DNA from: an uncultured Anaerotruncus sp.
GTDB taxonomy: Bacteria; Bacillota; Clostridia; Oscillospirales; Ruminococcaceae
DNA length: 64,000 nucleotides
Direction of reading: 5' to 3'
Assembly (NCBI GenBank): GCA_944385965.1
Contig: CALWZG010000030.1
Span: 1-64,000, forward strand
Position 1 is the first letter of the stretch; every line of letters begins with the position of its first letter. The translations under genes were made by a program, and so were the position numbers. A model generated the notes under the pieces. It did no database searches, was not told the origin of the DNA, and saw nothing but the letters and a program-made list of their open reading frames with translations. Below, piece after piece: positions 1-64,000 of the stretch.

Positions 1-1
1 T

Positions 2-2815
2 CACAAACAACTGACAAAACAGTTCACCAGTGCCTTTGCAAGGTTGTTTAATTCCGAGTACAAAAAAATCATAGCGGACTTACGGCTATGCAAGAAAGAT
101 GGAAAAAAGCTATCTTACAACGAGGCCACCGCAGCAACAGAACGTCTCGCCTATTACCAGCAAAAGACGCAGGAATACTGTGAGGCCGAGGAGCCAATCA
201 GAGATTTTCTGGGCGCTGCTTACAAAGGTGTAGAAACAGACTGGAATTATGTAGCAGAGCAAATAGGTGCCCTACAAGCATTATTCTCTGCTGGGGTATC
301 CTTTGGTTTGCTGGAGGAGTATTCCGATTTTGTTACTGAACGCACTGCCTTTGCGGATTATGCCCAGCGTCTGGATGCTGTATTTGAGATTTGTGACAAT
401 GATGTTTTTGAGTATATCTCAAACTGCTTTGATCGGTCGCTCTTAGATATCGGTATTGTAAACTGTTCTTTGCTGTTGGCACGGTTCACTGACTGTTCGG
501 ATTCGATGGATAAGTTGGATAACTGGTGTCATTTCAGAACATTGCTTTCCAAGTTGGATGATGTGCAAACCGTGTCTTATATCAACAGTGCCATCAGCCG
601 AAATACAGAGCCAAAATTTATTGTTGATGCTTTCAAAAAGCAGTTTTACTATCAGTGGATCGACTCGATTTTGTCTGGAACACCAGTCTTATCTGGGTTC
701 AATCGAATCTCTCAGGACAACACAATCCGTACTTTTTCGGAAAAAGATACAGAACAATTTGAGATCAACAAAGCGAAGATCCGTGCAGAGCTTTCCAGCA
801 AACGTCCCTCTTTGGAGTTAATCGCTCCCGGAAGCGCTTTGGCAATCCTGCTCCGTGAAGGTGAAAAGAAACGAAAGCAGAAGAGCATTCGCTCCCTTCT
901 TTCCGAAACAGGAGAACTTATTCAGCGTATCAAGCCGTGCTTTTTGATGTCGCCCCTAAGCGTCAGCACATTCCTTGCTCCGGATGCTGTCCATTTTGAT
1001 GTTGTGGTATTTGATGAGGCATCGCAAATTTTCCCACAAGACGCGATCGGCGCGATATATCGCGCTCAGCAACTGATTGTTGTGGGCGACTCCAAGCAGA
1101 TGCCGCCCAGCAATTTTTTCAATGCCACCATTGAGGCGGAGGATAACGATGAAGAAAGCGGAGATGTCACAGATTTTGAATCCATCTTGGATCTGTGTTC
1201 TACTTCTATGCAGCAGCTTCGCCTGCGTTGGCATTATCGGAGCCGCTACGAACAACTTATCACCTTTTCCAACAAGAATTTTTATGACAGCGATCTTGTT
1301 ACATTCCCATCTGCCAAAGCAGACGCCTCCGGCATTGGTGTAGACTATTATCATGTGGACGGTGTCTTTGACCGAAAGAGCCACTCCAACAGAAAAGAAG
1401 CAGAGTTTATCGTTGATCTGATCTATCAAAACATCGAACGCTACCCTGATCGAAGCCTGGGTGTCGTTGCGTTCAGCGTTGCGCAGCAGGATCTGATCGA
1501 CAAACTGTTATCCAAGCGGCGGCAGAATACACCAGAAAAAGAATATTTCTTTAAAAACGATGCAAAAGAACCTTTCTTTATCAAAAACCTTGAGACAGTG
1601 CAAGGCGATGAACGAGATACCATTATATTCAGCATCGCATATGGTGCTGATGCCCAGGGACGTCTGCTGCATAATTTCGGTCCCTTAAACCGTGTTGGTG
1701 GCGAACGGCGGTTGAATGTTGCTGTCACTCGTGCCAAATGCAATGTTCAGCTGGTTTCCTCGATGCACTATACAGATATTGATTTAAAGCGTACATCTTC
1801 AGAGGGCGCGAAACTGTTGCGGGAATATCTTGACTTTGCAGAAAACGGAAATATCGCCCTGGAGCGCACCGTGAGTATCAATTCCTTTGAACAGTTCGAT
1901 TCTGACTTCGAACTTGAGGTATGTGAATTTTTGCGCGCTAACGGTTTTTCTGTTGACACACAGGTCGGATGCTCTGGATTCAGAATTGATCTTGGGCTGA
2001 AGATTCCGAACAGCTCTGACTATGTGCTTGCAATCGAGTGCGATGGAGCGACCTACCATTCTTCCAGGAACGCTCGGGACCGTGATCGTTTGCGGCAGGA
2101 AATTCTGGAGCGTATGGGTTGGAAGTTCTATCGCATCTGGTCGACTGATTGGTTTAGAAATAAAAGTGTGGAGCAAAGCCGACTTTTGGAAGCTGCTACG
2201 GATGCAATCAAGTACCCTGCGCAAGTCTTAGCAAAATCGGAGAAAGTACCCTGCGCAGAAAGCTTTGAAAATTTTGAAGAAGTTGCAGAAGGGAAACCCT
2301 TTGAGTTTTCACCTTACAAAGCCGCCGACATTCAATCCCTGTGCCGGCAGTATTTGCCGCGCGATTTCAAAGGGATGGTGAAGGCCGTTTTGGAAGTGGA
2401 GTCTCCCCTTTCTGAGGAACTGTTTCTGCGGCGCATCGTATGGTTATTCGGCCGCGAAAAAGTCACAAAGGTTGTTTGGCAAGACTACGAGCAAAAAATG
2501 TACGGTTGTCAACGCTATGGTATCATTCGTCGGAATGGTTTTTTGTATTTGGAGAATGGCCAAGAAATTCGATTCCGAGGGCCGGGCGATATCGAACGGG
2601 ACATCAAACAAATTGCTCCGGAAGAATTGGCCGCAGGAATGCTGGAGATTCTGAAGCAAAATGTAACGGCCGACAAAAATGGGTTGTACCGCTCTCTCGT
2701 CTCACAATGCGGTATAAACCGCGTGGGTAAAACAATCAATGAAATATTGGATTCCGCACTGCGCCTTCTTGAAGACACCATTGACATAGACGGCGACCAG
2801 CTTTCACTAAGGTGA
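2..2815 (+). CDS. SF1 helicase with C-terminal endonuclease-like domain (DUF4011/DUF3320-type), 5' truncated by window edge
   Basis: The frame is open from base 2, so the gene begins upstream; a TTG at 44 is only an internal codon. Visible parts in order are: an inter-motif helicase region; Walker B/motif II VVVFDEASQ near 1003-1030 followed by VVGDSKQMPPS; motif V TVQGDERDT near 1600; motif VI VAVTRAK near 1720; then a Vsr/DUF559-like PD-(D/E)XK nuclease region near 1905-2150 (RIDLGLKI, AIECDGATYHSS, GWKFYRIWS); and a C-terminal DUF3320-like tail. Full-length relatives are usually well over 1500 residues and carry an N-terminal DUF4011 and motif I, which lie outside. Proteins of this build occur in defence islands and some are reported as antiphage helicase-nucleases (from memory). 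The stop lies 7 bp before a tRNA fragment, so the gene is probably cargo at the edge of an integrated element. Confidence 0.85.
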   Translation, partial: HKQLTKQFTSAFARLFNSEYKKIIADLRLCKKDGKKLSYNEATAATERLAYYQQKTQEYCEAEEPIRDFLGAAYKGVETDWNYVAEQIGALQALFSAGVSFGLLEEYSDFVTERTAFADYAQRLDAVFEICDNDVFEYISNCFDRSLLDIGIVNCSLLLARFTDCSDSMDKLDNWCHFRTLLSKLDDVQTVSYINSAISRNTEPKFIVDAFKKQFYYQWIDSILSGTPVLSGFNRISQDNTIRTFSEKDTEQFEINKAKIRAELSSKRPSLELIAPGSALAILLREGEKKRKQKSIRSLLSETGELIQRIKPCFLMSPLSVSTFLAPDAVHFDVVVFDEASQIFPQDAIGAIYRAQQLIVVGDSKQMPPSNFFNATIEAEDNDEESGDVTDFESILDLCSTSMQQLRLRWHYRSRYEQLITFSNKNFYDSDLVTFPSAKADASGIGVDYYHVDGVFDRKSHSNRKEAEFIVDLIYQNIERYPDRSLGVVAFSVAQQDLIDKLLSKRRQNTPEKEYFFKNDAKEPFFIKNLETVQGDERDTIIFSIAYGADAQGRLLHNFGPLNRVGGERRLNVAVTRAKCNVQLVSSMHYTDIDLKRTSSEGAKLLREYLDFAENGNIALERTVSINSFEQFDSDFELEVCEFLRANGFSVDTQVGCSGFRIDLGLKIPNSSDYVLAIECDGATYHSSRNARDRDRLRQEILERMGWKFYRIWSTDWFRNKSVEQSRLLEAATDAIKYPAQVLAKSEKVPCAESFENFEEVAEGKPFEFSPYKAADIQSLCRQYLPRDFKGMVKAVLEVESPLSEELFLRRIVWLFGREKVTKVVWQDYEQKMYGCQRYGIIRRNGFLYLENGQEIRFRGPGDIERDIKQIAPEELAAGMLEILKQNVTADKNGLYRSLVSQCGINRVGKTINEILDSALRLLEDTIDIDGDQLSLR

Positions 2816-2822
2816 CATCACC

Positions 2823-2874
2823 TTTAGGCTCTAGTGGGCTCCCCGTGCAGGTTCAAGTCCTGTTATCCGCACCA
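2823..2874 (+). other. 3' fragment of tRNA-Leu(UAG): probable attachment-site scar of an integrated element
   Basis: The segment has the anticodon loop TTTAGGC (2823-2829), the 3' anticodon strand TCTAG, a variable arm, a T arm (stem 2847-2851/2859-2863 around loop TTCAAGT), the acceptor 3' strand TATCCGC (2864-2870), discriminator A and encoded CCA (2872-2874). The required 5' half (acceptor GCGGATA, D arm, anticodon strand CTAGA) is absent upstream, where the helicase gene ends instead. A 3' tRNA piece of this size starting at the anticodon loop is what tyrosine integrases that use tRNA genes leave as the distal att copy. The complete tRNA-Leu and the integrase would lie at the other end of the element, outside the window. 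Confidence 0.8.
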
Positions 2875-2905
2875 CACCGGCAGGGGCCTGGAGCCACCAG
2901 CCAGG

Positions 2906-2940
2906 GCCGGAGCCAGGTCGCGCTCCGGCTCTTTACTTTT
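2906..2940 (+). terminator. Rho-independent terminator after the tRNA fragment
   Basis: Stem GCCGGAG (2906-2912) pairs with CTCCGGC (2923-2929), followed by a T-rich tail. It is probably the original terminator of the tRNA gene. An almost identical hairpin recurs at 3254-3288. Confidence 0.75.
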
Positions 2941-3027
2941 GTCCAAAATTGTGGCCCGCGTCCGGGCGGCCAAAAATCGTTTTCTCACCCGAATCTGATT
3001 GCGAATATAATAACAGGGGGAAAGATC

Positions 3028-3243
3028 ATGCAAAAGGTAGTTTACATCAGCAACAGCCGAGACTTTACAGAGCAGAGGGATATTAACGACAATCAATATT
3101 TGGTTCGCATCAATAAGCTGTTGGAGGAGGGCTGGGTTATTTCACAGATGAATACCCAGACGGTTGCCGTTGATCCTAGGCTGGAAAGCTATCTCCACAA
3201 AGAAACCCTTGTATCTTTCGTGATTCTGGAAAAGCCTGAATAA
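3028..3243 (+). CDS. Small protein of unknown function (71 aa)
   Basis: ATG at 3028 is preceded by AGGGGGA at 3014-3020 with good spacing, so the long upstream extension of this frame through the tRNA scar is not coding. The product begins MQKVVYISNS, has no signal peptide or membrane segment, and resembles a compact alpha/beta fold with a central helix (NKLLEEGWVISQ). I do not recognise the family. It is monocistronic and enclosed by two similar terminators, which suggests that it and its flanks arose by a local duplication next to the tRNA gene. Confidence 0.6.
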   Translation: MQKVVYISNSRDFTEQRDINDNQYLVRINKLLEEGWVISQMNTQTVAVDPRLESYLHKETLVSFVILEKPE

Positions 3244-3253
3244 CCTTCCATGG

Positions 3254-3288
3254 GCCGGAGCCAAGCTGCACTCCGGCTGTTTTCTTTA
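3254..3288 (+). terminator. Terminator of the 71-aa gene
   Basis: Stem GCCGGAG (3254-3260) with CTCCGGC (3271-3277), then TGTTTTCTTT. It copies the terminator at 2906-2940 in stem and partly in flank. Confidence 0.8.
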
Positions 3289-3346
3289 TACCCAAAATCC
3301 CGGCCTGTATCCAAACGATTGAAAGTGTTCACCACCGCCAAACGAG

Positions 3347-3372
3347 AAGCACCTGAAAGGGTGCTTTTTTAT
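3347..3372 (+). terminator. Second terminator hairpin
   Basis: Stem AAGCACC (3347-3353) with GGTGCTT (3360-3366), loop of six, T-run to 3370. It closes the region before a long AT-rich leader. Confidence 0.75.
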
Positions 3373-3760
3373 TTGGGATAAGATGTTGGTTGTCCGCTTC
3401 CCCAGAAAAAGATTTTCCCTTTAAGATGATAATATTTCTTTATATCTGATACAATTATCCATAAAAAGAAATTTTTAAAAACACTTCTGCAACATATTTG
3501 TCATCAAAAAATGGAGTTTTTTCCTTTTGAAATACCAAGCGGTGGTTTTTTCTACGAATATGTCTAAATTCAGCTAATTTAATTGGTAAAATCGACTTAC
3601 AACTAAGATAAAAAATGGAATAAATTCAAATAAAATCCAGCAATTGGTGTAAAAATAGATAATATTTTAACGAAAAACATTGTTATTTTATGCACAATAC
3701 CGTATAAAATGACGAATAAAAGGTCTGATTTCACAGAAATTTAATACGATTCGTAGGATG
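3373..3760. other. AT-rich non-coding stretch before the opine-dehydrogenase operon
   Basis: About 390 bp with no plausible reading frame and marked AT-richness. It could hold regulator sites or an upstream activating region for the promoter at 3761, but I see no convincing palindrome or known riboswitch. Confidence 0.5.
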
Positions 3761-3789
3761 TTGAATTTTGTAAATCGTGCTAGTATAAT
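3761..3789 (+). promoter_or_regulatory. Sigma-A promoter of the opine dehydrogenase-racemase-TRAP operon
   Basis: -35 TTGAAT (3761-3766), 17-bp spacer, perfect -10 TATAAT (3784-3789). The cdaR-type regulator promoter (10250-10278, minus strand) has the same -35 and -10 hexamers and spacing. Confidence 0.8.
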
Positions 3790-3848
3790 AGTACAGTCTG
3801 AAGTCGATATTTGTCGATTCTATCAAGATTAAGAAAGGATGAATGTTA

Positions 3849-4958
3849 ATGACACCGAAGAAGATTGCAGTTTTGGGCGGCGGTAATGGCGCGCATACCA
3901 TGGCGGCTGAGTTTGCGCTTAAAGGACATACCGTCAATATGTATGAGATGCCTCAATTTAAGGCGAATATGAAGAAAGTCTTTGAGACCAAAACGATTCA
4001 CCTGAAGGGCAATATCAAGGAACTGCAAGGGCCTGTGGAGCTGAATATGGTTACGGATGATATCGCCAAAGCTGTGGAAGGCTGCCGCTACATCTGCTTG
4101 GTGGCACCAGCATTCACCCACCTTGGCTACGCGAAATTACTGAAAGGCCATCTGCATAAAGATCAGATTGTGGTCACTTATCCAGGCGCGTTTTCCGCCT
4201 TGGTTATGAAAAATGTCTTTGGGGATGACCCGGATTGCCCCATCTTTGCGGACGCCAACAACCTGCCTTATGACTCCCGTCTGACCGCTCCTGGTTCCGG
4301 CGAAGTAAATGTATTTGGCCGCAACCCCATCAACATCGCTTTCCTGCCCGCGGACAAGGCTCCCGAGCTGATTGATGAGATGCGAGAGGACCTGTTCCCC
4401 TTTGAGAAGATTTACCATGACTGCTTGGAGTGCGGCCTTGCCATCGTAAATCCTGACTGGCACGCCGGCCCTGTGCTGTTCAACATCTCCCGGATTGAGA
4501 GCCCTCAGGTCAATTTCTTCCTGTATGAGCATGGCTGGACCCCCTCCGCCTGCCGCCTGAACATCGCTATGGATAAAGAGCGCAAGGCTTTGGGTAATGT
4601 GTTGGGCTACAACCTGCGCCCTATGGAGGATTTCGCCGGTCGGCCTGATGATTACGAGTGGACCTGGCAGGACCTGTACAAAGAAGGACATGGCTCCATC
4701 GGCTTGACTCCTATCTGTGGTCCTAACGATTTGAGCAGCCGGTATCTCACCGAGGATATCCCCTTTGGTTTGGTTCCATGGGCGGCCATCGCGGAGCTGG
4801 TAGGTGTTCCCATGCCGCTGACCAATGGCTTCATTGACATCATCAACATCGTCCATGAGCGTGACTGGCGTGCGGAAGGCTGCGGCCTGAAAGAGCTGGG
4901 CATCGAGGGTATGGATAAAGACACCCTGCTGGCTTATGTCCGCACCGGCAAGAAATAA
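3849..4958 (+). CDS. Octopine/opine dehydrogenase-family oxidoreductase
   Basis: Predicted NAD(P)-dependent enzyme that reductively condenses an amino acid with a 2-oxo acid, or oxidises the resulting N-(carboxyalkyl) amino acid. The N-terminus has the Rossmann motif IAVLGGGNGAHTMA (residues 5-18), and the C-terminal part is the octopine dehydrogenase domain with the conserved NPDWHAGPVLFN segment, whose His is the usual catalytic residue of the family. ATG 3849 is preferred over ATG 3843 because AAAGGA (3834-3839) lies 9 bp from it but only 3 bp from the earlier codon. At 369 aa it fits the family. It is first in an operon with a racemase-like gene and a TRAP transporter, which suggests use of an imported opine-like or N-substituted amino acid. 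The true substrate cannot be read from sequence. Confidence 0.85.
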   Translation: MTPKKIAVLGGGNGAHTMAAEFALKGHTVNMYEMPQFKANMKKVFETKTIHLKGNIKELQGPVELNMVTDDIAKAVEGCRYICLVAPAFTHLGYAKLLKGHLHKDQIVVTYPGAFSALVMKNVFGDDPDCPIFADANNLPYDSRLTAPGSGEVNVFGRNPINIAFLPADKAPELIDEMREDLFPFEKIYHDCLECGLAIVNPDWHAGPVLFNISRIESPQVNFFLYEHGWTPSACRLNIAMDKERKALGNVLGYNLRPMEDFAGRPDDYEWTWQDLYKEGHGSIGLTPICGPNDLSSRYLTEDIPFGLVPWAAIAELVGVPMPLTNGFIDIINIVHERDWRAEGCGLKELGIEGMDKDTLLAYVRTGKK

Positions 4959-4997
4959 ACCGTTCAATCTCTTATTTTAATGAGGAAAGGGAAATCT

Positions 4998-5783
4998 ATG
5001 AGTAAGATCATTCGAAATTGGGGCTATATGGGTCCCAATACCCCCAACAGAAGATACGATACCACAGAGGGGCAGCTGATGAACGGTTTCCCCATAGGTA
5101 TCCTTCAATTGTGGGCGCACCTTCCGTTTTTCCCTGGTAATGTGTCCAACGCCTATACCTATGATTTCCCAGTCAAATTCATTGAGGTAAAAGGCTCCGG
5201 CATTGACAATATTCTGGCAGGGGATATGTCCCTTGTAGATAATATTGTTGAGGCCGCCAAACAGCTGGAAATGGATGGCTGCCGTGCCATCTGCGCCAAC
5301 TGCGGATTCTTTGGACATTACCAGAAACTGGTGGCGGATCAGCTGGATGTACCCTGCTATCTGTCCTCCATGGTACAGGTGCCTTGGGTGCTGGTGGGGC
5401 TGAAATCCAACCAGAAGGTTGGAATCATGACCGCCAATAAGAACACCCTGACCAAATCCCTTTTTGACGCTTGCAGCATCAGTGAGGAAATGCAGAAACG
5501 CTGTGTTGTGTACGGCGCCCAGGACGAGGAGGAATTCCCCAATATTCTGACCGGAAAAGGCGGCCTGGATTATGATAAGGTGGGGGATGAGCTGTCAGCC
5601 ATCGCCCATCGGATGGTGGAAGAAAATCCGGATATCGGCGCAATTCTGCTGGAGTGTACGGATATGCCGCCCTACGCTCATCGTCTGCAGGCGGAGCTGA
5701 ATTTGCCCGTCTATGACGCCATTACCTTGATTAAGTATGTAAAATCTACGGTCACACAAACCCCCTATTATGGGTTCCTCTAA
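4998..5783 (+). CDS. Aspartate/glutamate racemase-superfamily protein
   Basis: Predicted cytoplasmic cofactor-independent racemase or isomerase of the Asp/Glu/hydantoin racemase superfamily. The paired catalytic cysteines are visible in CANCGFF and in LLECTDMP, and the fold pattern of two related halves is clear. ATG 4998 follows AGGAAAGGG; an ATG 18 bp earlier (4980) lacks a site. Length is 261 aa. It follows the opine dehydrogenase gene by 39 bp and precedes the TRAP genes, so it may invert the stereocentre of the amino-acid moiety released by or offered to the dehydrogenase. Members of this superfamily also include maleate isomerases and arylmalonate decarboxylases, so the reaction is open. 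Confidence 0.8.
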   Translation: MSKIIRNWGYMGPNTPNRRYDTTEGQLMNGFPIGILQLWAHLPFFPGNVSNAYTYDFPVKFIEVKGSGIDNILAGDMSLVDNIVEAAKQLEMDGCRAICANCGFFGHYQKLVADQLDVPCYLSSMVQVPWVLVGLKSNQKVGIMTANKNTLTKSLFDACSISEEMQKRCVVYGAQDEEEFPNILTGKGGLDYDKVGDELSAIAHRMVEENPDIGAILLECTDMPPYAHRLQAELNLPVYDAITLIKYVKSTVTQTPYYGFL

Positions 5784-5792
5784 GAGTTAAAA

Positions 5793-5842
5793 AGATTCCA
5801 GGCATCGAAACCGCTGGCAGGCGGGGGAGGTGTCTGGAATCT
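5793..5842 (+). promoter_or_regulatory. Intercistronic hairpin before dctP
   Basis: AGATTCCAGGCA (5793-5804) pairs with TGTCTGGAATCT (5831-5842), 12 bp with one G-U pair, and the loop holds a smaller CCGC/GCGG hairpin. No T-run follows, so it is more likely an mRNA processing or stabilising structure than a terminator, letting the binding protein be made in excess. Confidence 0.55.
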
Positions 5843-5901
5843 GAGGATTCTAAAGGAAAGTACGCAAACACACAATATGTGCCTGAAAGGAAGCGATTAG
5901 A

Positions 5902-6972
5902 ATGAAATTATCCGCAAAGAGAATCATCAGTTTGGCTTTGTGCGGAACCGTGGTATCCACATTGGCGCTGAGCGGCTGTGGCGGTTCTTCTGGAAGCAGC
6001 GGATCGGAAACTGACAACAGTGAGAAAACGTATGAACTGCGTTTGGCCACCTTGTATCCGACAGAGCATGAGCTAACCATTTCCGCACAGGCGGCTTGCG
6101 ACAAGATTGAGGAACAAACCGGCGGAAAGGTAAAAATCCAGATTTATCCCTCTGACCAGCTGGGTGACTACACCTCGGTTTATGAGGAGGTTATGAAGGG
6201 GACCATTGATATGACCATCAATACAATGGTAACCACCTATGACTCCACTCTGGAAATGCTGACCATTCCTTATCTGGCCAGTTCCTACGATGAGGCGAAG
6301 GAAATTTTCTGTAATCCTGATTCTTATTTCTTCCAGACGGTGGCAGACCACCAGAGGAATCTGAACATTGAGACCTTGGGTATCTATGTAGCTGGCGCGA
6401 TGGGAATTGGCGCCGCCAAATCCATTAACAGCCCAATGGATCCCACCGTATCCAAACCTATGCTGATTCGCTGCCCCTCCATGGACTCCTATCTGTGGAC
6501 AGCGGAAGGCTTTGGATTCAATACTGTAACCATCAACTACAGTGAGCTGTACTCCTCCCTGCAAACCGGCGTATGTGACGGCTGGATTGGTGGAGGCGCT
6601 TATGTAAACTATCTGGGCTTCCGGGACGTGCTGAAATATTTCGGCGACGCTCGCTATATCTTTGAGAACATTGTTTGCATCATGAATAAAGAACTGTACG
6701 ATGGAATGCCCGCTGAGTATCAGACCATCATCAAAGATGCTTTCACCGAGTCTACCAACAGCTTTGCTGACCAGATGGAATCTTTGGATGAGCAGGCCAT
6801 GAAAGATATGGAAGCTATGGGCATCGAAATCTACCGTCCTACCGAGGAAGAGTATGAGACTATGCGTGAGCATTTCCGCACCAATATTTGGCCCAAGTAT
6901 GAGAATACCTTGGACGCTGAAACCTTCAAATCTCTGCTGGATAACGGCCTGAGAGAGGCTGCGGCTGCATAG
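5902..6972 (+). CDS. dctP: TRAP transporter solute-binding lipoprotein DctP
   Basis: Extracytoplasmic binding protein of a TRAP transporter, 356 aa. The lipoprotein signal is clear: positive start, hydrophobic stretch and lipobox LSGC at about residues 24-27, followed by a Gly/Ser-rich linker. The body has the DctP-family features ELRLATLYPTEHELT, GGKVKIQIYPSDQLGD and the ligand-arginine region SKPMLIRCPSMDSY. AAAGGAAG precedes ATG 5902. It is followed by dctQ and dctM. TRAP systems take up carboxylates, sialic acid or amino-acid derivatives using a sodium gradient; the arginine supports a carboxylate-bearing ligand, in line with the opine and racemase genes upstream. Confidence 0.93.
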   Translation: MKLSAKRIISLALCGTVVSTLALSGCGGSSGSSGSETDNSEKTYELRLATLYPTEHELTISAQAACDKIEEQTGGKVKIQIYPSDQLGDYTSVYEEVMKGTIDMTINTMVTTYDSTLEMLTIPYLASSYDEAKEIFCNPDSYFFQTVADHQRNLNIETLGIYVAGAMGIGAAKSINSPMDPTVSKPMLIRCPSMDSYLWTAEGFGFNTVTINYSELYSSLQTGVCDGWIGGGAYVNYLGFRDVLKYFGDARYIFENIVCIMNKELYDGMPAEYQTIIKDAFTESTNSFADQMESLDEQAMKDMEAMGIEIYRPTEEEYETMREHFRTNIWPKYENTLDAETFKSLLDNGLREAAAA

Positions 6973-6990
6973 CAGAGGGGGAATCATGCT

Positions 6991-7527
6991 ATGTCAATCA
7001 TCCATAAAATTGAGAATAATATTCTGTTTCGATTTCTTCTGAAGCTGGATTCCGCAGTTATGATTATCACCAGTATCTTGGCGGCAGGAATCGTCTTTGT
7101 TGGTGTGCTGATGCGGTATATCTTTAAAATGAACTTTTTTGGTCAGGAAGAGGTCCTGTGCGTTGTGGCCATGTGGCTTTACTGGGCCGGCGGTGTCTAT
7201 GGAAGCTATGAGGGGTCCCATATCAAGGGGGACATGCTGTCCTCCCTGTTAAAGTCCCCTCTTTCCAAGAAAATCGTTGAGCTGATTATTCAGGGTGTTT
7301 CCTTTGTGGTTATCTTGGTGTTTTGTATTTGGGGTTTTGAGTATATGTCCTTCAACCTGAAATTCAACGCTGTATCAACAGGTTTGAAAATTCCCCTGTC
7401 CCTTTCCCAGATGCCCCTGCTGGTAGGATTTATCCTGATGGAACTGTATACCGTATTCAATTTCCTGCGGGTGCTGGTGGATAAGGACTTTGGAAAAACT
7501 GAGGAAGAGAAGGGAGGGACCGCATAA
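6991..7527 (+). CDS. dctQ: TRAP transporter small membrane subunit DctQ
   Basis: 178-aa protein with four predicted membrane helices (for example residues 21-45, a FGQEEVLCVVAMWLYWAGG segment near 50-68, 90-112 and 130-155). The QEE(V/I)L and W-W signature of the second helix is typical of DctQ. It starts 18 bp after dctP and its stop overlaps the dctM start as TAATG, indicating translational coupling. It forms the membrane complex with DctM. Confidence 0.92.
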   Translation: MSIIHKIENNILFRFLLKLDSAVMIITSILAAGIVFVGVLMRYIFKMNFFGQEEVLCVVAMWLYWAGGVYGSYEGSHIKGDMLSSLLKSPLSKKIVELIIQGVSFVVILVFCIWGFEYMSFNLKFNAVSTGLKIPLSLSQMPLLVGFILMELYTVFNFLRVLVDKDFGKTEEEKGGTA

Positions 7528-8831
7528 TGGAATTATTGGTCGCGTTTTTTATCCTGCTGGTCTGCATTGTGGTTGGAATACCAGTAGTATATTCCTTTGG
7601 CGCCGCTACTATCTGGCTTGTGGTCACTCTTGGATTTGACGCTTCTTTCGTATTCACCACCATTTACAGCAAAATGAACAGCTCGGTGCTGATTGCCATT
7701 CCCCTCTTTATCATCTTGGGTTCCGTCATGGAAAAGGGAGGCGTGGGCAGCGCGCTGGTAAACTTTGTGGAAATCTTTACCGGACGCATCAAAGGCGCCC
7801 TGTGCGCTGTATCCTCTGTGGCCTGTGCAGTATTCGGCGCTATCTGCGGAAGCGGCGCGGCGACCCTGTCCTGCATCGGCTCCATCATGGCCCCTAAGAT
7901 GCGTGAGCGCAACTATCCTATGGGCGTAGCGGCAGCGGTTCTGGCCTGTGCCGCTCCCATTGGAATGCTGATTCCTCCCAGCTCCATTCAGATTCTGTTT
8001 GCCTGGGCGGGAAACCTTTCGGTTCTGACCTGTTTCATCGCCACCGTTATTCCTGGTATCATCCTTACCATCCTCATCGCCATCTGCGGTGTGGTTATGT
8101 GCAAGAAGTATCCTGACGTTGTGGTGACCAAGCCCATGAGCCGGAAGGACTGGATAGACAACAGCCGCCGCTCCACCATCCACGCCATCCCCGCCCTGAT
8201 TATGCCCTTCATCGTACTGGGCGGAATTTACGGCGGTTTTATGACCCCATCTGAAGCGGCTGGCGTAGCTATTGTCTACTCCATCCCTGTCAGTATTCTC
8301 ATCTATCGTGGAACAAAAGTGAAAGACCTGGGCAAAACCTTCAAAGAGTCCGCGGTCACCACTGGTGTTATCATGGTAATGCTGGGAACCATCATGGTGG
8401 TCAGCCGGATTCTGGTTATGAACAATGTGCCATCCATGATTTTGGACGTGCTGATGACCGTTACAGGAAATAACAAGTATCTGGTTCTGCTGATGATCAA
8501 CGTGTTCATGGTTATCATCGGAATGTTGATGGACGACGTCAGCGGCACCCTGCTGGTAACCCCTATCCTGCTGCCCATCGGCAATGAGCTGGGTATCAAC
8601 CCTTATCATATGGCGGCGATTCTGGGGGTCAACCTTGGTATGGGCAACGTGACCCCGCCCACCGCTCCTTTCCTGTATCTGAGCGGCCGCATCTGCAAGG
8701 TGGACACCAAGAGCATCATGAAGCCGATGGTCATGATTATCATTTTCTGCTATCTGCCCACCCTGATTCTCACCACCTATATCCCAGAGATTTCTCTCTG
8801 GCTGCCCCGTTTGATTATGGGTTCGGTATGA
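7527..8831 (+). CDS. dctM: TRAP transporter large permease subunit DctM
   Basis: 434-aa polytopic membrane protein with about 12 helices, the sodium/solute channel of the TRAP system. Typical DctM segments are visible: GSVMEKGGVGSALVNF, FGAICGSGAATLSCIG, AAPIGMLIPPSS and NLGMGNVTPPTAPFLY. Start overlaps the dctQ stop. A strong GC-rich terminator follows at 8874-8920, ending the operon. Confidence 0.95.
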   Translation: MELLVAFFILLVCIVVGIPVVYSFGAATIWLVVTLGFDASFVFTTIYSKMNSSVLIAIPLFIILGSVMEKGGVGSALVNFVEIFTGRIKGALCAVSSVACAVFGAICGSGAATLSCIGSIMAPKMRERNYPMGVAAAVLACAAPIGMLIPPSSIQILFAWAGNLSVLTCFIATVIPGIILTILIAICGVVMCKKYPDVVVTKPMSRKDWIDNSRRSTIHAIPALIMPFIVLGGIYGGFMTPSEAAGVAIVYSIPVSILIYRGTKVKDLGKTFKESAVTTGVIMVMLGTIMVVSRILVMNNVPSMILDVLMTVTGNNKYLVLLMINVFMVIIGMLMDDVSGTLLVTPILLPIGNELGINPYHMAAILGVNLGMGNVTPPTAPFLYLSGRICKVDTKSIMKPMVMIIIFCYLPTLILTTYIPEISLWLPRLIMGSV

Positions 8832-8873
8832 CCTGTAAAATAGAGGAGGACCAATTTCGTTTTTCGCTGAAAG

Positions 8874-8920
8874 GGGCCGCGCCCGCGCTGTAACCCAAAC
8901 AGCGCAGGCGCGGCCTTTCT
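8874..8920. terminator. GC-rich terminator between dctM and the convergent regulator
   Basis: GGCCGCGCCCGCGCTGT (from 8875) pairs with ACAGCGCAGGCGCGGCC (to about 8914) with one mismatch, followed by TTTCT. Positioned between convergent genes, so probably bidirectional. Confidence 0.75.
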
Positions 8921-8955
8921 GATGGAAAAATTCTTTTTTAGAGGATGGGCCTATC

Positions 8956-10167
8956 CTACATCACAATGGAGTTGGTGCGGGAGGTGTCCTGGCTGCGGAG
9001 CTTCTGCCGAATATCCAAAAGGTAGATGGCCAGCACCTTATCCAAATCGTACATATCCAGCCCACAGGTCTCATAAATGCGGTGGAAGCGGTAAACCAAG
9101 GTGCTTTTATGGATATGGAGAGCCCGAGCGGTTTGGGCGAAATTGAACCGCTGCTGAAACCAGTGTTCAATCGTCTGAAAGACCTCCTGGTTTTTTTTCA
9201 AGCCCTTAATCTGGCCGAACAGCTGGGAGAAAACCTCATTGTAAATTTCTTCCGGCAGCTTGTCCGCCAGCTTTTCGAAAATTACATCCCCGCTGTACAG
9301 ACAGGGGGTACTGCGGATACCCGCCCGAAGACTTTTGATGGCAAAGCAGGCGTCCTCATAGGAAAGACGCAGAGCCTGCAAAGATTGAGAAAAAGAGCCA
9401 ATACCAATGTACACATGGATACCAGCGTCAGCGCACTCCTTGCTGACGCAAAGGCATTTCTGCTGAAGGGTTTCCAAATACTGCTGTTCGCTCATATTGC
9501 TGTCCTTGAAGGCAAAGACCACACAATCTATGTGATTTTGCGGGCAGATAAAATCCTGAGGATGGGTAAAATTCCGTGTCAGACACTCCAAAATTTGTTT
9601 TTGGTGAGTTCCATCGGAGGGGTCAGCGTGAGGGTCCCCTTTTTCCTCCAGCTTGATGGCAATGCGTACCGCTTTCAAATCGGTGCCAAACTCATAAGCG
9701 CTTTCATAGATGGAGGACTCGTCACAGGTGCGGGAATCGTATGTAATGATTTCCCTAAGGAGATTTTTCTTTTGATAATCAATCCGGGTTGTGGAACGCT
9801 GGCGCTTCTCGAAATCCAGGAAAATTTGAGCCAGCTGCTGAATCAGCAGAGCGTATTGAGAGATTTCGTGAGGGGTGCCTGTGATGCCGATGGTTCCGAT
9901 GACAATGGAGTCAATGATGATGGGAATGGTGATTCCCGGTTTGGTACCAGCCAGCTTGCAGGCGGCGGAAGCGTCGTGATAGATTTTATGAGCGCTTCGA
10001 ATCACCTCCAGGGAAGCCTCATGGAGAGAATCCACCCGGCTGGTGTCATTGGAAGCAATTACATAACCGTCCACACCTGTAATCAGTACATTATGGCCAA
10101 TGGTAAGGCTGGCTGACTGCACCAATTTTTCACAGAGCTTTCTATCCAATAAATCCGAGTCAAACAT
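8956..10167 (-). CDS. CdaR/PucR-type transcriptional regulator (sugar-diacid regulator family)
   Basis: 403-aa cytoplasmic regulator. The N-terminus (about 1-130) is a diacid-recognition domain with NVLITGVDGYVIASND and GTKPGITIPIIID; a GGDEF-like middle domain follows; the C-terminus is a PucR/HTH_30 helix-turn-helix with NFAQTARALHIHKSTLVYR. AAAGGAG precedes the ATG. Family members sense glycerate, glucarate or other small hydroxy-acids and usually activate neighbours. It sits between the TRAP operon, which it faces, and the eut operon, from which it diverges, so it could control either or both. Confidence 0.88.
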   Translation of the reverse strand: MFDSDLLDRKLCEKLVQSASLTIGHNVLITGVDGYVIASNDTSRVDSLHEASLEVIRSAHKIYHDASAACKLAGTKPGITIPIIIDSIVIGTIGITGTPHEISQYALLIQQLAQIFLDFEKRQRSTTRIDYQKKNLLREIITYDSRTCDESSIYESAYEFGTDLKAVRIAIKLEEKGDPHADPSDGTHQKQILECLTRNFTHPQDFICPQNHIDCVVFAFKDSNMSEQQYLETLQQKCLCVSKECADAGIHVYIGIGSFSQSLQALRLSYEDACFAIKSLRAGIRSTPCLYSGDVIFEKLADKLPEEIYNEVFSQLFGQIKGLKKNQEVFQTIEHWFQQRFNFAQTARALHIHKSTLVYRFHRIYETCGLDMYDLDKVLAIYLLDIRQKLRSQDTSRTNSIVM

Positions 10168-10249
10168 GAAAGCGTTTCTCCTTTCCCCAGGGGATATCCG
10201 TGGTTTGGGCCGGTTGTAAGGACAGCCCTTAGGGCCTTAATTGTTTTTT

Positions 10250-10278
10250 ATTATAACACAGAACAATTATAGATTCAA
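10250..10278 (-). promoter_or_regulatory. Sigma-A promoter of the CdaR-type regulator
   Basis: On the minus strand: -35 TTGAAT (10273-10278), 17-bp spacer, -10 TATAAT (10250-10255). Hexamers and spacing are identical to the promoter at 3761-3789. Confidence 0.8.
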
Positions 10279-10283
10279 ATGGA

Positions 10284-10308
10284 CCAAAATAATTGGGGTA
10301 TAACCAAT
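10284..10308. promoter_or_regulatory. Candidate operator with three CCAA/TTGG half-sites
   Basis: CCAAAATAATTGG (10284-10296) is near-palindromic, and its TTGG half also forms ATTGG-N7-CCAAT with 10304-10308. It lies between the regulator promoter and eutS, upstream of a weak TATAAC (10299-10304). This is a reasonable site for the CdaR-type protein or another activator of the eut operon. Confidence 0.4.
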
Positions 10309-10345
10309 AAAATCTGTAAATTTTTCGAGAAAGAAGGTGGCTGGG

Positions 10346-10696
10346 TTGATAGAATTGGACGAGAAGAAACGGATTATTCAGGAATTTGTACCAGGCAAGC
10401 AGGTCACCTTATGTCATGTAATTGCCAGCCCTGAGGACACCCTTTACGCCAAACTGGGATTGATAGACGGGCGGGGGGCCATTGGTATTATGACCATCAC
10501 CCCCAGTGAGGCGGCTATGATTGGCGCCGATGTGGCGGTAAAGTCAGCCTCGGTAGAGATTGGCTTTGTGGACCGGTTCAACGGTTCCCTGGTGATTACC
10601 GGGGAAGTGGCGGCGGTGGAGGAAGCTCTGACAGCTGTTATGCAGGTACTGTGCGATATGATGGGCTTCAGCCCGGCCCCCATCACCAAGACCTGA
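10346..10696 (+). CDS. eutS: Ethanolamine microcompartment shell protein EutS
   Basis: Single BMC-domain shell protein of the bent-hexamer EutS/PduU type. The sequence from RIIQEFVPGKQVTLCHVIA through GAIGIMTITPSEAAMIGADVA and VGFVDRFNG-like segments matches the EutS family closely. The TTG at 10346 is chosen because AAGGTGG (10335-10341) lies just upstream; the alternative GTG at 10337 overlaps that site. This gives 116 aa against about 111 in E. coli (from memory). It opens an operon of eut genes in which gaps are short and all genes share one strand. Confidence 0.93.
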   Translation: MIELDEKKRIIQEFVPGKQVTLCHVIASPEDTLYAKLGLIDGRGAIGIMTITPSEAAMIGADVAVKSASVEIGFVDRFNGSLVITGEVAAVEEALTAVMQVLCDMMGFSPAPITKT

Positions 10697-10709
10697 GGGA
10701 GTAGGGACG

Positions 10710-11201
10710 ATGGAGAACAGAGAAAAAAAGAGGATTATGCTGGTAGGCCGTTCCAGCGCAGGAAAAACAACCCTGTGCCAGCGAATGGAGGGCAGAGACC
10801 TGAGCTACCACAAAACCCAAACTGTACAGATTATCAACCAGACCATGATTGACACGCCGGGGGAATACCTGGAACGGAGGAATTTCCGAGGGGCGCTGAT
10901 GGTCACCTCGGTGGAAGCGGACTATGTGGTTTTTGTCCAAGCGGCCACAGAGGATGGGACCATGTTCCCTCCCTCTTATAACAGCCAGTTCGCCAAGCCG
11001 GTGCTGGGAGTGGTGACCAAAAGCGACATCGCCCAACCTCAGCAGATTGAGAAGGCGAAAAAGTATCTGAGCATGGCCGGCGCCCAAAGGGTATTTGTCA
11101 CCAGCAGCGTTACCGGGGAGGGAATCGGGCCGCTGATGGCTTACCTGGGATATGAGGAACCGAAAGAAACCGGTGGGGAACCAACCGGAGAGGATAGATG
11201 A
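10710..11201 (+). CDS. eutP: EutP/PduV-family GTPase-like protein
   Basis: 163-aa P-loop protein with Walker A GRSSAGKTT (about residues 12-20), switch/Walker B DTPGEY and the G4-like TKSD. EutP-family proteins are linked to microcompartments and E. coli EutP has been reported to act as an acetate kinase; PduV is linked to compartment movement. ATG follows GGGAG, 13 bp after eutS. It ends in an ATGA context that opens a short unrelated frame. Confidence 0.9.
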   Translation: MENREKKRIMLVGRSSAGKTTLCQRMEGRDLSYHKTQTVQIINQTMIDTPGEYLERRNFRGALMVTSVEADYVVFVQAATEDGTMFPPSYNSQFAKPVLGVVTKSDIAQPQQIEKAKKYLSMAGAQRVFVTSSVTGEGIGPLMAYLGYEEPKETGGEPTGEDR

Positions 11202-11270
11202 GGGACGGGCTGAAAACCCTGACCCTGCATTTTGAAGCTGAGCCCTTGAGCAAAAAGGACTGGCAAAGGG

Positions 11271-12716
11271 ATGGGAGGGAGCGTTACGCACGAGGAGATA
11301 CTCAGCGTGGGGGTGGATATAGGAACTTCCACCACCCAGCTGATATTCAGCAGATTGACCATTGAGAACCGGGCCAGCAGTTACGCAGCGCCCCGCATCC
11401 AAATTGTGAAAAAAGAAGTGGTACACCGCAGCCAGATTTATTTTACCCCCCTGCGCTCCAGTACAGAGATAGACGCGGAGGCGGTGAAAAAAATTCTCCA
11501 AAAGGAATACGCCTCGGCGGGGATACAGCCAAAGGATGTAAAAACCGGGGCGGTCATCATCACCGGGGAGACCGCCCGCAAACAGAACGCCAACCAGGTA
11601 TTGGAGGCCCTGGCCAGTCTGGCAGGGGATTTTGTGGTAGCCACAGCCGGGCCGGATTTGGAGTCGGTGCTGTCCGCCCGGGGAGCGGGTACCGACCAGC
11701 TTTCCCAGGACCAGCGGCTGACCATGGCCAACCTGGACGTGGGCGGCGGCACTACCAATATCGGGGTTTTTGAGAAAGGCAAGCTGACAGGGGTCTGCTG
11801 TTTGGATATTGGAGGCAGGCTGATTCGGGTGGAGAACGGACGGATTGCCTATGTGTACCACAAAATCCAGAAGCTGGCCCAGTCCCATGGAATCCAATTG
11901 GGGGTGGGGGACAGGGCGGACCCGGAACTTCTGGGCCGGGTGTGCGGCCTGATGGCGGACCAGCTGGCCCAAGCCCTCCATTGCCGGCAGGCGGACGGAT
12001 TTCACAGGGCGCTGTACACCAATGACGGAAAGTCCCTGCCTGAGAACCCTCCTATCCAGGGGATTACCTATTCAGGAGGGGTGGCGGACTGCATCTACAA
12101 CAAAATGGAAGGGGACCCCTTCCGTTATGGGGATGTGGGGGTGCTGCTGGGGCAGGCCATCCGTGAGAACAAGGACTTGGCAAAGCTGCGGCTGTTCCAT
12201 CCGGCGGAAACCATCCGGGCCACTGTGGTGGGGGCAGGTACCCATACCACCGAGGTCAGCGGAAGTACTATCCACTATGTAAACGGTCGCTTGCCGGTGA
12301 AAAACGTGCCGGTCCTCAAGGTATCCCAGGAGGATGAGGCGTCCCTGGAGACCCTGCGGGAGGCAATCCGGCGGCAGCTGCCCCTCTATCAGCCGGAAGG
12401 GCGGGCGGAACAAATCGCCCTGGCCTTCAGCGGCAAGGGATATACCCGCTTCGCCCAGATACAAGGATTGGCGGCGGCTATTACCGAGGGGATGGGGGAG
12501 GTTATCCACAGCGGCTATCCCCTGATTGTGGTGGTGGAGGCCGACATTGGCAAGGTATTGGGCAACGCCATCAATCTGCTGTTGGATTTCAAAAAAGATG
12601 TGATTTGCATTGACGGAATCAGAACCCAAGCGGGGGACTATGTGGACATCGGGGAACCGGTGGCGGAAGGCCATGTGGTGCCAGTGGTGGTAAAGACCCT
12701 GATTTTCAACTCCTAA
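11271..12716 (+). CDS. eutA: Ethanolamine ammonia-lyase reactivating factor EutA
   Basis: 481-aa actin/Hsp70-fold ATPase that exchanges damaged cobalamin bound to EutBC. Phosphate-1 loop VGVDIGTSTTQLIFSRL is at the N-terminus, phosphate-2 NLDVGGGTTNIGVFEKG near residues 155-171, and VIITGETARKQNA and SGGVADCIY are further family blocks. Start ATG 11271 has AAAGGAC about 10 bp upstream; an in-frame stop at 11247 excludes a longer form. The C-terminal AGDYVDIGEP and VVPVVVKTLIF segments match other EutA proteins. It precedes eutB by 23 bp. Confidence 0.95.
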   Translation: MGGSVTHEEILSVGVDIGTSTTQLIFSRLTIENRASSYAAPRIQIVKKEVVHRSQIYFTPLRSSTEIDAEAVKKILQKEYASAGIQPKDVKTGAVIITGETARKQNANQVLEALASLAGDFVVATAGPDLESVLSARGAGTDQLSQDQRLTMANLDVGGGTTNIGVFEKGKLTGVCCLDIGGRLIRVENGRIAYVYHKIQKLAQSHGIQLGVGDRADPELLGRVCGLMADQLAQALHCRQADGFHRALYTNDGKSLPENPPIQGITYSGGVADCIYNKMEGDPFRYGDVGVLLGQAIRENKDLAKLRLFHPAETIRATVVGAGTHTTEVSGSTIHYVNGRLPVKNVPVLKVSQEDEASLETLREAIRRQLPLYQPEGRAEQIALAFSGKGYTRFAQIQGLAAAITEGMGEVIHSGYPLIVVVEADIGKVLGNAINLLLDFKKDVICIDGIRTQAGDYVDIGEPVAEGHVVPVVVKTLIFNS

Positions 12717-12739
12717 TAAGCAGGAAGAGGTGAAACGAT

Positions 12740-14110
12740 GTGATCCTGAAAACAAAGCTGTTTGGCCATGTGTACGAATTTAAAAGTATCCGGGAGGTAA
12801 TGGCCAAGGCAAACGAGGAAAAGTCCGGGGATAAGCTGGCGGGCATCGCGGCGGAGTCGGCGGAGGAGAGAGTGGCGGCCAAGGTGGTTCTGGCCAATCT
12901 AACTCTGAACGACCTGCGCAATTCCCCGGCGGTACCCTACGAGGAGGATGAGGTAACCCGGATTATTCAAGACGATGTAAATGAGACCATCTTCCGGGAA
13001 TTCCAGAACATGACAGTGGCGGAGTTCCGGGAATGGCTGCTGGACAGCAATACCACCAGCGAAATGATTCGGCGGGCCTCCCGGGGGATTACCTCGGAAA
13101 TCGTGGCGGGTGTGTGCAAGCTGATGAGCAACCTGGACCTGATTTGCGGGGCCAAAAAGATTCAGGTGACCGCCCACTGCAACACCACCATTGGACTGCC
13201 GGGGACCTTTTCCTCCCGGCTCCAGCCCAACCACACCACCGACGACCCCAAGGGGATTCTGGCCTCCGCCATGGAAGGGTTTTCCTACGGCTGCGGGGAC
13301 GCGGTGCTGGGGCTAAACCCGGTGGATGACTCGGTGGAGTCGGTGGCCCGGATTCTCAAGATGTTTGATGAGTTTAAGAATAAGTGGGAGATTCCCACCC
13401 AGATTTGTGTTTTGGCCCACGTGACCACCCAAATCGCCGCAGCCGAAAAGATGGGGGCGCCTTTGGATTTGGTGTTCCAGTCCATAGCTGGCAGCCAGAT
13501 GGGCAACGAGGCCTTCGGGCTCACCGGGGAGATGCTGGCGGAAGGCCGGGCGGCCGTCCTGAGCCGGGGCACCAGCACCGGCCCAAATGTGATGTATTTT
13601 GAGACCGGACAAGGCTCGGAGCTTTCCTCCGAGGCCCACAACGGCTGGGACCAGGTGACTATGGAGGCCCGGTGCTATGGCTTTGCCAAGCGGTACCAGC
13701 CCTTCCTGGTGAATACGGTGGTTGGGTTTATCGGGCCGGAATACCTGTACGATTCCAAACAGGTGACCCGGGCGGGGCTGGAGGACCATTTCATGGGCAA
13801 GCTCACCGGGGTGCCCATGGGCTGTGACGCCTGCTATACCAACCATATGAAAACCGACCAGAACGATATTGAGAATCTGGCCACCCTGTTGGTAGCGGCG
13901 GGATGCACCTATCTGATGTCCATACCGGAAGGGGACGACTGTATGCTGATGTACCAATGCACCGGCTACCACGAGATTCCTACCCTGCGGGAGCTGTTTG
14001 GGCTGCGTCCCATCCCTGAGTTTGACCGCTGGCTGGAAAAGATGGGCTTCTCAGAAAACGGGAAATTGACCTCTAAAGCGGGCGACGCCTCCGTCTTTTT
14101 GTCAAGGTAG
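12740..14110 (+). CDS. eutB: Ethanolamine ammonia-lyase large subunit EutB
   Basis: 456-aa catalytic subunit; with EutC it converts ethanolamine to acetaldehyde and ammonia using adenosylcobalamin. The TIM-barrel signature blocks are present: VTAHCNTTIGLPGTFSSRLQ, GLNPVDDSVESV, VLAHVTTQIAAAEKMGAPLD, SQMGNEAFGLTGEML and the C-terminal DCMLMYQCTGYHEIPTLREL. Start is GTG 12740 with AAGAGGTG upstream. Length matches E. coli EutB (453 aa, from memory). It lies between its reactivase gene and eutC. Confidence 0.97.
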   Translation: MILKTKLFGHVYEFKSIREVMAKANEEKSGDKLAGIAAESAEERVAAKVVLANLTLNDLRNSPAVPYEEDEVTRIIQDDVNETIFREFQNMTVAEFREWLLDSNTTSEMIRRASRGITSEIVAGVCKLMSNLDLICGAKKIQVTAHCNTTIGLPGTFSSRLQPNHTTDDPKGILASAMEGFSYGCGDAVLGLNPVDDSVESVARILKMFDEFKNKWEIPTQICVLAHVTTQIAAAEKMGAPLDLVFQSIAGSQMGNEAFGLTGEMLAEGRAAVLSRGTSTGPNVMYFETGQGSELSSEAHNGWDQVTMEARCYGFAKRYQPFLVNTVVGFIGPEYLYDSKQVTRAGLEDHFMGKLTGVPMGCDACYTNHMKTDQNDIENLATLLVAAGCTYLMSIPEGDDCMLMYQCTGYHEIPTLRELFGLRPIPEFDRWLEKMGFSENGKLTSKAGDASVFLSR

Positions 14111-14122
14111 GGGGGATGTGAA

Positions 14123-15022
14123 ATGATGGATAAAGAGATGTTGACACAGATTATCCAGCAGGTGGTGGCTGAACTGGTCCAGGAGGGCCAATCCAAAGCC
14201 CCTGGGGGGCCGGCTCCCCAGAAGGAACCGGCCAGGACACAGCCTCCCCAGGAAGAGGAAGGCTGCCTGCCGGACATCACCGAAATTGACATCCGGGAGC
14301 AATATCTGGTGGAGCATCCAGAGCATGGGGAGGCCTACGCCGACCTGAAACGGAACGCCCCCTGCCGGTTGGGCATCGGCAAGGCGGGGACCCGTTACAA
14401 GACCTTGCCCCAGCTGGAATTTCGGGCGGCCCACTCGGCGGCTCAGGACGCTGTGTTCAGCGACGTGGGGGACGATGTGATTGAGGGCCAGGGACTGTTT
14501 ATTGTGAAGTCCCAGTGCGACAGCAAGGACACCTATCTGACACGGCCGGATTTGGGGCGCAAGCTGAGCCGGGAAGGGGCCCAGACTGTCCGGGAACGCT
14601 GCAAGAAAAATCCCACCGTGCAGATTTTTGTATCCGATGGCCTGTCCTCAGCGGCGGTGACCGCCAATATCCCTGACCTGCTGCCCTCCCTGCTGCAAGG
14701 GCTGCAAAACCACAGGATTGAGGTGGGAACCCCCTTCTTTGTGCGGTATGGCCGGGTGGGGGTGATGGACGAGGTTTCCGAGATTACCGGGGCGGAGGTC
14801 ACCTGCGTGCTGATTGGAGAGCGGCCGGGCTTGATTACCGCCGAATCCATGTCCGCTTATATCGCCTACCGGGCCACGGTGGGAATGCCAGAGGCCCGGC
14901 GGACGGTGGTTTCCAATATCCACCGGAATGGAACCAATCCGGCGGAAGCGGGGGCCCATATCGCCGACGTGATAGGGCTGGTGCTGGAGAAAAAGGCCAG
15001 CGGAACAGACCTGAAGCTGTAA
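14123..15022 (+). CDS. eutC: Ethanolamine ammonia-lyase small subunit EutC
   Basis: 299-aa cobalamin-binding subunit. The N-terminal 20 residues (MMDKEMLTQIIQQVVAELVQ) form an amphipathic helix followed by a Pro/Gly-rich linker, the usual form of a microcompartment encapsulation peptide. The body holds GIGKAGTRYKT, QIFVSDGLSSAAVTANIP, VLIGERPGLITAESMSAY and SNIHRNGTNPAEAG, all characteristic of EutC. It starts 12 bp after eutB. Confidence 0.96.
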   Translation: MMDKEMLTQIIQQVVAELVQEGQSKAPGGPAPQKEPARTQPPQEEEGCLPDITEIDIREQYLVEHPEHGEAYADLKRNAPCRLGIGKAGTRYKTLPQLEFRAAHSAAQDAVFSDVGDDVIEGQGLFIVKSQCDSKDTYLTRPDLGRKLSREGAQTVRERCKKNPTVQIFVSDGLSSAAVTANIPDLLPSLLQGLQNHRIEVGTPFFVRYGRVGVMDEVSEITGAEVTCVLIGERPGLITAESMSAYIAYRATVGMPEARRTVVSNIHRNGTNPAEAGAHIADVIGLVLEKKASGTDLKL

Positions 15023-15043
15023 GGACAGGAGGAAGCTTGGCTT

Positions 15044-15715
15044 ATGAAAGGAGACTTGATTCAAGCGAAGGTGTTGTCCACCAAGCTGATTCCAAATGTG
15101 GCCCCGGACCTGGCCGAGAGGCTGGGGCTGCGGCCGGAGGAGCGCTCGCTGGCCCTGATTACGGCGGACAGCGATGACGTGACCTATACCGCCCTGGATG
15201 AGGCCACCAAAAAGGCGGTCTGCCGGGTGGTTTACGCCAAGAGCTGCTACGCCGGGGCGGGGAACGCCACCACACGGCTGGCAGGGGAGATTATAGGGAT
15301 TCTGGCGGCCCCCAACCCAGCGGAAGCCAAAGCGGGACTGGACGCCTGTGTGGATATGATTGAGCATGTGTGCCATTTTGTTTCCGCCAATGAGGAGGAT
15401 GATGTGGTTTATTACGCCCATTGCATCTCCCGCACCGGTTCCTATCTGTCTGAGGGGGCGGGTATCCGGGAGGGAGAAGCCCTGGCCTATCTCATCGCTC
15501 CCCCTCTGGAAGCGGTGTATGGGTTGGATGCCGCTCTGAAAGCGGCGGATGTGCGGATGTGCGTGCTGTACGCGCCCCCCAGCGAGACCAACTTCGGCGG
15601 CGGGCTGCTGACCGGTAGCCAGGCGGCCTGCAAAGCGGCCTGCGAGGCTTTCGCCAAGGCGGTGGAGTTTGTGGCGGAGCATCCCACCGAGCAGGGGTCG
15701 GAGGACCTTTTGTGA
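15044..15715 (+). CDS. eutL: Shell protein EutL (tandem BMC trimer)
   Basis: 223-aa tandem-BMC shell protein forming trimers with a gated central pore, as in EutL. Conserved blocks include PNVAPDLAERLGL, AVCRVVYAKSCYAGAGNATTRLAGE, CHFVSANEEDDVVYYAHCISRTGSYLS and PPSETNFGGGLLTG. GGAGGAAG precedes ATG by about 10 bp. In EutL the pore is thought to pass large cofactors. Confidence 0.95.
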   Translation: MKGDLIQAKVLSTKLIPNVAPDLAERLGLRPEERSLALITADSDDVTYTALDEATKKAVCRVVYAKSCYAGAGNATTRLAGEIIGILAAPNPAEAKAGLDACVDMIEHVCHFVSANEEDDVVYYAHCISRTGSYLSEGAGIREGEALAYLIAPPLEAVYGLDAALKAADVRMCVLYAPPSETNFGGGLLTGSQAACKAACEAFAKAVEFVAEHPTEQGSEDLL

Positions 15716-15743
15716 GGTTGGCTGAGGACGGAGGTGGGCTGAA

Positions 15744-16271
15744 ATGAAAGCGTTGGGGATGATTGAGACCCAGGGCCTGGTGGCTTCCATAGAGGCCGCT
15801 GACGCCATGGTGAAGGCCGCCAATGTGGAGCTGTTCAGCAAAGAATGTGTAGGCGGCGGCCTGGTAACGGTGATGGTCCGGGGGGATGTGGGGGCGGTGA
15901 AAGCGGCCACCGACGCAGGAGCGGCGGCGGCCGAAAAGGTTGGGAGGCTGGTTTCGGTCCATGTAATTCCACGGCCCCATGAGGAAGTGGAATGGATTCT
16001 GGAACCGGTTCCCACTCAAAAAGCCCCCCAGAATCCGCCTCAGGAGGCAGCGCCTACTCCTCCCCCACCAAAGACAGGGGAGCCTGAACCAAAGAAAAAA
16101 GCCCCGGAGCCGCCGGAGGATGAGCTGGCGGGGATGTCAGTGGTCAAGCTGAGGGTTCTGGCCCGGGAGCTGGGGCTGACCAGCATGACCAGACGGGAAA
16201 TCCGGTTTGGGAAGAAGGAAGAATTGATAGAAGCCATTCGGCAGTTTCAAAAGCAAAGGATGAAAGAATAG
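15744..16271 (+). CDS. BMC-H shell protein with C-terminal SAP/Rho_N-like tail (EutK-like)
   Basis: 175 aa in three parts. Residues 1-90 form a canonical BMC domain nearly identical to the two EutM copies downstream ([40 protein letters not shown]). Residues about 92-130 are a Pro/Glu-rich linker. Residues about 133-175 ([32 protein letters not shown]) read as a helix-extended-helix of the SAP/Rho N-terminal type, a nucleic-acid-binding fold. E. coli EutK also carries a C-terminal nucleic-acid-type (winged-helix-like) domain, but with a different sequence. It may sit at the shell and bind RNA or DNA, or serve as a peptide docking tail. Confidence 0.85.
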
Positions 16272-16300
16272 AAGCAGCGCGGATAAAGGAGAGGTGAACC

Positions 16301-17785
16301 ATGCAGCTGTACGATAAGGACTTATTATCCATGCAGGAGGTCCGTGAACTGGTTGGAGCGGCCAAGAAAGCCCAGCAGGAGCTGGAAAAGATGACCCAGG
16401 AACAGGTGGACCACATTGTGCGGGCCATAGCGGACGCAGGGGTGCGCAACGCCTACCGTCTGGCCAAGATGGCCCATGAGGATACCGGCTTTGGCAAGGT
16501 GGAGGATAAGGTCATTAAAAATGTATTCGGAAGCCGGGGGGTGTACGAATACATCAAGGACATGAAAACCATCGGAGAGCTGGAACGGGACGATCTGCAC
16601 AAAACCCGGACCATCGCGGTTCCGGTAGGGGTCATCGCCGGACTGATTCCCTCCACCAACCCAACCTCCACCGCCCTGTATAAGGCGGAGATTGCCATTA
16701 AAGCGGGCAACGCCATTGTGTTTTCTCCCCATCCCACCGCCCTGCGTTGTATTATGGAGACGGTGAAGGTCATCCGGCAGGCCATCTCCGAGGCGGGTGG
16801 AAACGAGGATTTGGTTTCCTGCATCACCATCCCCACCATGGAGGCCACCGACAATCTGATGCGCCATCGGGATGTGGCGCTGATTCTGGCAACCGGCGGC
16901 TCCGCCATGGTGCGGGCGGCCTATTCCTCGGGAACCCCGGCCATCGGGGTGGGGCCAGGCAACGGACCGGCCTATCTGGAACGGACCTGCGACCTGCCTC
17001 TGGCGGTGAAGCGGATTTTGGATTCCAAAACCTTTGACTGGGGTACCATCTGCGCTTCCGAGCAGTCCATCATCTGCGATGAGGATATGGTGGAGACGGT
17101 GCGGGCCGAAATGGAAAAGCAGGGGGCCTATTTCCTGGACGATGAGGAGCGGGCCAAACTGGGCAAATTCATCCTGCGGGCCAACGGCACCATGAACCCG
17201 GAAATCGTTGGACGCAGCGTGGAGACCATCGCCAAACTGGCGGGCCTGGACCGGGTCCCCGCCACAGCACGGGTGCTGGTGGCCCGGGAAGACGGTGTGG
17301 GCCGGGGTCACCCCTATTCCAACGAGAAACTTGGGCCTATCCTGGCCTTCTACACCGGCAAGGATTACAAAGAGGTCTGCGACAAGGTTTGCATGATTCT
17401 CCGGTATGAGGGAGCCGGACATACCTTCTCCATGCATACCAAGGACGACCAGTTGGTGGATTACTTCGCTCGGCGGGTCCCCGCCTCCCGCATCATTGTG
17501 AACACCGCTTCCGCCTTAGGCGGTATCGGCGCCACCACAGCTTTGATGCCGGCGCTGACCCTGGGCTGTGGGGCGGTAGGCGGCTCCGCCACCAGTGAGA
17601 ATGTAGGCCCCATGCAGCTGCTGAATACCCGCAAGGTGGCCTATGGTCTGCGGGAGTTGGAGGACATCCGCCGGGAAGCGCCGGACTGCGGCGACGGCAT
17701 CTGCAAGCAGCCCTCGAAAATTGACATCAGCCAGACAGATTTGGAGGCCATTGTCCGTATGGTTATCAGCCAGATAAAAGGATAA
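16301..17785 (+). CDS. eutE: CoA-acylating acetaldehyde dehydrogenase EutE
   Basis: 494-aa aldehyde dehydrogenase converting acetaldehyde, NAD+ and CoA to acetyl-CoA and NADH inside the compartment. The catalytic Cys lies in DWGTICASEQSII, preceded by GNAIVFSPHPTA and the glycine block GVGPGNGPAYLERT. The first 35 residues (LSMQEVRELVGAAKKAQQEL) are an amphipathic targeting helix. GGAGAGG precedes ATG. The NADH made here has no alcohol dehydrogenase partner in the window, which makes the PduS/PduT-like genes downstream interesting. Confidence 0.96.
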   Translation: MQLYDKDLLSMQEVRELVGAAKKAQQELEKMTQEQVDHIVRAIADAGVRNAYRLAKMAHEDTGFGKVEDKVIKNVFGSRGVYEYIKDMKTIGELERDDLHKTRTIAVPVGVIAGLIPSTNPTSTALYKAEIAIKAGNAIVFSPHPTALRCIMETVKVIRQAISEAGGNEDLVSCITIPTMEATDNLMRHRDVALILATGGSAMVRAAYSSGTPAIGVGPGNGPAYLERTCDLPLAVKRILDSKTFDWGTICASEQSIICDEDMVETVRAEMEKQGAYFLDDEERAKLGKFILRANGTMNPEIVGRSVETIAKLAGLDRVPATARVLVAREDGVGRGHPYSNEKLGPILAFYTGKDYKEVCDKVCMILRYEGAGHTFSMHTKDDQLVDYFARRVPASRIIVNTASALGGIGATTALMPALTLGCGAVGGSATSENVGPMQLLNTRKVAYGLRELEDIRREAPDCGDGICKQPSKIDISQTDLEAIVRMVISQIKG

Positions 17786-17828
17786 AACAGCCATCAACCG
17801 ATGAAATAAAAGTTAGGAGGAATTGTTT

Positions 17829-18116
17829 ATGGCAACAGCAACACAGGCATTGGGTATGATTGAGACAAAGGGACTGGTTGCGTCCATCGAAGCCGCTGAC
17901 GCCATGGTAAAAGCGGCCAACGTAACCTTAATCGGCAAAGAGCATGTGGGCGGCGGTTTGGTGACCGTCATGGTCCGTGGAGATGTGGGAGCGGTCAAAG
18001 CGGCCACCGACGCAGGAGCAGCGGCAGCAGAACGTGTAGGGGAGCTGATTTCGGTCCATGTGATTCCTCGTCCCCATGATGAGGTGGAGTACATCCTGCC
18101 CTCTTTGAACAAATAG
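17829..18116 (+). CDS. eutM: Major hexameric shell protein EutM (copy 1)
   Basis: 95-aa single-BMC shell protein, the main facet tile. AGGAGGA at 17815-17821 places the start at ATG 17829; the in-frame TTG at 17823 is too close. [20 protein letters not shown] and [15 protein letters not shown] are standard. It differs from copy 2 at only a few positions beyond the first residues. Confidence 0.96.
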
Positions 18117-18175
18117 TAAGGGGAAGGCAAAGGGCCTGCCCGATAAAAAGCGATTGAGAGAAAGGTGAAGATAAA

Positions 18176-18460
18176 ATGGCGAATATGCAAGCGTTGGGTA
18201 TGATTGAGACAAAAGGATTGGTTGCGTCCATTGAAGCCGCTGACGCCATGGTGAAAGCGGCCAACGTGACCCTCATCGGCAAGGTCCATGTAGGCGGCGG
18301 ACTGGTAACCGTCATGGTTCGTGGGGATGTAGGCGCAGTCAAAGCGGCCACCGACGCGGGAGCCGCAGCGGCGGAGCGTGTGGGAGATCTGGTTTCGGTC
18401 CATGTGATTCCTCGTCCCCATGAAGAGGTAGAGTACATCCTGCCCAGCCTGAACAAGTAA
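18176..18460 (+). CDS. eutM: Major hexameric shell protein EutM (copy 2)
   Basis: 94-aa BMC-H protein adjacent to copy 1. Differences from copy 1 are the N-terminus (MANMQ against MATATQ), Glu to Val in the IGK-H segment near the pore-facing region, EL-I to DL-V, and Asp to Glu near the C-terminus. The two genes differ mostly at synonymous sites, so this is an older tandem duplication kept by selection. AAAGGTG precedes ATG. Confidence 0.96.
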
Positions 18461-18508
18461 AAAAGGATGTAATATGGGTGGGGCCATCCACTTGAGGAGG
18501 TGAGGCGT

Positions 18509-19291
18509 TTGAACTATATCACCGAGGAAACCCTGCGGCGGGAGCTGCGCAGCGTCCAGCCGGAAAGCTATCTGGTACCCAAAGGACAGAAGCTGACACC
18601 GGCGGCCAGGGAATACCTCCAGACCCGGAAAATCAAGGTGGTTCTGGAGGATGGGCCTGAGAAAACCCGGCTTCCCATGGTCAGGGCGTCTATGAAAAAG
18701 TCCTCCCCCAAGGGGGAGGGCAGACCCACAGGCGGCGGGTTTATCGACTATGTGACGGGAGCCTTTTACCCTGAAAAGCCGGAGCATATGACCCACCTGT
18801 CCGGCAACCTGCTGGTGCCCAAGGACCATCCCCGCATCCTGTTCCGGGGCAAACTGGATTCCTTGCAGGCGGCTGTGGTGCTGGCCCAAACCGAACTCTA
18901 TGAGGGAGGCGGCGGGGAGAAGCTGCTGGAGGATTTGGAACAGCTGCTGGGCGCCCTGCGGGAAATCATGCGCTGTGATGTGCTGGAGGAGCCCTTCACC
19001 CTGGAGAAGCTGATTGAGCTGACCCATGACCAGCTGCGGGAGCAGTCCCATGACCCCCAGAAGTTTTTCGGGGTGAAGGCCATGACCCTGCCCCATTATA
19101 AGATGGGGCGGACCTTCGCCCTGCTCAACAGTCTGCGCACGGCGGTGCGGGAGACCGAGACAGCGGCGGTGCAGGCCTTCCAGGAGCAGGGGGAATGTAC
19201 CCGTAAGGATTTGATTGAGGAGCTGAACCGGATGTCCAGCGCCCTGCACATTATGATGTGCCGTTTTCTGGCTGGGCAGTATGGAAACTAG
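18509..19291 (+). CDS. eutT: ATP:cob(I)alamin adenosyltransferase EutT, lacking the Cys metal motif
   Basis: 260-aa enzyme that makes adenosylcobalamin for EutBC. TTG 18509 is chosen because GAGGAGG (18494-18500) is 8 bp upstream; the GTG at 18500 overlaps it. Family blocks are NYITEETLRRELR, LTPAAREYLQTRKIKV, MTHLSGNLLVPKDHPRI, FRGKLDSLQAAVVLAQTELY and the C-terminal LRTAVRETETAAVQAF. The HX11CCX2C metal-binding motif found in Salmonella EutT is missing: the equivalent stretch is FIDYVTGAFYPEKPEHMTHL, with no Cys. A metal-independent EutT class has been described from Listeria and other Firmicutes, which this matches. Confidence 0.92.
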   Translation: MNYITEETLRRELRSVQPESYLVPKGQKLTPAAREYLQTRKIKVVLEDGPEKTRLPMVRASMKKSSPKGEGRPTGGGFIDYVTGAFYPEKPEHMTHLSGNLLVPKDHPRILFRGKLDSLQAAVVLAQTELYEGGGGEKLLEDLEQLLGALREIMRCDVLEEPFTLEKLIELTHDQLREQSHDPQKFFGVKAMTLPHYKMGRTFALLNSLRTAVRETETAAVQAFQEQGECTRKDLIEELNRMSSALHIMMCRFLAGQYGN

Positions 19292-19318
19292 CAAGATGGA
19301 AAGGAGCCCTGGAAACCA

Positions 19319-20137
19319 ATGATGGATATGGAGCGTGTAAACGCTTATATGGCCCGTGTAAGCGCGTCGGAAAAAACCACCTTCACACCGGTCAGCCCCC
19401 AGCTGAAGGTGGGGTTGGATTTGGGAACGGCCTATATTGTGCTGGCGGCCCTTGACCAGGAGGACAACCCCATCGCCTGCGAGAAGCAGGCGGCTTCGGT
19501 CCTGCGGGACGGGGTGGTGGTGGATTATGCCGGAGCGCTGCGGATTGTGCGGGAGCTGAAAGAGAAGCTGGAAAAGCGGGTGGGGACAGAACTGACAAAC
19601 TGCGCCATCGCCATGCCGGCGGGAACCGAATCCAGCGCCCGGACCCATCAGTATGTGGCGGAAGGGGCTGGGTTTGAGGTCACTGCCGTACTGGATGAGC
19701 CCAGCGCCGCCAACGCCATCTATCAGATTGAAAATGGCGTGGTGGTGGACATCGGGGGCGGCACCACCGGCTTGGCCATCCTGCGGGATGGGAAGGTGGT
19801 AGAGATTGAGGATGAGCCAACCGGCGGCACCCATCTCACCCTGGTGCTGGCGGGGAACTATCACATTCCCTTCCAGGAGGCGGAGGCCATCAAGATGGAT
19901 TATGCCCGTCACAAGGAGATTTTTCCCATTGTGAGGCCGGTTGTGGAAAAGATGGCCACCATTGTGAACCGGTATGTGGATAAGAAGGAAACCGAGGCCA
20001 TTTATCTCTGCGGCGGAACCTGCTGTCTCACCGGGATTGAAACGGTTTTTGAGAAGGAGACCGGCATCAAAACCATCAAGCCGGCGGACCCGTTTCTGGT
20101 GACCCCGGCGGGCATCGCCAAAGGCTGTCAACTTTAA
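19319..20137 (+). CDS. eutJ: EutJ, DnaK-like chaperone of the microcompartment
   Basis: 272-aa Hsp70/actin-fold ATPase. Phosphate loops are VGLDLGTAYIVLAALD (about residue 31) and VVDIGGGTTGLAIL (about 142); adenosine motif is CGGTCCLTGIE. It lacks the Hsp70 substrate-binding domain, as usual for EutJ. Start ATG 19319 follows AAGGAG. Likely assists assembly or reactivation of compartment enzymes; the exact role of EutJ is not known. Confidence 0.93.
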   Translation: MMDMERVNAYMARVSASEKTTFTPVSPQLKVGLDLGTAYIVLAALDQEDNPIACEKQAASVLRDGVVVDYAGALRIVRELKEKLEKRVGTELTNCAIAMPAGTESSARTHQYVAEGAGFEVTAVLDEPSAANAIYQIENGVVVDIGGGTTGLAILRDGKVVEIEDEPTGGTHLTLVLAGNYHIPFQEAEAIKMDYARHKEIFPIVRPVVEKMATIVNRYVDKKETEAIYLCGGTCCLTGIETVFEKETGIKTIKPADPFLVTPAGIAKGCQL

Positions 20138-20155
20138 AGGAAAGGGAGGGAGAAA

Positions 20156-20866
20156 ATGGAGCGGACAGAATTGATTGAGGAAATCATCCGCCGTGTCACC
20201 GAAAAGCTGAACCAGCTGGACCAGCCGGCCCCAGAGGAGCAGCCTTCAGACCAGCGGCCCGGCCTGCTGATTCTGACCCAGGCCCATGGGACCCAATGCC
20301 ATCAGCTTTTGGAAAGCCAGGCTGTGGGCAAGCGGTGGAAGGTCACCTGCGCTTTGGAGCGGGAGTATCGGGTGGAGCTTTCGGAGTATGAGGCGGTGGT
20401 GCTGGGGGATTTGAGCTGCGCCGCCCTGGGCCTGATTGCCTCAGGGGTAGAAAGCTGCGGCTATACCCGGCTGGCCATCCAAACCATCCTTTCAAGGAAG
20501 AAGGTTTACATTCTGGAGGAGGGGGTAGAGCTTTACCGGTACCGGGAAACAGCCCCCAAGGGATATTACAAGATGCTGCGGGACAAGCTGAGCTTTTTGG
20601 AGTCAAACGGGGCCATCCTCCGGGGCCGGGAGGATTTGGAGCGGATTCTGACTGGCGAGAAGTCCCCGGCTAAGGCCCCCGCGCCGGAATGTTCCGGGGA
20701 GAAGGAAAAGCGCCTGTCCAAACGGGTGCTGACCGAGCGGGATTTGATTGAGGCGGAAAAAGAAGGATTTGGAGCCGTCCGGGTGGACCAGGGGTGTATC
20801 ATCACCGCCCTGGCCAAGGATTCGGCGGTAAGCCGGGGCATCCGCATCCTGAAAGACCAGAGCTGA
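20156..20866 (+). CDS. Conserved ethanolamine-utilisation protein of unknown function (flavoprotein-like)
   Basis: 236 aa. The N-terminal 20 residues (RTELIEEIIRRVTEKLNQL) form an amphipathic helix plus Pro-rich linker, an encapsulation-peptide shape. The middle (LLILTQAHGTQCHQLLES, VVLGDLSCAALGLIASGVE) resembles flavoprotein-like proteins annotated only as ethanolamine utilisation protein in Firmicutes eut operons. The C-terminus (KRVLTERDLIEAEKEG, ITALAKDSAVSRGIRI) is a separate short domain. It lies 18 bp after eutJ. Cargo role inferred from the targeting helix; activity unknown. Confidence 0.8.
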   Translation: MERTELIEEIIRRVTEKLNQLDQPAPEEQPSDQRPGLLILTQAHGTQCHQLLESQAVGKRWKVTCALEREYRVELSEYEAVVLGDLSCAALGLIASGVESCGYTRLAIQTILSRKKVYILEEGVELYRYRETAPKGYYKMLRDKLSFLESNGAILRGREDLERILTGEKSPAKAPAPECSGEKEKRLSKRVLTERDLIEAEKEGFGAVRVDQGCIITALAKDSAVSRGIRILKDQS

Positions 20867-20911
20867 ACAGCAGCAAAAGGATAAATCGGCGGGAGACAGG
20901 GGAGAGTACAG

Positions 20912-21196
20912 ATGAAAATTGGCAAGGTGATTGGAAATATCTGGGCGACCCGCAAGGAGGAGCGCCTGGCTGGATATAAGCTGCTGATTGTGCAGCCCAT
21001 CAATATTCTGGACGGTTCAAAGGACCGGGCGCCCATCGTCGCCGCCGATATGATTGGAGCGGGGATGGGGGAAACGGTGATTCTTGTCGGAGGCAGCTCA
21101 GCCCGAAGCGCCGCCGGGGATATGTCTGTGCCGGTGGACGCCACCGTGGTAGGCATTGTGGATGACCAGGAGTTTGACCCCAGTATTGTGGAGTAA
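20912..21196 (+). CDS. eutN: Microcompartment vertex protein EutN (pentameric BMC-P)
   Basis: 94-aa EutN/CcmL-family protein that forms pentamers closing shell vertices. Signature segments are GKVIGNIWATRKEERLAGYKLLIVQP-like start, VAADMIGAGMGETVILVGGSSAR and the C-terminal DATVVGIVD. GGGGAGAG precedes ATG. Confidence 0.95.
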   Translation: MKIGKVIGNIWATRKEERLAGYKLLIVQPINILDGSKDRAPIVAADMIGAGMGETVILVGGSSARSAAGDMSVPVDATVVGIVDDQEFDPSIVE

Positions 21197-21217
21197 GAGA
21201 AAGAAGGCGGTGAGCGG

Positions 21218-22570
21218 ATGAATCTGATTGAAGCCATCAAAGGGGCAGGGGTTGTGGGCGCGGGAGGCGCAGGATTCCCCACCCATGTGAAGCTGAATAC
21301 CAAGGCGGATTGCCTCATTATCAACGCGGCGGAATGTGAGCCGCTGATTGAGACGGACAAATACCTTTGCCGTACCTGGGCGCCTCAGATTCTGGAGGCC
21401 ATCCTGGCGGTGAAAGCCCATCTGGGCGCCAGCCGGGCGGTCATCGCCCTGAAGGCCAAATACCAGCCGGAGATAGAGGCTCTGTCCAAAGCTATCCAGG
21501 AGGCCTCGGCCCCGGTGGAGATTTTCCAGATGGGGACCTTCTATCCGGCGGGGGACGAGCAGACCATGGTACAGCAGGTCACCGGACGTTCGGTGCCGGA
21601 GCGTGGGCTGCCCCTGGATGTGGGCTGTGTGGTGGACAATGTGGGAACCATGCTGAACATCCACGATGCCCTGAAAGGCCAGCCAGTGGTGGACAAATAC
21701 CTGTCGGTGGTGGGAGAGGTAAAGGAGCCTGTGATGCTGCGGGTCCCTCTGGGAACACCGGTCACCGACTGCGTGAAAGCGGCAGACCCCAATCTTTCGG
21801 AGTATGGGCTGATAGTTGGAGGGCCCATGATGGGGAAACCTCTGATCAAAGAGGAGGACATCCAGGGAGCGGTGGTTACCAAAACCACCGGCAACCTGAT
21901 TGTCCTGCCCAAGGACCATTACCTGTTCCAGCGGGCAGTGAAGCCCATAGCGGCTATCCGTCATCAGACCCGCAGCGCTTGTATCCAATGCCACATGTGT
22001 ACCGACCTGTGCCCCCGTTATCTGATTGGTCACAAGATTCGCCCCCACATGGTGATGCGCAACCTGTGGCGGGAACAGGAGCTGGAGGACCCTCAGGAGT
22101 ATGAGCGGGTATTTGGGGAAGCGGTCAACTGCTGCGACTGCGGTGTGTGCGAGATGTTCGCCTGCCCCATGCAGCTTTCCCCACGGAGAGTGAACCAGTT
22201 TATCAAACAGCGGATTCGGGAAAAAGGCATCCAGGTCCCCCGCAGTACCCCGACCCCCCAGGCCCGGCCGGAAATCCAGCTGCGGCGCACCCCCACCGGC
22301 CGTTTGACCACCCGGCTGGGGCTGGCCGCCTATTATGGGCTTCACGCCCATTCCTGCCAGGAGCTTTCACCGGAGGAGGTGTTCCTGCCCTTCTCCCAGC
22401 ATATCGGCAAGCCTGCCCAGCCGGTGAAAAAGGAAGGGGATACAGTGGAGCGGGGAGAGCTGCTGGCCCAGGCAGGAGAGGGGCTGTCCGCCAATATCCA
22501 TGCCAGTATTTCCGGTGTAGTGACTGAGGTAACCGAAAAAGGTGTCCGTATCCGCGGACGGAAGGAGTGA
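21218..22570 (+). CDS. pduS: PduS-like cobalamin reductase / RnfC-like iron-sulfur flavoprotein
   Basis: 450 aa. N-terminal RnfC/Nqo1-like FMN/NAD domain (GAGGAGFPTHVKL, NAAECEPLIETDKYL, GGPMMGKPL), then a ferredoxin region with two [4Fe-4S] motifs, CIQCHMCTDLCP (from residue 255) and CCDCGVCEMFACP (around residue 304), then an SLBB or barrel-sandwich tail (AQPVKKEGDTVERGELLAQA). PduS reduces corrinoid for adenosylation in propanediol compartments and is thought to move electrons together with PduT. It starts 21 bp after eutN and its stop abuts the pduT-like gene. Confidence 0.92.
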   Translation: MNLIEAIKGAGVVGAGGAGFPTHVKLNTKADCLIINAAECEPLIETDKYLCRTWAPQILEAILAVKAHLGASRAVIALKAKYQPEIEALSKAIQEASAPVEIFQMGTFYPAGDEQTMVQQVTGRSVPERGLPLDVGCVVDNVGTMLNIHDALKGQPVVDKYLSVVGEVKEPVMLRVPLGTPVTDCVKAADPNLSEYGLIVGGPMMGKPLIKEEDIQGAVVTKTTGNLIVLPKDHYLFQRAVKPIAAIRHQTRSACIQCHMCTDLCPRYLIGHKIRPHMVMRNLWREQELEDPQEYERVFGEAVNCCDCGVCEMFACPMQLSPRRVNQFIKQRIREKGIQVPRSTPTPQARPEIQLRRTPTGRLTTRLGLAAYYGLHAHSCQELSPEEVFLPFSQHIGKPAQPVKKEGDTVERGELLAQAGEGLSANIHASISGVVTEVTEKGVRIRGRKE

Positions 22571-22575
22571 GGAGT

Positions 22576-23127
22576 ATGGGAATTTCCAGTAGGCTGGCCA
22601 TCGGTATGGTGGAGCTGAACAGCATTGCCAGAGGCATAGAGACCTGCGACTATATGGTGAAGGAAGCCACAGTGGAGCTGCTTCGCTCCTCCACCGTATG
22701 TCCGGGGAAATATCTGATTCTGATTTCCGGGGAAACCGGGGATGTGAAGGCTTCCATGGCGGAGGGCATCAAACGGGGAGGGGAGTGTGTGGTAGACACA
22801 CTGATTATCCCCAACGTCCACGCGGATGTGATTCAGGCCATCAGCATGACCACCCAGATTGAGCATCCAGGGGCGGTGGGCGTCCTGGAATATTACTCGG
22901 TGGCTTCCGCCATTACCGGGGCGGACATCGCGGCCAAGGCGGCGGATGTACGGCTGATAGAGGTGCGTATTGGCTACGCCATTGGCGGCAAGGGTTATGT
23001 GACCCTCACCGGTGATGTGGGGGCCGTGCGGGCGGCGGTGGCCGCCGCCAAGGAGGCTTCGGAAATGATGGTGGGTACCAGCATCATTCCCCGTCCCTCG
23101 CCTAAGGTGTTTGAGTCCCTGATGTAA
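22576..23127 (+). CDS. pduT: PduT-like tandem BMC shell protein with iron-sulfur cysteine
   Basis: 183 aa containing two BMC repeats (LAIGMVELNSIARGIETCDY and GAVGVLEYYSVASAITGADI). Cys42 in STVCPGKYL aligns with the pore Cys of PduT that binds a [4Fe-4S] cluster at the trimer centre. ATG 22576 lies 9 bp after GGAAGGAG; the GTG at 22567 is inside the Shine-Dalgarno region. Immediately after the PduS-like gene, so the pair likely forms an electron relay across the shell. Confidence 0.92.
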   Translation: MGISSRLAIGMVELNSIARGIETCDYMVKEATVELLRSSTVCPGKYLILISGETGDVKASMAEGIKRGGECVVDTLIIPNVHADVIQAISMTTQIEHPGAVGVLEYYSVASAITGADIAAKAADVRLIEVRIGYAIGGKGYVTLTGDVGAVRAAVAAAKEASEMMVGTSIIPRPSPKVFESLM

Positions 23128-23176
23128 GGTCCAGGACAACAGGGAGGACAGGACCTCCTCCAGAAAGGGAAGAAGT

Positions 23177-23626
23177 ATGAAGGTAAATGAAGAACTGCTC
23201 CGCAGCCTTGTGGAAAAGGTGCTGGTTGAGGCGGAGGGAGCAACCCAACAGAAAGAAAGTGCCGGACCTGGTTTCCAAAAACAGGTGGACCCCAGCGGTG
23301 TGTTGGGGGTGAAAGTATCCACTGTGGAGCTGGAACCGTTTGAGGGCCGGCAGGATGTGCGGCTGAAGGATTTGGCCACCCTGGAGGAAGCGCCCCGGAT
23401 TGGATGCGGCATTATGGAGCTGCGGGACGGGGCGGATTTTGAGTGGACCCTGACCTATGATGAGTGGGATGTGATTTTGGAGGGCCGGCTGGAAATCAAG
23501 GTGGATGGCCGGGTAATCGGCGGCGATGCTGGTGACGCCCTGTATATCCCAAGGGGCAGCCACATCCATTTCACCACCCCCAAATATGCAAAATTCGCCT
23601 ATACCGTATTCCCGGCGGACTGGTAA
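23177..23626 (+). CDS. eutQ: EutQ-family cupin protein
   Basis: 149-aa protein with an N-terminal amphipathic helix (VNEELLRSLVEKVLVEAE) and a C-terminal cupin barrel (GADFEWTLTYDEWDVILEGRL-like segment, GDALYIPRGSHIHF). EutQ has been reported to have acetate kinase activity and to be needed for compartment formation. It is shorter than the E. coli protein, mainly in the N-terminal region. GAAAGGGAAG precedes ATG. Confidence 0.9.
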   Translation: MKVNEELLRSLVEKVLVEAEGATQQKESAGPGFQKQVDPSGVLGVKVSTVELEPFEGRQDVRLKDLATLEEAPRIGCGIMELRDGADFEWTLTYDEWDVILEGRLEIKVDGRVIGGDAGDALYIPRGSHIHFTTPKYAKFAYTVFPADW

Positions 23627-23640
23627 GGATTGAGGTTGTT

Positions 23641-24612
23641 ATGTTCAAAAATCTGATTGAGAAGCTGAAAAAAAACCATACCACCCTGGTGTTTACCGAG
23701 GGCTCTGACCCCCGGATTCTGGAAGCCGCCTCCCGTTTGAAACAAGAGGGCATCTTACAGCCCCTGCTGATTGGGAATGAGGAGGAAGTGAGGCAGGCGG
23801 CCAGGGAAGGGGACTTTGACATTGAGGACATTCGGATTGTAGACCCCCTGCGTTACCGCCGGATGGAGGAACTGGTGGATAAGATGGTTCAGCTGCGGAA
23901 GGGCAAGCTGTCACGGGAGGAATGTGGCCAATTGCTGCGGAAGGGCAATTATTTCGGCACCATGCTGGTGAAGATGGGGGTGGCAGATTGCCTGCTGGGA
24001 GGCGCTACCTATTCCACCGCTGATACCGTGCGCCCGGCCTTGCAGCTGGTGAAAACCAAGCCGGGACATTCCATTGTAGGCTCCTGCTTTATCCTGACCC
24101 GGGAGGGCCAGCAGGGGACGGAAATGCTGGCCATGGGGGACTGCGCCATCAATATCAAGCCCAGCGAGGATGAGCTGGTGGAAATCGCTATTGAGATGGC
24201 GGAGTGCGCCAAAATCTTCGGCATTGACCCTCAGATAGCCTTCCTGTCCTACTCCACCAAAGGCTCCGGCAAAGGGGAGGACGTGGATAAAATGCGCAAC
24301 GCTGCCCAAAAGGCCAAGGAAGCCCGCCCAGACCTTCCCATTGAGGGGGAACTTCAGTTTGACGCGGCGGTGTCCCCTCAGGTGGCCCAGACCAAGTGCA
24401 AGGGGCTTCCGGTAGCGGGCCGGGCCAATACCTTCGTGTTCCCGGATATCAACGCCGGGAATATCGGATATAAGATTGCCCAGCGGCTGGGAGGCTTTGA
24501 GGCCTATGGCCCCATCCTGCTGGGACTGAATGCCCCCATCAATGACCTATCCCGAGGCTGCAACGCCCAGGAGGTCTATTATATGGCCATTATTACAGCG
24601 GCCCTGCGGTAA
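23641..24612 (+). CDS. eutD: Phosphate acetyltransferase EutD (Pta type)
   Basis: 323-aa enzyme converting acetyl-CoA to acetyl phosphate. Pta-family blocks include VFTEGSDPRILEAASRL, LVKMGVADCLLGGATYSTADTVRPAL-like core, AFLSYSTKGSGKG, GELQFDAAVSPQVA and NTFVFPDINAGNIGYKIAQR. It is the Pta type and not the unrelated PduL type. It starts 14 bp after eutQ and ends the operon at a strong hairpin (24644-24684). Confidence 0.95.
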   Translation: MFKNLIEKLKKNHTTLVFTEGSDPRILEAASRLKQEGILQPLLIGNEEEVRQAAREGDFDIEDIRIVDPLRYRRMEELVDKMVQLRKGKLSREECGQLLRKGNYFGTMLVKMGVADCLLGGATYSTADTVRPALQLVKTKPGHSIVGSCFILTREGQQGTEMLAMGDCAINIKPSEDELVEIAIEMAECAKIFGIDPQIAFLSYSTKGSGKGEDVDKMRNAAQKAKEARPDLPIEGELQFDAAVSPQVAQTKCKGLPVAGRANTFVFPDINAGNIGYKIAQRLGGFEAYGPILLGLNAPINDLSRGCNAQEVYYMAIITAALR

Positions 24613-24641
24613 ATCCAAACAATTATGCAAAGGAATGAATC

Positions 24642-24686
24642 AAAAAGAGCCTCTGCTTTCACTAATAGAAAGCAGGGGCTCTTTGT
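24642..24686. terminator. Bidirectional terminator between eutD and ypeB
   Basis: A 17-bp stem with one G-U pair (24644-24660 with 24668-24684), 7-base loop. TTT follows on the plus strand and a T5 run on the minus strand, so it serves both convergent genes. Confidence 0.9.
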
Positions 24687-24689
24687 AGG

Positions 24690-26036
24690 TTATTTGGTCA
24701 GGGTGCCGTTGGGGGTTTGAATGAGAATGAGAATCTGCTCCTCCTCCCCATTTGCGGCGTTCACATATACCAGGATTTGCTGGCCATCCTTGGAGCGGGT
24801 GGTGAACTCATAGGTGAGAACCTCTCCTTTGCCGCTGGTGGGAATCAGGGCGGTGCGGACACTCTGCACCTCAAGACGAGGGTTCAGAGACTGCTGAGCC
24901 TGCTCCTGAGAGATGGCGGGAGCCGAAAGGGTCCGCTGATAGTGGTTGTTGATATAGCCCCTGCCATCATAAAAGACCACCGACCCATCATCCAGAGCAA
25001 TGCCTACCTTAATCAGGTCGGTATACAGAATCACCCCGTCCTGGGTGGAGGCGAAATTGATGGTGCAGATACCGTCATTGATTTCATAGTAGGTGGTGAC
25101 CATCCCTTCAATCCCAAGGCCGTTTAAATATTGTAAGGCTCTCTGGATGGCATTGTCCACATCCACCCGCTGTTCCCCCACCTCCCGGGCGTTGATGAGG
25201 TAGGTGACCAGCCCCCCGGCTTTGGTGATGCCTACGCTGATGTCCTGGCCCTGGAAGGTGTAGGAGGGCATTCGGGAGTTTTCGTCATCCCCCTGGGTCA
25301 GCTCCTGGGAGGAAAGCCCCGCCGCCCAAGCGGCCTTTTCCTTGGCGTCGGACAGGGAGACCACAGGCATCCCCTGAATCAGCTTGGGGTTTTGAGTCAG
25401 CAGATGGTCGGAAAAGGGACCATCGTAAATCAGGGTGGGATAGCCGGTCATGGTCTGCTCAATGTCCTCAAAGCCTTCCGCCAAACCGCTGGCCTGAGTT
25501 CCACCAGTCTCATCCCCGGTGACCCGCAGGGCCATCACCTGAATCTGCCCGTCCCGAATCTGCTGCCCCAGCTGGTCCACATACTCCTTCAGTTTGGAGG
25601 CGTGCTGCCGCAGAGCTTTGGCATTGGCCTCCTCCCGGGCGGTCAGTGTTTGGCCGGAGGCCACCTTTTTGGAAAGGGTGATAGCGTAGTCCCCCACCTG
25701 GGAGAGAAACTTATAGGTGGTGTCCATCCGCAAATCTTGCACTGGAAGGGAGGAAAGGGCGGACTTAGCCCCGCCGCTTTCCCTCCAGATTTTGGCGGAC
25801 AGCAGGGAAAGCTGTTTGGGGGTTCCCACATACTGGCCCTTGTCCAGGTCAGTGGAAAGATTTGTCAGGTAGGTGGAAAGTTCTCCCAAAGAGCGGGTGT
25901 AAACGGTTTCCAGCTGCATCTTATAGTCCTGGGCCACCAAATGCTGCTGCCAGGCCACCCCACCGGCCACCAGAACCAGCGCCAGGCCGAAACTGCCCAA
26001 ACGCACAGCCCCCCGCTTGGATAAATTGTATTTCAT
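24690..26036 (-). CDS. ypeB: YpeB-like germination/cortex protein
   Basis: 448 aa. N-terminal signal anchor (RLGSFGLALVLVAGGVAWQQ), a long helical region (about 40-200), and C-terminal PepSY-like repeats ending in VYVNAANGEEEQILILIQT. ATG at 26036 is preceded by GAAGGAGG; an upstream ATG contains that ribosome site within its own codons and is unlikely. YpeB protects and localises the cortex-lytic enzyme SleB in spores and is normally encoded with it, but no sleB is seen here. Length matches the Bacillus protein. Supports a spore-forming host. Confidence 0.88.
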   Translation of the reverse strand: MKYNLSKRGAVRLGSFGLALVLVAGGVAWQQHLVAQDYKMQLETVYTRSLGELSTYLTNLSTDLDKGQYVGTPKQLSLLSAKIWRESGGAKSALSSLPVQDLRMDTTYKFLSQVGDYAITLSKKVASGQTLTAREEANAKALRQHASKLKEYVDQLGQQIRDGQIQVMALRVTGDETGGTQASGLAEGFEDIEQTMTGYPTLIYDGPFSDHLLTQNPKLIQGMPVVSLSDAKEKAAWAAGLSSQELTQGDDENSRMPSYTFQGQDISVGITKAGGLVTYLINAREVGEQRVDVDNAIQRALQYLNGLGIEGMVTTYYEINDGICTINFASTQDGVILYTDLIKVGIALDDGSVVFYDGRGYINNHYQRTLSAPAISQEQAQQSLNPRLEVQSVRTALIPTSGKGEVLTYEFTTRSKDGQQILVYVNAANGEEEQILILIQTPNGTLTK

Positions 26037-26119
26037 AAAAGGAGCCTCCTTCATACAAATGAGTGTGGGAATAGTTTGTGAATATTTCTTGAAATTATGA
26101 GGAATTGGGGCTGGTAAAG

Positions 26120-26148
26120 TTGAAAGCCGAAAAAGATTGTTGTATAAT
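26120..26148 (+). promoter_or_regulatory. Sigma-A promoter of the cysteine desulfurase-thiI unit
   Basis: -35 TTGAAA (26120-26125), 17-bp spacer, -10 TATAAT (26143-26148). It overlaps the longest open frame of the desulfurase, showing that translation must start downstream. Confidence 0.85.
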
Positions 26149-26241
26149 AACTTCATTATGGAGAGTTATGGTTTGTTGACAGAGGAGAGCGGCGGGAATG
26201 ACCAGACCGCTCTTGTTTGTAAGGATTTCAGGAAAAGAGGA

Positions 26242-27402
26242 ATGAGTTTGGAACAGGCTGTCGCCTACTTGGATAACGCCGCCACCACCCAGCCCTGCCC
26301 GGAAGCCATAGAGGCGGCCCAAAAAATGATGGCAACATGTTATGGGAATCCCTCCTCCCTCCACCGCATGGGGGTGCGGGCAGCTCAGGAGCTGGCCCTT
26401 GCCCGGGAACAGGTGGCAGGGCTTTTGGGGTGTCAGGAGAGCTGTGTCTGCTTCACATCTGGAGGAAGCGAAGCCAATAACCTGGCGATTTTCGGAGCCG
26501 CCCAGGCTCAGGTCCGCCGGGGCCGCAAGCTGGTGACCACCGCCGCCGAACACGCTTCGGTCAGCGGACCGATGAAGCGGCTGGAGGAACAGGGGTGGCA
26601 GGTGACCTATATCAAACCTTCCGCCCAGGGGCTGATTGACCCTATGGAGGTAGCCCAGGCGGTGGACCAGGAAACCACCCTGGTGAGCATGATGCTGGTG
26701 AACAACGAGACAGGGGCCATCTTCCCTGTGGCGGAAGCCGCCAGCCTGATTCGGCGCAAAAACCCCAACACCCTGATTCACTGCGATGGGGTTCAGGCCT
26801 TCGGGAAGCTGCCTTTGCGGGTGTCCCGTATGGAGATTGACCTGATGAGCGTTTCCGGCCATAAAATTCAGGCTCCAAAAGGGGCGGGGGCCTTATATAT
26901 CCGCAAAGGGGTGCGGATTTTGCCTCTGGTTTATGGAGGGGGCCAGGAAAAAGGGGTCCGCTCAGGAACCGAAAGCCTCCCCATGATTGCCGCCATGGGA
27001 GCTGCCGCGGCCCGTCTGGCGGGACATGAGCGGGAGAACATGGAGCGGGTGGGCAGGCTGAAAGCCCTCTTGATGGAACGGCTGGGGGAAATCCCCCTGG
27101 CGTCGGTCAATTCCCCTCAGGAATCCTCCCCTTACCTTTTGAATTTCTCCATCCCCGGCTACCGCTCGGAGACCATGCTCCACTTTTTGGAAAGCCGTGG
27201 GGTGTATGTTTCCAGCGGTTCCGCCTGCTCTAAGGGAGCCGCCAGTCCGGTGCTGGGCGCCATGGGCCTGTCCGGTGACCAGATTGATGGGGCCTTGCGG
27301 GTCAGCTTCATTTATGACACCCAGCCCCAGGCGGTGGAACAGCTGATAGAAGCCCTGAAGGAAGGAATCGTCTCAGTGGCTCACCGGGGAAGAAAGACTT
27401 AA
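26242..27402 (+). CDS. Cysteine desulfurase (NifS/IscS family), partner of ThiI
   Basis: 386-aa PLP enzyme releasing sulfur from cysteine as a persulfide. PLP lysine is in SVSGHKIQAPKGAGALY, and the active-site Cys in YVSSGSACSKGAASPVL, a group I type loop. ATG 26242 follows AGAGGA and lies about 90 bases after the promoter start; earlier in-frame codons precede the promoter's -10. The gene directly before thiI is the Firmicutes arrangement in which a dedicated NifZ/YrvO-like desulfurase feeds sulfur to ThiI for 4-thiouridine in tRNA, so general Fe-S assembly is less likely. Confidence 0.93.
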   Translation: MSLEQAVAYLDNAATTQPCPEAIEAAQKMMATCYGNPSSLHRMGVRAAQELALAREQVAGLLGCQESCVCFTSGGSEANNLAIFGAAQAQVRRGRKLVTTAAEHASVSGPMKRLEEQGWQVTYIKPSAQGLIDPMEVAQAVDQETTLVSMMLVNNETGAIFPVAEAASLIRRKNPNTLIHCDGVQAFGKLPLRVSRMEIDLMSVSGHKIQAPKGAGALYIRKGVRILPLVYGGGQEKGVRSGTESLPMIAAMGAAAARLAGHERENMERVGRLKALLMERLGEIPLASVNSPQESSPYLLNFSIPGYRSETMLHFLESRGVYVSSGSACSKGAASPVLGAMGLSGDQIDGALRVSFIYDTQPQAVEQLIEALKEGIVSVAHRGRKT

Positions 27403-27427
27403 AATCTCAGATAGAAATGGTGAAGAA

Positions 27428-28591
27428 ATGAAAGAACTAATCTTGCTCAAATGCGGGGAACTGGCCCTGAAAGGCCTGAACCGCCGCACCTTTGAGGATG
27501 TGCTGATGAAGAACTGCCGCCGCCGGCTGGAAAGCCTGGGGAAATTCCATATCTACTCCTCCCAGTCCACCGTGTATGTGGAGCCGGAGAACGAGGATAT
27601 TGATTTGGATGAGGCCCAGGACCGGCTGCTGAAGGTGTTTGGGGTAGCGGCGCTGACCAGGGCGGCGGTTGTGGAGAAGGATTTCCAGGCTATCCAGCGG
27701 ATGGCCCCTGCCTACCTGAAAAACCTGGGGCTGGCCAAAACCTTCAAGGTGGAGGCCAAACGCTCGGATAAGACCTTCCCTATGAAATCCCCGGAGCTTT
27801 GCCGGGAGCTGGGGGCCTGTCTGCTGGAGGCGTACCCCCACCTGACGGTGGACGTCCATCACCCGGATGTGACCGTTTATGTGGAGATTCGTGAGAAGGC
27901 GGCTTATCTGCACACCGACCAGCTTCATGGAGCTGGCGGTCTGCCGGTGGGAACCTCCGGGAAGGCCATGCTGCTGATTTCCGGGGGAATTGACAGTCCA
28001 GTGGCTGGCTATATGATGGCCAAGCGGGGACTGCGGGTCTACGCGGTCCATTTTGTCAGCCCGCCTTACACCAGCGAGCACGCTTTGGAAAAGGTGAAAA
28101 CCCTCTGCAAAAAAATCGCCCCCTACTGCGGACGCATCCGCTTGGCGGTGGTTCCCTTCACACAGGTGCAGGAGGACATCCGGGACCATTGCCCGGAGGA
28201 CATCTTTACCGTGGTCATGCGCAGGTGCATGATGCGCATTGGGGAGCGGGTGGCCAAAGACAACGGCTGTGAGGCCCTCATTACCGGGGAAAGCATGGCC
28301 CAGGTGGCCAGCCAAACCTTGCAGGCCATCGCCTGCACCGACCTGGCCTGCCAGATGCCGGTGCTGCGGCCGGTGATTGGTATGGACAAAAACGAGATTG
28401 TAAAAATCGCGTATCAAATAGACACCTTTGAAACCTCCATTCTGCCTTATGAGGATTGCTGCACCGTCTTTACCCCCAAGCATCCCCGCACCCGGCCCAA
28501 ACTGTCTTATGTGCTGGAAGCGGAGGAGAAGCTGGACATGGACCTGCTGGAAAAAGCCATTCAAGAGACAGAATACTTCGACATCGGCTGA
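27428..28591 (+). CDS. thiI: tRNA sulfurtransferase ThiI (4-thiouridine synthesis)
   Basis: 387-aa enzyme with an N-terminal ferredoxin-like and THUMP domain (about 1-165), then a PP-loop ATPase (LLISGGIDSPVAGYMMAKRG near 180). It lacks the C-terminal rhodanese domain of E. coli ThiI, as in Bacillus. It ends in the typical DCCTVFTPKHPRTRP block. It starts 25 bp after the desulfurase and probably shares its transcript. Confidence 0.96.
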   Translation: MKELILLKCGELALKGLNRRTFEDVLMKNCRRRLESLGKFHIYSSQSTVYVEPENEDIDLDEAQDRLLKVFGVAALTRAAVVEKDFQAIQRMAPAYLKNLGLAKTFKVEAKRSDKTFPMKSPELCRELGACLLEAYPHLTVDVHHPDVTVYVEIREKAAYLHTDQLHGAGGLPVGTSGKAMLLISGGIDSPVAGYMMAKRGLRVYAVHFVSPPYTSEHALEKVKTLCKKIAPYCGRIRLAVVPFTQVQEDIRDHCPEDIFTVVMRRCMMRIGERVAKDNGCEALITGESMAQVASQTLQAIACTDLACQMPVLRPVIGMDKNEIVKIAYQIDTFETSILPYEDCCTVFTPKHPRTRPKLSYVLEAEEKLDMDLLEKAIQETEYFDIG

Positions 28592-28639
28592 TATAGGATA
28601 GATAGAGGATGATTGAATTTCTAAAGGAGGTGGGTACCT

Positions 28640-31600
28640 TTGTTCGCTGAGATTATCGGCGTTGGCGATGCCCTGACTGTACCAGGGGCGATGGAAGCCT
28701 GTACCCGAACAATTACAAAGGAGCTGGCTGCCTGTGGGGTCCGGGTCAGCGGGGGCTGTGCTGTGGGCGTCAATGTCCAGCAGCTGCGGGCCACCATTGC
28801 CAGAGCGCTGGAACGAAGCGATGTGGTACTCTTAATCGGCGGATTGGGTATGGGGGCGGATGGAATCACCAAAAATACCGTCTGTGAGGGATTAAACCGC
28901 CGTTTGGTGCTCCATGAGGATAGTCTGCGGAGAATTCGGGCCGCTTATGAGCACGCCGGCAGACAGATGCCCCAGCAGGCCACCCGATTGGCCATGCTCC
29001 CTGAAAAATCCATTATATTCCCAGGTGTGAAGGGAATCACACCTGGCTGCGCCCTGGCGGCGGGAAATCAGTTCATCATCATGCTGCCGGAAAAACCGGC
29101 GGAGCATGTTCCCATGCTGCAAAAAAGTGTGGTGCCTTATCTGGCCCAATTTGCCAACGCGGCGGTGGTGACTCATACCATCAACGCCTTTGGAATCACT
29201 GAAGCCCAAGCCCGGTCCCAGCTGGGTTCTTTGCTGAACAGTAAGGAGCCTTCGGTGGCCCTGTACGCCAAAAAAGGGGAAATCCAGGTTCGGGTTACCG
29301 CCCGGGCCGGGGATAAAGCCAAGGCGGCGGCCATGGTGAATCCGGTGGTAAAGGCGGTGAGAGAGGCCCTGGGCGACCGGGTCTACGGAGTGGATGTGCG
29401 GGACCTGCCCCACACCATGGTGGAATTGATGGAAGCCCGGCGTCTGGACTTGTCCATTGGGGAGGGGGGCACAGGAGGCATCCTGGCCCAGCTGCTGATG
29501 GAACATGTGCCAGGCGGCAGCGATTTGGTGCGATTCCATGCTTCCGCCACCTCTCAAAAACTGAAGACCGACGCTTTGAAGGTGCCACCAAAGCTGCTGA
29601 AGCGGTTCGGGGCGGTAAGCCCTCAAACCGCGGCCGCTATGGCTTATGGGGCTATGCTGCAAGGCGGCTCCAACGTGGGACTGGCGATTACAGGGAACCT
29701 GGGAAACCAGGGGGATGACCCCAAACATCCAGGGCTGTGCTATGTGGCTTTGTGTACCGAACGGTTGGCCTGGGTTCAGCGGGTGGACCTTTCCCCAAGC
29801 GAGTCTCCCCAGCAGCGGTATCTGGTCTGTCTGCACGCCTTGGATTTAGCCCGCAGATATGCGGGAGCTTTGCCTGGTGAGCTGCCAGGAGGGAATCCTT
29901 TAAAAGCGGTAATGTCAGGCAAGGTGTCCGTTATGTCGGAGGAGCTTGCCCTGGCCAGACCCGTCAAAACAAAACGGCCCTTCATCGCCGCTGTACTTCC
30001 CTGGAAGGGAGATGGGGCGGTGGATGTAATCCGGAAGTTAATTCTCATCATCGCTGTGGTGGTGTTTATCAGCTCCATCTCCTACCTGGTAAACTTCAAG
30101 ATGCAATCTGCTGGAAATAAAGCTACTTATGACAAGGTGGCAGAATCCTACCGAGGGGACATCTCCGATGAGGAGGTGGACACCTTGAAGCAAAACGGGG
30201 AGTATCCAGCAGATTATCAGGCGAAATTCGCTGCCCTGTACCAGCAGAACCCGGAAGTGGCTGGCTGGGTGCAGATTGAGGGAACCACCATCAATTATCC
30301 GGTGGTACAGACTGATAACAATGAGTATTATCTGCGGAGGGATTTTACAAAACAGAGCAGTAAATATGGAACTCCTTGGCTGGATGCTTACGATTCCATG
30401 AACCCGCAATGCGATAACTATGTTATCTACGGCCATAACATGACCGATGGGCAGATGTTCGGGGAGCTTATGAAGTATAAGCCCAGCGGAGAAGGACTTA
30501 CTTTCTTACAGCAGCATCCCATTATTCAAATGGATGATGTTTACCGGGACAACACTTATAAGATTGTATCGGTGTTTATCACCAACGCTATCGACCAATA
30601 TGGCCCGGTATTCTACTATAACGATTACCAGGATATGTCTGACCAGGCCAAATTTAACGAGTTTGTGGAAGAAATCACAGCCCGTTCCTACTATACCTCT
30701 GATGTGGATATCCAATATGGGGATAAGTTTGTAACCCTGTCCACCTGCTCTTATGAGTATGGCCCTGTTTCCGAGAATGCCCATGTACGTACGGTGATTG
30801 TGGGCCGCCGGGTGCGGGATGGGGAAGAGGTAGACCCTGGTTCGATTACCTATGGCATCAACCCCAATCCTAAAATGCCGGTGGGCTTTACCAACCAGAA
30901 CAGCAACGCTGCTGCGGCGTCCTCTCAGGAGCAGGCTCAGCAGTCCTCTGAGGAGCAAATTTTCAACAGCCAGACCCTGTCTGATACGGTTACATCCTCT
31001 CAAACTCAGTCTTCCTCCAGCACTGCTTCCAGCAGCAGCTCTGGTTCCAGCTCCAACCGTGGGGAAAGTGACCTGAAGGAGAATGAGGCAGAGGCTTGGG
31101 AGCAGGCAGAACAAGCCCAGGCAGCTCAAAAACGAGCGGAACGGGCACTGTCTGACGCTAAGGATGCCCAAAGACAGGCGGAGAAAACAGATAGCGCTGA
31201 GGAGGCTCGCCGGGCCGCTGACAAAGCGGCGTCCGCAGTGGATGAGGCTAAAGAGGCCTATTATGAGGCACTGGACGCTTTGGATGCGGCCCAGGCGGCT
31301 TACGAGCAAAATCCTACCAATGAGGCCAGAAGAGCGCTGAGCGCCGCCGAGTCAGCGGTGGACGCCACAGAACAGGCGTGGGACAGCGCTAAGGAGTACG
31401 CGGATTCAGCGGACGAAATCGCTTCCAATCTTGGAACTGGTTCCAGTTCCTCCAGCTCATCCAGTTCGTCTGATGCCTCCAGCAGCTCCAGTTCTTCCAG
31501 CAGCTCACAGGCGGAGAGTTCCAGTTCCAGCAGTTCCTCTCAGGCTTCCAGTTCAGAGGCATCTTCTTCCGAAACCTCCTCAGAGCAGCAGTCCTCCTCA

Positions 31601-32602
31601 GATGGGGAGAGTTCCAGCGGCTCTGACCAGGCCGATGGGGAGACTATGGGCGGAAATCCCTTCGGGGACAGGGACACCCATGAGGTTACTATGGAACGCC
31701 CAACCATAAGCACTATGCAAAAGCCCCAAGGGACACCAAATCAGATTCCTTCGGTGAGTTCCAGCGATGATGAGGAGGAGCAGGAGGAAGATGAGGTGGA
31801 AGATGAAGAAGATGAGGAAGACAACGGCGGCAGCGATGTGGACGCTGGACAGCTTACCATTTCAACCAATGGGTCCCGTCTCACAGGGGATGCGGAAGAA
31901 ATCGTGGCCAAAGTGGTTATGAACGAAATGGGGGACAGCTTCCAGGAGGAGGCACTGAAAGCCCAGGCGGTGGCGGTCTATACCTATGTAAAATATGAAA
32001 ACAATTATGGACGGACCCCTGCTCTGGGAGCAAAATCCCCCAGCTCAAAAGTACGGAATGCCGTAGACCAAGTGATTGGACAAGCAGTCTATTATAATGG
32101 GAATCTGGCCTATACCCCCTTCTTCTCCACCAGCGCCGGGGTGACTTTGGCGTCAAAGGATGTGTGGGGTGGAAGCTACCCTTACTTGGTTTCAGTGGAC
32201 AGTGAAGTGGACCAGGATGCCTCCTCTTATGAAAGAACGGTGACCTGGGATGAGGACAAGCTTGTGACTCAGGTGGAGAAAAAATTGGATGTATCCCTGG
32301 ACGGAGACCCTGAGGGTTGGCTGGAAATAGAGGAGTACATTGATGACACACCATATGTCCGTTCCATCCGGGTAGGGGATGAAACTGTTTCCGGCAGGAC
32401 CTTTCGAGAAAGTGTCCTGGGCCTGCGCTCCGCCGCTTTTGATGTGGAGTATGACGCAGACGAGGAAGCCTTCCATTTCACCACCTATGGATATGGACAT
32501 GGAGTTGGCATGAGCCAGATGGGTGCCCAGCTGTACGCCCAGCAGGGATGGGATTACATAGATATTTTGGAACACTACTATGAGGGCGCCTATGTGGATT
32601 GA
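28640..32602 (+). CDS. Three-part fusion: degenerate CinA - class B sortase - SpoIID
   Basis: 1320 aa in a single uninterrupted frame, TTG start 9 bp after AAGGAGG. Residues 1-410 are CinA: an N-terminal MoCF-like domain (FAEIIGVGDAL, LIGGLGMGADGIT) and a C-terminal amidohydrolase-like domain. The nucleophile motif AESCTGG reads GEGGTGG (274-280), so Ser is Gly, and PGPP and GGLGPT motifs are also altered; the enzyme is probably inactive. A membrane helix lies at about 463-485. Residues about 493-725 are a class B sortase with His599 (YGHNM), Cys703 (TLSTCSY) and Arg717 (HVRTVIVG), all intact. Residues 745-1068 are Ser-rich and acidic linkers around an Ala/Glu/Lys coiled coil. Residues 1070-1320 are a SpoIID/LytB peptidoglycan-lytic domain (VVMNEMGDSFQEEALKAQAV, YGHGVGMSQMGAQLYA). 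The CinA part would be cytoplasmic and the rest outside. Confidence 0.9.
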   Translation: MFAEIIGVGDALTVPGAMEACTRTITKELAACGVRVSGGCAVGVNVQQLRATIARALERSDVVLLIGGLGMGADGITKNTVCEGLNRRLVLHEDSLRRIRAAYEHAGRQMPQQATRLAMLPEKSIIFPGVKGITPGCALAAGNQFIIMLPEKPAEHVPMLQKSVVPYLAQFANAAVVTHTINAFGITEAQARSQLGSLLNSKEPSVALYAKKGEIQVRVTARAGDKAKAAAMVNPVVKAVREALGDRVYGVDVRDLPHTMVELMEARRLDLSIGEGGTGGILAQLLMEHVPGGSDLVRFHASATSQKLKTDALKVPPKLLKRFGAVSPQTAAAMAYGAMLQGGSNVGLAITGNLGNQGDDPKHPGLCYVALCTERLAWVQRVDLSPSESPQQRYLVCLHALDLARRYAGALPGELPGGNPLKAVMSGKVSVMSEELALARPVKTKRPFIAAVLPWKGDGAVDVIRKLILIIAVVVFISSISYLVNFKMQSAGNKATYDKVAESYRGDISDEEVDTLKQNGEYPADYQAKFAALYQQNPEVAGWVQIEGTTINYPVVQTDNNEYYLRRDFTKQSSKYGTPWLDAYDSMNPQCDNYVIYGHNMTDGQMFGELMKYKPSGEGLTFLQQHPIIQMDDVYRDNTYKIVSVFITNAIDQYGPVFYYNDYQDMSDQAKFNEFVEEITARSYYTSDVDIQYGDKFVTLSTCSYEYGPVSENAHVRTVIVGRRVRDGEEVDPGSITYGINPNPKMPVGFTNQNSNAAAASSQEQAQQSSEEQIFNSQTLSDTVTSSQTQSSSSTASSSSSGSSSNRGESDLKENEAEAWEQAEQAQAAQKRAERALSDAKDAQRQAEKTDSAEEARRAADKAASAVDEAKEAYYEALDALDAAQAAYEQNPTNEARRALSAAESAVDATEQAWDSAKEYADSADEIASNLGTGSSSSSSSSSSDASSSSSSSSSSQAESSSSSSSSQASSSEASSSETSSEQQSSSDGESSSGSDQADGETMGGNPFGDRDTHEVTMERPTISTMQKPQGTPNQIPSVSSSDDEEEQEEDEVEDEEDEEDNGGSDVDAGQLTISTNGSRLTGDAEEIVAKVVMNEMGDSFQEEALKAQAVAVYTYVKYENNYGRTPALGAKSPSSKVRNAVDQVIGQAVYYNGNLAYTPFFSTSAGVTLASKDVWGGSYPYLVSVDSEVDQDASSYERTVTWDEDKLVTQVEKKLDVSLDGDPEGWLEIEEYIDDTPYVRSIRVGDETVSGRTFRESVLGLRSAAFDVEYDADEEAFHFTTYGYGHGVGMSQMGAQLYAQQGWDYIDILEHYYEGAYVD

Positions 32603-32692
32603 CACAAAAAAGTGGTGATTTTGCACCGCAGATGAACCTATGAAACCCTTGTTTTTCCAAAATGACAAGAGGAAAAACGCTGGATAACAGAG

Positions 32693-32739
32693 AAAACCCC
32701 CTGATGCGGGAACTGAAAGGTTCCGCGTCAGGGGGTTTT
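32693..32739 (+). terminator. Terminator after the fusion gene
   Basis: AAAACCCCCTGA (32693-32704) pairs with TCAGGGGGTTTT (32728-32739), extended by an inner GCGG stem. Symmetric A and T runs suggest it works in both directions, also ending the convergent hemerythrin gene. Confidence 0.9.
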
Positions 32740-32786
32740 GTGCAGGAAAGATAGATCTGCGCCAATGGGGGAACAGAGATAAAAGT

Positions 32787-33641
32787 TTATTGGGGCAACT
32801 CTCCAAGGATACTGATGCTCAGACAGCCGGAGTCTGTATTGATATGAACACTAGCTCCATCCACCTGGCAGACGAAATCCTGGCAGACAACTGGGGTTGA
32901 GATGTCACAGCAAAGCCCCCGCTGGGTGAGGGCGGTAGCCGCGTTCCCACAGGAGATATTTGTTAATTCGCAGAGTGCGGACTGAACCAATTCATCCAGT
33001 TCGGTCAACTCCATGCCTGTCATGGATTGAAGCAGATTGAGGGCAAGCCCTTTTGAGAAGCCAAATACCGCGTCGCCCTTTAAATCCCCCATCAACTGGA
33101 TTTTCACGAAAAGCTCTCCCTGCAGCTCAGAAGGGCTTGACACACACACCTGTGCATTTCCTGGGTCCAGTGCCGCCATCGTCCACATAACATCCAACAC
33201 ACTGCTGGAAAATAAATCCACATAACGGTCAAAAAATTTTTCTTTAGAGGAATTTTCCTCCTGGGAAACAATCTTCTGGTCAGAATCTGTTACGTGGTAA
33301 ATCAGCCAGGTTGTTACAACTCCGGCCAAATCTTTCATAGTTTTATTGTTGAAACCATTTTCTGTCAATAGTTTCTCGTAATTAAGAACAGTCTGTGTAA
33401 ATTGCTGATGTTCTTTTCTGTGGTCCTCCAGGCCACTGTAATGAATAGAGGCTTGATAGGCTTCCTCATCTTTGAAATGATAGATGACATAGTCCTTCAA
33501 AAACCCCAAGATTTCCTGATATACCTCCACAGAAGCTCCATTTTCTACGGCGTTTACCAAATTCTCCGTCATATGGAATAATTCCATATGTTGATTGTCA
33601 ATACGCTCGACTCCAAGGCGGTAACTGTCTTTCCACATCAT
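32787..33641 (-). CDS. Hemerythrin-CheX two-domain protein
   Basis: 284 aa. Residues 1-125 are bacteriohemerythrin with the diiron ligands His18, His55, Glu59, His74, His78, His116 and Asp121 all present. Residues about 135-284 are a CheX-like domain (MGDLKGDAVFGFSKG, LTNISCGNAATALTQRG), a family of CheY-P phosphatases. An oxygen- or nitric-oxide-sensing domain joined to CheX may tune chemotaxis or a CheY-like output. AAGAGGTAG precedes the ATG. Monocistronic. Confidence 0.88.
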   Translation of the reverse strand: MMWKDSYRLGVERIDNQHMELFHMTENLVNAVENGASVEVYQEILGFLKDYVIYHFKDEEAYQASIHYSGLEDHRKEHQQFTQTVLNYEKLLTENGFNNKTMKDLAGVVTTWLIYHVTDSDQKIVSQEENSSKEKFFDRYVDLFSSSVLDVMWTMAALDPGNAQVCVSSPSELQGELFVKIQLMGDLKGDAVFGFSKGLALNLLQSMTGMELTELDELVQSALCELTNISCGNAATALTQRGLCCDISTPVVCQDFVCQVDGASVHINTDSGCLSISILGELPQ

Positions 33642-33677
33642 GCGTAGTCTACCTCTTTTGTGACGAAATTTTGTATC

Positions 33678-33706
33678 ATTTTATCACGCTTAGTATAAAA
33701 AGGCAA
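33678..33706 (-). promoter_or_regulatory. Promoter of the hemerythrin-CheX gene
   Basis: Minus strand: -35 TTGCCT (33701-33706), 17-bp spacer, -10 TAAAAT (33678-33683), about 30 bases before the Shine-Dalgarno. Confidence 0.65.
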
Positions 33707-33967
33707 GGAATACCTTAAAGGAATCTTCAAAAACCGATGGATTGGGACGAAATCAGCGGTTTTGACAGTTTCCTAATGTGGGGGGCGGATTTGTCCAGGG
33801 ATTGACATAGTTCTGTATAAGGAGCGGGGATTCAGATAAAAAATCAGGAACAGCCTGCTTTTTGCGCTGGATTTGAAAAGTTTGTCAAGGTGAGGCGCTT
33901 TGGATGGAAAGGTTTTCCATAAGGGGGTATTTTTTAAGAAACAACTTTCTGATTTTGGATAAATTCT

Positions 33968-33996
33968 TGCGTAATTAAGTTGTTTGGGTTATACTG
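33968..33996 (+). promoter_or_regulatory. Promoter of the EAL gene leader
   Basis: -35 TTGCGT (33968-33973), 17-bp spacer, -10 TATACT (33991-33996). It predicts a leader of nearly 300 bases before the coding start at 34295. Confidence 0.6.
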
Positions 33997-34039
33997 CTAG
34001 ATATGATGAAATAGATCTTTCAACGTAACTTCAACAGCA

Positions 34040-34172
34040 ACAGAGCCATATGTGGATGCCTGAAAACCGGCATGCTGGAAGGGCTTCTCAGCTTCAGACC
34101 CACAGGCTCCTCAAGGAAGGTCGCCTGCCTTATAGGAAGACTAAAAAAAGTCAAGGAATAGGGGCGGTTAAG
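34040..34172 (+). ncRNA. Possible structured leader RNA ahead of the EAL gene
   Basis: Within the long leader several hairpins can be drawn: AGCC/GGCT (34044-34047 with 34082-34085) enclosing ATGCC/GGCAT (34056-34060 with 34069-34073); CAGGC/GCCTG (34103-34107 with 34123-34127); GACT-A6-AGTC (34139-34152) inside a CGCC...GGCG pairing. I could not match it to a cyclic-di-GMP or other known riboswitch. The rest of 33707-34294 shows no coding sequence. Confidence 0.3.
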
Positions 34173-34294
34173 AATATAATGGAACAGGCTTGAGCCATTG
34201 TGCCAATAAAAATCAAGCACAAGAAGATACCCGGCATTTTTCCCTCCTCTAATGGTAAATAGCCAGATTACATATTCCTGAAGAAGGTATCAGA

Positions 34295-36577
34295 ATGAAT
34301 GAACAGAGGATTCGCTCAAATCTAAAAAAACTTGTGGCAGGCTTTTTTGCTATTTTCCTGCTGATAGGCGGTATTTCCCAATACTTGTTCCGATCTGTTA
34401 CAGACCTGTACACAGAATCGGTGCATGGACGGCTGGAAGAACGGGCGCTGCAATATAAAAAGTCATTTATATTCAAAATGAACTCGGATATTCAAAATCT
34501 TCGAGGGATGGCCTGCATCCTGGAGAATATCCAGCCAGAGAATATAGGTGAACTCTTATCCAGCCTTTGGGACGCCAGCCAGATGATGGGGTTTGTCCGT
34601 CTGGCATATTTTGCTCAGGATGGAGAAAGCATACAGCTCACCGCTGAGGGGCAGATAACCGCTATCCAAGCGGATGAGGAGGCCGCTGAAATGCAGTATG
34701 CCATCCAGCAGGCGCTGGATGGGAACTTTTACTGTTCTCAGGCATTTTATGATTCTGTTCTGGGATACAACACCATGGGCTATACAACCCCGGTTTACAT
34801 GGATGGAAGCATCAGCGGTGTACTGGCCTGTGAGGTGAGTACCGAGACCTACGCAGGGATTTTATCCGCCACTGGTTCAGTCAGTAATATTGGAGCGGCC
34901 GCGGTACTGAATCACGATGGAAAGGTACTGGCCTCCACAAGAACCCATCAGATACATGGATTTTACGATTTGGATGGGTCAGCCTATCTGACTGATGAGA
35001 TGCGCAGCCAATTACATAAGGCGCTGTTGATAGACAAAACCCAATTTTTTGAGTTTAACATGAGGGGACTTACCCTGTATGCCTGTGTGATGCCTATGGA
35101 GATATACCCAGGAAAAATAGTGATTGTGGATACCGATGCGGGGATAAGTGACGCAGTTTCTGGTGTGGTGCATTACGCCCATATGATAGGGATATTGTTT
35201 GGTGTAACCTCTCTTATATTTGTTATGTCTGTACTCTATATCAACCGGCGCTATAATATGCAGCTGCTGCAAATTGCGTACCATGACAGGCTGACCGGCG
35301 CTTATAACCGGGATAAATTCTTCCTGCTTCTGGACCAAAACTGGAAGAAAAACCAAGAATATACCATAGCGTGTGTCAATATACGCAAATTCAAATACAT
35401 CAATGAGCTATTCAGCCCGACTCGGTCCGACCAACTGCTTAAGGACATCTGTGCAGTTCTGAAACGGCATATGGAGCCAGGGGAGTTTTTCTGCCGGGAT
35501 ACGGCGGATACCTTTGTGATTGCTCTGAAGACTTTGGAAAGAAACGCCGTTCGTGCCCGGCTGGAAGGGATATTTTCGGAAATCGACGAATGTTGTAAAA
35601 GTATCCATCCCAATTACCCCATCTCCTTTTACTGTGGCTGCGCCTCCACCATAGACTGTTCCATGAAAAGCCGGAACGATGAGGAACTTATGAGTCATGT
35701 GATGATGGCCCTCAGCCACGCCAAGCAGACCCAGCAGGCCAATATTTCCTTTTATGATGCAGAGGCCCACGAAAAAGAAAAGCTGCAAAATTATATTGAG
35801 AGCAATATGGAACGGGCCCTGGAAAATGGGGAGTTTCAGATGTATCTCCAGCCCCAGATGGAGTTGGCTCAGGGGACGCTCAGCGGAGCAGAGGCTCTGG
35901 TCCGATGGGTGGTGGATGGAAGGCAGGTTATCTTCCCAGACCAGTTTATTCCCATCTTTGAGCGCAACGGATTCTGTGTCGAGTTGGATTACTATATGGT
36001 GGAGCAGGCCTGCAAACAAATCCGGACCTGGATGGATGCGGGGCTGACCCCTGTTCCAATCTCGGTGAACCAGACCAAATTGCTCCTCTATGAGGAGGAC
36101 TATGTAAACCGCATCTGCTCTATTACCCAACGCTATGGTGTGCCCAGCCGCTATATCACCCTGGAGATTCTGGAGGGGCTGGCGCTGGAAAATCCCAAGA
36201 AGGTATCCGCTTGTATTGATGAACTGCACAGTTATGGATTCCATATTTCCATGGATGATTTTGGAACCGGATACGCCTCACTGACCACCCTCAGCCAGCT
36301 TCAGATTGACGAACTTAAGCTGGACCGATCTTTTTTGGTTCAGGCCGATCAAAGTACAGAGCACAACCGCCGGAAGATTTTGCAGGTTGTGATTGAGGTG
36401 GCAAAACGGATGCATATTTCTACTGTGGCGGAGGGCATCGAAACCGCTGATAATGTGCGGCTGATGCGGGAGATGGGCTGCGACTATGGACAGGGATATT
36501 ATTACAGCAAGCCCATTCCGGCGGAGGAATTCACGAAAACCTTTCTGGAGCCCAATACTTCCCAGCCTCAGCTGTAA
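34295..36577 (+). CDS. Membrane cyclic-di-GMP phosphodiesterase (sensor - degenerate GGDEF - EAL)
   Basis: 760 aa. Membrane helix at about 12-32, extracellular sensor region to about 285, second helix about 292-312. The GGDEF domain (about 330-490) has RDTADTF in place of the GGDEF signature, so it is not a cyclase and may bind GTP as a regulator. The EAL domain (about 505-755) keeps all key residues: EALVRW, the Asn of SVNQTK, LEILEG, MDDFGTGYASL, LKLDRSF, AEGIET and YGQGYYYSKP. Predicted hydrolysis of cyclic-di-GMP to pGpG, controlled by an external signal. It is followed by a diguanylate cyclase gene, giving an opposed pair. Confidence 0.92.
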   Translation: MNEQRIRSNLKKLVAGFFAIFLLIGGISQYLFRSVTDLYTESVHGRLEERALQYKKSFIFKMNSDIQNLRGMACILENIQPENIGELLSSLWDASQMMGFVRLAYFAQDGESIQLTAEGQITAIQADEEAAEMQYAIQQALDGNFYCSQAFYDSVLGYNTMGYTTPVYMDGSISGVLACEVSTETYAGILSATGSVSNIGAAAVLNHDGKVLASTRTHQIHGFYDLDGSAYLTDEMRSQLHKALLIDKTQFFEFNMRGLTLYACVMPMEIYPGKIVIVDTDAGISDAVSGVVHYAHMIGILFGVTSLIFVMSVLYINRRYNMQLLQIAYHDRLTGAYNRDKFFLLLDQNWKKNQEYTIACVNIRKFKYINELFSPTRSDQLLKDICAVLKRHMEPGEFFCRDTADTFVIALKTLERNAVRARLEGIFSEIDECCKSIHPNYPISFYCGCASTIDCSMKSRNDEELMSHVMMALSHAKQTQQANISFYDAEAHEKEKLQNYIESNMERALENGEFQMYLQPQMELAQGTLSGAEALVRWVVDGRQVIFPDQFIPIFERNGFCVELDYYMVEQACKQIRTWMDAGLTPVPISVNQTKLLLYEEDYVNRICSITQRYGVPSRYITLEILEGLALENPKKVSACIDELHSYGFHISMDDFGTGYASLTTLSQLQIDELKLDRSFLVQADQSTEHNRRKILQVVIEVAKRMHISTVAEGIETADNVRLMREMGCDYGQGYYYSKPIPAEEFTKTFLEPNTSQPQL

Positions 36578-36715
36578 GGAGGTCAAAAGGGAGCCAGAAC
36601 GGTGTACGTTCCAGATTTGCTGAACGCTATCCTTTGTGTTTTTTATTTGTTGGTTCAATATGAAATATGTTCCCGCAGGGTGGACGGACCGGGGGGATCG
36701 ATACCATCCCGTTGA

Positions 36716-36744
36716 ACAGTCAAATCACAGGCAAGTTTGACTGT
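36716..36744. repeat. 9-bp inverted repeat upstream of the GGDEF gene
   Basis: ACAGTCAAA (36716-36724) and TTTGACTGT (36736-36744) are perfect inverted copies separated by 11 bp. It may be an operator or leader hairpin. Its presence argues that the open frame extending upstream to 36667 is not coding there. Confidence 0.5.
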
Positions 36745-36798
36745 CTGCAATTGCTTGAAACACCCTATTGGGTATTGGTATCTCGAGGAGGCTTACAA

Positions 36799-38151
36799 GT
36801 GCTTTTCAATAAACAGTTACAATTAGGACAGCACATGAATGATTGGAAATACTGGAATCAAACAGACAACGGCCTTGTGTGCGGACATTGGATTATTGAG
36901 ATTGAAGATGGTAAACCTTCACGTATGTACTGTGAAGATGTTGCCTTGAACGTTCTGGGAGTTTCACCTGAGGAATCCCCTGAGAGATGCTATACAATGT
37001 GGCGGGAAAATATTTTTTCTTCTCATATTGCGGAAATGCAGCGGCATGTCAGTTCCATTATTGGAGGAGAACAAGGGGATATTACATACCCCTGGAAAAG
37101 TCCTAATGGCAGTACCTTGTATCTGCGGAGCATAGGTGTAAGGGATATGAGCTATCAAAACGGGATTCGCCTGGTAGGAACCTTTCAGGATGTGACAGGT
37201 GTTTTGTTCAGCGAGCAGATCAGCAGGAATGCATGCCTAAAATCTGATTTCCTGCTGCAAATCCTGGCGGATACCTTTGAGGCGGTGCATGTCATCCAAT
37301 TTGACAAAGGGGTGGTAATGCCTGTTCGGGCTGTGATGCCGCTGTTTTGGAATGAGCTCAAACTTGATATTGAGCGTTATCTTGAGCTTTTACCTGTTTT
37401 TGTTCCGCCCAAAGACTGCGAAACCATTGAGAGGTGTATTACTGAACATAAGGTTCTGGATAAAAATGGAAATAATTTAATCAGATTTTCCTGGAATTTT
37501 AAAAGTAATTCCATTGAAGAGGACCGGTGGTATAATGTTCTGATTAGTTTGGACCCCAATGTGAGTAAAGATGATATGATTATTGCGTTTCGCGATATTT
37601 CAGAGCTGGAAAACAATAAGCATACTGTCACCACCCTGAAACACACATCAGAAATTGATGGACTTACCCAGGTTTTTAACCGTGTGGCCATCGAGCAAAA
37701 AATCAGTAAGTACATCTCCCAGACCCCCAATGACGGCGGCCTTTTCCTGCTGGTGGATTTAGATAATTTTAAAGCGGTCAATGATGTATTGGGTCATATA
37801 GAAGGAGATAATCTTCTCATTGAAACAGCCGAAAAGTTAGAGGGTTTTTGCCGCGGTACCGATAGAGTAGGCAGACTGGGTGGAGATGAGTTTATTATTT
37901 TTTTGTGTTCAGCCCAGGAGAAGGATATTCATTCATTGATTTCTCCCATTATAGAGCAGCTGCGCAAGGAGTATCATACACCGAATATGAACTTTGAGGT
38001 AACAGCATCCATAGGGATTGCCTGTTACCCTCAGGATGGAACCTCTTTTTCTGAATTGTATCATTGCGCGGATATTGCGCTGTATGACGCCAAACGAAAA
38101 GGTAAAAATTGTTATTCAATATACCAGCAGCAGAATACTGGTACAAAGTAA
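36799..38151 (+). CDS. PAS-GGDEF diguanylate cyclase
   Basis: About 450 aa, cytoplasmic. An N-terminal PAS-like domain (NGLVCGHWIIEIEDGKPSRM onwards) and a second sensor region precede a C-terminal GGDEF domain with an intact RLGGDEFIIFL and the metal-site LLVDLDNFKAVND. GTG 36799 follows GAGGAGG by 7 bp and is preferred; ATG 36835 is an alternative. Predicted to make cyclic-di-GMP. It follows the EAL gene by about 220 bp, with its own leader region. Confidence 0.85.
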   Translation: MLFNKQLQLGQHMNDWKYWNQTDNGLVCGHWIIEIEDGKPSRMYCEDVALNVLGVSPEESPERCYTMWRENIFSSHIAEMQRHVSSIIGGEQGDITYPWKSPNGSTLYLRSIGVRDMSYQNGIRLVGTFQDVTGVLFSEQISRNACLKSDFLLQILADTFEAVHVIQFDKGVVMPVRAVMPLFWNELKLDIERYLELLPVFVPPKDCETIERCITEHKVLDKNGNNLIRFSWNFKSNSIEEDRWYNVLISLDPNVSKDDMIIAFRDISELENNKHTVTTLKHTSEIDGLTQVFNRVAIEQKISKYISQTPNDGGLFLLVDLDNFKAVNDVLGHIEGDNLLIETAEKLEGFCRGTDRVGRLGGDEFIIFLCSAQEKDIHSLISPIIEQLRKEYHTPNMNFEVTASIGIACYPQDGTSFSELYHCADIALYDAKRKGKNCYSIYQQQNTGTK

Positions 38152-38170
38152 AAATACAGACATATGTTAG

Positions 38171-38228
38171 AAATCGCTTTTGGGAAATCCAGTGAGAATC
38201 ATCGGATTTCGCCAGAAGCGATTTTTAT
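38171..38228 (+). terminator. Terminator of the GGDEF gene
   Basis: AAATCGCTT (38171-38179) pairs with AAGCGATTT (38216-38224), with an inner GAAATCC/GGATTTC stem, then a T-run. Confidence 0.88.
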
Positions 38229-38334
38229 TGTTCAGATTATATGGGCCTTTTTCAGCAGCCCCAATAGGCTGCCGCTGATTCCGGCGATATAGTTTCATTG
38301 ATTCTCATTGCTTGGTTTCTTTATGGAATATATA

Positions 38335-38343
38335 TGATATAAT
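38335..38343 (+). promoter_or_regulatory. Extended -10 promoter of the small-gene cluster
   Basis: TGA-TATAAT (38335-38343), an extended -10 element, with only a loosely placed TTGGTT as -35. It lies inside the long open frame upstream of 38420, which shows that the earlier TTG start is not used. Confidence 0.55.
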
Positions 38344-38419
38344 GACCTTATTGGGATTGTTAAAATGGAAATACACAGTGATATATCAAGGAGCAAGTGG
38401 AAATAGGAGGTATAGTTTT

Positions 38420-39043
38420 ATGGAAGATTTAATAAATCTGGTGGTTTTAGCCGATGGAAGAAAAGTTGTTTTAGAAGATGACCAGGATATTTCTCTCTCC
38501 TTGGTGATAAATGATGACATGCAAGATACGTGCCAGTTCCCTCATCTTTCCGGCAATTATGGAGGTGGTTCCTTGCTGCTGTCGCCATCGGAAAGGTATG
38601 TGGTGTTTTCCTATTTCTCAGGGGAAAGTGAGGAAGGATTCGCCTTGCTTGAAATTGAGGGCAAGCATCTTAGGCTTTTGTATGATTCTGATTATTTATA
38701 TGGAGAGGATGCCAATTACAGTTTTATAAATCAGGAAAAGGGTTTGGTTCAGACCTTTCGCACAGGGGCCTGGTATGAGGAAGAAGCCCAAACAGATGAA
38801 AATGGGGACAGCTATTACCAATTTGGAGAGTTAAACCTATTGGACCTTGAAACCAATCAACTGGACAGACATACCATTGTAGTGTATCCTTCTGAGGATT
38901 GGGTGGAGGAAGAAACCGATGTTGGCAAATTTTTATTTTCTCATATGGAAGATGGGAAATCTCTGTGTGCAGAAATGCCATGGGGAAAAGAAATTTTTCC
39001 GTATCCGTTGGAGGAAACGTTGGTCATCCGGTGGGAGAACTGA
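38420..39043 (+). CDS. Unknown protein, first gene of an immunity-like cluster
   Basis: 207 aa. ATG 38420 follows AGGAGG (38405-38410). Soluble, acidic, beta-rich, with repeated strand segments (SERYVVFSYFSGESEEGFAL, LLDLETNQLDRHTIVVYPS) that suggest a partial propeller-like fold. No family recognised. Acidic charge and company with Imm- and SUKH-like genes suggest a toxin-immunity or toxin-neighbour role by context only. Confidence 0.65.
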   Translation: MEDLINLVVLADGRKVVLEDDQDISLSLVINDDMQDTCQFPHLSGNYGGGSLLLSPSERYVVFSYFSGESEEGFALLEIEGKHLRLLYDSDYLYGEDANYSFINQEKGLVQTFRTGAWYEEEAQTDENGDSYYQFGELNLLDLETNQLDRHTIVVYPSEDWVEEETDVGKFLFSHMEDGKSLCAEMPWGKEIFPYPLEETLVIRWEN

Positions 39044-39119
39044 ATCCCCACAAGGGGTTTATTGCATCATTGAAACCTGAACGGTTCTATTTATCAAAAA
39101 TTTGAAAGGGAGAGATTGT

Positions 39120-39569
39120 ATGTTTGATTCAAATTTATCCGCACCTATTTCTGATTTTGCTGTCCAATTTCTTGATTTTGACGGATGTTCTTATGATAAA
39201 GAATCCATTACCCAAGAGGTTCTGGATAAAATGATTCAGTTTATCCAAACAGCCCCAAAGGCGTCTGTTTACCTATCCCTGGATGAGTATGGTGAGGATG
39301 GAGATTCATTTTTAACCGTGGATATAAAAAATGGCTGGGCAGCCCTTGCCTTTAATGGCTGGGACGAGGATGGTGACGCCTATCTGTATCAACCCATCAA
39401 CAAGGAAAGCGACAATTTGGAGGAAGCGCCTGTCTGTATCGGTGGTCAGACTCCCGTATCCAAACGAAACGCTTTGCAGGATATGGAACTGGTGGTTGAA
39501 TGTGTGCGCTATTTTGCCCAAACAGGGGAACGATACCCAGAGCTCCAGTGGGAAATATGGAATCCTTAA
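39120..39569 (+). CDS. Imm1-like immunity protein
   Basis: 149 aa, acidic. The C-terminal pattern ECVRYFAQTGERYPELQWE and the mid-protein NGWAALAFNGWDEDGDAYL match the layout of Imm1-family immunity proteins of polymorphic toxin systems. AAAGGGAGAG precedes ATG 39120. No toxin gene is adjacent. Family call is from visible motif pattern, not an alignment. Confidence 0.55.
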   Translation: MFDSNLSAPISDFAVQFLDFDGCSYDKESITQEVLDKMIQFIQTAPKASVYLSLDEYGEDGDSFLTVDIKNGWAALAFNGWDEDGDAYLYQPINKESDNLEEAPVCIGGQTPVSKRNALQDMELVVECVRYFAQTGERYPELQWEIWNP

Positions 39570-39627
39570 TATTCCCCCTATAAATGAAATTTGATAAATA
39601 AGGATTGGAATTTGTGAGGGGATTCTA

Positions 39628-39894
39628 GTGGACGTATTAAAAGAACCAGAAAACGAGTTTAAAGTTGGATGGTGTCCAATTTGCAATCAGGGCTGGCAGG
39701 TTATCGTAAAGGACACCGACACAGAAAAATTATTTATCATGTGTGAGGAATGTCTGTCGCTGTGGGATCATCCTCTGAACATAAAGATGGGTAAAAAAGC
39801 CCTGGATAAAAATAATTGGATTGATGAGGTCATCCCCGCGTATAGGGAAATTGAAAGAGCGGGATGGGTGCGATATTTGGTAGAAGAAGTATAG
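39628..39894 (+). CDS. Small zinc-ribbon-like protein
   Basis: 88 aa, GTG start after GAGGGG. Two CXXC pairs (CPIC near residue 16 and CEEC near 39) look like a zinc ribbon, followed by a helical tail ending GWVRYLVEEV. Function unknown; placed within the immunity-like cluster. Confidence 0.6.
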   Translation: MDVLKEPENEFKVGWCPICNQGWQVIVKDTDTEKLFIMCEECLSLWDHPLNIKMGKKALDKNNWIDEVIPAYREIERAGWVRYLVEEV

Positions 39895-39939
39895 TGATCG
39901 GACGTTGATTCCTATTAGTAACAATTAAGGAGATGTCTC

Positions 39940-40311
39940 TTGTATAAGAATCTATATTGTAAAATATATTTAAATATAGAATTGGAAATAAATGAATTGT
40001 ATTTATTTCTGGTGAATTTGGTTTCTGGTAAAACAGAACCGATAAGAACAATAAAAACAGATTGGGGGGAATTGGATTTACGAAAAAATTCAGATTTTGA
40101 TTCTAAACAAATAGAAAAAGACCCAGATGATTTTATAGTTTGGCAGTATTATTTAGATATAGAACCTAGAAAAGATATTGACGAATCTCAATATATTAGA
40201 AAAATTGCAAAATTATTAAATGAATTAAACAAGAATAGCATCAAAGCTGTGGCATCTTGTGATTTTGAAGAGATTCTGTTTCAACTATCAGTACAGAATG
40301 AAACGCAATAA
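39940..40311 (+). CDS. Immunity-like protein, AT-rich gene
   Basis: 123 aa. TTG 39940 follows AAGGAG by 7 bp. The pattern TDWGELDLRKNSDFD, FIVWQYYLDIEP and a final AVASCDFEEIL is typical of small proteins seen in toxin-immunity arrays. The gene is notably more AT-rich than its neighbours (many AAA/AAT/ATT codons), suggesting recent transfer. Confidence 0.5.
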   Translation: MYKNLYCKIYLNIELEINELYLFLVNLVSGKTEPIRTIKTDWGELDLRKNSDFDSKQIEKDPDDFIVWQYYLDIEPRKDIDESQYIRKIAKLLNELNKNSIKAVASCDFEEILFQLSVQNETQ

Positions 40312-40340
40312 AGATGGGAAAGCATAAAGGTTAAGTATCA

Positions 40341-40838
40341 ATGCCAAGGAGGGAAACCCAGTTGGAGGAGTTTTTAACCTATCTAAAAGAACAAGGATGG
40401 AAGATTGCGTTTAGTGAAAAAGGAGAAAATTGCCTGCCCCAAGAAATAGAAAAAAGATACGCAAAAATTCCTCAATCATGGCGGGAGTTCATCAGCGGGA
40501 TTAGAAACATAGAAAACGCTGATGACACAACATGGTTTTTGTGCGAAGATGATTTCAAAATCAGGAGAGAACACTCATTTCAATGGAATGAATGGGAAAT
40601 GATCAGTCTTAACAGTGCTGAAAATGATGTTCAGTGGGAAGCCGAGATAAAAGAATTTTGGAATCACCATTTCCCGATTATTCTGTCTGTAAAAAATGGA
40701 TACTCTTATTATGCTATTTCTATGGAGAATGGTTCAGTGGTTTATGGGGCGGAGCCAGAATTTGAAGTGTGCGAAACGGTGGCTCCTTCCTTTGAGGAGT
40801 TTCTGAGAAAAATCATCAAGGGTGAAATTCTGATATAG
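40341..40838 (+). CDS. SUKH (SMI1/KNR4)-family-like immunity protein
   Basis: 165 aa. An N-terminal helix with LPQEIEKRYAKIPQSWREF, a middle WNEWEMISLNSAENDVQWE, then FPIILSVKNGYSYYAIS, GSVVYGAEPEFEV and a terminal APSFEEFLRKI, the usual order of SUKH-fold proteins. These commonly neutralise nuclease toxins of polymorphic systems in the same or competing cells. No cognate toxin is visible. Confidence 0.65.
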   Translation: MPRRETQLEEFLTYLKEQGWKIAFSEKGENCLPQEIEKRYAKIPQSWREFISGIRNIENADDTTWFLCEDDFKIRREHSFQWNEWEMISLNSAENDVQWEAEIKEFWNHHFPIILSVKNGYSYYAISMENGSVVYGAEPEFEVCETVAPSFEEFLRKIIKGEILI

Positions 40839-40968
40839 CCAGCGGTTAACGTTCCATTTAGTGGGGACAGCCCAGCAGCTTCTATCCTCTGAAGGTATAC
40901 AAGACACTTTACTTGGTTATCGATATAAAACTGCTGGGGCATGAAATCAGAACTGCGGAGGTGTTACT

Positions 40969-41343
40969 TTGAAAGAATACAACATGAAACTAGATTATTT
41001 TGGCCTGCTCAATTTGCATAAAGCTCTATTGGAAGCAAAGTTTCATACAACACCAGATAATGAATGTGTTGCGGGAAGTCCTTTGATCGCAAACATATAT
41101 ATCCAGGTAAGAGATCTACTGATAGAGAGTGACCAAGGGAGCCAATGGAAAGACTGGTTTCAATTAAGAAACAGACCTGACCGCAAACACCAAGCAGTTA
41201 CTTTGATAAGAAAATGTAATGAACATTGGAATAAGGCATCTGCTGACGAAAAAAGTGAAATTGCCGCTTATTATTTGGCGCCATTTCTTTTTGATGATGA
41301 AGAACTTAAAGATGTAATCATGGAAGTGGATGGTATGTTTTAG
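40969..41343 (+). CDS. Unknown small protein in immunity-like cluster
   Basis: 124 aa, TTG start after GGAGGTG. Mainly helical by inspection (LNLHKALLEAKF, ADEKSEIAAYYLAPF), acidic C-terminus. No family recognised. The 130-bp gap before it contains CCCAGCAG (40871-40878) and its inverse CTGCTGGG (40931-40938), a possible mRNA hairpin. Confidence 0.5.
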   Translation: MKEYNMKLDYFGLLNLHKALLEAKFHTTPDNECVAGSPLIANIYIQVRDLLIESDQGSQWKDWFQLRNRPDRKHQAVTLIRKCNEHWNKASADEKSEIAAYYLAPFLFDDEELKDVIMEVDGMF

Positions 41344-41370
41344 AGCAGATCAAAAACTGGAGGTACAAGA

Positions 41371-41775
41371 ATGGGTATAGACAGAGCTTCCTGTGACTGT
41401 TGGATTGCAGGAAAAGACGATATTGAAGTGATTGAAAATCCCACATGGGAAGATGTTGAAAAGATGATTTCGAGCCTTGATGGGTGGAACAGAACATTGG
41501 TTACATTTGGGAATGATGATGAAGGCTATTATATGGCTATTGGCGGCGGTAAAGATGGAAGATATATTACATATGCTTCCTACAATAATGAAGAAGAACT
41601 CTATAATTTAGTCAATCAAACTGGCAGCAAAGAAGAATTGGTGGAGCTTGTTGTTGGCGGACAACGAGGTAACTTCCCTGAAAGAAATTGTGTTACACAA
41701 GACATGGTCTTATCTGCCGCAAAAAGGTTTTTTGAGACACAGGAGGCAGACCCCAATATGGAATGGGAAGAATAA
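41371..41775 (+). CDS. Imm1-like immunity protein
   Basis: 134 aa. The order of features fits Imm1: PTWEDVEKMISSLDGWNRTL, YYMAIGGGKDGRYITYAS, VGGQRGNFPERNCV and the C-terminal AAKRFFETQEADPNMEWEE. TGGAGG precedes ATG by about 7 bp. Confidence 0.65.
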   Translation: MGIDRASCDCWIAGKDDIEVIENPTWEDVEKMISSLDGWNRTLVTFGNDDEGYYMAIGGGKDGRYITYASYNNEEELYNLVNQTGSKEELVELVVGGQRGNFPERNCVTQDMVLSAAKRFFETQEADPNMEWEE

Positions 41776-41951
41776 AACTCATTGCTTTCATTTATCGGAA
41801 AGAGCACAAGGCCAGTCCATCCTTTAACAGGGGTGGCGGCAGGGCATGAGCGGCCATTACCCCGCTGGGAAAAAGGTTTATTTATCAGAAAAGCGGACAA
41901 CTCAGCCAGCCAGAATGACCTCAAAGTATTGTAGCAAATTGGGATAGGGGA

Positions 41952-42242
41952 ATGGCTTTGAAAAATGACAGGCTTGTTCAACAGAATCATTTATTACAGT
42001 CTGTTTTAGAAGTATCCAATATTTTAAAACAATGACGTCCCGATTTGTGTACAAGCATACTTCCAATTCTTACAGATGCGCAAATCCTGTTGAGCAAAGA
42101 GTATTTGTCAAATGATGATTTAGTATGGCTTGATAAAGCGATGGAGTATTTGTGCTATTTTAAATCAGATGAAACATCGGGCCAATCTGTTTTGCGGCAG
42201 TATGAAAAGAAAGACCTATTAAATTCAGGAGGAAGATTGTGA
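41952..42242 (+). pseudogene. Small immunity-like gene broken by an in-frame TGA
   Basis: ATG 41952 follows GGATAGGGGA and reads MALKNDRLVQQNHLLQSVLE, then meets TGA at 42033-42035. The same frame continues from 42036 as RPDLCTSILPILTDAQILLS to a stop at 42240-42242. Restoring one sense codon gives a 96-aa protein, with the second half showing SNDDLVWLDKAMEYLCYF. Because the frame and the next gene (start overlapping at 42242) are preserved, the break is probably recent. TGA is an ordinary stop elsewhere in this window, so recoding is unlikely. Confidence 0.65.
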
Positions 42243-42673
42243 TGACTTCAATGATTTTTAACCATTTTTATGGGGAGGATGTATGTTCCACTGCTGATGA
42301 AGTGGAAGCCTTGTTCCATAAGGATTTAGACGGAGCAAATGAGTTTATCATTTCAAGTGATTCGGATGCCCAGTATCCCTGTTTAAGTGTTTTGGTAAAT
42401 GGAAACTTTGCGTATCTGTTGTACATGCCCTTTGACAGCTCGATGGGCGCGGGATTTCAGGCATACGGGGAAGATGAAGATGGATTTGAATTGGACCCCG
42501 ATGATATAACGGTTTTTTACATAAATACTCCAACGGAAGAACAGGAGATTAGCAACGAATATGTCTGCTCAAGAGAAAAAGCCATTGAAGTCATCCTTGC
42601 GTTTATGAAGTATGATGAGTGGCCAACCCATTATGAAGATTTGCCCGACTGTGTTGAGTGGGAGGAATTATAA
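42242..42673 (+). CDS. Imm1-like acidic immunity protein
   Basis: 143 aa, strongly acidic. ATG 42242 lies after AGGAGGAAG and overlaps the stop of the broken gene as TGATG. Features include DSDAQYPCLSVLVNGNFAYL, FYINTPTEEQEISNEYVCSR and a C-terminal AIEVILAFMKYDEWP then CVEWEEL, resembling Imm1-type endings. Confidence 0.55.
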   Translation: MTSMIFNHFYGEDVCSTADEVEALFHKDLDGANEFIISSDSDAQYPCLSVLVNGNFAYLLYMPFDSSMGAGFQAYGEDEDGFELDPDDITVFYINTPTEEQEISNEYVCSREKAIEVILAFMKYDEWPTHYEDLPDCVEWEEL

Positions 42674-42760
42674 GTCTGGCATGCCCCTTGAAGCTTTTCT
42701 ATTTTCTGAAAACAATCAGCCAAAAAGTGAAACCATATCTTATTGAGGAGGAAAGGCAAG

Positions 42761-43165
42761 ATGACAGTACAAGAATATAAGATGGAAATAACAGAACTGG
42801 TAAGGAAGTTTGTAAACGCCGTTGCTGAAAAAGAATATGGAAAGCTGGCTTCCATTGTGCGAACAGAAAGCTGGTGCAAACCGGAAGAAACACAGGAAGA
42901 AGGGTTTTTATCCTTTGGAAACTGGCTGGACCAGCAATTGGCAGATTGGGAAGAAGAGGAAGGCCGGCCATTCGTTGTTGACCATTTTGAGGAAAGCTGT
43001 TTGGATTTAGATGAGGAAGGGTTTCTCCAGATTGGTGATGGAAAATGTGCCTGTCCCACCTACAATCCAACCAACTCAGGGGAACCGCTTGATTTTTGGT
43101 TTGAATTTGAGACGATTGTAAAAGAAGATGGAACATTATCCGTAGTATTTGACATCAACATATAA
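42761..43165 (+). CDS. Unknown acidic protein, last gene of the immunity-like cluster
   Basis: 134 aa. GAGGAGGAAAGG precedes ATG 42761. The N-terminal helix (EITELVRKFVNAVAEKEYGKL) is followed by an acidic beta-rich part (FWFEFETIVKEDGTLSVVFD). No family named with confidence. Followed by two tandem terminators. Confidence 0.55.
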   Translation: MTVQEYKMEITELVRKFVNAVAEKEYGKLASIVRTESWCKPEETQEEGFLSFGNWLDQQLADWEEEEGRPFVVDHFEESCLDLDEEGFLQIGDGKCACPTYNPTNSGEPLDFWFEFETIVKEDGTLSVVFDINI

Positions 43166-43317
43166 GTTCCATAGGGGGTCACATCTCAAGGATAGAATAG
43201 AACCGTTCTGTTTCAAAAGCAAAATAAAGAAATAAGGGAATGGGATGATGCAATAAGGAGCAAGATAGAAAGATAAAGTATAAACCAAGGGATAGAGGAG
43301 CCATAATTGAAAAAAGA
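43166..43317. other. Non-coding stretch after the immunity-like cluster
   Basis: A-rich sequence with no credible frame; probably the 3' untranslated part of the cluster transcript leading to the terminators at 43318 and 43384. Confidence 0.4.
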
Positions 43318-43356
43318 CAAAAGAGGAAATTTTCCCAGATGGGAACCCTCTTTTGC
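43318..43356 (+). terminator. Terminator hairpin
   Basis: CAAAAGAGG (43318-43326) pairs with CCTCTTTTG (43347-43355), inner TTCCC/GGGAA stem. Confidence 0.75.
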
Positions 43357-43383
43357 CTAAAGTGTTTTATATCCTGTTTTTAG

Positions 43384-43437
43384 AATGAGTATTTTGGCGG
43401 TCTGGATGAGAGCGTCAGGATACTCATTTTTTATTTT
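43384..43437 (+). terminator. Second tandem terminator hairpin
   Basis: AATGAGTAT (43384-43392) pairs with ATACTCATT (43420-43428), followed by a T6 run and further Ts. Confidence 0.75.
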
Positions 43438-43489
43438 GTCAGAGGCAGGAGAAATCAGTTTGTCCATCTGCCTCCAATATTTTGAGAAC

Positions 43490-43882
43490 CTAATCGGCCC
43501 TGTCTAAAGAAAGCAGTTTTTCCAAAATCACCTGGTCCGCTGGACAGAACTTGTAGAGAGGGATTTCTGAGGGCTGAATCCACCGCAGGTCATGGTGTTC
43601 CAGCTTTTGGGGAATTCCCTCCGCTATGGAGGCGTGGAATAAGGTCAAATGAACTGTAAGGTCGGGGTAGGTGTGGGTGACCTCCATGAACACCTTTCCC
43701 ACCGTAACGGTGATGCCTAATTCCTCCTCACATTCCCGGACCAGAGCTGCCTCCTTGGATTCCCCTGGTTCCACCTTGCCTCCCACGAATTCCCAAAGCA
43801 GCCCTCTGGCCTTATGGGCTGGTCGCTGGCAAATCAAAAATTTATCCTGTTCCCAAATCAGGGCGGCTACCACTTCGGTCAA
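43490..43882 (-). CDS. Nudix hydrolase, MutT-like
   Basis: 130 aa, TTG start after AAGAAGG. The Nudix box runs from GGKVEPGESKEAA to RECEEELGI, complete in Gly, Glu and REXXEE residues. MutT-like proteins hydrolyse 8-oxo-dGTP to prevent mutations; the N-terminal VVAALIWEQDKFLICQRP is typical of this subgroup. Confidence 0.9.
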   Translation of the reverse strand: MTEVVAALIWEQDKFLICQRPAHKARGLLWEFVGGKVEPGESKEAALVRECEEELGITVTVGKVFMEVTHTYPDLTVHLTLFHASIAEGIPQKLEHHDLRWIQPSEIPLYKFCPADQVILEKLLSLDRAD

Positions 43883-43929
43883 AAAAATACCTTCTTTCTG
43901 GTGGATTTAGATAAATTTGCTTCAGAAGT

Positions 43930-44388
43930 CTATGAGCGCTCCACCCACAGGAAGTAAGCTCCCGCACAATAGGTGTCCTCATAATCCACATGTATGGAAA
44001 AAACGGAGCCTTTCAGGCGCTGATTGCACAGCTCTATTTTGGCTTGCAGATTGTCCTCATCATCTATATCTACATAAACCCCTTCAAGTTCCGGTTCAAT
44101 GGCGCCGAACAAATCAGAGGGAAGCTTTTCCTTAAGAAACGATTGGACTTTTTGAGAAATATCCTCATCATATCCCCCAATCAATAAATTTTCTCCCGAT
44201 ACAGCCCCTTCATAAAGCCAGAAGATAGGTTCCTCTAAAGTGTCTGCCTCAGCGCAGAAGTCCTGAAACTCCTCAAAGCTGTTAACCATCAGCATCAGGT
44301 GCAGAACTTCCCCTTCTTCCTGATAAAGTTGTTTATAGTTTTTCGCCTGGAACAGGGCGTGAATGGCCTGCATTTTTTCGAGATTCAT
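43930..44388 (-). CDS. Unknown cytoplasmic protein
   Basis: 152 aa, ATG after AAGGAAGG. Alpha/beta, acidic, no signal or membrane segment; segments include EEFQDFCAEADTLEEPIFWL and YCAGAYFLWVERS. Not recognised. Upstream of and in line with the Nudix gene, 47 bp apart, so likely co-transcribed. Confidence 0.6.
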   Translation of the reverse strand: MNLEKMQAIHALFQAKNYKQLYQEEGEVLHLMLMVNSFEEFQDFCAEADTLEEPIFWLYEGAVSGENLLIGGYDEDISQKVQSFLKEKLPSDLFGAIEPELEGVYVDIDDEDNLQAKIELCNQRLKGSVFSIHVDYEDTYCAGAYFLWVERS

Positions 44389-44606
44389 AGAATAGACCTT
44401 CCTTTTCGTTTGGGTGTTTTTGAAAGGATACTTTCTCCTAGTATACTGAATTTTTTTATAAAATACAATTGGCTGTTATGGAGAAGAAATCTTAGTCAGC
44501 CTCTGCCCAACATAGATCCCCTGATGTTTCTGAACAAATATTTTTTCTGAAATTTTCAATAGTTTACAAAAATATGATATATATTGCAATATTATATAAA
44601 ATATTG
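44389..44606. other. AT-rich divergent intergenic region
   Basis: About 220 bp between divergent transcripts, very AT-rich near 44560-44606. No coding frame. It should hold the promoter of the minus-strand pair and any regulator site for the sgc-like operon. Confidence 0.4.
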
Positions 44607-44635
44607 TTGACTTTTGAAAATATATTGATTAAAAT
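44607..44635 (+). promoter_or_regulatory. Sigma-A promoter of the sgc-like operon
   Basis: -35 TTGACT (44607-44612), 17-bp spacer, -10 TAAAAT (44630-44635), about 70 bp before the first start codon. Confidence 0.8.
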
Positions 44636-44704
44636 GAAGCCGTAAAAGATATAAAGAGACAAATTGTTTCAAAATATGACAAAAATTGGAAAGGAGCAGG
44701 CAAA

Positions 44705-45802
44705 ATGCGCCAAGAGGAATTAAAGGAACTTTTGGAACAACTGATGGGGCTGCCAGCGCCTTGTGGGTATGAAGAAAAGGTAGCGTTGGTGATGCGGGAC
44801 CTGCTGGCGGATTATACCGGACAGGCGGAAATTGACAGGGCTGGTAATGTGATGGCTACTCTTCCTGGACAGGACCATAAGGCTCCCAGCCTTATGATTT
44901 TTGCCCATATGGACCAATTGGGTTTTATGGTGCGAAAGATAGAGCCGGATGGTCTGATACAGCTGGACCGTATGGGCGGGATTCCAGAAAAAGTGCTTCC
45001 AGGTCTGAAAATCTCCATCCGTGGGATAGATGGAAGCTACATCCCTGGTGTGATAGGGGTAAAGTCCCACCATCAAGCCACCCAGGAGGAGAAATATCGG
45101 GTGGACCCAATCACCAACCTGTTTGTGGATGTAGGTGCTTCCAGTAAGGAAGAAGTACTGGAACGAGGGATTCATGTGGGCTGTCCAGCCATTTACCAGC
45201 CCTCCGCCACCAGCTTGTCGGAGCATCGGGTCAGCGGGACAGCGGCGGATAACCGGGGCGGATGCGCGGTTTTGGCGGCGGTGGCCCAGCAGTTAGCGGG
45301 AAAAAGCCATCGGGCTACCATCCATTTGGTGGGAACCGTTTGGGAGGAATTTAATATTCGGGGGGCGGTATTCGCCGCCAGAAAGCTGAAACCGGACCTG
45401 GCCATCGGGCTGGATGTGGTGATGAGCGGAGACACACCGGATTTACAGGGCCGATATGATTTGGCTTTGGGGAAAGGCCCAGCGGTAGGGCTCTATAATT
45501 TCCATGGGAGAGGGACCCTCAACGGCTGTATTGGGCATCCCGGATTATACCATCTGGCCAGACAGTGCGCTCAGCGGGAGGGGATGCCTCTTCAGGAGTT
45601 CGCCAGCATTGGGATGCTCACCGACACCGCTTATGTACAGATGGAGGGGGGATATGTGGGATGCTTGGACATGGGTTTTCCTGCACGATATACACATACC
45701 CCCATCGAAACGGTGGATATACGGGATTTAAAAGGGTTAGCGGATCTGGTAACCAATATGGCAGTGGGTTTGGGGCCGGATTTTCCCATAAAGAGATATT
45801 AA
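44705..45802 (+). CDS. M42-family metallopeptidase-like protein (SgcX-like)
   Basis: 365 aa, AAAGGAG before ATG. The co-catalytic metal residues are in place: AHMDQLGFM, ADNRGGC (Asp-bridging position), VWEEFNIRGA, a GLDVV segment and YTHTPIE. M42 proteins are aminopeptidases, though several are annotated as endoglucanases and the E. coli sgc operon encodes one, SgcX. Here it opens an operon with a BtpA/SgcQ protein, transketolase, transporter and epimerase genes, so a role in trimming or deacylating an imported sugar derivative is possible. Confidence 0.88.
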   Translation: MRQEELKELLEQLMGLPAPCGYEEKVALVMRDLLADYTGQAEIDRAGNVMATLPGQDHKAPSLMIFAHMDQLGFMVRKIEPDGLIQLDRMGGIPEKVLPGLKISIRGIDGSYIPGVIGVKSHHQATQEEKYRVDPITNLFVDVGASSKEEVLERGIHVGCPAIYQPSATSLSEHRVSGTAADNRGGCAVLAAVAQQLAGKSHRATIHLVGTVWEEFNIRGAVFAARKLKPDLAIGLDVVMSGDTPDLQGRYDLALGKGPAVGLYNFHGRGTLNGCIGHPGLYHLARQCAQREGMPLQEFASIGMLTDTAYVQMEGGYVGCLDMGFPARYTHTPIETVDIRDLKGLADLVTNMAVGLGPDFPIKRY

Positions 45803-45820
45803 AAGTAAGGAGATATGGTC

Positions 45821-46630
45821 ATGAGTACAAAATGGATTCAAGAGTTGTTTGGAACTTCAAAACCCATTATCGCCATGTGTCATCTTCAGGCGATGCCGGG
45901 AGACCCTTATTATGACCCCCAGCGGGGCATGGATTATGTGATTGAGGCGGCCCGCCATGATTTGCGTGGGCTTCAGGAGGGAGGGGTGGACGCGGTAATG
46001 TTCTCCAATGAGTTCAGCCTGCCTTATCTCACCCATGTGAAGCCGGTAACTACTGCGGCTATGGCTCGGGTCATTGGGGAGTTAAAATCCGAAATCCAGG
46101 TTCCCTACGGGGTAAATGTGCTGTGGGACCCTATGGCCTCCATTGATTTGGCGGCGGCCACCGGTGCAAGTTTCATCAGAGAGATTATCTCTGGGGTTTA
46201 CGCCAGTGATTTTGGCCTTTGGGATACCGACACAGGAACCACTGTCCGCCATAAGCAGGAGGTCTGCCGTAAGGATTTGAAATTATTTTTCAACATTGTG
46301 CCGGAGGCGGCCAAATATCTGGGGGGACGGGGAATCACCGAAATTGCTAAAACCACAGTTTTTAACCACCGCCCAGACGCTTTGTGCGTGTCCGGACTTA
46401 CCGCCGGAGCCGAAACCGATTCCCAAACCCTCTGCCAGGTGAAGCAGGTGGTACCGGATACAGCGGTTTTCTGCAATACGGGATGCAGACTGGAAAATGT
46501 GGAACGGCAGCTGGCTTATGCCGATGGGGCAGTGGTAGGTACCACCTTTAAGGTGGACGGAAAATTTGAGAACGGAGTGGACACCAAACGGGTCCGGGCC
46601 TTTATGGATAAGGTGCGGAGCCTGCGCTGA
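45821..46630 (+). CDS. BtpA/SgcQ-family TIM-barrel protein
   Basis: 269 aa. ATG 45821 is 8 bp from AAGGAG; the ATG at 45815 is too close. BtpA-family blocks are PIIAMCHLQAMPGDPYYD, GVDAVMFSNEFSLPY, PYGVNVLWDPMASIDLAAAT, SGLTAGAETDSQTL and VGTTFKVDGKFENGVD. Bacterial SgcQ-type members have unknown activity but sit in sugar operons; the fold and the phosphate-binding style C-terminal VGTTFK suggest a phosphosugar or nucleotide-sugar enzyme. Confidence 0.9.
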   Translation: MSTKWIQELFGTSKPIIAMCHLQAMPGDPYYDPQRGMDYVIEAARHDLRGLQEGGVDAVMFSNEFSLPYLTHVKPVTTAAMARVIGELKSEIQVPYGVNVLWDPMASIDLAAATGASFIREIISGVYASDFGLWDTDTGTTVRHKQEVCRKDLKLFFNIVPEAAKYLGGRGITEIAKTTVFNHRPDALCVSGLTAGAETDSQTLCQVKQVVPDTAVFCNTGCRLENVERQLAYADGAVVGTTFKVDGKFENGVDTKRVRAFMDKVRSLR

Positions 46631-46646
46631 AAGGGGGCTGTGTGTG

Positions 46647-47471
46647 ATGTATGGGGTGGATGCGTTAAAAGAGATGGCTAACACCATCCGATATGACGCC
46701 ATGAAAGCGATTTATACGGTGGGTTCCGGGCATCCGGGAGGAAGCTTGTCCGCTGCGGATATTTTAGCGGTGCTATACTTTCACACTCTGCGGATTGACC
46801 CCCAGCGTCCTAAATGGGAGGATAGGGACCGCTTTTTGCTGAGCAAGGGACATGCAGCGCCTGCTTTGTTCGCTGCCCTGGCCCACAGGGGATTTTTCCC
46901 GCTCCACCATTTGCTTCACCTGCGGCTTCACGATGGGATGCTGCAAGGTACCCCCAACCCCAAGATTCCTGGGGCGGACAGTGTTTCCGGTTCCCTGGGG
47001 CAGAATTTGTCCATGGCAGTGGGGACTGCTTTGGCGGGTCAATTGGATGGCAAGGATTACAAGACCTATGTCCTGCTGGGGGATGGGGAACTGGCTGAGG
47101 GGCAGAACTGGGAAGCGGCCATGCTGGCTTCCGCCCGTAAATTAGGGAATCTGATTGGGATTGTGGATTATAACCAGGTGCAGATGTGCGGTACCGTGGA
47201 GGAGATTCTGCCTCTGGGGGATTTGGCGGCCAAGTTTAAGGCCTTTGGTTGGCAGGTTTATGAAGTGGATGGCCATGACATCCAAAAACTGGTGGAACTG
47301 TTTGACGCTTTGCCCAACCAGCCGGAGGGTGTCCCTAAAATGATTATTGCCCATACGGTGAAGGGTAAAGGGGTTTCCTTTATGGAAGGGCAGGCCGCTT
47401 GGCATGGAGGGGCTCCCAATCAGCAGCAATGGGAACAGATACAAAAGGAATTGGGAGGTGGAAGCTTATGA
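46647..47471 (+). CDS. Transketolase, N-terminal subunit
   Basis: 274 aa, thiamine-diphosphate-binding half of a split transketolase. Blocks: GSGHPGGSLSAADILAVLYF, LLSKGHAAPALFAAL, SGSLGQNLSMAVG and the TPP motif GDGELAEGQNWEAAM with VDYNQ. AAGGGGG precedes ATG 46647; the gene stop and the next start overlap as ATGA, indicating coupled translation. Split transketolases are common in Firmicutes and archaea and often serve dedicated pathways. It transfers two-carbon units between sugar phosphates, or related ketols. Confidence 0.93.
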   Translation: MYGVDALKEMANTIRYDAMKAIYTVGSGHPGGSLSAADILAVLYFHTLRIDPQRPKWEDRDRFLLSKGHAAPALFAALAHRGFFPLHHLLHLRLHDGMLQGTPNPKIPGADSVSGSLGQNLSMAVGTALAGQLDGKDYKTYVLLGDGELAEGQNWEAAMLASARKLGNLIGIVDYNQVQMCGTVEEILPLGDLAAKFKAFGWQVYEVDGHDIQKLVELFDALPNQPEGVPKMIIAHTVKGKGVSFMEGQAAWHGGAPNQQQWEQIQKELGGGSL

Positions 47472-48400
47472 TTGCCAATCGAATCGCTTATGGGGAAACA
47501 CTGACCCAGCTGGCTTTGGAAAATCCCAATCTGTTGATTCTGGACGCGGACGCCTGCAAGTCCACAGGAATTCTCTGCTGCCGGGAGCAGGTGCCAAAGC
47601 AATTCATCCAATGCGGCATTGCGGAACAGAATATGATGGGGGTGGCGGCTGGATTAGCCCTGAATGGAAAAATACCCTTTGTTACCACTTTTGCGGTATT
47701 CACCTGTATGCGGGCGGTGGAGCAGGTACGAAACGCTGTATGTTACGGAAACCTGAATGTGAAGGTAGTGGGGACACACGCAGGACTGGAAACCGGGGGA
47801 GATGGGGGAACCCATCAGGCCATAGAGGACATCGCCATCATGCGGGCATTGCCCAATATGATTGTGCAGGTACCTGCTGATCCTAACGCCACCAGAAAGA
47901 TGACCAGGGAAGCGGCAGCTCATACCGGGCCAGCCTATCTGCGGCTGGGCAAGGACCCTGCGCCGGAGCTGTATTCTTCAGAGGAGGAATTTCCCATAGG
48001 AGGAAGCAAGGTTCTGCGGGAGGGCCAGGATGTAAGCCTGGTGGCCTGCGGGAATATGGTGTGGAGGGCTTTAGAGGCGGCCAAGCTGCTGGAACAGGAA
48101 GGAATTCAAGCCCGTGTCATCGACCTGTATTCCATAAAGCCCATCGACCAGGAGACGCTGCGGAAGGCGGCACAGGAGACCAAGGGGATTGTAACTGTGG
48201 AGGACCACAATATTTATGGCGGTTTAGGTGGGGCTGTGGCGGAAGCGCTGGGTCAGGTCTGTCCGGCCCGGTTGATTCGGCTGGGATTGAAGGATGTGTT
48301 TGGCCGTTCCGGCAACCCGGAACCCCTCTATGAGATGTATCATTTGACCCCAGCGGATATAGCCGCCGCGGCCAAGGAATTGTTATCATCAAAATCCTAG
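47468..48400 (+). CDS. Transketolase, C-terminal subunit
   Basis: 310 aa, carrying the pyrimidine-binding domain with the catalytic Glu in QCGIAEQNMMGVAAGLAL, plus the C-terminal domain (VSLVACGNMVWRALEAAKLL, VEDHNIYGGLGGAVAEAL). GGGAGG precedes ATG 47468, which overlaps the previous stop by four bases. Forms an active enzyme with the preceding gene. Confidence 0.93.
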   Translation: MIANRIAYGETLTQLALENPNLLILDADACKSTGILCCREQVPKQFIQCGIAEQNMMGVAAGLALNGKIPFVTTFAVFTCMRAVEQVRNAVCYGNLNVKVVGTHAGLETGGDGGTHQAIEDIAIMRALPNMIVQVPADPNATRKMTREAAAHTGPAYLRLGKDPAPELYSSEEEFPIGGSKVLREGQDVSLVACGNMVWRALEAAKLLEQEGIQARVIDLYSIKPIDQETLRKAAQETKGIVTVEDHNIYGGLGGAVAEALGQVCPARLIRLGLKDVFGRSGNPEPLYEMYHLTPADIAAAAKELLSSKS

Positions 48401-48423
48401 TCTTTGGAAAGGAGTGTGGACGG

Positions 48424-48942
48424 ATGCGGAAAACCAGCGATTTGGTCATGGGAGTGGTCGCCATGGGGCTGGGATGCTACCTGTTGTTCAGTGATTCCAT
48501 CATTCAGGGCAAGACCCTGTTCAACCCAGAGATTTATTGGAGTCAGGCCGACTCCTATCTGCGGATTTTAGGATTTGTGATGGCCCTTTTGGCCGCCATA
48601 TTGATGCTCCGGTGGCTGTTCACCGGCAGGAAAAGGGAGGAGCCGATTTCCAGTGAGGGAGCGGGAATCTTAAAGTACAGGCTGGATTGGCTGGTGATTT
48701 CCAGCTTCACCTCTCTGATTCTTTATATGATTCTGATTCCATGGATTGGGTTTCTTCCCGCCAGTTTCCTGCTGATTTGGGAGCTGAGTTTTTCCTTCCG
48801 GCTAAAGGAAACAGGACTGGATTGGCATGACCGGAAAAAAACTGCCAAGGCGCTGGTCAGCTGCGGAGTCTATGCTGTTGTGATGGTAAGTATTATGTCT
48901 TTTGTGTTTTCACAGTTTCTCAACGTAACCCTGCCCCAATAG
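48424..48942 (+). CDS. tctB: Tripartite tricarboxylate transporter small membrane subunit TctB
   Basis: 172 aa with four predicted membrane helices (about 5-23, 40-62, 83-105, 145-168). AAAGGAG precedes ATG. Small hydrophobic partner of TctA. Gene order B-C-A is the same as would be read in the second cluster at 57986-61053. Confidence 0.88.
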   Translation: MRKTSDLVMGVVAMGLGCYLLFSDSIIQGKTLFNPEIYWSQADSYLRILGFVMALLAAILMLRWLFTGRKREEPISSEGAGILKYRLDWLVISSFTSLILYMILIPWIGFLPASFLLIWELSFSFRLKETGLDWHDRKKTAKALVSCGVYAVVMVSIMSFVFSQFLNVTLPQ

Positions 48943-48963
48943 ATTATAAGGAGGTCATGAAAA

Positions 48964-50013
48964 ATGAAACGTTTGATAGCTTTGTTGATGGCTCTGTGTA
49001 TGGCGGCTTCTTTGGGGGCCTGCGGTTCGGGACAATCCTCCTCTGCCGCTCAGTCCTCGGAGCCAGTCCAGTCAGCCGATGGGGCTTCCTCATCCCAGAG
49101 CGGGTCCAGCCAGGAAACACAGGAAACAGCGGCGGCGTGGCAGCCTGAAAAACCGGTCCAATGCATTGTTCCCTTCGCGGCAGGGGGCGGCTCGGATATT
49201 CTCACCCGTCTGATTATCCAATACGCTGACATGCCTACCGAGATGGTGGCGGTAAATGTGGATGGCGGTGCCGGCTTGGTAGGCGGACAGCAATGCGCAG
49301 CTGCGGCACCGGATGGGTACACCCTTTTGGCCCATAATCCCATGAATTTGATTTCCCAGGGCTTGACAGGTACCTCAGACCTTTGGGAGCAGCTGACCCT
49401 GTTGGCCTTTGTAGTGGATGACTGGACCATGGTATGCACCAATACCGCTACCGGATGGAAAACTGCTGAAGATTTTATAAATTACGCCAAGGAACATCCT
49501 GGTGAGGTAAAATGGGGCGTGACCGGAACCCCCATTATTATAGCGGACAGCCATCGGGCCATGGAAGGACTGGGAATTGAATGTACCATCGTACCTTATG
49601 ATGGAGGCAATGAGACCCGCACCGCTTTAGCGGGAAATCATATCCAGATTGAGGTGGCCACCTCAGCGGATATTCGCAATGACGTGGAAGCAGGAGAAGT
49701 TATCCCATTGTTCGCCATCGCCCCCAACAGATGCCCCTTTATGGAGGATGTACCCACCCTGTCCGAGCTGGGAGTTCCTGTGGATTCCGGTGCCCCCAGA
49801 GCCTACTTCGCCCCCGCCAACCTGCCGGAGGAGATTGTGGACTATTACGACCAGCTGTTTAAGTCGGTCTGTGAGAACCCGGAATTTGTGGAGGCCTGCG
49901 AAAAGGTTGGAATGGTGGTCCAATATGTGGGTGCAGAAGAAGGCGCCCAGCGGATGAACAATTGGTATGAAAGCCTGAAACCAGTCTTTGAGAAATATGG
50001 ATTATCCGGCTGA
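48964..50013 (+). CDS. tctC: Tripartite tricarboxylate transporter binding lipoprotein TctC
   Basis: 349 aa. Lipoprotein signal with lipobox LGAC (about residues 17-20) and a Ser/Gln-rich linker. The body has the family motifs IVPFAAGGGSDILTRL, VNVDGGAGLVGGQQCAAAAP and DGYTLLAHNP. Ligands of TctC proteins include citrate, aromatic acids and sugar acids; the operon partners favour a sugar acid. A terminator-like hairpin follows at 50029. Confidence 0.93.
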   Translation: MKRLIALLMALCMAASLGACGSGQSSSAAQSSEPVQSADGASSSQSGSSQETQETAAAWQPEKPVQCIVPFAAGGGSDILTRLIIQYADMPTEMVAVNVDGGAGLVGGQQCAAAAPDGYTLLAHNPMNLISQGLTGTSDLWEQLTLLAFVVDDWTMVCTNTATGWKTAEDFINYAKEHPGEVKWGVTGTPIIIADSHRAMEGLGIECTIVPYDGGNETRTALAGNHIQIEVATSADIRNDVEAGEVIPLFAIAPNRCPFMEDVPTLSELGVPVDSGAPRAYFAPANLPEEIVDYYDQLFKSVCENPEFVEACEKVGMVVQYVGAEEGAQRMNNWYESLKPVFEKYGLSG

Positions 50014-50028
50014 GCCGATTTAGGTCAG

Positions 50029-50062
50029 GGAGGCTTTTGCGTTTCCGAAAGCCTCCTGTTTT
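50029..50062 (+). terminator. Intra-operon terminator or attenuator between tctC and tctA
   Basis: GGAGGCTTT (50029-50037) pairs with AAAGCCTCC (50048-50056), then TGTTTTT. Partial readthrough would give more binding protein than permease. Confidence 0.7.
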
Positions 50063-50182
50063 TACAAAGCCCGGCTTGAACCCCTTCTCCCTGAGGGACC
50101 GGCAGGGGTGATGCGGTTTGGCGGTTTTCTGCTCTTGCGGAAAGCTTTACTGGCGGTCCCAGGAAATAAAGGAGGTGTCTTT

Positions 50183-51685
50183 TTGAGTATTTTCGCCCAG
50201 GGCTTTCAGTCCCTGTTAAATGAGCCATTCTCGTTTCTGTTGATGACATTTGGCGTTTTTTTTGGTATAATATTTGGGTGTATACCAGGTTTGACCGCCA
50301 CCTTAGGGGTCATCCTGCTGATTCCGGTGACCTACGCCATGAGCCCGGTGATGGGTTTCTCCATGCTGCTGGGAATTTATGTGGGAGGCATCAGCGGCGG
50401 ACTGATTACCGCTACCCTTTTAAATATTCCAGGAACCCCTTCCTCCATCTTTACCTGCTGGGACGCTTACCCCATGTCAAAAAATGGGCAGCCTGGACAG
50501 GCCCTTTCCATAGGGGTATTCTCCTCTCTGATGGGAGGATTGTTTTCCGCTGTGGCGTTGATTTTTATTGCTCCTCAGCTGGCTAAGGTGGCGCTCCAGT
50601 TTGGAAACTGGGAACTGTTCGGCCTGACCCTGATGGCAATGTGTATCATCGCTGTGATGACCGAGGGAGACCCCCTGCGCAGTTCCGTAGGCCTGGTGTT
50701 TGGCTTGATGCTGGCGTCCATAGGGCTGGATTCCCTGACAGGCCAGCAGCGGCTGACCTTTGGCTCCTGGCAGCTATTGGGCGGGTTGGCCTCCACTTCC
50801 ATCATGATGGGATTGTTTGCCATTACCGAAATTCTCATGCAGACAAGGGAATTGTCTCACCATAAACAGAAGGTGTCCACCAAAGGGATGTCCTTCAAGC
50901 CCCCTGTGAAGGCGCTGAAGGGCTGCTGGCGGACCATGGGGGTGGGAAGCGTGATTGGAACCTTTATCGGTATCCTACCGGCCATTGGTCAGCAGACCGC
51001 CTCCTTGGTGACCTATAATTACGCAAAATCCACCTCAAAAACACCGGAACGGTTTGGAAAGGGAAATCCGGAGGGGATTGTGGCCTCGGAAACCGCCAAT
51101 AACGCTGTATGCGGCGGGGCGCTGATTCCTTTGATAACTTTGGGTATCCCTGGGGATATGACCACAGCAGCCCTTTTGGGCGGTCTGATGATTCATGGCT
51201 TGCAGCCAGGCCCGCTGCTGTTTTCCTCCAATCCCGGTATTATCGGCGCCATCATGCTTATCTTCCTGATGTGCAACCTTGTGATGTATCTGATGGAACT
51301 GGGTCTGATGAGGGTCTTTATCCGGCTGATTGACCTGCCGCGATATCTGCTGTTCCCCTTCATTGTGTTTTGCTGTATTTTGGGGGTTTACGCGTTGAAC
51401 AACCGGATTTTTGATATCTGGGTTCTGTTGGTGTTTGGTTTGCTGGGATATTTATTTACACTGTGCAAGGTCCCTCTTTCCCCAATCATTATGGGGTACC
51501 TGATGGGCAAAACCTTTGAGGTTAACTTCCGCAGGGCTATGATTTCGGCCCAGGGGGATTTTGGGGATTTATTCAACCGCCCAATTGCAGCCCTGTTTCT
51601 GGCAGCTTCCATCTTGTTTGTTTTGGTCCCGGTGGGGCTGCGGATACTGCGCAGGGCAAAAAAGAGCGGCGCTGCGACTATCTAA
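50183..51685 (+). CDS. tctA: Tripartite tricarboxylate transporter large permease TctA
   Basis: 500 aa, about 12 membrane helices. TTG 50183 follows AAAGGAGGTG; upstream in-frame codons lack a site and give an atypical N-terminus. TctA blocks: FGCIPGLTATLGVILLIPV, YVGGISGGLITATLLNIPGT, ALSIGVFSS, IGILPAIGQQTASLVTYN and GGALIPLITLGIPGD. Closely similar to the second TctA at 57986. Confidence 0.94.
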   Translation: MSIFAQGFQSLLNEPFSFLLMTFGVFFGIIFGCIPGLTATLGVILLIPVTYAMSPVMGFSMLLGIYVGGISGGLITATLLNIPGTPSSIFTCWDAYPMSKNGQPGQALSIGVFSSLMGGLFSAVALIFIAPQLAKVALQFGNWELFGLTLMAMCIIAVMTEGDPLRSSVGLVFGLMLASIGLDSLTGQQRLTFGSWQLLGGLASTSIMMGLFAITEILMQTRELSHHKQKVSTKGMSFKPPVKALKGCWRTMGVGSVIGTFIGILPAIGQQTASLVTYNYAKSTSKTPERFGKGNPEGIVASETANNAVCGGALIPLITLGIPGDMTTAALLGGLMIHGLQPGPLLFSSNPGIIGAIMLIFLMCNLVMYLMELGLMRVFIRLIDLPRYLLFPFIVFCCILGVYALNNRIFDIWVLLVFGLLGYLFTLCKVPLSPIIMGYLMGKTFEVNFRRAMISAQGDFGDLFNRPIAALFLAASILFVLVPVGLRILRRAKKSGAATI

Positions 51686-51715
51686 GTTTATTATCAAAAG
51701 TGTGGAGTGTTACGA

Positions 51716-52480
51716 ATGATTAACGCGGAACGTCAAGAGAAAATTAAAGAATATGTTTACGCTAATAAATATGCCAATATCAATGAATTGGCAGAATTAT
51801 TCCAAACCTCCACCGCCACTATCCGCCGCTGCCTCAAGCAGCTGGAGGCGGAGCATGTTGTGGAGATGGTTCGCAATGGAGCGGTTTTGGTTTCTGATGG
51901 TACTACCTTTGAGAAACCCTATTTGGTAAAACGCCAGCAGAATGGGGAGGAGAAACGCAGAATCGCCCAAGCGGCTGCATTATATCTGCATACAGGAGAC
52001 AGTGTGTTTTTGGATTCCAGCTCCACAGTGTTTGAGATGATTGGGTGTCTCAGGAATCTGGAGCGTCTAACTGTATCCACCAATGATGTGATGATTGCTT
52101 CCACCCTCAGTCCATTCACCAACCTGAGCGTTATGGTGATTGGGGGATTGCAGCGGCAGGGATTTTATACTTTGACTGGGTGCTTTGCGGAAAGCTGTAT
52201 GGAACAGGTACATGTGGATTTTGCCTTTTTGGGGGTGGACTCCATCTCTCCCAATGGTCATTTTATGATTACTAACTCGGAAGAAGTGGGCATCAAGCGG
52301 GCAATTCTTTGGTCCGCTAATACGAAGATTGTGCTTTGCGACCACACCAAATTTAACCATACCACTTTTATGAAACTGTGGGAGGCTCAGGACGTGGATT
52401 TGGTGATTACAGGGCGAGAACTGGATGACGCTACCTATGAGGCGTATCAGGAGCTGGGACTAAAGATTCAAAGGGTATAA
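51716..52480 (+). CDS. DeoR-family transcriptional regulator (SgcR-like position)
   Basis: 254 aa. N-terminal winged helix (RQEKIKEYVYANKYANINEL, TSTATIRRCLKQLE) and a C-terminal DeoR sensor domain related to sugar-phosphate isomerases (VFLDSSSTVFEM, VSTNDVMIASTL, FAFLGVDSISPNGHF, CDHTKF). ATG 51716 lies after GGAG. DeoR proteins usually repress their own sugar operon and respond to a phosphorylated sugar intermediate. The gene is inside the operon it probably controls. Confidence 0.92.
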   Translation: MINAERQEKIKEYVYANKYANINELAELFQTSTATIRRCLKQLEAEHVVEMVRNGAVLVSDGTTFEKPYLVKRQQNGEEKRRIAQAAALYLHTGDSVFLDSSSTVFEMIGCLRNLERLTVSTNDVMIASTLSPFTNLSVMVIGGLQRQGFYTLTGCFAESCMEQVHVDFAFLGVDSISPNGHFMITNSEEVGIKRAILWSANTKIVLCDHTKFNHTTFMKLWEAQDVDLVITGRELDDATYEAYQELGLKIQRV

Positions 52481-52499
52481 AGTAGAAGGGACTGGTGCT

Positions 52500-53132
52500 A
52501 TGCCTAGAATTTGTCCATCAATCGCTTCCGCAAAACAGCTTGAGATTGCCAATGTTTTGAAAAAGCTCAATGGGGAAGTTTCCCTGCACCTTGACATAGA
52601 GGATGGGAACTTTACCCCCAATATCACCTTTGGTATGAAAATGGTCCAGGAAATTGCCCAGACAGTCTCTATGCCGCTGAATGCCCATCTGATGGTTACA
52701 AATCCTTTGGATTACATTAAACCCCTAGCGGATTTGGGGGTCAGCGAAATTGCCTTCCATCTGGAAAGCAGCCCATATCCTTTCAGGGTTTTGCAGGAAA
52801 TCCATCGCTGTGGGTCAAAAGCTGGGATTGCCCTGAATTTATCCACTCCAGTCAGCAGAGTATCTCCTTTTTTGGAAGAAATGGAGTTTCTTCTGTTGAT
52901 GACAGCGGAGGAGGATGGACAGGGACAGCGGTTTCGTCAGGCATCCTTACCGCGATTGCGGGAGGCCAAGACACTTCTGGATGACCGAGGTTCCCTTTGG
53001 GCGGATGGAGGAATCGGAGAAGGGCAGCTTCCTTTGGTTATAGAAGCAGGTGCCGACACCTTGGTAATAGGCAGGGCAGTAATGTTGGCAGAGCATCCGC
53101 TGGAACGCATACACACCTTTTCAAAAGGGTAA
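52500..53132 (+). CDS. Ribulose-phosphate 3-epimerase family protein (SgcE-like)
   Basis: 210-aa TIM barrel. Metal and catalytic residues of RPE are recognisable: PSIASA, HLDIEDGNFTPNITFG, NAHLMVTNP and WADGGIGEGQ. Differences from housekeeping RPE (ED in place of the usual MD, altered phosphate loop VIGRAVML) suggest a specialised substrate. It ends the sgc-like operon, 19 bp after the regulator. Confidence 0.9.
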   Translation: MPRICPSIASAKQLEIANVLKKLNGEVSLHLDIEDGNFTPNITFGMKMVQEIAQTVSMPLNAHLMVTNPLDYIKPLADLGVSEIAFHLESSPYPFRVLQEIHRCGSKAGIALNLSTPVSRVSPFLEEMEFLLLMTAEEDGQGQRFRQASLPRLREAKTLLDDRGSLWADGGIGEGQLPLVIEAGADTLVIGRAVMLAEHPLERIHTFSKG

Positions 53133-53172
53133 TCAAAATAAAATGACCTTCTGTTGTGTTTTGGAAAAGGAA

Positions 53173-53201
53173 TTGCCTAGATAAATTTTCTGTGCTATAA
53201 T
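53173..53201 (+). promoter_or_regulatory. Promoter of the fluoride-riboswitch antiporter gene
   Basis: -35 TTGCCT (53173-53178), 17-bp spacer, -10 TATAAT (53196-53201). The predicted start (about 53208) coincides with the first G of the aptamer. Confidence 0.85.
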
Positions 53202-53207
53202 CCCTAT

Positions 53208-53303
53208 GGGAATGAAGTTCTCCCTTGGCGAAAGCCTAAAACGCTTATGAAGCTGATGACTTCTGCAACTCAGGATAGTTGCAGAGTTATCAGCTTTTTA
53301 TTT
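53208..53303 (+). promoter_or_regulatory. Fluoride riboswitch (crcB motif) with terminator expression platform
   Basis: The aptamer elements occur in order: GGGAATGAAGTTCTCCC (53208-53224), AAAACGC, a GCTT-ATGA-AGC hairpin, and CTGATGACTTC (53253-53263), whose ACTTC can pair back to GAAGT. An extra GGC-GAAA-GCC hairpin (53227-53236) is inserted. The 3' part of the aptamer (53251-53270) pairs with 53277-53295 into a long stem followed by TTTTTATTTT, so terminator and aptamer exclude each other. Fluoride should stabilise the aptamer and switch the gene on. Confidence 0.85.
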
Positions 53304-53340
53304 TGCCAAGGGCAAAAATAAATTTAAAGGGGAAGAAAAT

Positions 53341-54546
53341 ATGCTGACAAGTCTTGCGTTGATTTTTATTGTGGGTATGAGCCTGGGGTGGATGATTTCC
53401 AGGCTTCGGCTGCCCAGCCTTTTGGGAATGTTGATAACCGGTATCCTGTTGGGTCCTTATGTATGGAATCTTCTGGATGATTCCATTTTAGGCATTTCAG
53501 CTGATCTGCGGCAGCTTGCCTTAATTATTATCCTAACCAGGGCTGGACTTTCACTCAATTTGGAGGACTTAAAAAAGGTAGGCCGGCCAGCGGTTCTGAT
53601 GTGCTTTGTTCCTGCCTGCTTTGAAATCCTGGGAATGGTGGTGCTGGCTCCAATTTTGCTGCACATTTCAATTCTGGATGCTGCCATTATGGGCGCTGTG
53701 GTTGCTGCTGTTTCTCCCGCGGTGATTGTTCCCAAAATGCTGCGTCTGATGGAGGAGGGCTATGGGACCCGGGAAAGCATCCCCCAGTTGATTATGGCGG
53801 GTGCGTCTGTGGATGATGTGTTTGTAATTGTTATGTTCTCCTCTTTCACTGGACTTGCCCAGGGAGGGGAAATTTCTCCTGTCACATTTGTACAAATTCC
53901 AATCTCTATCATAACTGGTATTATAACTGGTATGGCAGTTGGTATGGCGTTTGGTGAACTATATCGGCGAGTCCATGTCCGTGATTCTATTAAGGTTGTT
54001 GTATTATTGAGTCTTTCTTTTCTGCTTATCGCACTGGAAAATGGAGTAAAAGGACAAATTCCTTTCTCTGGGCTGCTTGCGGTTATGAGCTGTGGAATTG
54101 CTGTCAAACTGCGCCGGCCAGAGGTTGCGGAAAGGCTCTCCACCAAGTACTCTAAGCTTTGGATTACCGCTGAAATTTTACTTTTTGTTTTGGTTGGTGC
54201 CACAGTAGACATCAAATACGCATTAGCTTCCGGCGTGTCCGCAATCTTGGTGATACTTGGTGCGCTGGTATTCCGTATGATAGGTGTTTTTGTCTGTCTC
54301 CTCAAAACCAAACTAGCTCTAAAGGAGAGGCTGTTTTGTATGATTGCCTACATGCCAAAAGCGACTGTACAGGCTGCTATTGGTTCAATTCCACTGACTA
54401 TGGGCCTTTCATGTGGGCATGTTGTATTAACAGTTGCGGTACTGGCGATTTTGATTACAGCCCCTTTAGGAGCCTTTGCTATTGATATGACCTATCACAA
54501 ACTTCTTAAGCGGGAACCAGAAACGACAGAAAATCAAACCATGTAA
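53341..54546 (+). CDS. Cation:proton antiporter under fluoride control
   Basis: 401 aa, about 12 membrane helices, CPA-family (NhaP/Kef-like membrane domain with no RCK tail). Blocks: LPSLLGMLITGILLGPYVWN, LILTRAGLSLNLEDLKK-type segment and GASVDDVFVIVMFSSF, where the paired Asp residues are the ion-binding site, plus MPKATVQAAIGSIPL. Reported fluoride regulons include Na+/H+ antiporter genes besides crcB and CLC-F (from memory). Its role may be fluoride or proton balance during fluoride stress. AAAGGGGAAG precedes ATG. Confidence 0.92.
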   Translation: MLTSLALIFIVGMSLGWMISRLRLPSLLGMLITGILLGPYVWNLLDDSILGISADLRQLALIIILTRAGLSLNLEDLKKVGRPAVLMCFVPACFEILGMVVLAPILLHISILDAAIMGAVVAAVSPAVIVPKMLRLMEEGYGTRESIPQLIMAGASVDDVFVIVMFSSFTGLAQGGEISPVTFVQIPISIITGIITGMAVGMAFGELYRRVHVRDSIKVVVLLSLSFLLIALENGVKGQIPFSGLLAVMSCGIAVKLRRPEVAERLSTKYSKLWITAEILLFVLVGATVDIKYALASGVSAILVILGALVFRMIGVFVCLLKTKLALKERLFCMIAYMPKATVQAAIGSIPLTMGLSCGHVVLTVAVLAILITAPLGAFAIDMTYHKLLKREPETTENQTM

Positions 54547-54935
54547 GCAGAAAAAGTCATAAGACATACAATATATTTATTTTGGATACAGCCATTTTAT
54601 CCAGATAAATACACCGCCCAAAGTGTAAATACCTTTCATTTTTCCAGTAGCCATAGGGCGATGGAGGTTAGGAAAAACGGGCACTGCCTGGATAACGATC
54701 TTTGTAACCAATGGAAAATTTACAAAGATAAAACATTTTTTTAATATTTCTCTATAAGAGGGAGAACTTCCTATTGACAAAAGCTACAAAATAAAGGAAA
54801 CTATTGTTGAGAAACTCTTTCATAAAACTGGATTCCGCTATGTTATCTGTGGATCATTTGGGGATAAGGCCATCATTCTGCGGAGTGTGTTTTGGCGATC
54901 CGGGGTTTATCAAGCAGAATTTTATTTTTTGAGAG
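54547..54935. other. Intergenic region with terminator and no clear gene
   Basis: Contains the terminator at 54698-54743. After it a frame with no proper start is open from about 54764 into the next gene; it resembles no family I know. The start of the next gene has only a weak ribosome site, so its leader is unclear. Confidence 0.4.
54698..54743 (+). terminator. Terminator of the antiporter gene
   Basis: ATCTTTGTAA (54698-54707) and TTACAAAGAT (54720-54729) are perfect inverted copies, followed by a T7 run. Confidence 0.8.
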
Positions 54936-56333
54936 ATGATGCAAGCTATGACGACAAATGCTGGATGGAAAAAGAAATTAGGTATCATTTTATATGTTGT
55001 AGGCTTTTTGATCTTAGAAATTGTGTTTGGTTATTTCATTGTGGAATCCAGAAACATTTTTATGAAAAATTCTATCCAATATGGCAGCTATCTGGCCCAG
55101 ACGCAAGTGAAACAAATTGAAACAAGGATGGGGGATTATGCCTTTTCTGTGGAACTGGCCGGAAAGTATCTGGACGAGATGATGGATACAGACATGTCTG
55201 AAACGGAAATACAACAATGGATGAAATCTTATTGTAATAAGATTACAGGGCGATTTGGCGACAATGTTCTGGATCTCTATGCCGTTCTGGATGGCAGGAT
55301 TGTGGCCGCGAATCCATGGGAGGGAGAGGATTACTATGATTTTTCGTCCAAATCCTGGTATTCTGAGGCGATAGAGGCAGAGCCAGGAACGATTGTATTT
55401 TCCAGTTTGTATAAAGATGTTGTTACTAAGCAAAATGTATTCACAATGTCGCTTGAGCTTTCAGAAACTGGAAATGTAGTGGCTATGGATGTGTACCTCA
55501 CCAGCGAAAATTGGATGGGTTTTTCTGAGTTGGCGGAGGGCTACGGTTTACTGGTCTATGACCCAAATCAAACGTTGGCGTATTCCGTGGGATACACAGA
55601 TCTGAGTACATTTCAGGGGGATATACTGGACAGTGCTTCCAACGAAGTCTCCCAATATATAGGGTCTGTTAAGGAGAAACACAATCTTTATGTGTGTACC
55701 ATGAGCAGTGGCTGGAGTGTCGTGGTCGCAGTTCCCAGCGAGAATCTAATCTCCTCAAAACACATACTTCTGATGGATCTGGGTCTTGGCCTGAATGTTC
55801 TGAATATGGTGATCACAACCATGTTTCTCATACAGCATCTTTGCAACAGCAGGTATCTTCGCCAGGATGCCCTGACCGGCCTTCTGAACAAATCCTATCT
55901 GGTCAAACAGATACGCAAGCGGCTTAAAAGATCCAATGGTACGCTGTTGATAGCGGATCTGGACAACTTCAAAAAACTCAACGACACCTATGGTCACGAC
56001 CATGGCGATCTGGTTATTATCAAGGTGGCGGAAGTGTTACAGTCTTGTTTCCGGAAAACGGACTGTATTGGGCGGTTTGGCGGTGATGAATTTATAATTT
56101 ATATGGACTCCTCCCTGCCAGATGACATTTTGAATTGTAAAGCACAGGAAATCATGCGTCAGGTGGATATGCTGGCGCGGCAGTATCCATTGAGTGATTT
56201 GTCTATCAGTATTGGCGGTTGCCGCTGCCAAAAGGGTGATCAGTATATGCAAGTATTCAAGGGTGCGGATGAAGAGCTATACAAAGTCAAGAAAAGCGGT
56301 AAATGTGGGTTTTCCATAAACAGCCATCTATAA
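54936..56333 (+). CDS. Membrane sensor diguanylate cyclase (dCACHE-GGDEF)
   Basis: 465 aa. Membrane helix about 14-36, extracellular CACHE-like sensor region about 45-275 (IVAANPWEGEDYYDFSSKSW is a CACHE-type motif), second helix about 280-302, GGDEF domain about 310-460 with DALTGLLNK, LLIADLDNFKKLNDTYGHDHGD-type metal site and RFGGDEFIIYM intact. Predicted to make cyclic-di-GMP in response to an external small molecule. Start is uncertain: ATG 54936 or ATG 54948. Confidence 0.9.
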   Translation: MMQAMTTNAGWKKKLGIILYVVGFLILEIVFGYFIVESRNIFMKNSIQYGSYLAQTQVKQIETRMGDYAFSVELAGKYLDEMMDTDMSETEIQQWMKSYCNKITGRFGDNVLDLYAVLDGRIVAANPWEGEDYYDFSSKSWYSEAIEAEPGTIVFSSLYKDVVTKQNVFTMSLELSETGNVVAMDVYLTSENWMGFSELAEGYGLLVYDPNQTLAYSVGYTDLSTFQGDILDSASNEVSQYIGSVKEKHNLYVCTMSSGWSVVVAVPSENLISSKHILLMDLGLGLNVLNMVITTMFLIQHLCNSRYLRQDALTGLLNKSYLVKQIRKRLKRSNGTLLIADLDNFKKLNDTYGHDHGDLVIIKVAEVLQSCFRKTDCIGRFGGDEFIIYMDSSLPDDILNCKAQEIMRQVDMLARQYPLSDLSISIGGCRCQKGDQYMQVFKGADEELYKVKKSGKCGFSINSHL

Positions 56334-56691
56334 TGGACAGAGGATAACCGTGGGCTGGTCTGTTCCATTCCATGTGCCCCCCTGAGGGCCATCCTTGAAT
56401 GGGAAATATGCTGTTTATCTGTTCGTAACTGTTAAATCTCTTGGTCCAAGAAAGACCGCCATCTCAATGTGTAATATTGAGATGGCGGTCAGTATTTTGA
56501 TGATAAGATAAATCCTGATTACAGCCATTCCACCCTAAGGTTTTGGTTAAGTTGAAGCTGATACGTTTGCGGAGACATCGCCCAGATGGTGTATCATCCG
56601 CAAAAAATGCATATCTGAGGGGGAATCGTTTGCTGTGCTTGAAATGAAGCTCTTTTTCATGTTAGTATGAAAGTATCAGGAGGTATATAGC
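56334..56691. other. Intergenic region between GGDEF and LysR genes
   Basis: About 360 bp with no coding frame apart from the terminator at 56454. A possible weak lysR promoter, TTGAAA near 56640 with TTAGTA downstream, is not convincing. Confidence 0.4.
56454..56498 (+). terminator. Long perfect hairpin terminator
   Basis: A perfect 15-bp stem (56454-56468 with 56476-56490), loop GTGTAAT, followed by AGTATTTT. Confidence 0.75.
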
Positions 56692-57582
56692 ATGGAATTG
56701 AGGGTACTGCACTACTTTTTGGCGGTAGCCAAAGAGCAAAATATTTCGGCGGCAGCCCAATCCCTCCATCTCACCCAGCCCACCCTGTCCCGCCAGCTGA
56801 AGGAGCTGGAGGAGGAGCTTGGCAAACAACTGATAATCCGAGGAAACCGGAAGATTTCCCTCACCGAGGAGGGGATACTGCTGCGAAAGCGGGCAGAGGA
56901 AATCCTGGAACTGGTGAATCGGACGGAAAAGGAAGTGATGCAGTCTGATGATTGCGTCAGAGGAGATATTTATATTGGTACAGGTGAGACGGACGGGGTA
57001 CGGGAGATTGCCAGGGTGGCCCATCAGATACAGGAAAACTATCCGGGGATTATCTTCCACATTGTCAGCGGTGATGCTGTGGATGTATGTGACCGACTAG
57101 ACAAAGGACTGCTGGATTTTGGTATCCTGTTGGGTGATATGGATAAAATGAAGTACTACTATATGGAGCTTCCCATGAAGAATACTTGGGGAATCCTGAT
57201 GCGGCGTGACAGCCCTCTGGCACAGCAGAACGCTGTTTCGCCCAGTGATTTGTGGGACAAGCCACTGATTCTTTCCCGGCAGGTGGACAATAAGAGCGGC
57301 TTATATCGTTGGCTTGGAAAGGAGCCTTTGGAGCTGCGCACCGTGGCAACCTACAACCTGATTTACAATGCCTCCCTGATGGTAGATGAGGGGATGGGCT
57401 ATGCCTTCACATTGGAGAAGCTGGTGAATACCACTGGAAGCAACCTTTGCTTCCGCCCTTTGAAGCCCAAACTGGAATTAGGAATGTATTTGGTGTGGAA
57501 GAAGTCCCAGATCTTTTCCAAGGCGGCGGAGATATTTCTGGAGTGTCTGCGAAAAGAGCTCATGCATGAAAATCAGGGATAA
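56692..57582 (+). CDS. LysR-family transcriptional regulator
   Basis: 296 aa. N-terminal winged helix-turn-helix with ISAAAQSLHLTQPTLSRQLK, then a two-lobed substrate-binding domain (DIYIGTGETDGVREIARV, LLDFGILLGDMD, DEGMGYAFTLEKLV). AGGAGG precedes ATG. Convergent with the minus-strand tct operon, separated by about 400 bp. LysR activators often control adjacent transport genes, but orientation does not force that here. Confidence 0.93.
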   Translation: MELRVLHYFLAVAKEQNISAAAQSLHLTQPTLSRQLKELEEELGKQLIIRGNRKISLTEEGILLRKRAEEILELVNRTEKEVMQSDDCVRGDIYIGTGETDGVREIARVAHQIQENYPGIIFHIVSGDAVDVCDRLDKGLLDFGILLGDMDKMKYYYMELPMKNTWGILMRRDSPLAQQNAVSPSDLWDKPLILSRQVDNKSGLYRWLGKEPLELRTVATYNLIYNASLMVDEGMGYAFTLEKLVNTTGSNLCFRPLKPKLELGMYLVWKKSQIFSKAAEIFLECLRKELMHENQG

Positions 57583-57775
57583 TACAGCTGCTTCTGGGAG
57601 GTTGGAGCATTATTCAGCCAAGTTCACCCTGGACACCTAGGACCATATCATCACCATTGCCCGGCAGGATGTTGCCAGCAAAATAGGTCAGCTGCTTTCT
57701 GCTGCTCTCCGGAAAGTACGGAACGTTTCCGCATTTAGGTCAAAGTATGGAACAGAAGCCTTCAAAAGCAAAAAG
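57583..57775 (+). other. Possible decayed short frame
   Basis: A frame reads LEHYSAKFTLDT, a TAG (about 57640), then DHIITIARQDVASKIGQLLS onward to a stop at the terminator. It could be a remnant gene or a chance run. I do not recognise it, and the interval to 57985 otherwise shows no gene. Confidence 0.25.
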
Positions 57776-57810
57776 AAAAACCGATGAAACTGTGGTTTCA
57801 TCGGTTTTTT
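57776..57810 (+). terminator. Strong terminator downstream of lysR
   Basis: CCGATGAAAC (57781-57790), loop TGTG, GTTTCATCGG (57795-57804), T6. An A-run precedes it, so it could also act on the minus strand. Confidence 0.92.
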
Positions 57811-57985
57811 GTGGCTGCGGGACAGAATTTGGGCCTGTGGACATCGGGTTATGATGTGCAGTCCAGAGGCGGTAAAGGGGTATTTTCAGCGTTTTTAGAC
57901 GTTTTTGAAAATATGCCGCTTTTTTGTTCCGTTCTGGAGTGTACTGAAATTATCCAGAAGATACCAGAATAGAACACAGATACCA

Positions 57986-59485
57986 TTATGCCATATTCAA
58001 ACGATTTCGGCCTTTACGGAAACTGGCACTGAATATGGGCGCCAGCAAGAAAAGTACTGCTACCCCAAGACATACCAAGGCGATGGGCCGCTGTAAGACT
58101 GCGCCGAAGTTTCCATTTTCGGCGGTCATAGCCATACGGAAGTACTTTTCAACCAGAGGTCCAAGAATATATCCCAGAATAACAGGGGCCATATCCACCT
58201 TGAACTGGGTCAGGATATAAGCGGCCACACCTGAGATAATGAGAACCCACAGGTCGAAGGTTCGGTTGTTCAAGGCGAAGGTTCCCAGCAGGCAGAACAT
58301 CAAGATGACCGGGAACAGATAGGAAAACTTAATATTTACTGCCTTTACGAAAATGCGGATAAGCCCTAATTCCATCACATACATTACAATGTTGGATAAG
58401 AAGTAAGCCACCATAATGGCGCCCACTACATCAATGTTGGTCTTGAACAGCAGAGGACCAGGCTGGAGGCCATGAATCATCAGTCCCCCAATCAGAGCGG
58501 CAGTTGTCAAATCTCCAGGAATTCCAAGGGTGACCAGAGGGATTAACGCGCCGCCGTTTACAGCATTGTTGGAGGTTTCGGAAGCGCAGATTCCCTCAGG
58601 GGAACCATGTCCAAACCGTTCAGGATGCTTGGAAAGTTTTTTCGCCTGATTATAGGTGATGAGTGTGGCGGCGTTCTGCCCAATTCCGGGCAGGATGCCA
58701 ATGCCTGTGCCATAAAGACAGCCCAGCAGGATAGGAACACTGCATCCCTTCATCTCCCGGATGGGGGGAAGAAAGGACATTTTACCAAGATGAATGTCCT
58801 TTTTTTCCTTTCCAAGGGTGTGGCTCTGTACCAGAATTTCACAGATGGCGAACAGTCCCATCATAAGGGCGGTGGATTGCAGACCGCTCATCAGCTGCCA
58901 GGAGCCGAAGGTAAGTCTCTGGGCACCAGAAACCGCATCAATTCCAATACTGCCGCAGACAATTCCCAACAACGCCCCAATCAGTCCCTTCACTAGGTCA
59001 TCAGAGGCCATAGTGATGACCACCGCCAGCCCCAGCAAAGCCACAGAGAAATATTCCCAGTTTCCGAAAATCAGAGAGATTTTTGACAGGGGAGGCGCAA
59101 TGAAAAACAGCGCCATAGCTGAAACGGTACCTCCTATCAGAGAGGCGAATACACCAATCGAAAGGGCTTGCCCAGGCTTTCCGTTGTGGGCCATTGGGTA
59201 TCCGTCGTAACAGGTGAAGATTGAGGAGGGGGTACCGGGAATATTGATGAGGGTGGCGGTAATCAGTCCGCCGCTGATACCGCCTACATAAATGGCAATC
59301 AGCAGGGTCAGCCCCTGTACGGGGGTCATACTGTATGTAAAAGGAATCATCAGGGTAACGCCCAGCGTAGCGGTCAGGCCGGGGATGCACCCAAAAACAA
59401 TCCCCAGAAAGATACCCCCCGCCAAGAGTACCAGGCACATAGGGTCAGAAAAAATTTCGGAAAAGCCGACTATGATTGCTTCCAT
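57986..59485 (-). CDS. tctA: Tripartite tricarboxylate transporter large permease TctA (second copy)
   Basis: 499 aa with about 12 helices and the same blocks as the first copy: FGCIPGLTATLGVTLMIPF, YVGGISGGLITATLINIPGT, IGILPGIGQNAATLITYN and GGALIPLVTLGIPGD. Last gene of a minus-strand operon (dctP-type, tctB, tctC, tctA). A paralogue of the gene at 50183. Confidence 0.95.
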   Translation of the reverse strand: MEAIIVGFSEIFSDPMCLVLLAGGIFLGIVFGCIPGLTATLGVTLMIPFTYSMTPVQGLTLLIAIYVGGISGGLITATLINIPGTPSSIFTCYDGYPMAHNGKPGQALSIGVFASLIGGTVSAMALFFIAPPLSKISLIFGNWEYFSVALLGLAVVITMASDDLVKGLIGALLGIVCGSIGIDAVSGAQRLTFGSWQLMSGLQSTALMMGLFAICEILVQSHTLGKEKKDIHLGKMSFLPPIREMKGCSVPILLGCLYGTGIGILPGIGQNAATLITYNQAKKLSKHPERFGHGSPEGICASETSNNAVNGGALIPLVTLGIPGDLTTAALIGGLMIHGLQPGPLLFKTNIDVVGAIMVAYFLSNIVMYVMELGLIRIFVKAVNIKFSYLFPVILMFCLLGTFALNNRTFDLWVLIISGVAAYILTQFKVDMAPVILGYILGPLVEKYFRMAMTAENGNFGAVLQRPIALVCLGVAVLFLLAPIFSASFRKGRNRLNMA

Positions 59486-59500
59486 CCGTTTTCCTCCTTT

Positions 59501-60490
59501 TTATGCCTCCTGTTTCATCTCGTCGAACATGGGCGCAATGTCCTTTACCCATCCATCAATCTTGGTTTGAAGCTCGCTTCCAGGGACGAAGTTGACCTCC
59601 AGACCCAGGCTCAGAACCTTCTGCTGAAACTCCTCATTGCTGCATACCTGGGCGATAGCGTCACTGATGACCTGGATTTTTTCGGGACTGGTACCCTTTG
59701 GAGCATACATGCCACGAGGCTTGGTGGTAACCACATCATACCCCACCTCTTTGGTGCAGGGAACATCAGGCAGGGATTTGGAGCGCCGGTCGCTGATTAC
59801 CAGCAAGGGAACCAGGTCGCCGGATTCCACGGAAGCCTGAATATCCGCTCCGGTGTTGACGCTGAGCTGAACATGATTTCCCATGGCCGCTACCTTGTTG
59901 TCTGAGCCGCTGTCATAGGGCACCACAGTTACATCATCCTTAATGCCCATAGCGTCCAATACCCGCAGACAGTCCGCCATGTTGCAGTTCATGGAACCGG
60001 TATTTCCAACCTTGACCTCACCGGGATGGGCCTTGACATACTCTATAACATCCTCCAGAGAGGTCCAGCCGCTCTGCTTGTTGGTCACCAGGAAATTGAA
60101 GTCATCCGCGATTCCACAAATCAGCTCCAGCTCTTTATAAAGCTCCACATCGGTGGTTCCGCCCAAGGTATAGGAGACAACATCCATGGGGTTATGAGCC
60201 AGCAGCGTGTAGCCATCATTGGCGGAATTAAAAGCCTGTTGGCAGCCGGTATAACCCGCCGCTCCATCCACATTGATAACCACAAAATTTTGGTCGTTGG
60301 GAAGCTCTAAGTATTCCATCATTGAGCGTGTCAGCACATCAGAGCCGCCGCCTGGAGCAAAGGGTACAATGACATTGATGGACTTGGAAGGATAATCCGC
60401 CTCGGACGAACCGCTGCTTTGACAGCCGCACAGCATCGCTCCCGCCATCATGACACAAAGGCTCCCTTTTAAAATTCCTTTTACGTTCAT
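59501..60490 (-). CDS. tctC: Tripartite tricarboxylate transporter binding lipoprotein TctC (second copy)
   Basis: 329 aa. Lipobox LCGC at about residues 20-23, Ser-rich linker, then INVIVPFAPGGGSDVLTRSM, VINVDGAAGYTGCQQAFNSA and YTLLAHNPMDVVSY. The VDG(G)AG and HNP motifs are shared with the first copy, so both probably bind ligands with a similar carboxylate head. 15 bp before tctA. Confidence 0.94.
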   Translation of the reverse strand: MNVKGILKGSLCVMMAGAMLCGCQSSGSSEADYPSKSINVIVPFAPGGGSDVLTRSMMEYLELPNDQNFVVINVDGAAGYTGCQQAFNSANDGYTLLAHNPMDVVSYTLGGTTDVELYKELELICGIADDFNFLVTNKQSGWTSLEDVIEYVKAHPGEVKVGNTGSMNCNMADCLRVLDAMGIKDDVTVVPYDSGSDNKVAAMGNHVQLSVNTGADIQASVESGDLVPLLVISDRRSKSLPDVPCTKEVGYDVVTTKPRGMYAPKGTSPEKIQVISDAIAQVCSNEEFQQKVLSLGLEVNFVPGSELQTKIDGWVKDIAPMFDEMKQEA

Positions 60491-60552
60491 TTCGATTTCC
60501 TCCTACTCTTTTTCATTCCTCACGGTTTTCCATAAATTGTAAAGGCTTCACA

Positions 60553-61053
60553 TCAGGGAAGCTGAATGGCTAAAAACTTGGCGAATACCAGCCAAAGGAT
60601 AACCAACAGAATCACAGCTGTAAGGATGCTCTTTTTGACCATGCGCTTGATATCCGCTTTTGTAAGGTCTTTGAGGGTTTTCTGCTCCTCTTTTATGGTG
60701 TAGAGCATGGTTAAAAACCCCACCATCAAAAAGGTGGAAATAAAAAATCCGATGATGGGAAGCAGTATGGCGTAGGCTATCAAGGCGGCCACCGTCAATA
60801 GAATGGTGCTGTCCAGGATAAAATGGAAAGATTCCCGTTCAGCGCTTTTCCTGAAGTCCAGTGAGGACACAACCAGAACCAAAGAAACAATCGCCAGCAG
60901 AACAGCAATCATTTGCAGCCAAATATCCGCTCTGGCGAGAGGTCCGCCCTGACTGGAATTTGGTAAATTGGTAGTGACTTCCCCAAAAAAGAGGAAGGCG
61001 CTGATGGACAAGGTCAATATACCTAGAACAAAATCGTTCGCTTTTTTAATCAA
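60553..61053 (-). CDS. tctB: Tripartite tricarboxylate transporter small subunit TctB (second copy)
   Basis: 166 aa with four predicted membrane helices (about 8-25, 40-62, 78-105, 138-162). It pairs with TctA. 62 bp separate it from tctC and 15 bp from the DctP-type gene, so the four genes form one operon. Confidence 0.86.
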   Translation of the reverse strand: MIKKANDFVLGILTLSISAFLFFGEVTTNLPNSSQGGPLARADIWLQMIAVLLAIVSLVLVVSSLDFRKSAERESFHFILDSTILLTVAALIAYAILLPIIGFFISTFLMVGFLTMLYTIKEEQKTLKDLTKADIKRMVKKSILTAVILLVILWLVFAKFLAIQLP

Positions 61054-61068
61054 GTCAAAAACCTCCTG

Positions 61069-62151
61069 TTATCGAGCCCCTTTGTCACGAATCAGAGAGA
61101 GTGTTTCCTGAAAGGCTGGATACCGCTGGCAATAATCCTCAATCAGTTCCAAGCCCACCTTTCGAAAAGGTTCCCTGTCGACTTCGATAATTTCAACCCC
61201 TTTCTCACGAAGGCTTTCCAGGACCTCCGCCTCCTGTTCCTGATAGGTTTCTTTTACCGTTTTCACATAAGCGGAACAACATTCGTCGAAGGCCTGGCGG
61301 TCCTCCTCTGTCATGGTTTCGTAAAACTCTTTGTTGACCCCCAGCCAGTTATAGGTAATCTGGTGATTGGTCAAGGAAAGGTAGTCTTGTACTTGGTACC
61401 ATCCGCTTGTGAGCAAAGCAAGGGGAGGATTTTCCTGGCCGTCCGCCTGCTTTTGCTGCAAGGCGGTAAAGATTTCCGGCACCGAGGCGACGATTGTCTG
61501 AAACCCCAGCCGGTGCGCGTATTCAATGAATTGGTTCACATTAGGCTCCCGCAGGATAATTCCCTCACAGTCCTCCGGTGTTCGGATAGGCCGAATGTTG
61601 TTGGAGATGGCACGGACACCTGTTAACACAAATCCAGCGCATAAAACACTGGAACTTTCAATCTGCTGGTTAAAGGCGTCCAATACCTCTGGGTCCTCCA
61701 GAGCCTGAAAGCTGCTGTCGATATCCTCAAACACAAAAGGGAAATCCAGCACCTTCAAGGCTGGAAAGGTTTCGGACATTTCCACTCCCAATACTGCCAT
61801 TTCAATGGTGCCATTGGAAACGCCCTTGAGAAAGTCGCTTTCCCCGCCCAAATCTCCATCCGCGTAGACCTCCAGGGTATAACGCCCTTGTGTTTTTTCT
61901 TCCAGCATAGGTTTCATCACTTCTATAAGAAGCTGATTCACTGGATGGTTGTACGCCAGAAAACTGGCGGTCTTTACCGGGATTGGGGAGACGGAGGGGG
62001 CTGGTTCCTGATGGGATGTTTGAGAGTTGGATTCCCAATGGGAAGGGGCAGAGGACTGTTCTTGTCCGCATCCCGCTCCCAGGACTCCTATTAACAAAGC
62101 CAATATCACCCAAAAGGGCACAGGGATTCTCCGTAGTTTTTCCTTGCTCAT
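61069..62151 (-). CDS. DctP-type solute-binding lipoprotein without its own TRAP permease
   Basis: 360 aa. Start ATG at 62151 follows GAGGT; upstream in-frame ATGs are less likely. Lipobox LGAGC at about residues 27-31, then a DctP body: ASFLAYNHPVNQLLIEVMKP, GRYTLEVYADGDLGGESDFL and CEGIILREPNVNQFIEYAHR with the ligand Arg. No dctQ or dctM is nearby; it heads a TctBCA operon and diverges from a membrane sensor-regulator. It may be a sensor accessory that presents the ligand to that receptor. Confidence 0.88.
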   Translation of the reverse strand: MSKEKLRRIPVPFWVILALLIGVLGAGCGQEQSSAPSHWESNSQTSHQEPAPSVSPIPVKTASFLAYNHPVNQLLIEVMKPMLEEKTQGRYTLEVYADGDLGGESDFLKGVSNGTIEMAVLGVEMSETFPALKVLDFPFVFEDIDSSFQALEDPEVLDAFNQQIESSSVLCAGFVLTGVRAISNNIRPIRTPEDCEGIILREPNVNQFIEYAHRLGFQTIVASVPEIFTALQQKQADGQENPPLALLTSGWYQVQDYLSLTNHQITYNWLGVNKEFYETMTEEDRQAFDECCSAYVKTVKETYQEQEAEVLESLREKGVEIIEVDREPFRKVGLELIEDYCQRYPAFQETLSLIRDKGAR

Positions 62152-62187
62152 AATCGGTACCTCATTCATCATGCATGACATGTTTTT

Positions 62188-62216
62188 ATTATATAGTTGG
62201 ATAAAACTATTCACAA
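62188..62216 (-). promoter_or_regulatory. Promoter of the dctP-type/tctBCA operon
   Basis: Minus strand: -35 TTGTGA (62211-62216), 17-bp spacer, -10 TATAAT (62188-62193). Confidence 0.75.
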
Positions 62217-62289
62217 TTGACAATTTTCTTGTTTTTAGATGACAGTTTGTGAGTTGATAAATTTGTCATGTCGAATTTTACAATAAAAT

Positions 62290-62318
62290 TTGTTTTTTGT
62301 CATTGGGAATGTTATAAT
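62290..62318 (+). promoter_or_regulatory. Promoter of the membrane AraC-type regulator
   Basis: -35 TTGTTT (62290-62295), 17-bp spacer, -10 TATAAT (62313-62318). Divergent from the promoter at 62188 with about 75 bp between -35 elements, where shared regulator sites would lie. Confidence 0.75.
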
Positions 62319-62401
62319 GAATCAAAATTTACAAAAGATAGGATGTCTGATGGATGATTTTTGCGCAATACTTTTCAAGGCTTTGTAAGGGTAAGCACAC
62401 A

Positions 62402-64000
62402 ATGTCAACATTCATCCGTACATTTGTTCTGCTCAGTGTTTTTTCAGTCATACCCATTCTTTGTATGGCTTTTTATTACTCCATCATGGCCCAAAAGTTT
62501 TGGAAAAGTGAGATTTATCGGTTCAATCAAAATGCGTTCGCCCGGTATACCAACCAGATTGACAGTAAAATCCTGGCGGCCCGCGGTTCCGCCAGTCAGA
62601 TAGCGGAAGACCCCTCTGTTCTTTCCTTCATCACCGACCCTAATTTTTATGACTTTCAGCGGAATACACGTATTATGAAATCCTTGCGGGGCATCCAGAA
62701 AGCGGACAATGGGATTGATTTGGCTTACCTGTATTCTGCTCATAACAAGCTGGTGCTGACTTCTGAGCAGATGGGGTTCACCTATGAGGAGTTTTATGAT
62801 AAAGACGCCCTGGACGCATATGACAATGGAACCTATGACCCCATGGTTGACCGGGTGTATCTTTCCGATTCAGGAGAGGAGCGTCAGTTCATCACCTTGT
62901 ATGAGAACCTGCCTAAAAATTCCATTGGGGATATTGGCTGTTTAATCTTCAATATGGACAAAAACTATTTATTCTCCGCCCAGGATAATGCGGCGATGCT
63001 TCAAATGTCGGTGTTTGACGCTTCTGGAAACTGTATTTACCAGCAGGGACAAGCGGCGGATTACCTGTCAGACCCAGAATTTCGCAAGCAGCTTTATTCC
63101 AGCAACGGCACGTTTACCTATCATGTTGGCCAGGAGGATCTGGTCATTATCAACAGCTTCTCCCCCATCACTGGCTGGATTTATGTGGGGGCGGCCCCTA
63201 TGCCTATTTTTTTCCATTCCTATCAAAAAATTTCAGTTTTATTGATGCAGATTGCCGGAATTGCCCTGATTCTTTCTTTTTCCCTGTCTCTGGCCATCGC
63301 TTACCGCCTTTATCTGCCTCTGCGGTATCTGGTGAACTCCATCAGCGAAAAGAACAGCCATACCAGAAACCGGCAGCTGGAGGGGGAATATGGGTATATT
63401 CAAGCCGCCTATCAGGTAATGGCCAAAGAGAACCAAACTATGGAATCAGTTGTGCGGGAGATGCGCCCCGCAGTGAAGAATGATTTCTTTTTATGTCTGA
63501 TGAATGGAGAACCCTTTTCCCAAGAGGAGATTGCCCAAAAGCTGGACTTTATCAATGAGGGCTTTACTCAAAAGGGATATGGCTGTGTTGTGTTCCAACT
63601 CACCGATTACGAATCCTATATTCGCAATTATAACCAAGATGCCCAAAGTTTTCACAGGTATATGCTTTCCCATACCATCGCTGACCTGTTGGAAAATAAA
63701 CCGTACCCCTATTCTTTCCATCAGGTAAACCGTTCCGCCTGGGCACTGATTTTAAATATGGACTGTGAGCCGGGAGAGCCTGCTGAAACAGAATATTGGG
63801 ACATTGTTCAAGCCCTGAAAGAGAAATTGGAAGAATTCTCCTTTCTGTGGATAGGGGTGGGGCAGTTATACGCTTGTCTGGGGGATTTGCCTTATTCTTA
63901 CCAGGACGCAGTAGGTTCTTTGCGTCTGCAAGAGTATAATGAGGGTGCCCAAGCTGATGCAGAAGAAGAAATAGAGACTGTGTTTTTCCAAAAATCAAAA
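62402..64000 (+). CDS. Membrane-bound AraC/YesN-like sensor-regulator, 3' truncated by window edge
   Basis: Open for at least 533 codons from ATG 62402 (after TAAGGGTAAG) to the window end with no stop. Membrane helix about 7-29, extracellular CACHE-like region about 35-280 (DLAYLYSAHNKLVLTSEQM, FSPITGWIYVGAAP), second helix about 283-308, then a cytoplasmic region. Proteins of this layout in Firmicutes end in an AraC-type DNA-binding domain, which would lie past 64000. Divergent from the DctP-type/TctBCA operon, which it probably activates when the external ligand, perhaps carried by the DctP-type protein, is bound. Confidence 0.82.
   Translation, partial: MSTFIRTFVLLSVFSVIPILCMAFYYSIMAQKFWKSEIYRFNQNAFARYTNQIDSKILAARGSASQIAEDPSVLSFITDPNFYDFQRNTRIMKSLRGIQKADNGIDLAYLYSAHNKLVLTSEQMGFTYEEFYDKDALDAYDNGTYDPMVDRVYLSDSGEERQFITLYENLPKNSIGDIGCLIFNMDKNYLFSAQDNAAMLQMSVFDASGNCIYQQGQAADYLSDPEFRKQLYSSNGTFTYHVGQEDLVIINSFSPITGWIYVGAAPMPIFFHSYQKISVLLMQIAGIALILSFSLSLAIAYRLYLPLRYLVNSISEKNSHTRNRQLEGEYGYIQAAYQVMAKENQTMESVVREMRPAVKNDFFLCLMNGEPFSQEEIAQKLDFINEGFTQKGYGCVVFQLTDYESYIRNYNQDAQSFHRYMLSHTIADLLENKPYPYSFHQVNRSAWALILNMDCEPGEPAETEYWDIVQALKEKLEEFSFLWIGVGQLYACLGDLPYSYQDAVGSLRLQEYNEGAQADAEEEIETVFFQKSK

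Follow-up and report, generated by a model that had tools for sequence, protein, structure and literature searches.

Why does a fluoride riboswitch in an uncultured Anaerotruncus sp. control a cation/proton antiporter instead of crcB, and does this antiporter export fluoride itself or does it correct pH and sodium during fluoride stress? The question was raised in an initial annotation of the window, the whole stretch of 64,000 nucleotides analysed here, and it is a real one. Control of Na+/H+ antiporters by fluoride riboswitches is already published. Among the genes under such riboswitches, only the exporters are more common than these antiporters, according to a 2024 review (PMC11139923) that cites Baker et al. 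2012, and C. difficile has a fluoride riboswitch operon (CD0656-7) with an NhaP-type antiporter (PMC11477304). Riboswitch antiporters have been linked to pH homeostasis (PMC11139923), and their frequent control by fluoride has so far been explained only by this analogy. In a literature search mostly covering papers outside subscription journals, no antiporter of this class was found to have been tested or shown to act in fluoride resistance.

The riboswitch and its leader

All features of the locus lie on the forward strand. A promoter of the form TTGCCT-17-TATAAT with an extended TG (53173-53201) matches 10 of 12 consensus bases, and from its position a transcription start at about 53206-53209 is predicted. 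The P1 stem-loop begins at 53208, so transcription should start at the aptamer, as the initial annotation had proposed. A covariance-model search confirmed the fluoride riboswitch aptamer itself (RF01734, 53199-53272) with a score of 45 bits, where the gathering score is 34, and an E-value of 3.1e-9 over all Rfam families. It is the sole Rfam match in the window and the sole fluoride riboswitch found in the genome.

In the covariance alignment, P1 (53208-53224) has a loop with the invariant AUG (53212-53214) and with the 5' strand of the pseudoknot, GAAGU (53214-53218). The 3' strand, ACUUC (53259-53263), was read from the sequence and gives five Watson-Crick pairs. The adjoining U53219 and G53258 are able to wobble, and switching is reported to depend on such a pair at the same end of the pseudoknot (PMC11077080). 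The P3 stem (GCUU/AAGC) was placed at 53243-53253 by the same alignment. The letters GCUGAUGAC are retained in the aptamer, as is the loop AUG, and the conserved core letters are invariant across 30 relatives. Position 53241 is an A where at least 90% of the relatives have C (AAAACGC for AAACCGC), and this A is common to a Megasphaera locus (L182), itself a riboswitch-antiporter relative.

The hairpin GGC-GAAA-GCC inserted in J1/2 (53227-53236) had been regarded as unusual, but it is common in relatives. Of 81 distinct inserts, 78 are able to form a hairpin of at least 3 bp, whereas shuffled sequences averaged 30 and never exceeded 41.

The overlapping terminator that had been described is also present. 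Its stem (53249-53270 paired with 53277-53297) is followed by a T-rich run, so that the intrinsic terminator covers 53249-53304, with 21 bp, a folding energy of -29.7 kcal/mol and a z-score of -7.0; none of 200 shuffles was as good. It was not detected by a simple terminator scan, probably owing to a bulge in the stem. The 5' arm holds the 3' strands of both P3 and the pseudoknot, and aptamer and terminator are therefore mutually exclusive. The leader thus has the classic layout of an ON switch, which has also been described for the crcB motif (PMC2864571). A Shine-Dalgarno-like AAAGGGG (53326-53332) lies 8 nt before the ATG.

The fold of the full leader also contains a long extra helix, built on a perfect complement of 8 bases between CCCTTGGC (53222-53229, in the P1/hairpin arm) and GCCAAGGG (53306-53313, past the terminator). 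This pairing was rejected as chance, since it is not kept even in the 82%-identical locus L128.

The antiporter

The gene that follows (53341-54546) encodes 401 amino acids with a single domain, Na_H_Exchanger (PF00999, 146 bits), which bears out the initial assignment to the CPA-type antiporters. The only NCBIfam matches are to potassium/proton antiporters and all are below the cut-off. In a sequence search of the PDB, human and bison NHA2 come first (5.8e-40) and archaeal NhaP next. The AlphaFold model has a pLDDT of 84.8, and Foldseek ranks NHA2 best by E-value (7.8e-17), with NhaP also very similar (TM-score up to 0.85); the fold is of the NhaA type. Profile, PDB search, alignment and fold thus agree on an NHA2-like CPA2 cation/proton antiporter.

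The ion site of NHA2 consists of D278, D279, E215, R432 and K460 (PMC12072577). These residues of the human protein align with D158, D159, E95, R312 and K340 of the antiporter, all of which are invariant in 20 riboswitch-linked relatives. As judged by sequence, the protein is a member of this family with an intact ion site, and because the site is invariant it should be a working cation/proton antiporter, although the transported ion is not fixed by sequence. Electroneutral exchange has been proposed for this set of residues (PMC6181914), and the product is probably an electroneutral NHA2-type Na+(Li+)/H+ antiporter.

Distribution of the riboswitch and the antiporter

A fluoride riboswitch was found in 33 of 149 related genomes, and 24 of the 33 also have this antiporter (weak matches in G010 and G114 were judged to be chance and are excluded from the 33). 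The association is almost complete from the other side, as 24 of the 25 antiporter genomes carry a fluoride riboswitch when 5.5 would be expected. In these relatives it lies directly upstream of the antiporter, and the remaining riboswitches precede crcB, CLC-F-type or other genes. Comparison of the 80 closest antiporter loci in named GTDB genomes (58-82% identity) gave 64 in which a riboswitch passes the Rfam cut-off; in 63 of these it immediately precedes the gene. A few further ones with scores below the cut-off were spotted by eye. The loci span Clostridia, Erysipelotrichia, Megasphaera, Bacteroidales and Brachyspira. With these numbers, and with the class already published, the arrangement is not exceptional. 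A hidden CrcB or CLC-F adjoining the antiporter was also considered and rejected; neither CrcB nor CLC was found within 3 kb of the antiporter in the 80 loci, and positive controls worked.

The nearest relative, L128, has neighbour genes unrelated to those in the window, and the antiporter was absent from all ten other genomes sampled in the genus of the window. The switch and the gene therefore seem to travel together as one cassette. The locus in the window is flanked by two tripartite tricarboxylate transporter sets on opposite strands (48424-51685 and 57986-60490), both with TctA/TctC, and with TctB in the first.

Some related loci contain additional genes. In Anaerotignum neopropionicum (L129:720-4179), a riboswitch is followed by a NifU-like scaffold gene, a GGGtGRT protein (PF14057), a universal stress protein and the antiporter. 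A NifU-like gene headed by a riboswitch is likewise found in L121 (G133:C25), just upstream of a second riboswitch and the antiporter. An iron-sulfur type pair of genes under fluoride control would merit attention. In L120 (G043:C40), a pair of fluoride riboswitches separated by about 2 kb precedes genes that were named by eye as a MutS-like ATPase and an MFS-like transporter. In Firmicutes UBA6113 (L139:2710-4694), the antiporter and the gene for a universal stress protein lie between two fluoride riboswitches.

Exclusion between the antiporter and CrcB

The statement that the antiporter is found instead of crcB holds for the genome as well as for the locus, since a profile search with PF02537 gave no match in the window genome, which is 95.8% complete. 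The same pattern is seen in two larger samples, which have a few genomes in common and for which the P values ignore relatedness: no genome has both proteins among the 149 relatives (25 carriers of the antiporter and 23 of CrcB; 3.9 expected, P 0.01), and among 391 genomes of the class, where 63 carry the antiporter and 75 carry CrcB, one has both (12.1 expected, P 8e-6). The sole overlap, in G513, is a weak match with 34% identity. In the genus of the window, the antiporter occurs in one genome and CrcB in five, and the two proteins alternate within genera also in g126, g135, g181 and g214. As far as could be found, this near-exclusion, including that within genera, is new; no paper reporting it was found in a search mostly covering work outside subscription journals. 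The two known exporters, CLC-F and Fluc, likewise exclude each other (PMC11139923).

The exclusion suggests, from gene content, that the antiporter functionally replaces CrcB. A helper in pH balance is not expected to exclude CrcB, and replacement of export, whether direct or indirect, thus deserves consideration. Neither CrcB nor any CLC was found in 14 of the 25 antiporter genomes among the relatives (11 of the 14 are at least 95% complete) or in 25 of the 63 in the class sample. This absence of known exporters was not accepted as proof of an exporter role because the antiporter, CrcB and CLC are all missing in about 45% of the sampled genomes.

Proposed mechanism and alternatives

The anatomy of the leader suggests a transcription-termination ON switch. 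Without fluoride, the nascent leader would form the terminator and transcription would halt. With fluoride, the Mg-bound ion would steady the pseudoknotted aptamer and keep its 3' part from the terminator, so that the antiporter is transcribed. The antiporter would then exchange Na+ (or another cation) for H+, and this exchange would most likely ease the acid and cation stress that arises when HF enters the cell and dissociates in the cytoplasm. In lineages without CrcB it would probably be the main fluoride-induced defence. The account as a whole, a fluoride ON riboswitch with an NHA2-type antiporter that acts against stress from HF, is considered rather probable. There are several points against it. 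The usual direction, Na+ out and H+ in, acidifies the cytoplasm and does not alkalinise it, and protons could be exported only with a strong enough inward Na+ gradient or with a different cation. Nor is it obvious why a protein that only helps with pH should exclude CrcB. The A at 53241 speaks against a fluoride switch, though the Megasphaera locus shares it.

The exclusion leads to a more far-reaching but tentative suggestion, that the riboswitch-linked NHA2-like antiporters constitute a third, CrcB-replacing route to fluoride resistance, either as direct exporters or by expulsion of fluoride via the pH difference. With direct export, they would join Fluc/CrcB and CLC-F as a third class of fluoride exporter in bacteria. 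This is kept in consideration by the near-exclusion with CrcB in both samples, by the alternation within genera, that of the window included, and by the many antiporter genomes that lack CrcB and CLC alike. The conserved cation/proton active site, on the other hand, favours correction of pH and Na+ over export of F-; every NHA2 site residue is invariant and no loss that would hint at an anion substrate was seen. The exclusion may partly reflect phylogeny, and the absence of exporters is not telling by itself when so many sampled genomes lack all three proteins. Direct export is therefore regarded as unlikely.

Indirect expulsion, in which protons taken in against Na+ would lower the pH difference across the membrane so that less fluoride is trapped and it leaves as HF, agrees with the normal direction of Na+/H+ antiporters and explains how an antiporter could replace an exporter. 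HF permeation is the main route of fluoride entry, and yeast acclimated to fluoride tolerates a lower internal pH (PMC11139923), which is in line with this explanation. Acidification harms the cell too, however, and the explanation is judged decidedly unlikely.

The exporter might also be encoded elsewhere in the genome. The initial remark that no CrcB/Fluc or CLC-F gene was in sight stands for CrcB but has to be modified for CLC-F, as one CLC related to CLC-F was found on a contig separate from that of the window (C61, L002:1288-2565). Among solved structures it matches CLC-F from Enterococcus casseliflavus best (5.8e-63, compared with 5e-9 for a chloride CLC). In a phylogenetic tree, 30 CLCs of this type are placed beside and not inside the CLC-F group, which takes in riboswitch-linked CLC-F proteins, and both groups are far from the chloride CLCs. 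Tree and PDB match thus rule out a plain chloride CLC. A bona fide CLC-F was not accepted either, because the clade has the motifs GTNLV, GREGA and GGEIVP in place of the three CLC-F signatures (GNNLI or GMGLI, GREGT or V, and GEVTP; PMC11139923). This sister clade is present in about 40 of the 149 relatives. The protein is not called a fluoride exporter here, though it may be one. If it were expressed constitutively as the real exporter, the antiporter would only assist. The position beside CLC-F would fit such a role, but the differing motifs argue against it, the clade does not avoid CrcB (5 genomes with both, 6.2 expected), the gene does not adjoin a riboswitch, and many riboswitch-antiporter genomes have no CLC at all. 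This explanation is considered highly improbable.

A decayed or non-responsive aptamer, for which the substitution at the conserved position 53241 could be cited, is hardly credible with a full-length match and with core, pseudoknot and terminator intact.

The preferred reading, a fluoride-induced antiporter that relieves stress from HF, and the replacement of export that the exclusion brings into question can now be compared experimentally. The present comparison delimits an NHA2-like family that avoids CrcB and takes the riboswitch with it in Firmicutes, in some Bacteroidota and in Brachyspira. The pairing is widespread in gut Clostridia, and gut bacteria that can be cultured, among them Agathobaculum, Anaerotignum and [Clostridium] symbiosum, now allow a test of whether the antiporter is a helper or a replacement.

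Comparison with known systems

The antiporter has the same fold as NHA2/SLC9B2 (PDB 7b4l and 7p1k) and the same ion-site residues at all positions compared. It differs in being only about 30% identical, in having no N-terminal extension and in a tyrosine that replaces a tryptophan of NHA2 in the invariant stretch YxPKATVQAAIG.

The leader has P1, P3, pseudoknot and conserved core in common with the crcB leader of Bacillus cereus (RF01734). In both, the terminator lies over the 3' strand of the pseudoknot and a U-G pair is possible at the pseudoknot end. Compared with that leader, the one in the window has an extra hairpin in J1/2, A for C at 53241 and an antiporter as its target. CD0656-7 of C. 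difficile resembles the locus in that an Na+/H+ antiporter is under a fluoride riboswitch, but there the antiporter follows a CLC-type gene, whereas in the window it stands alone.
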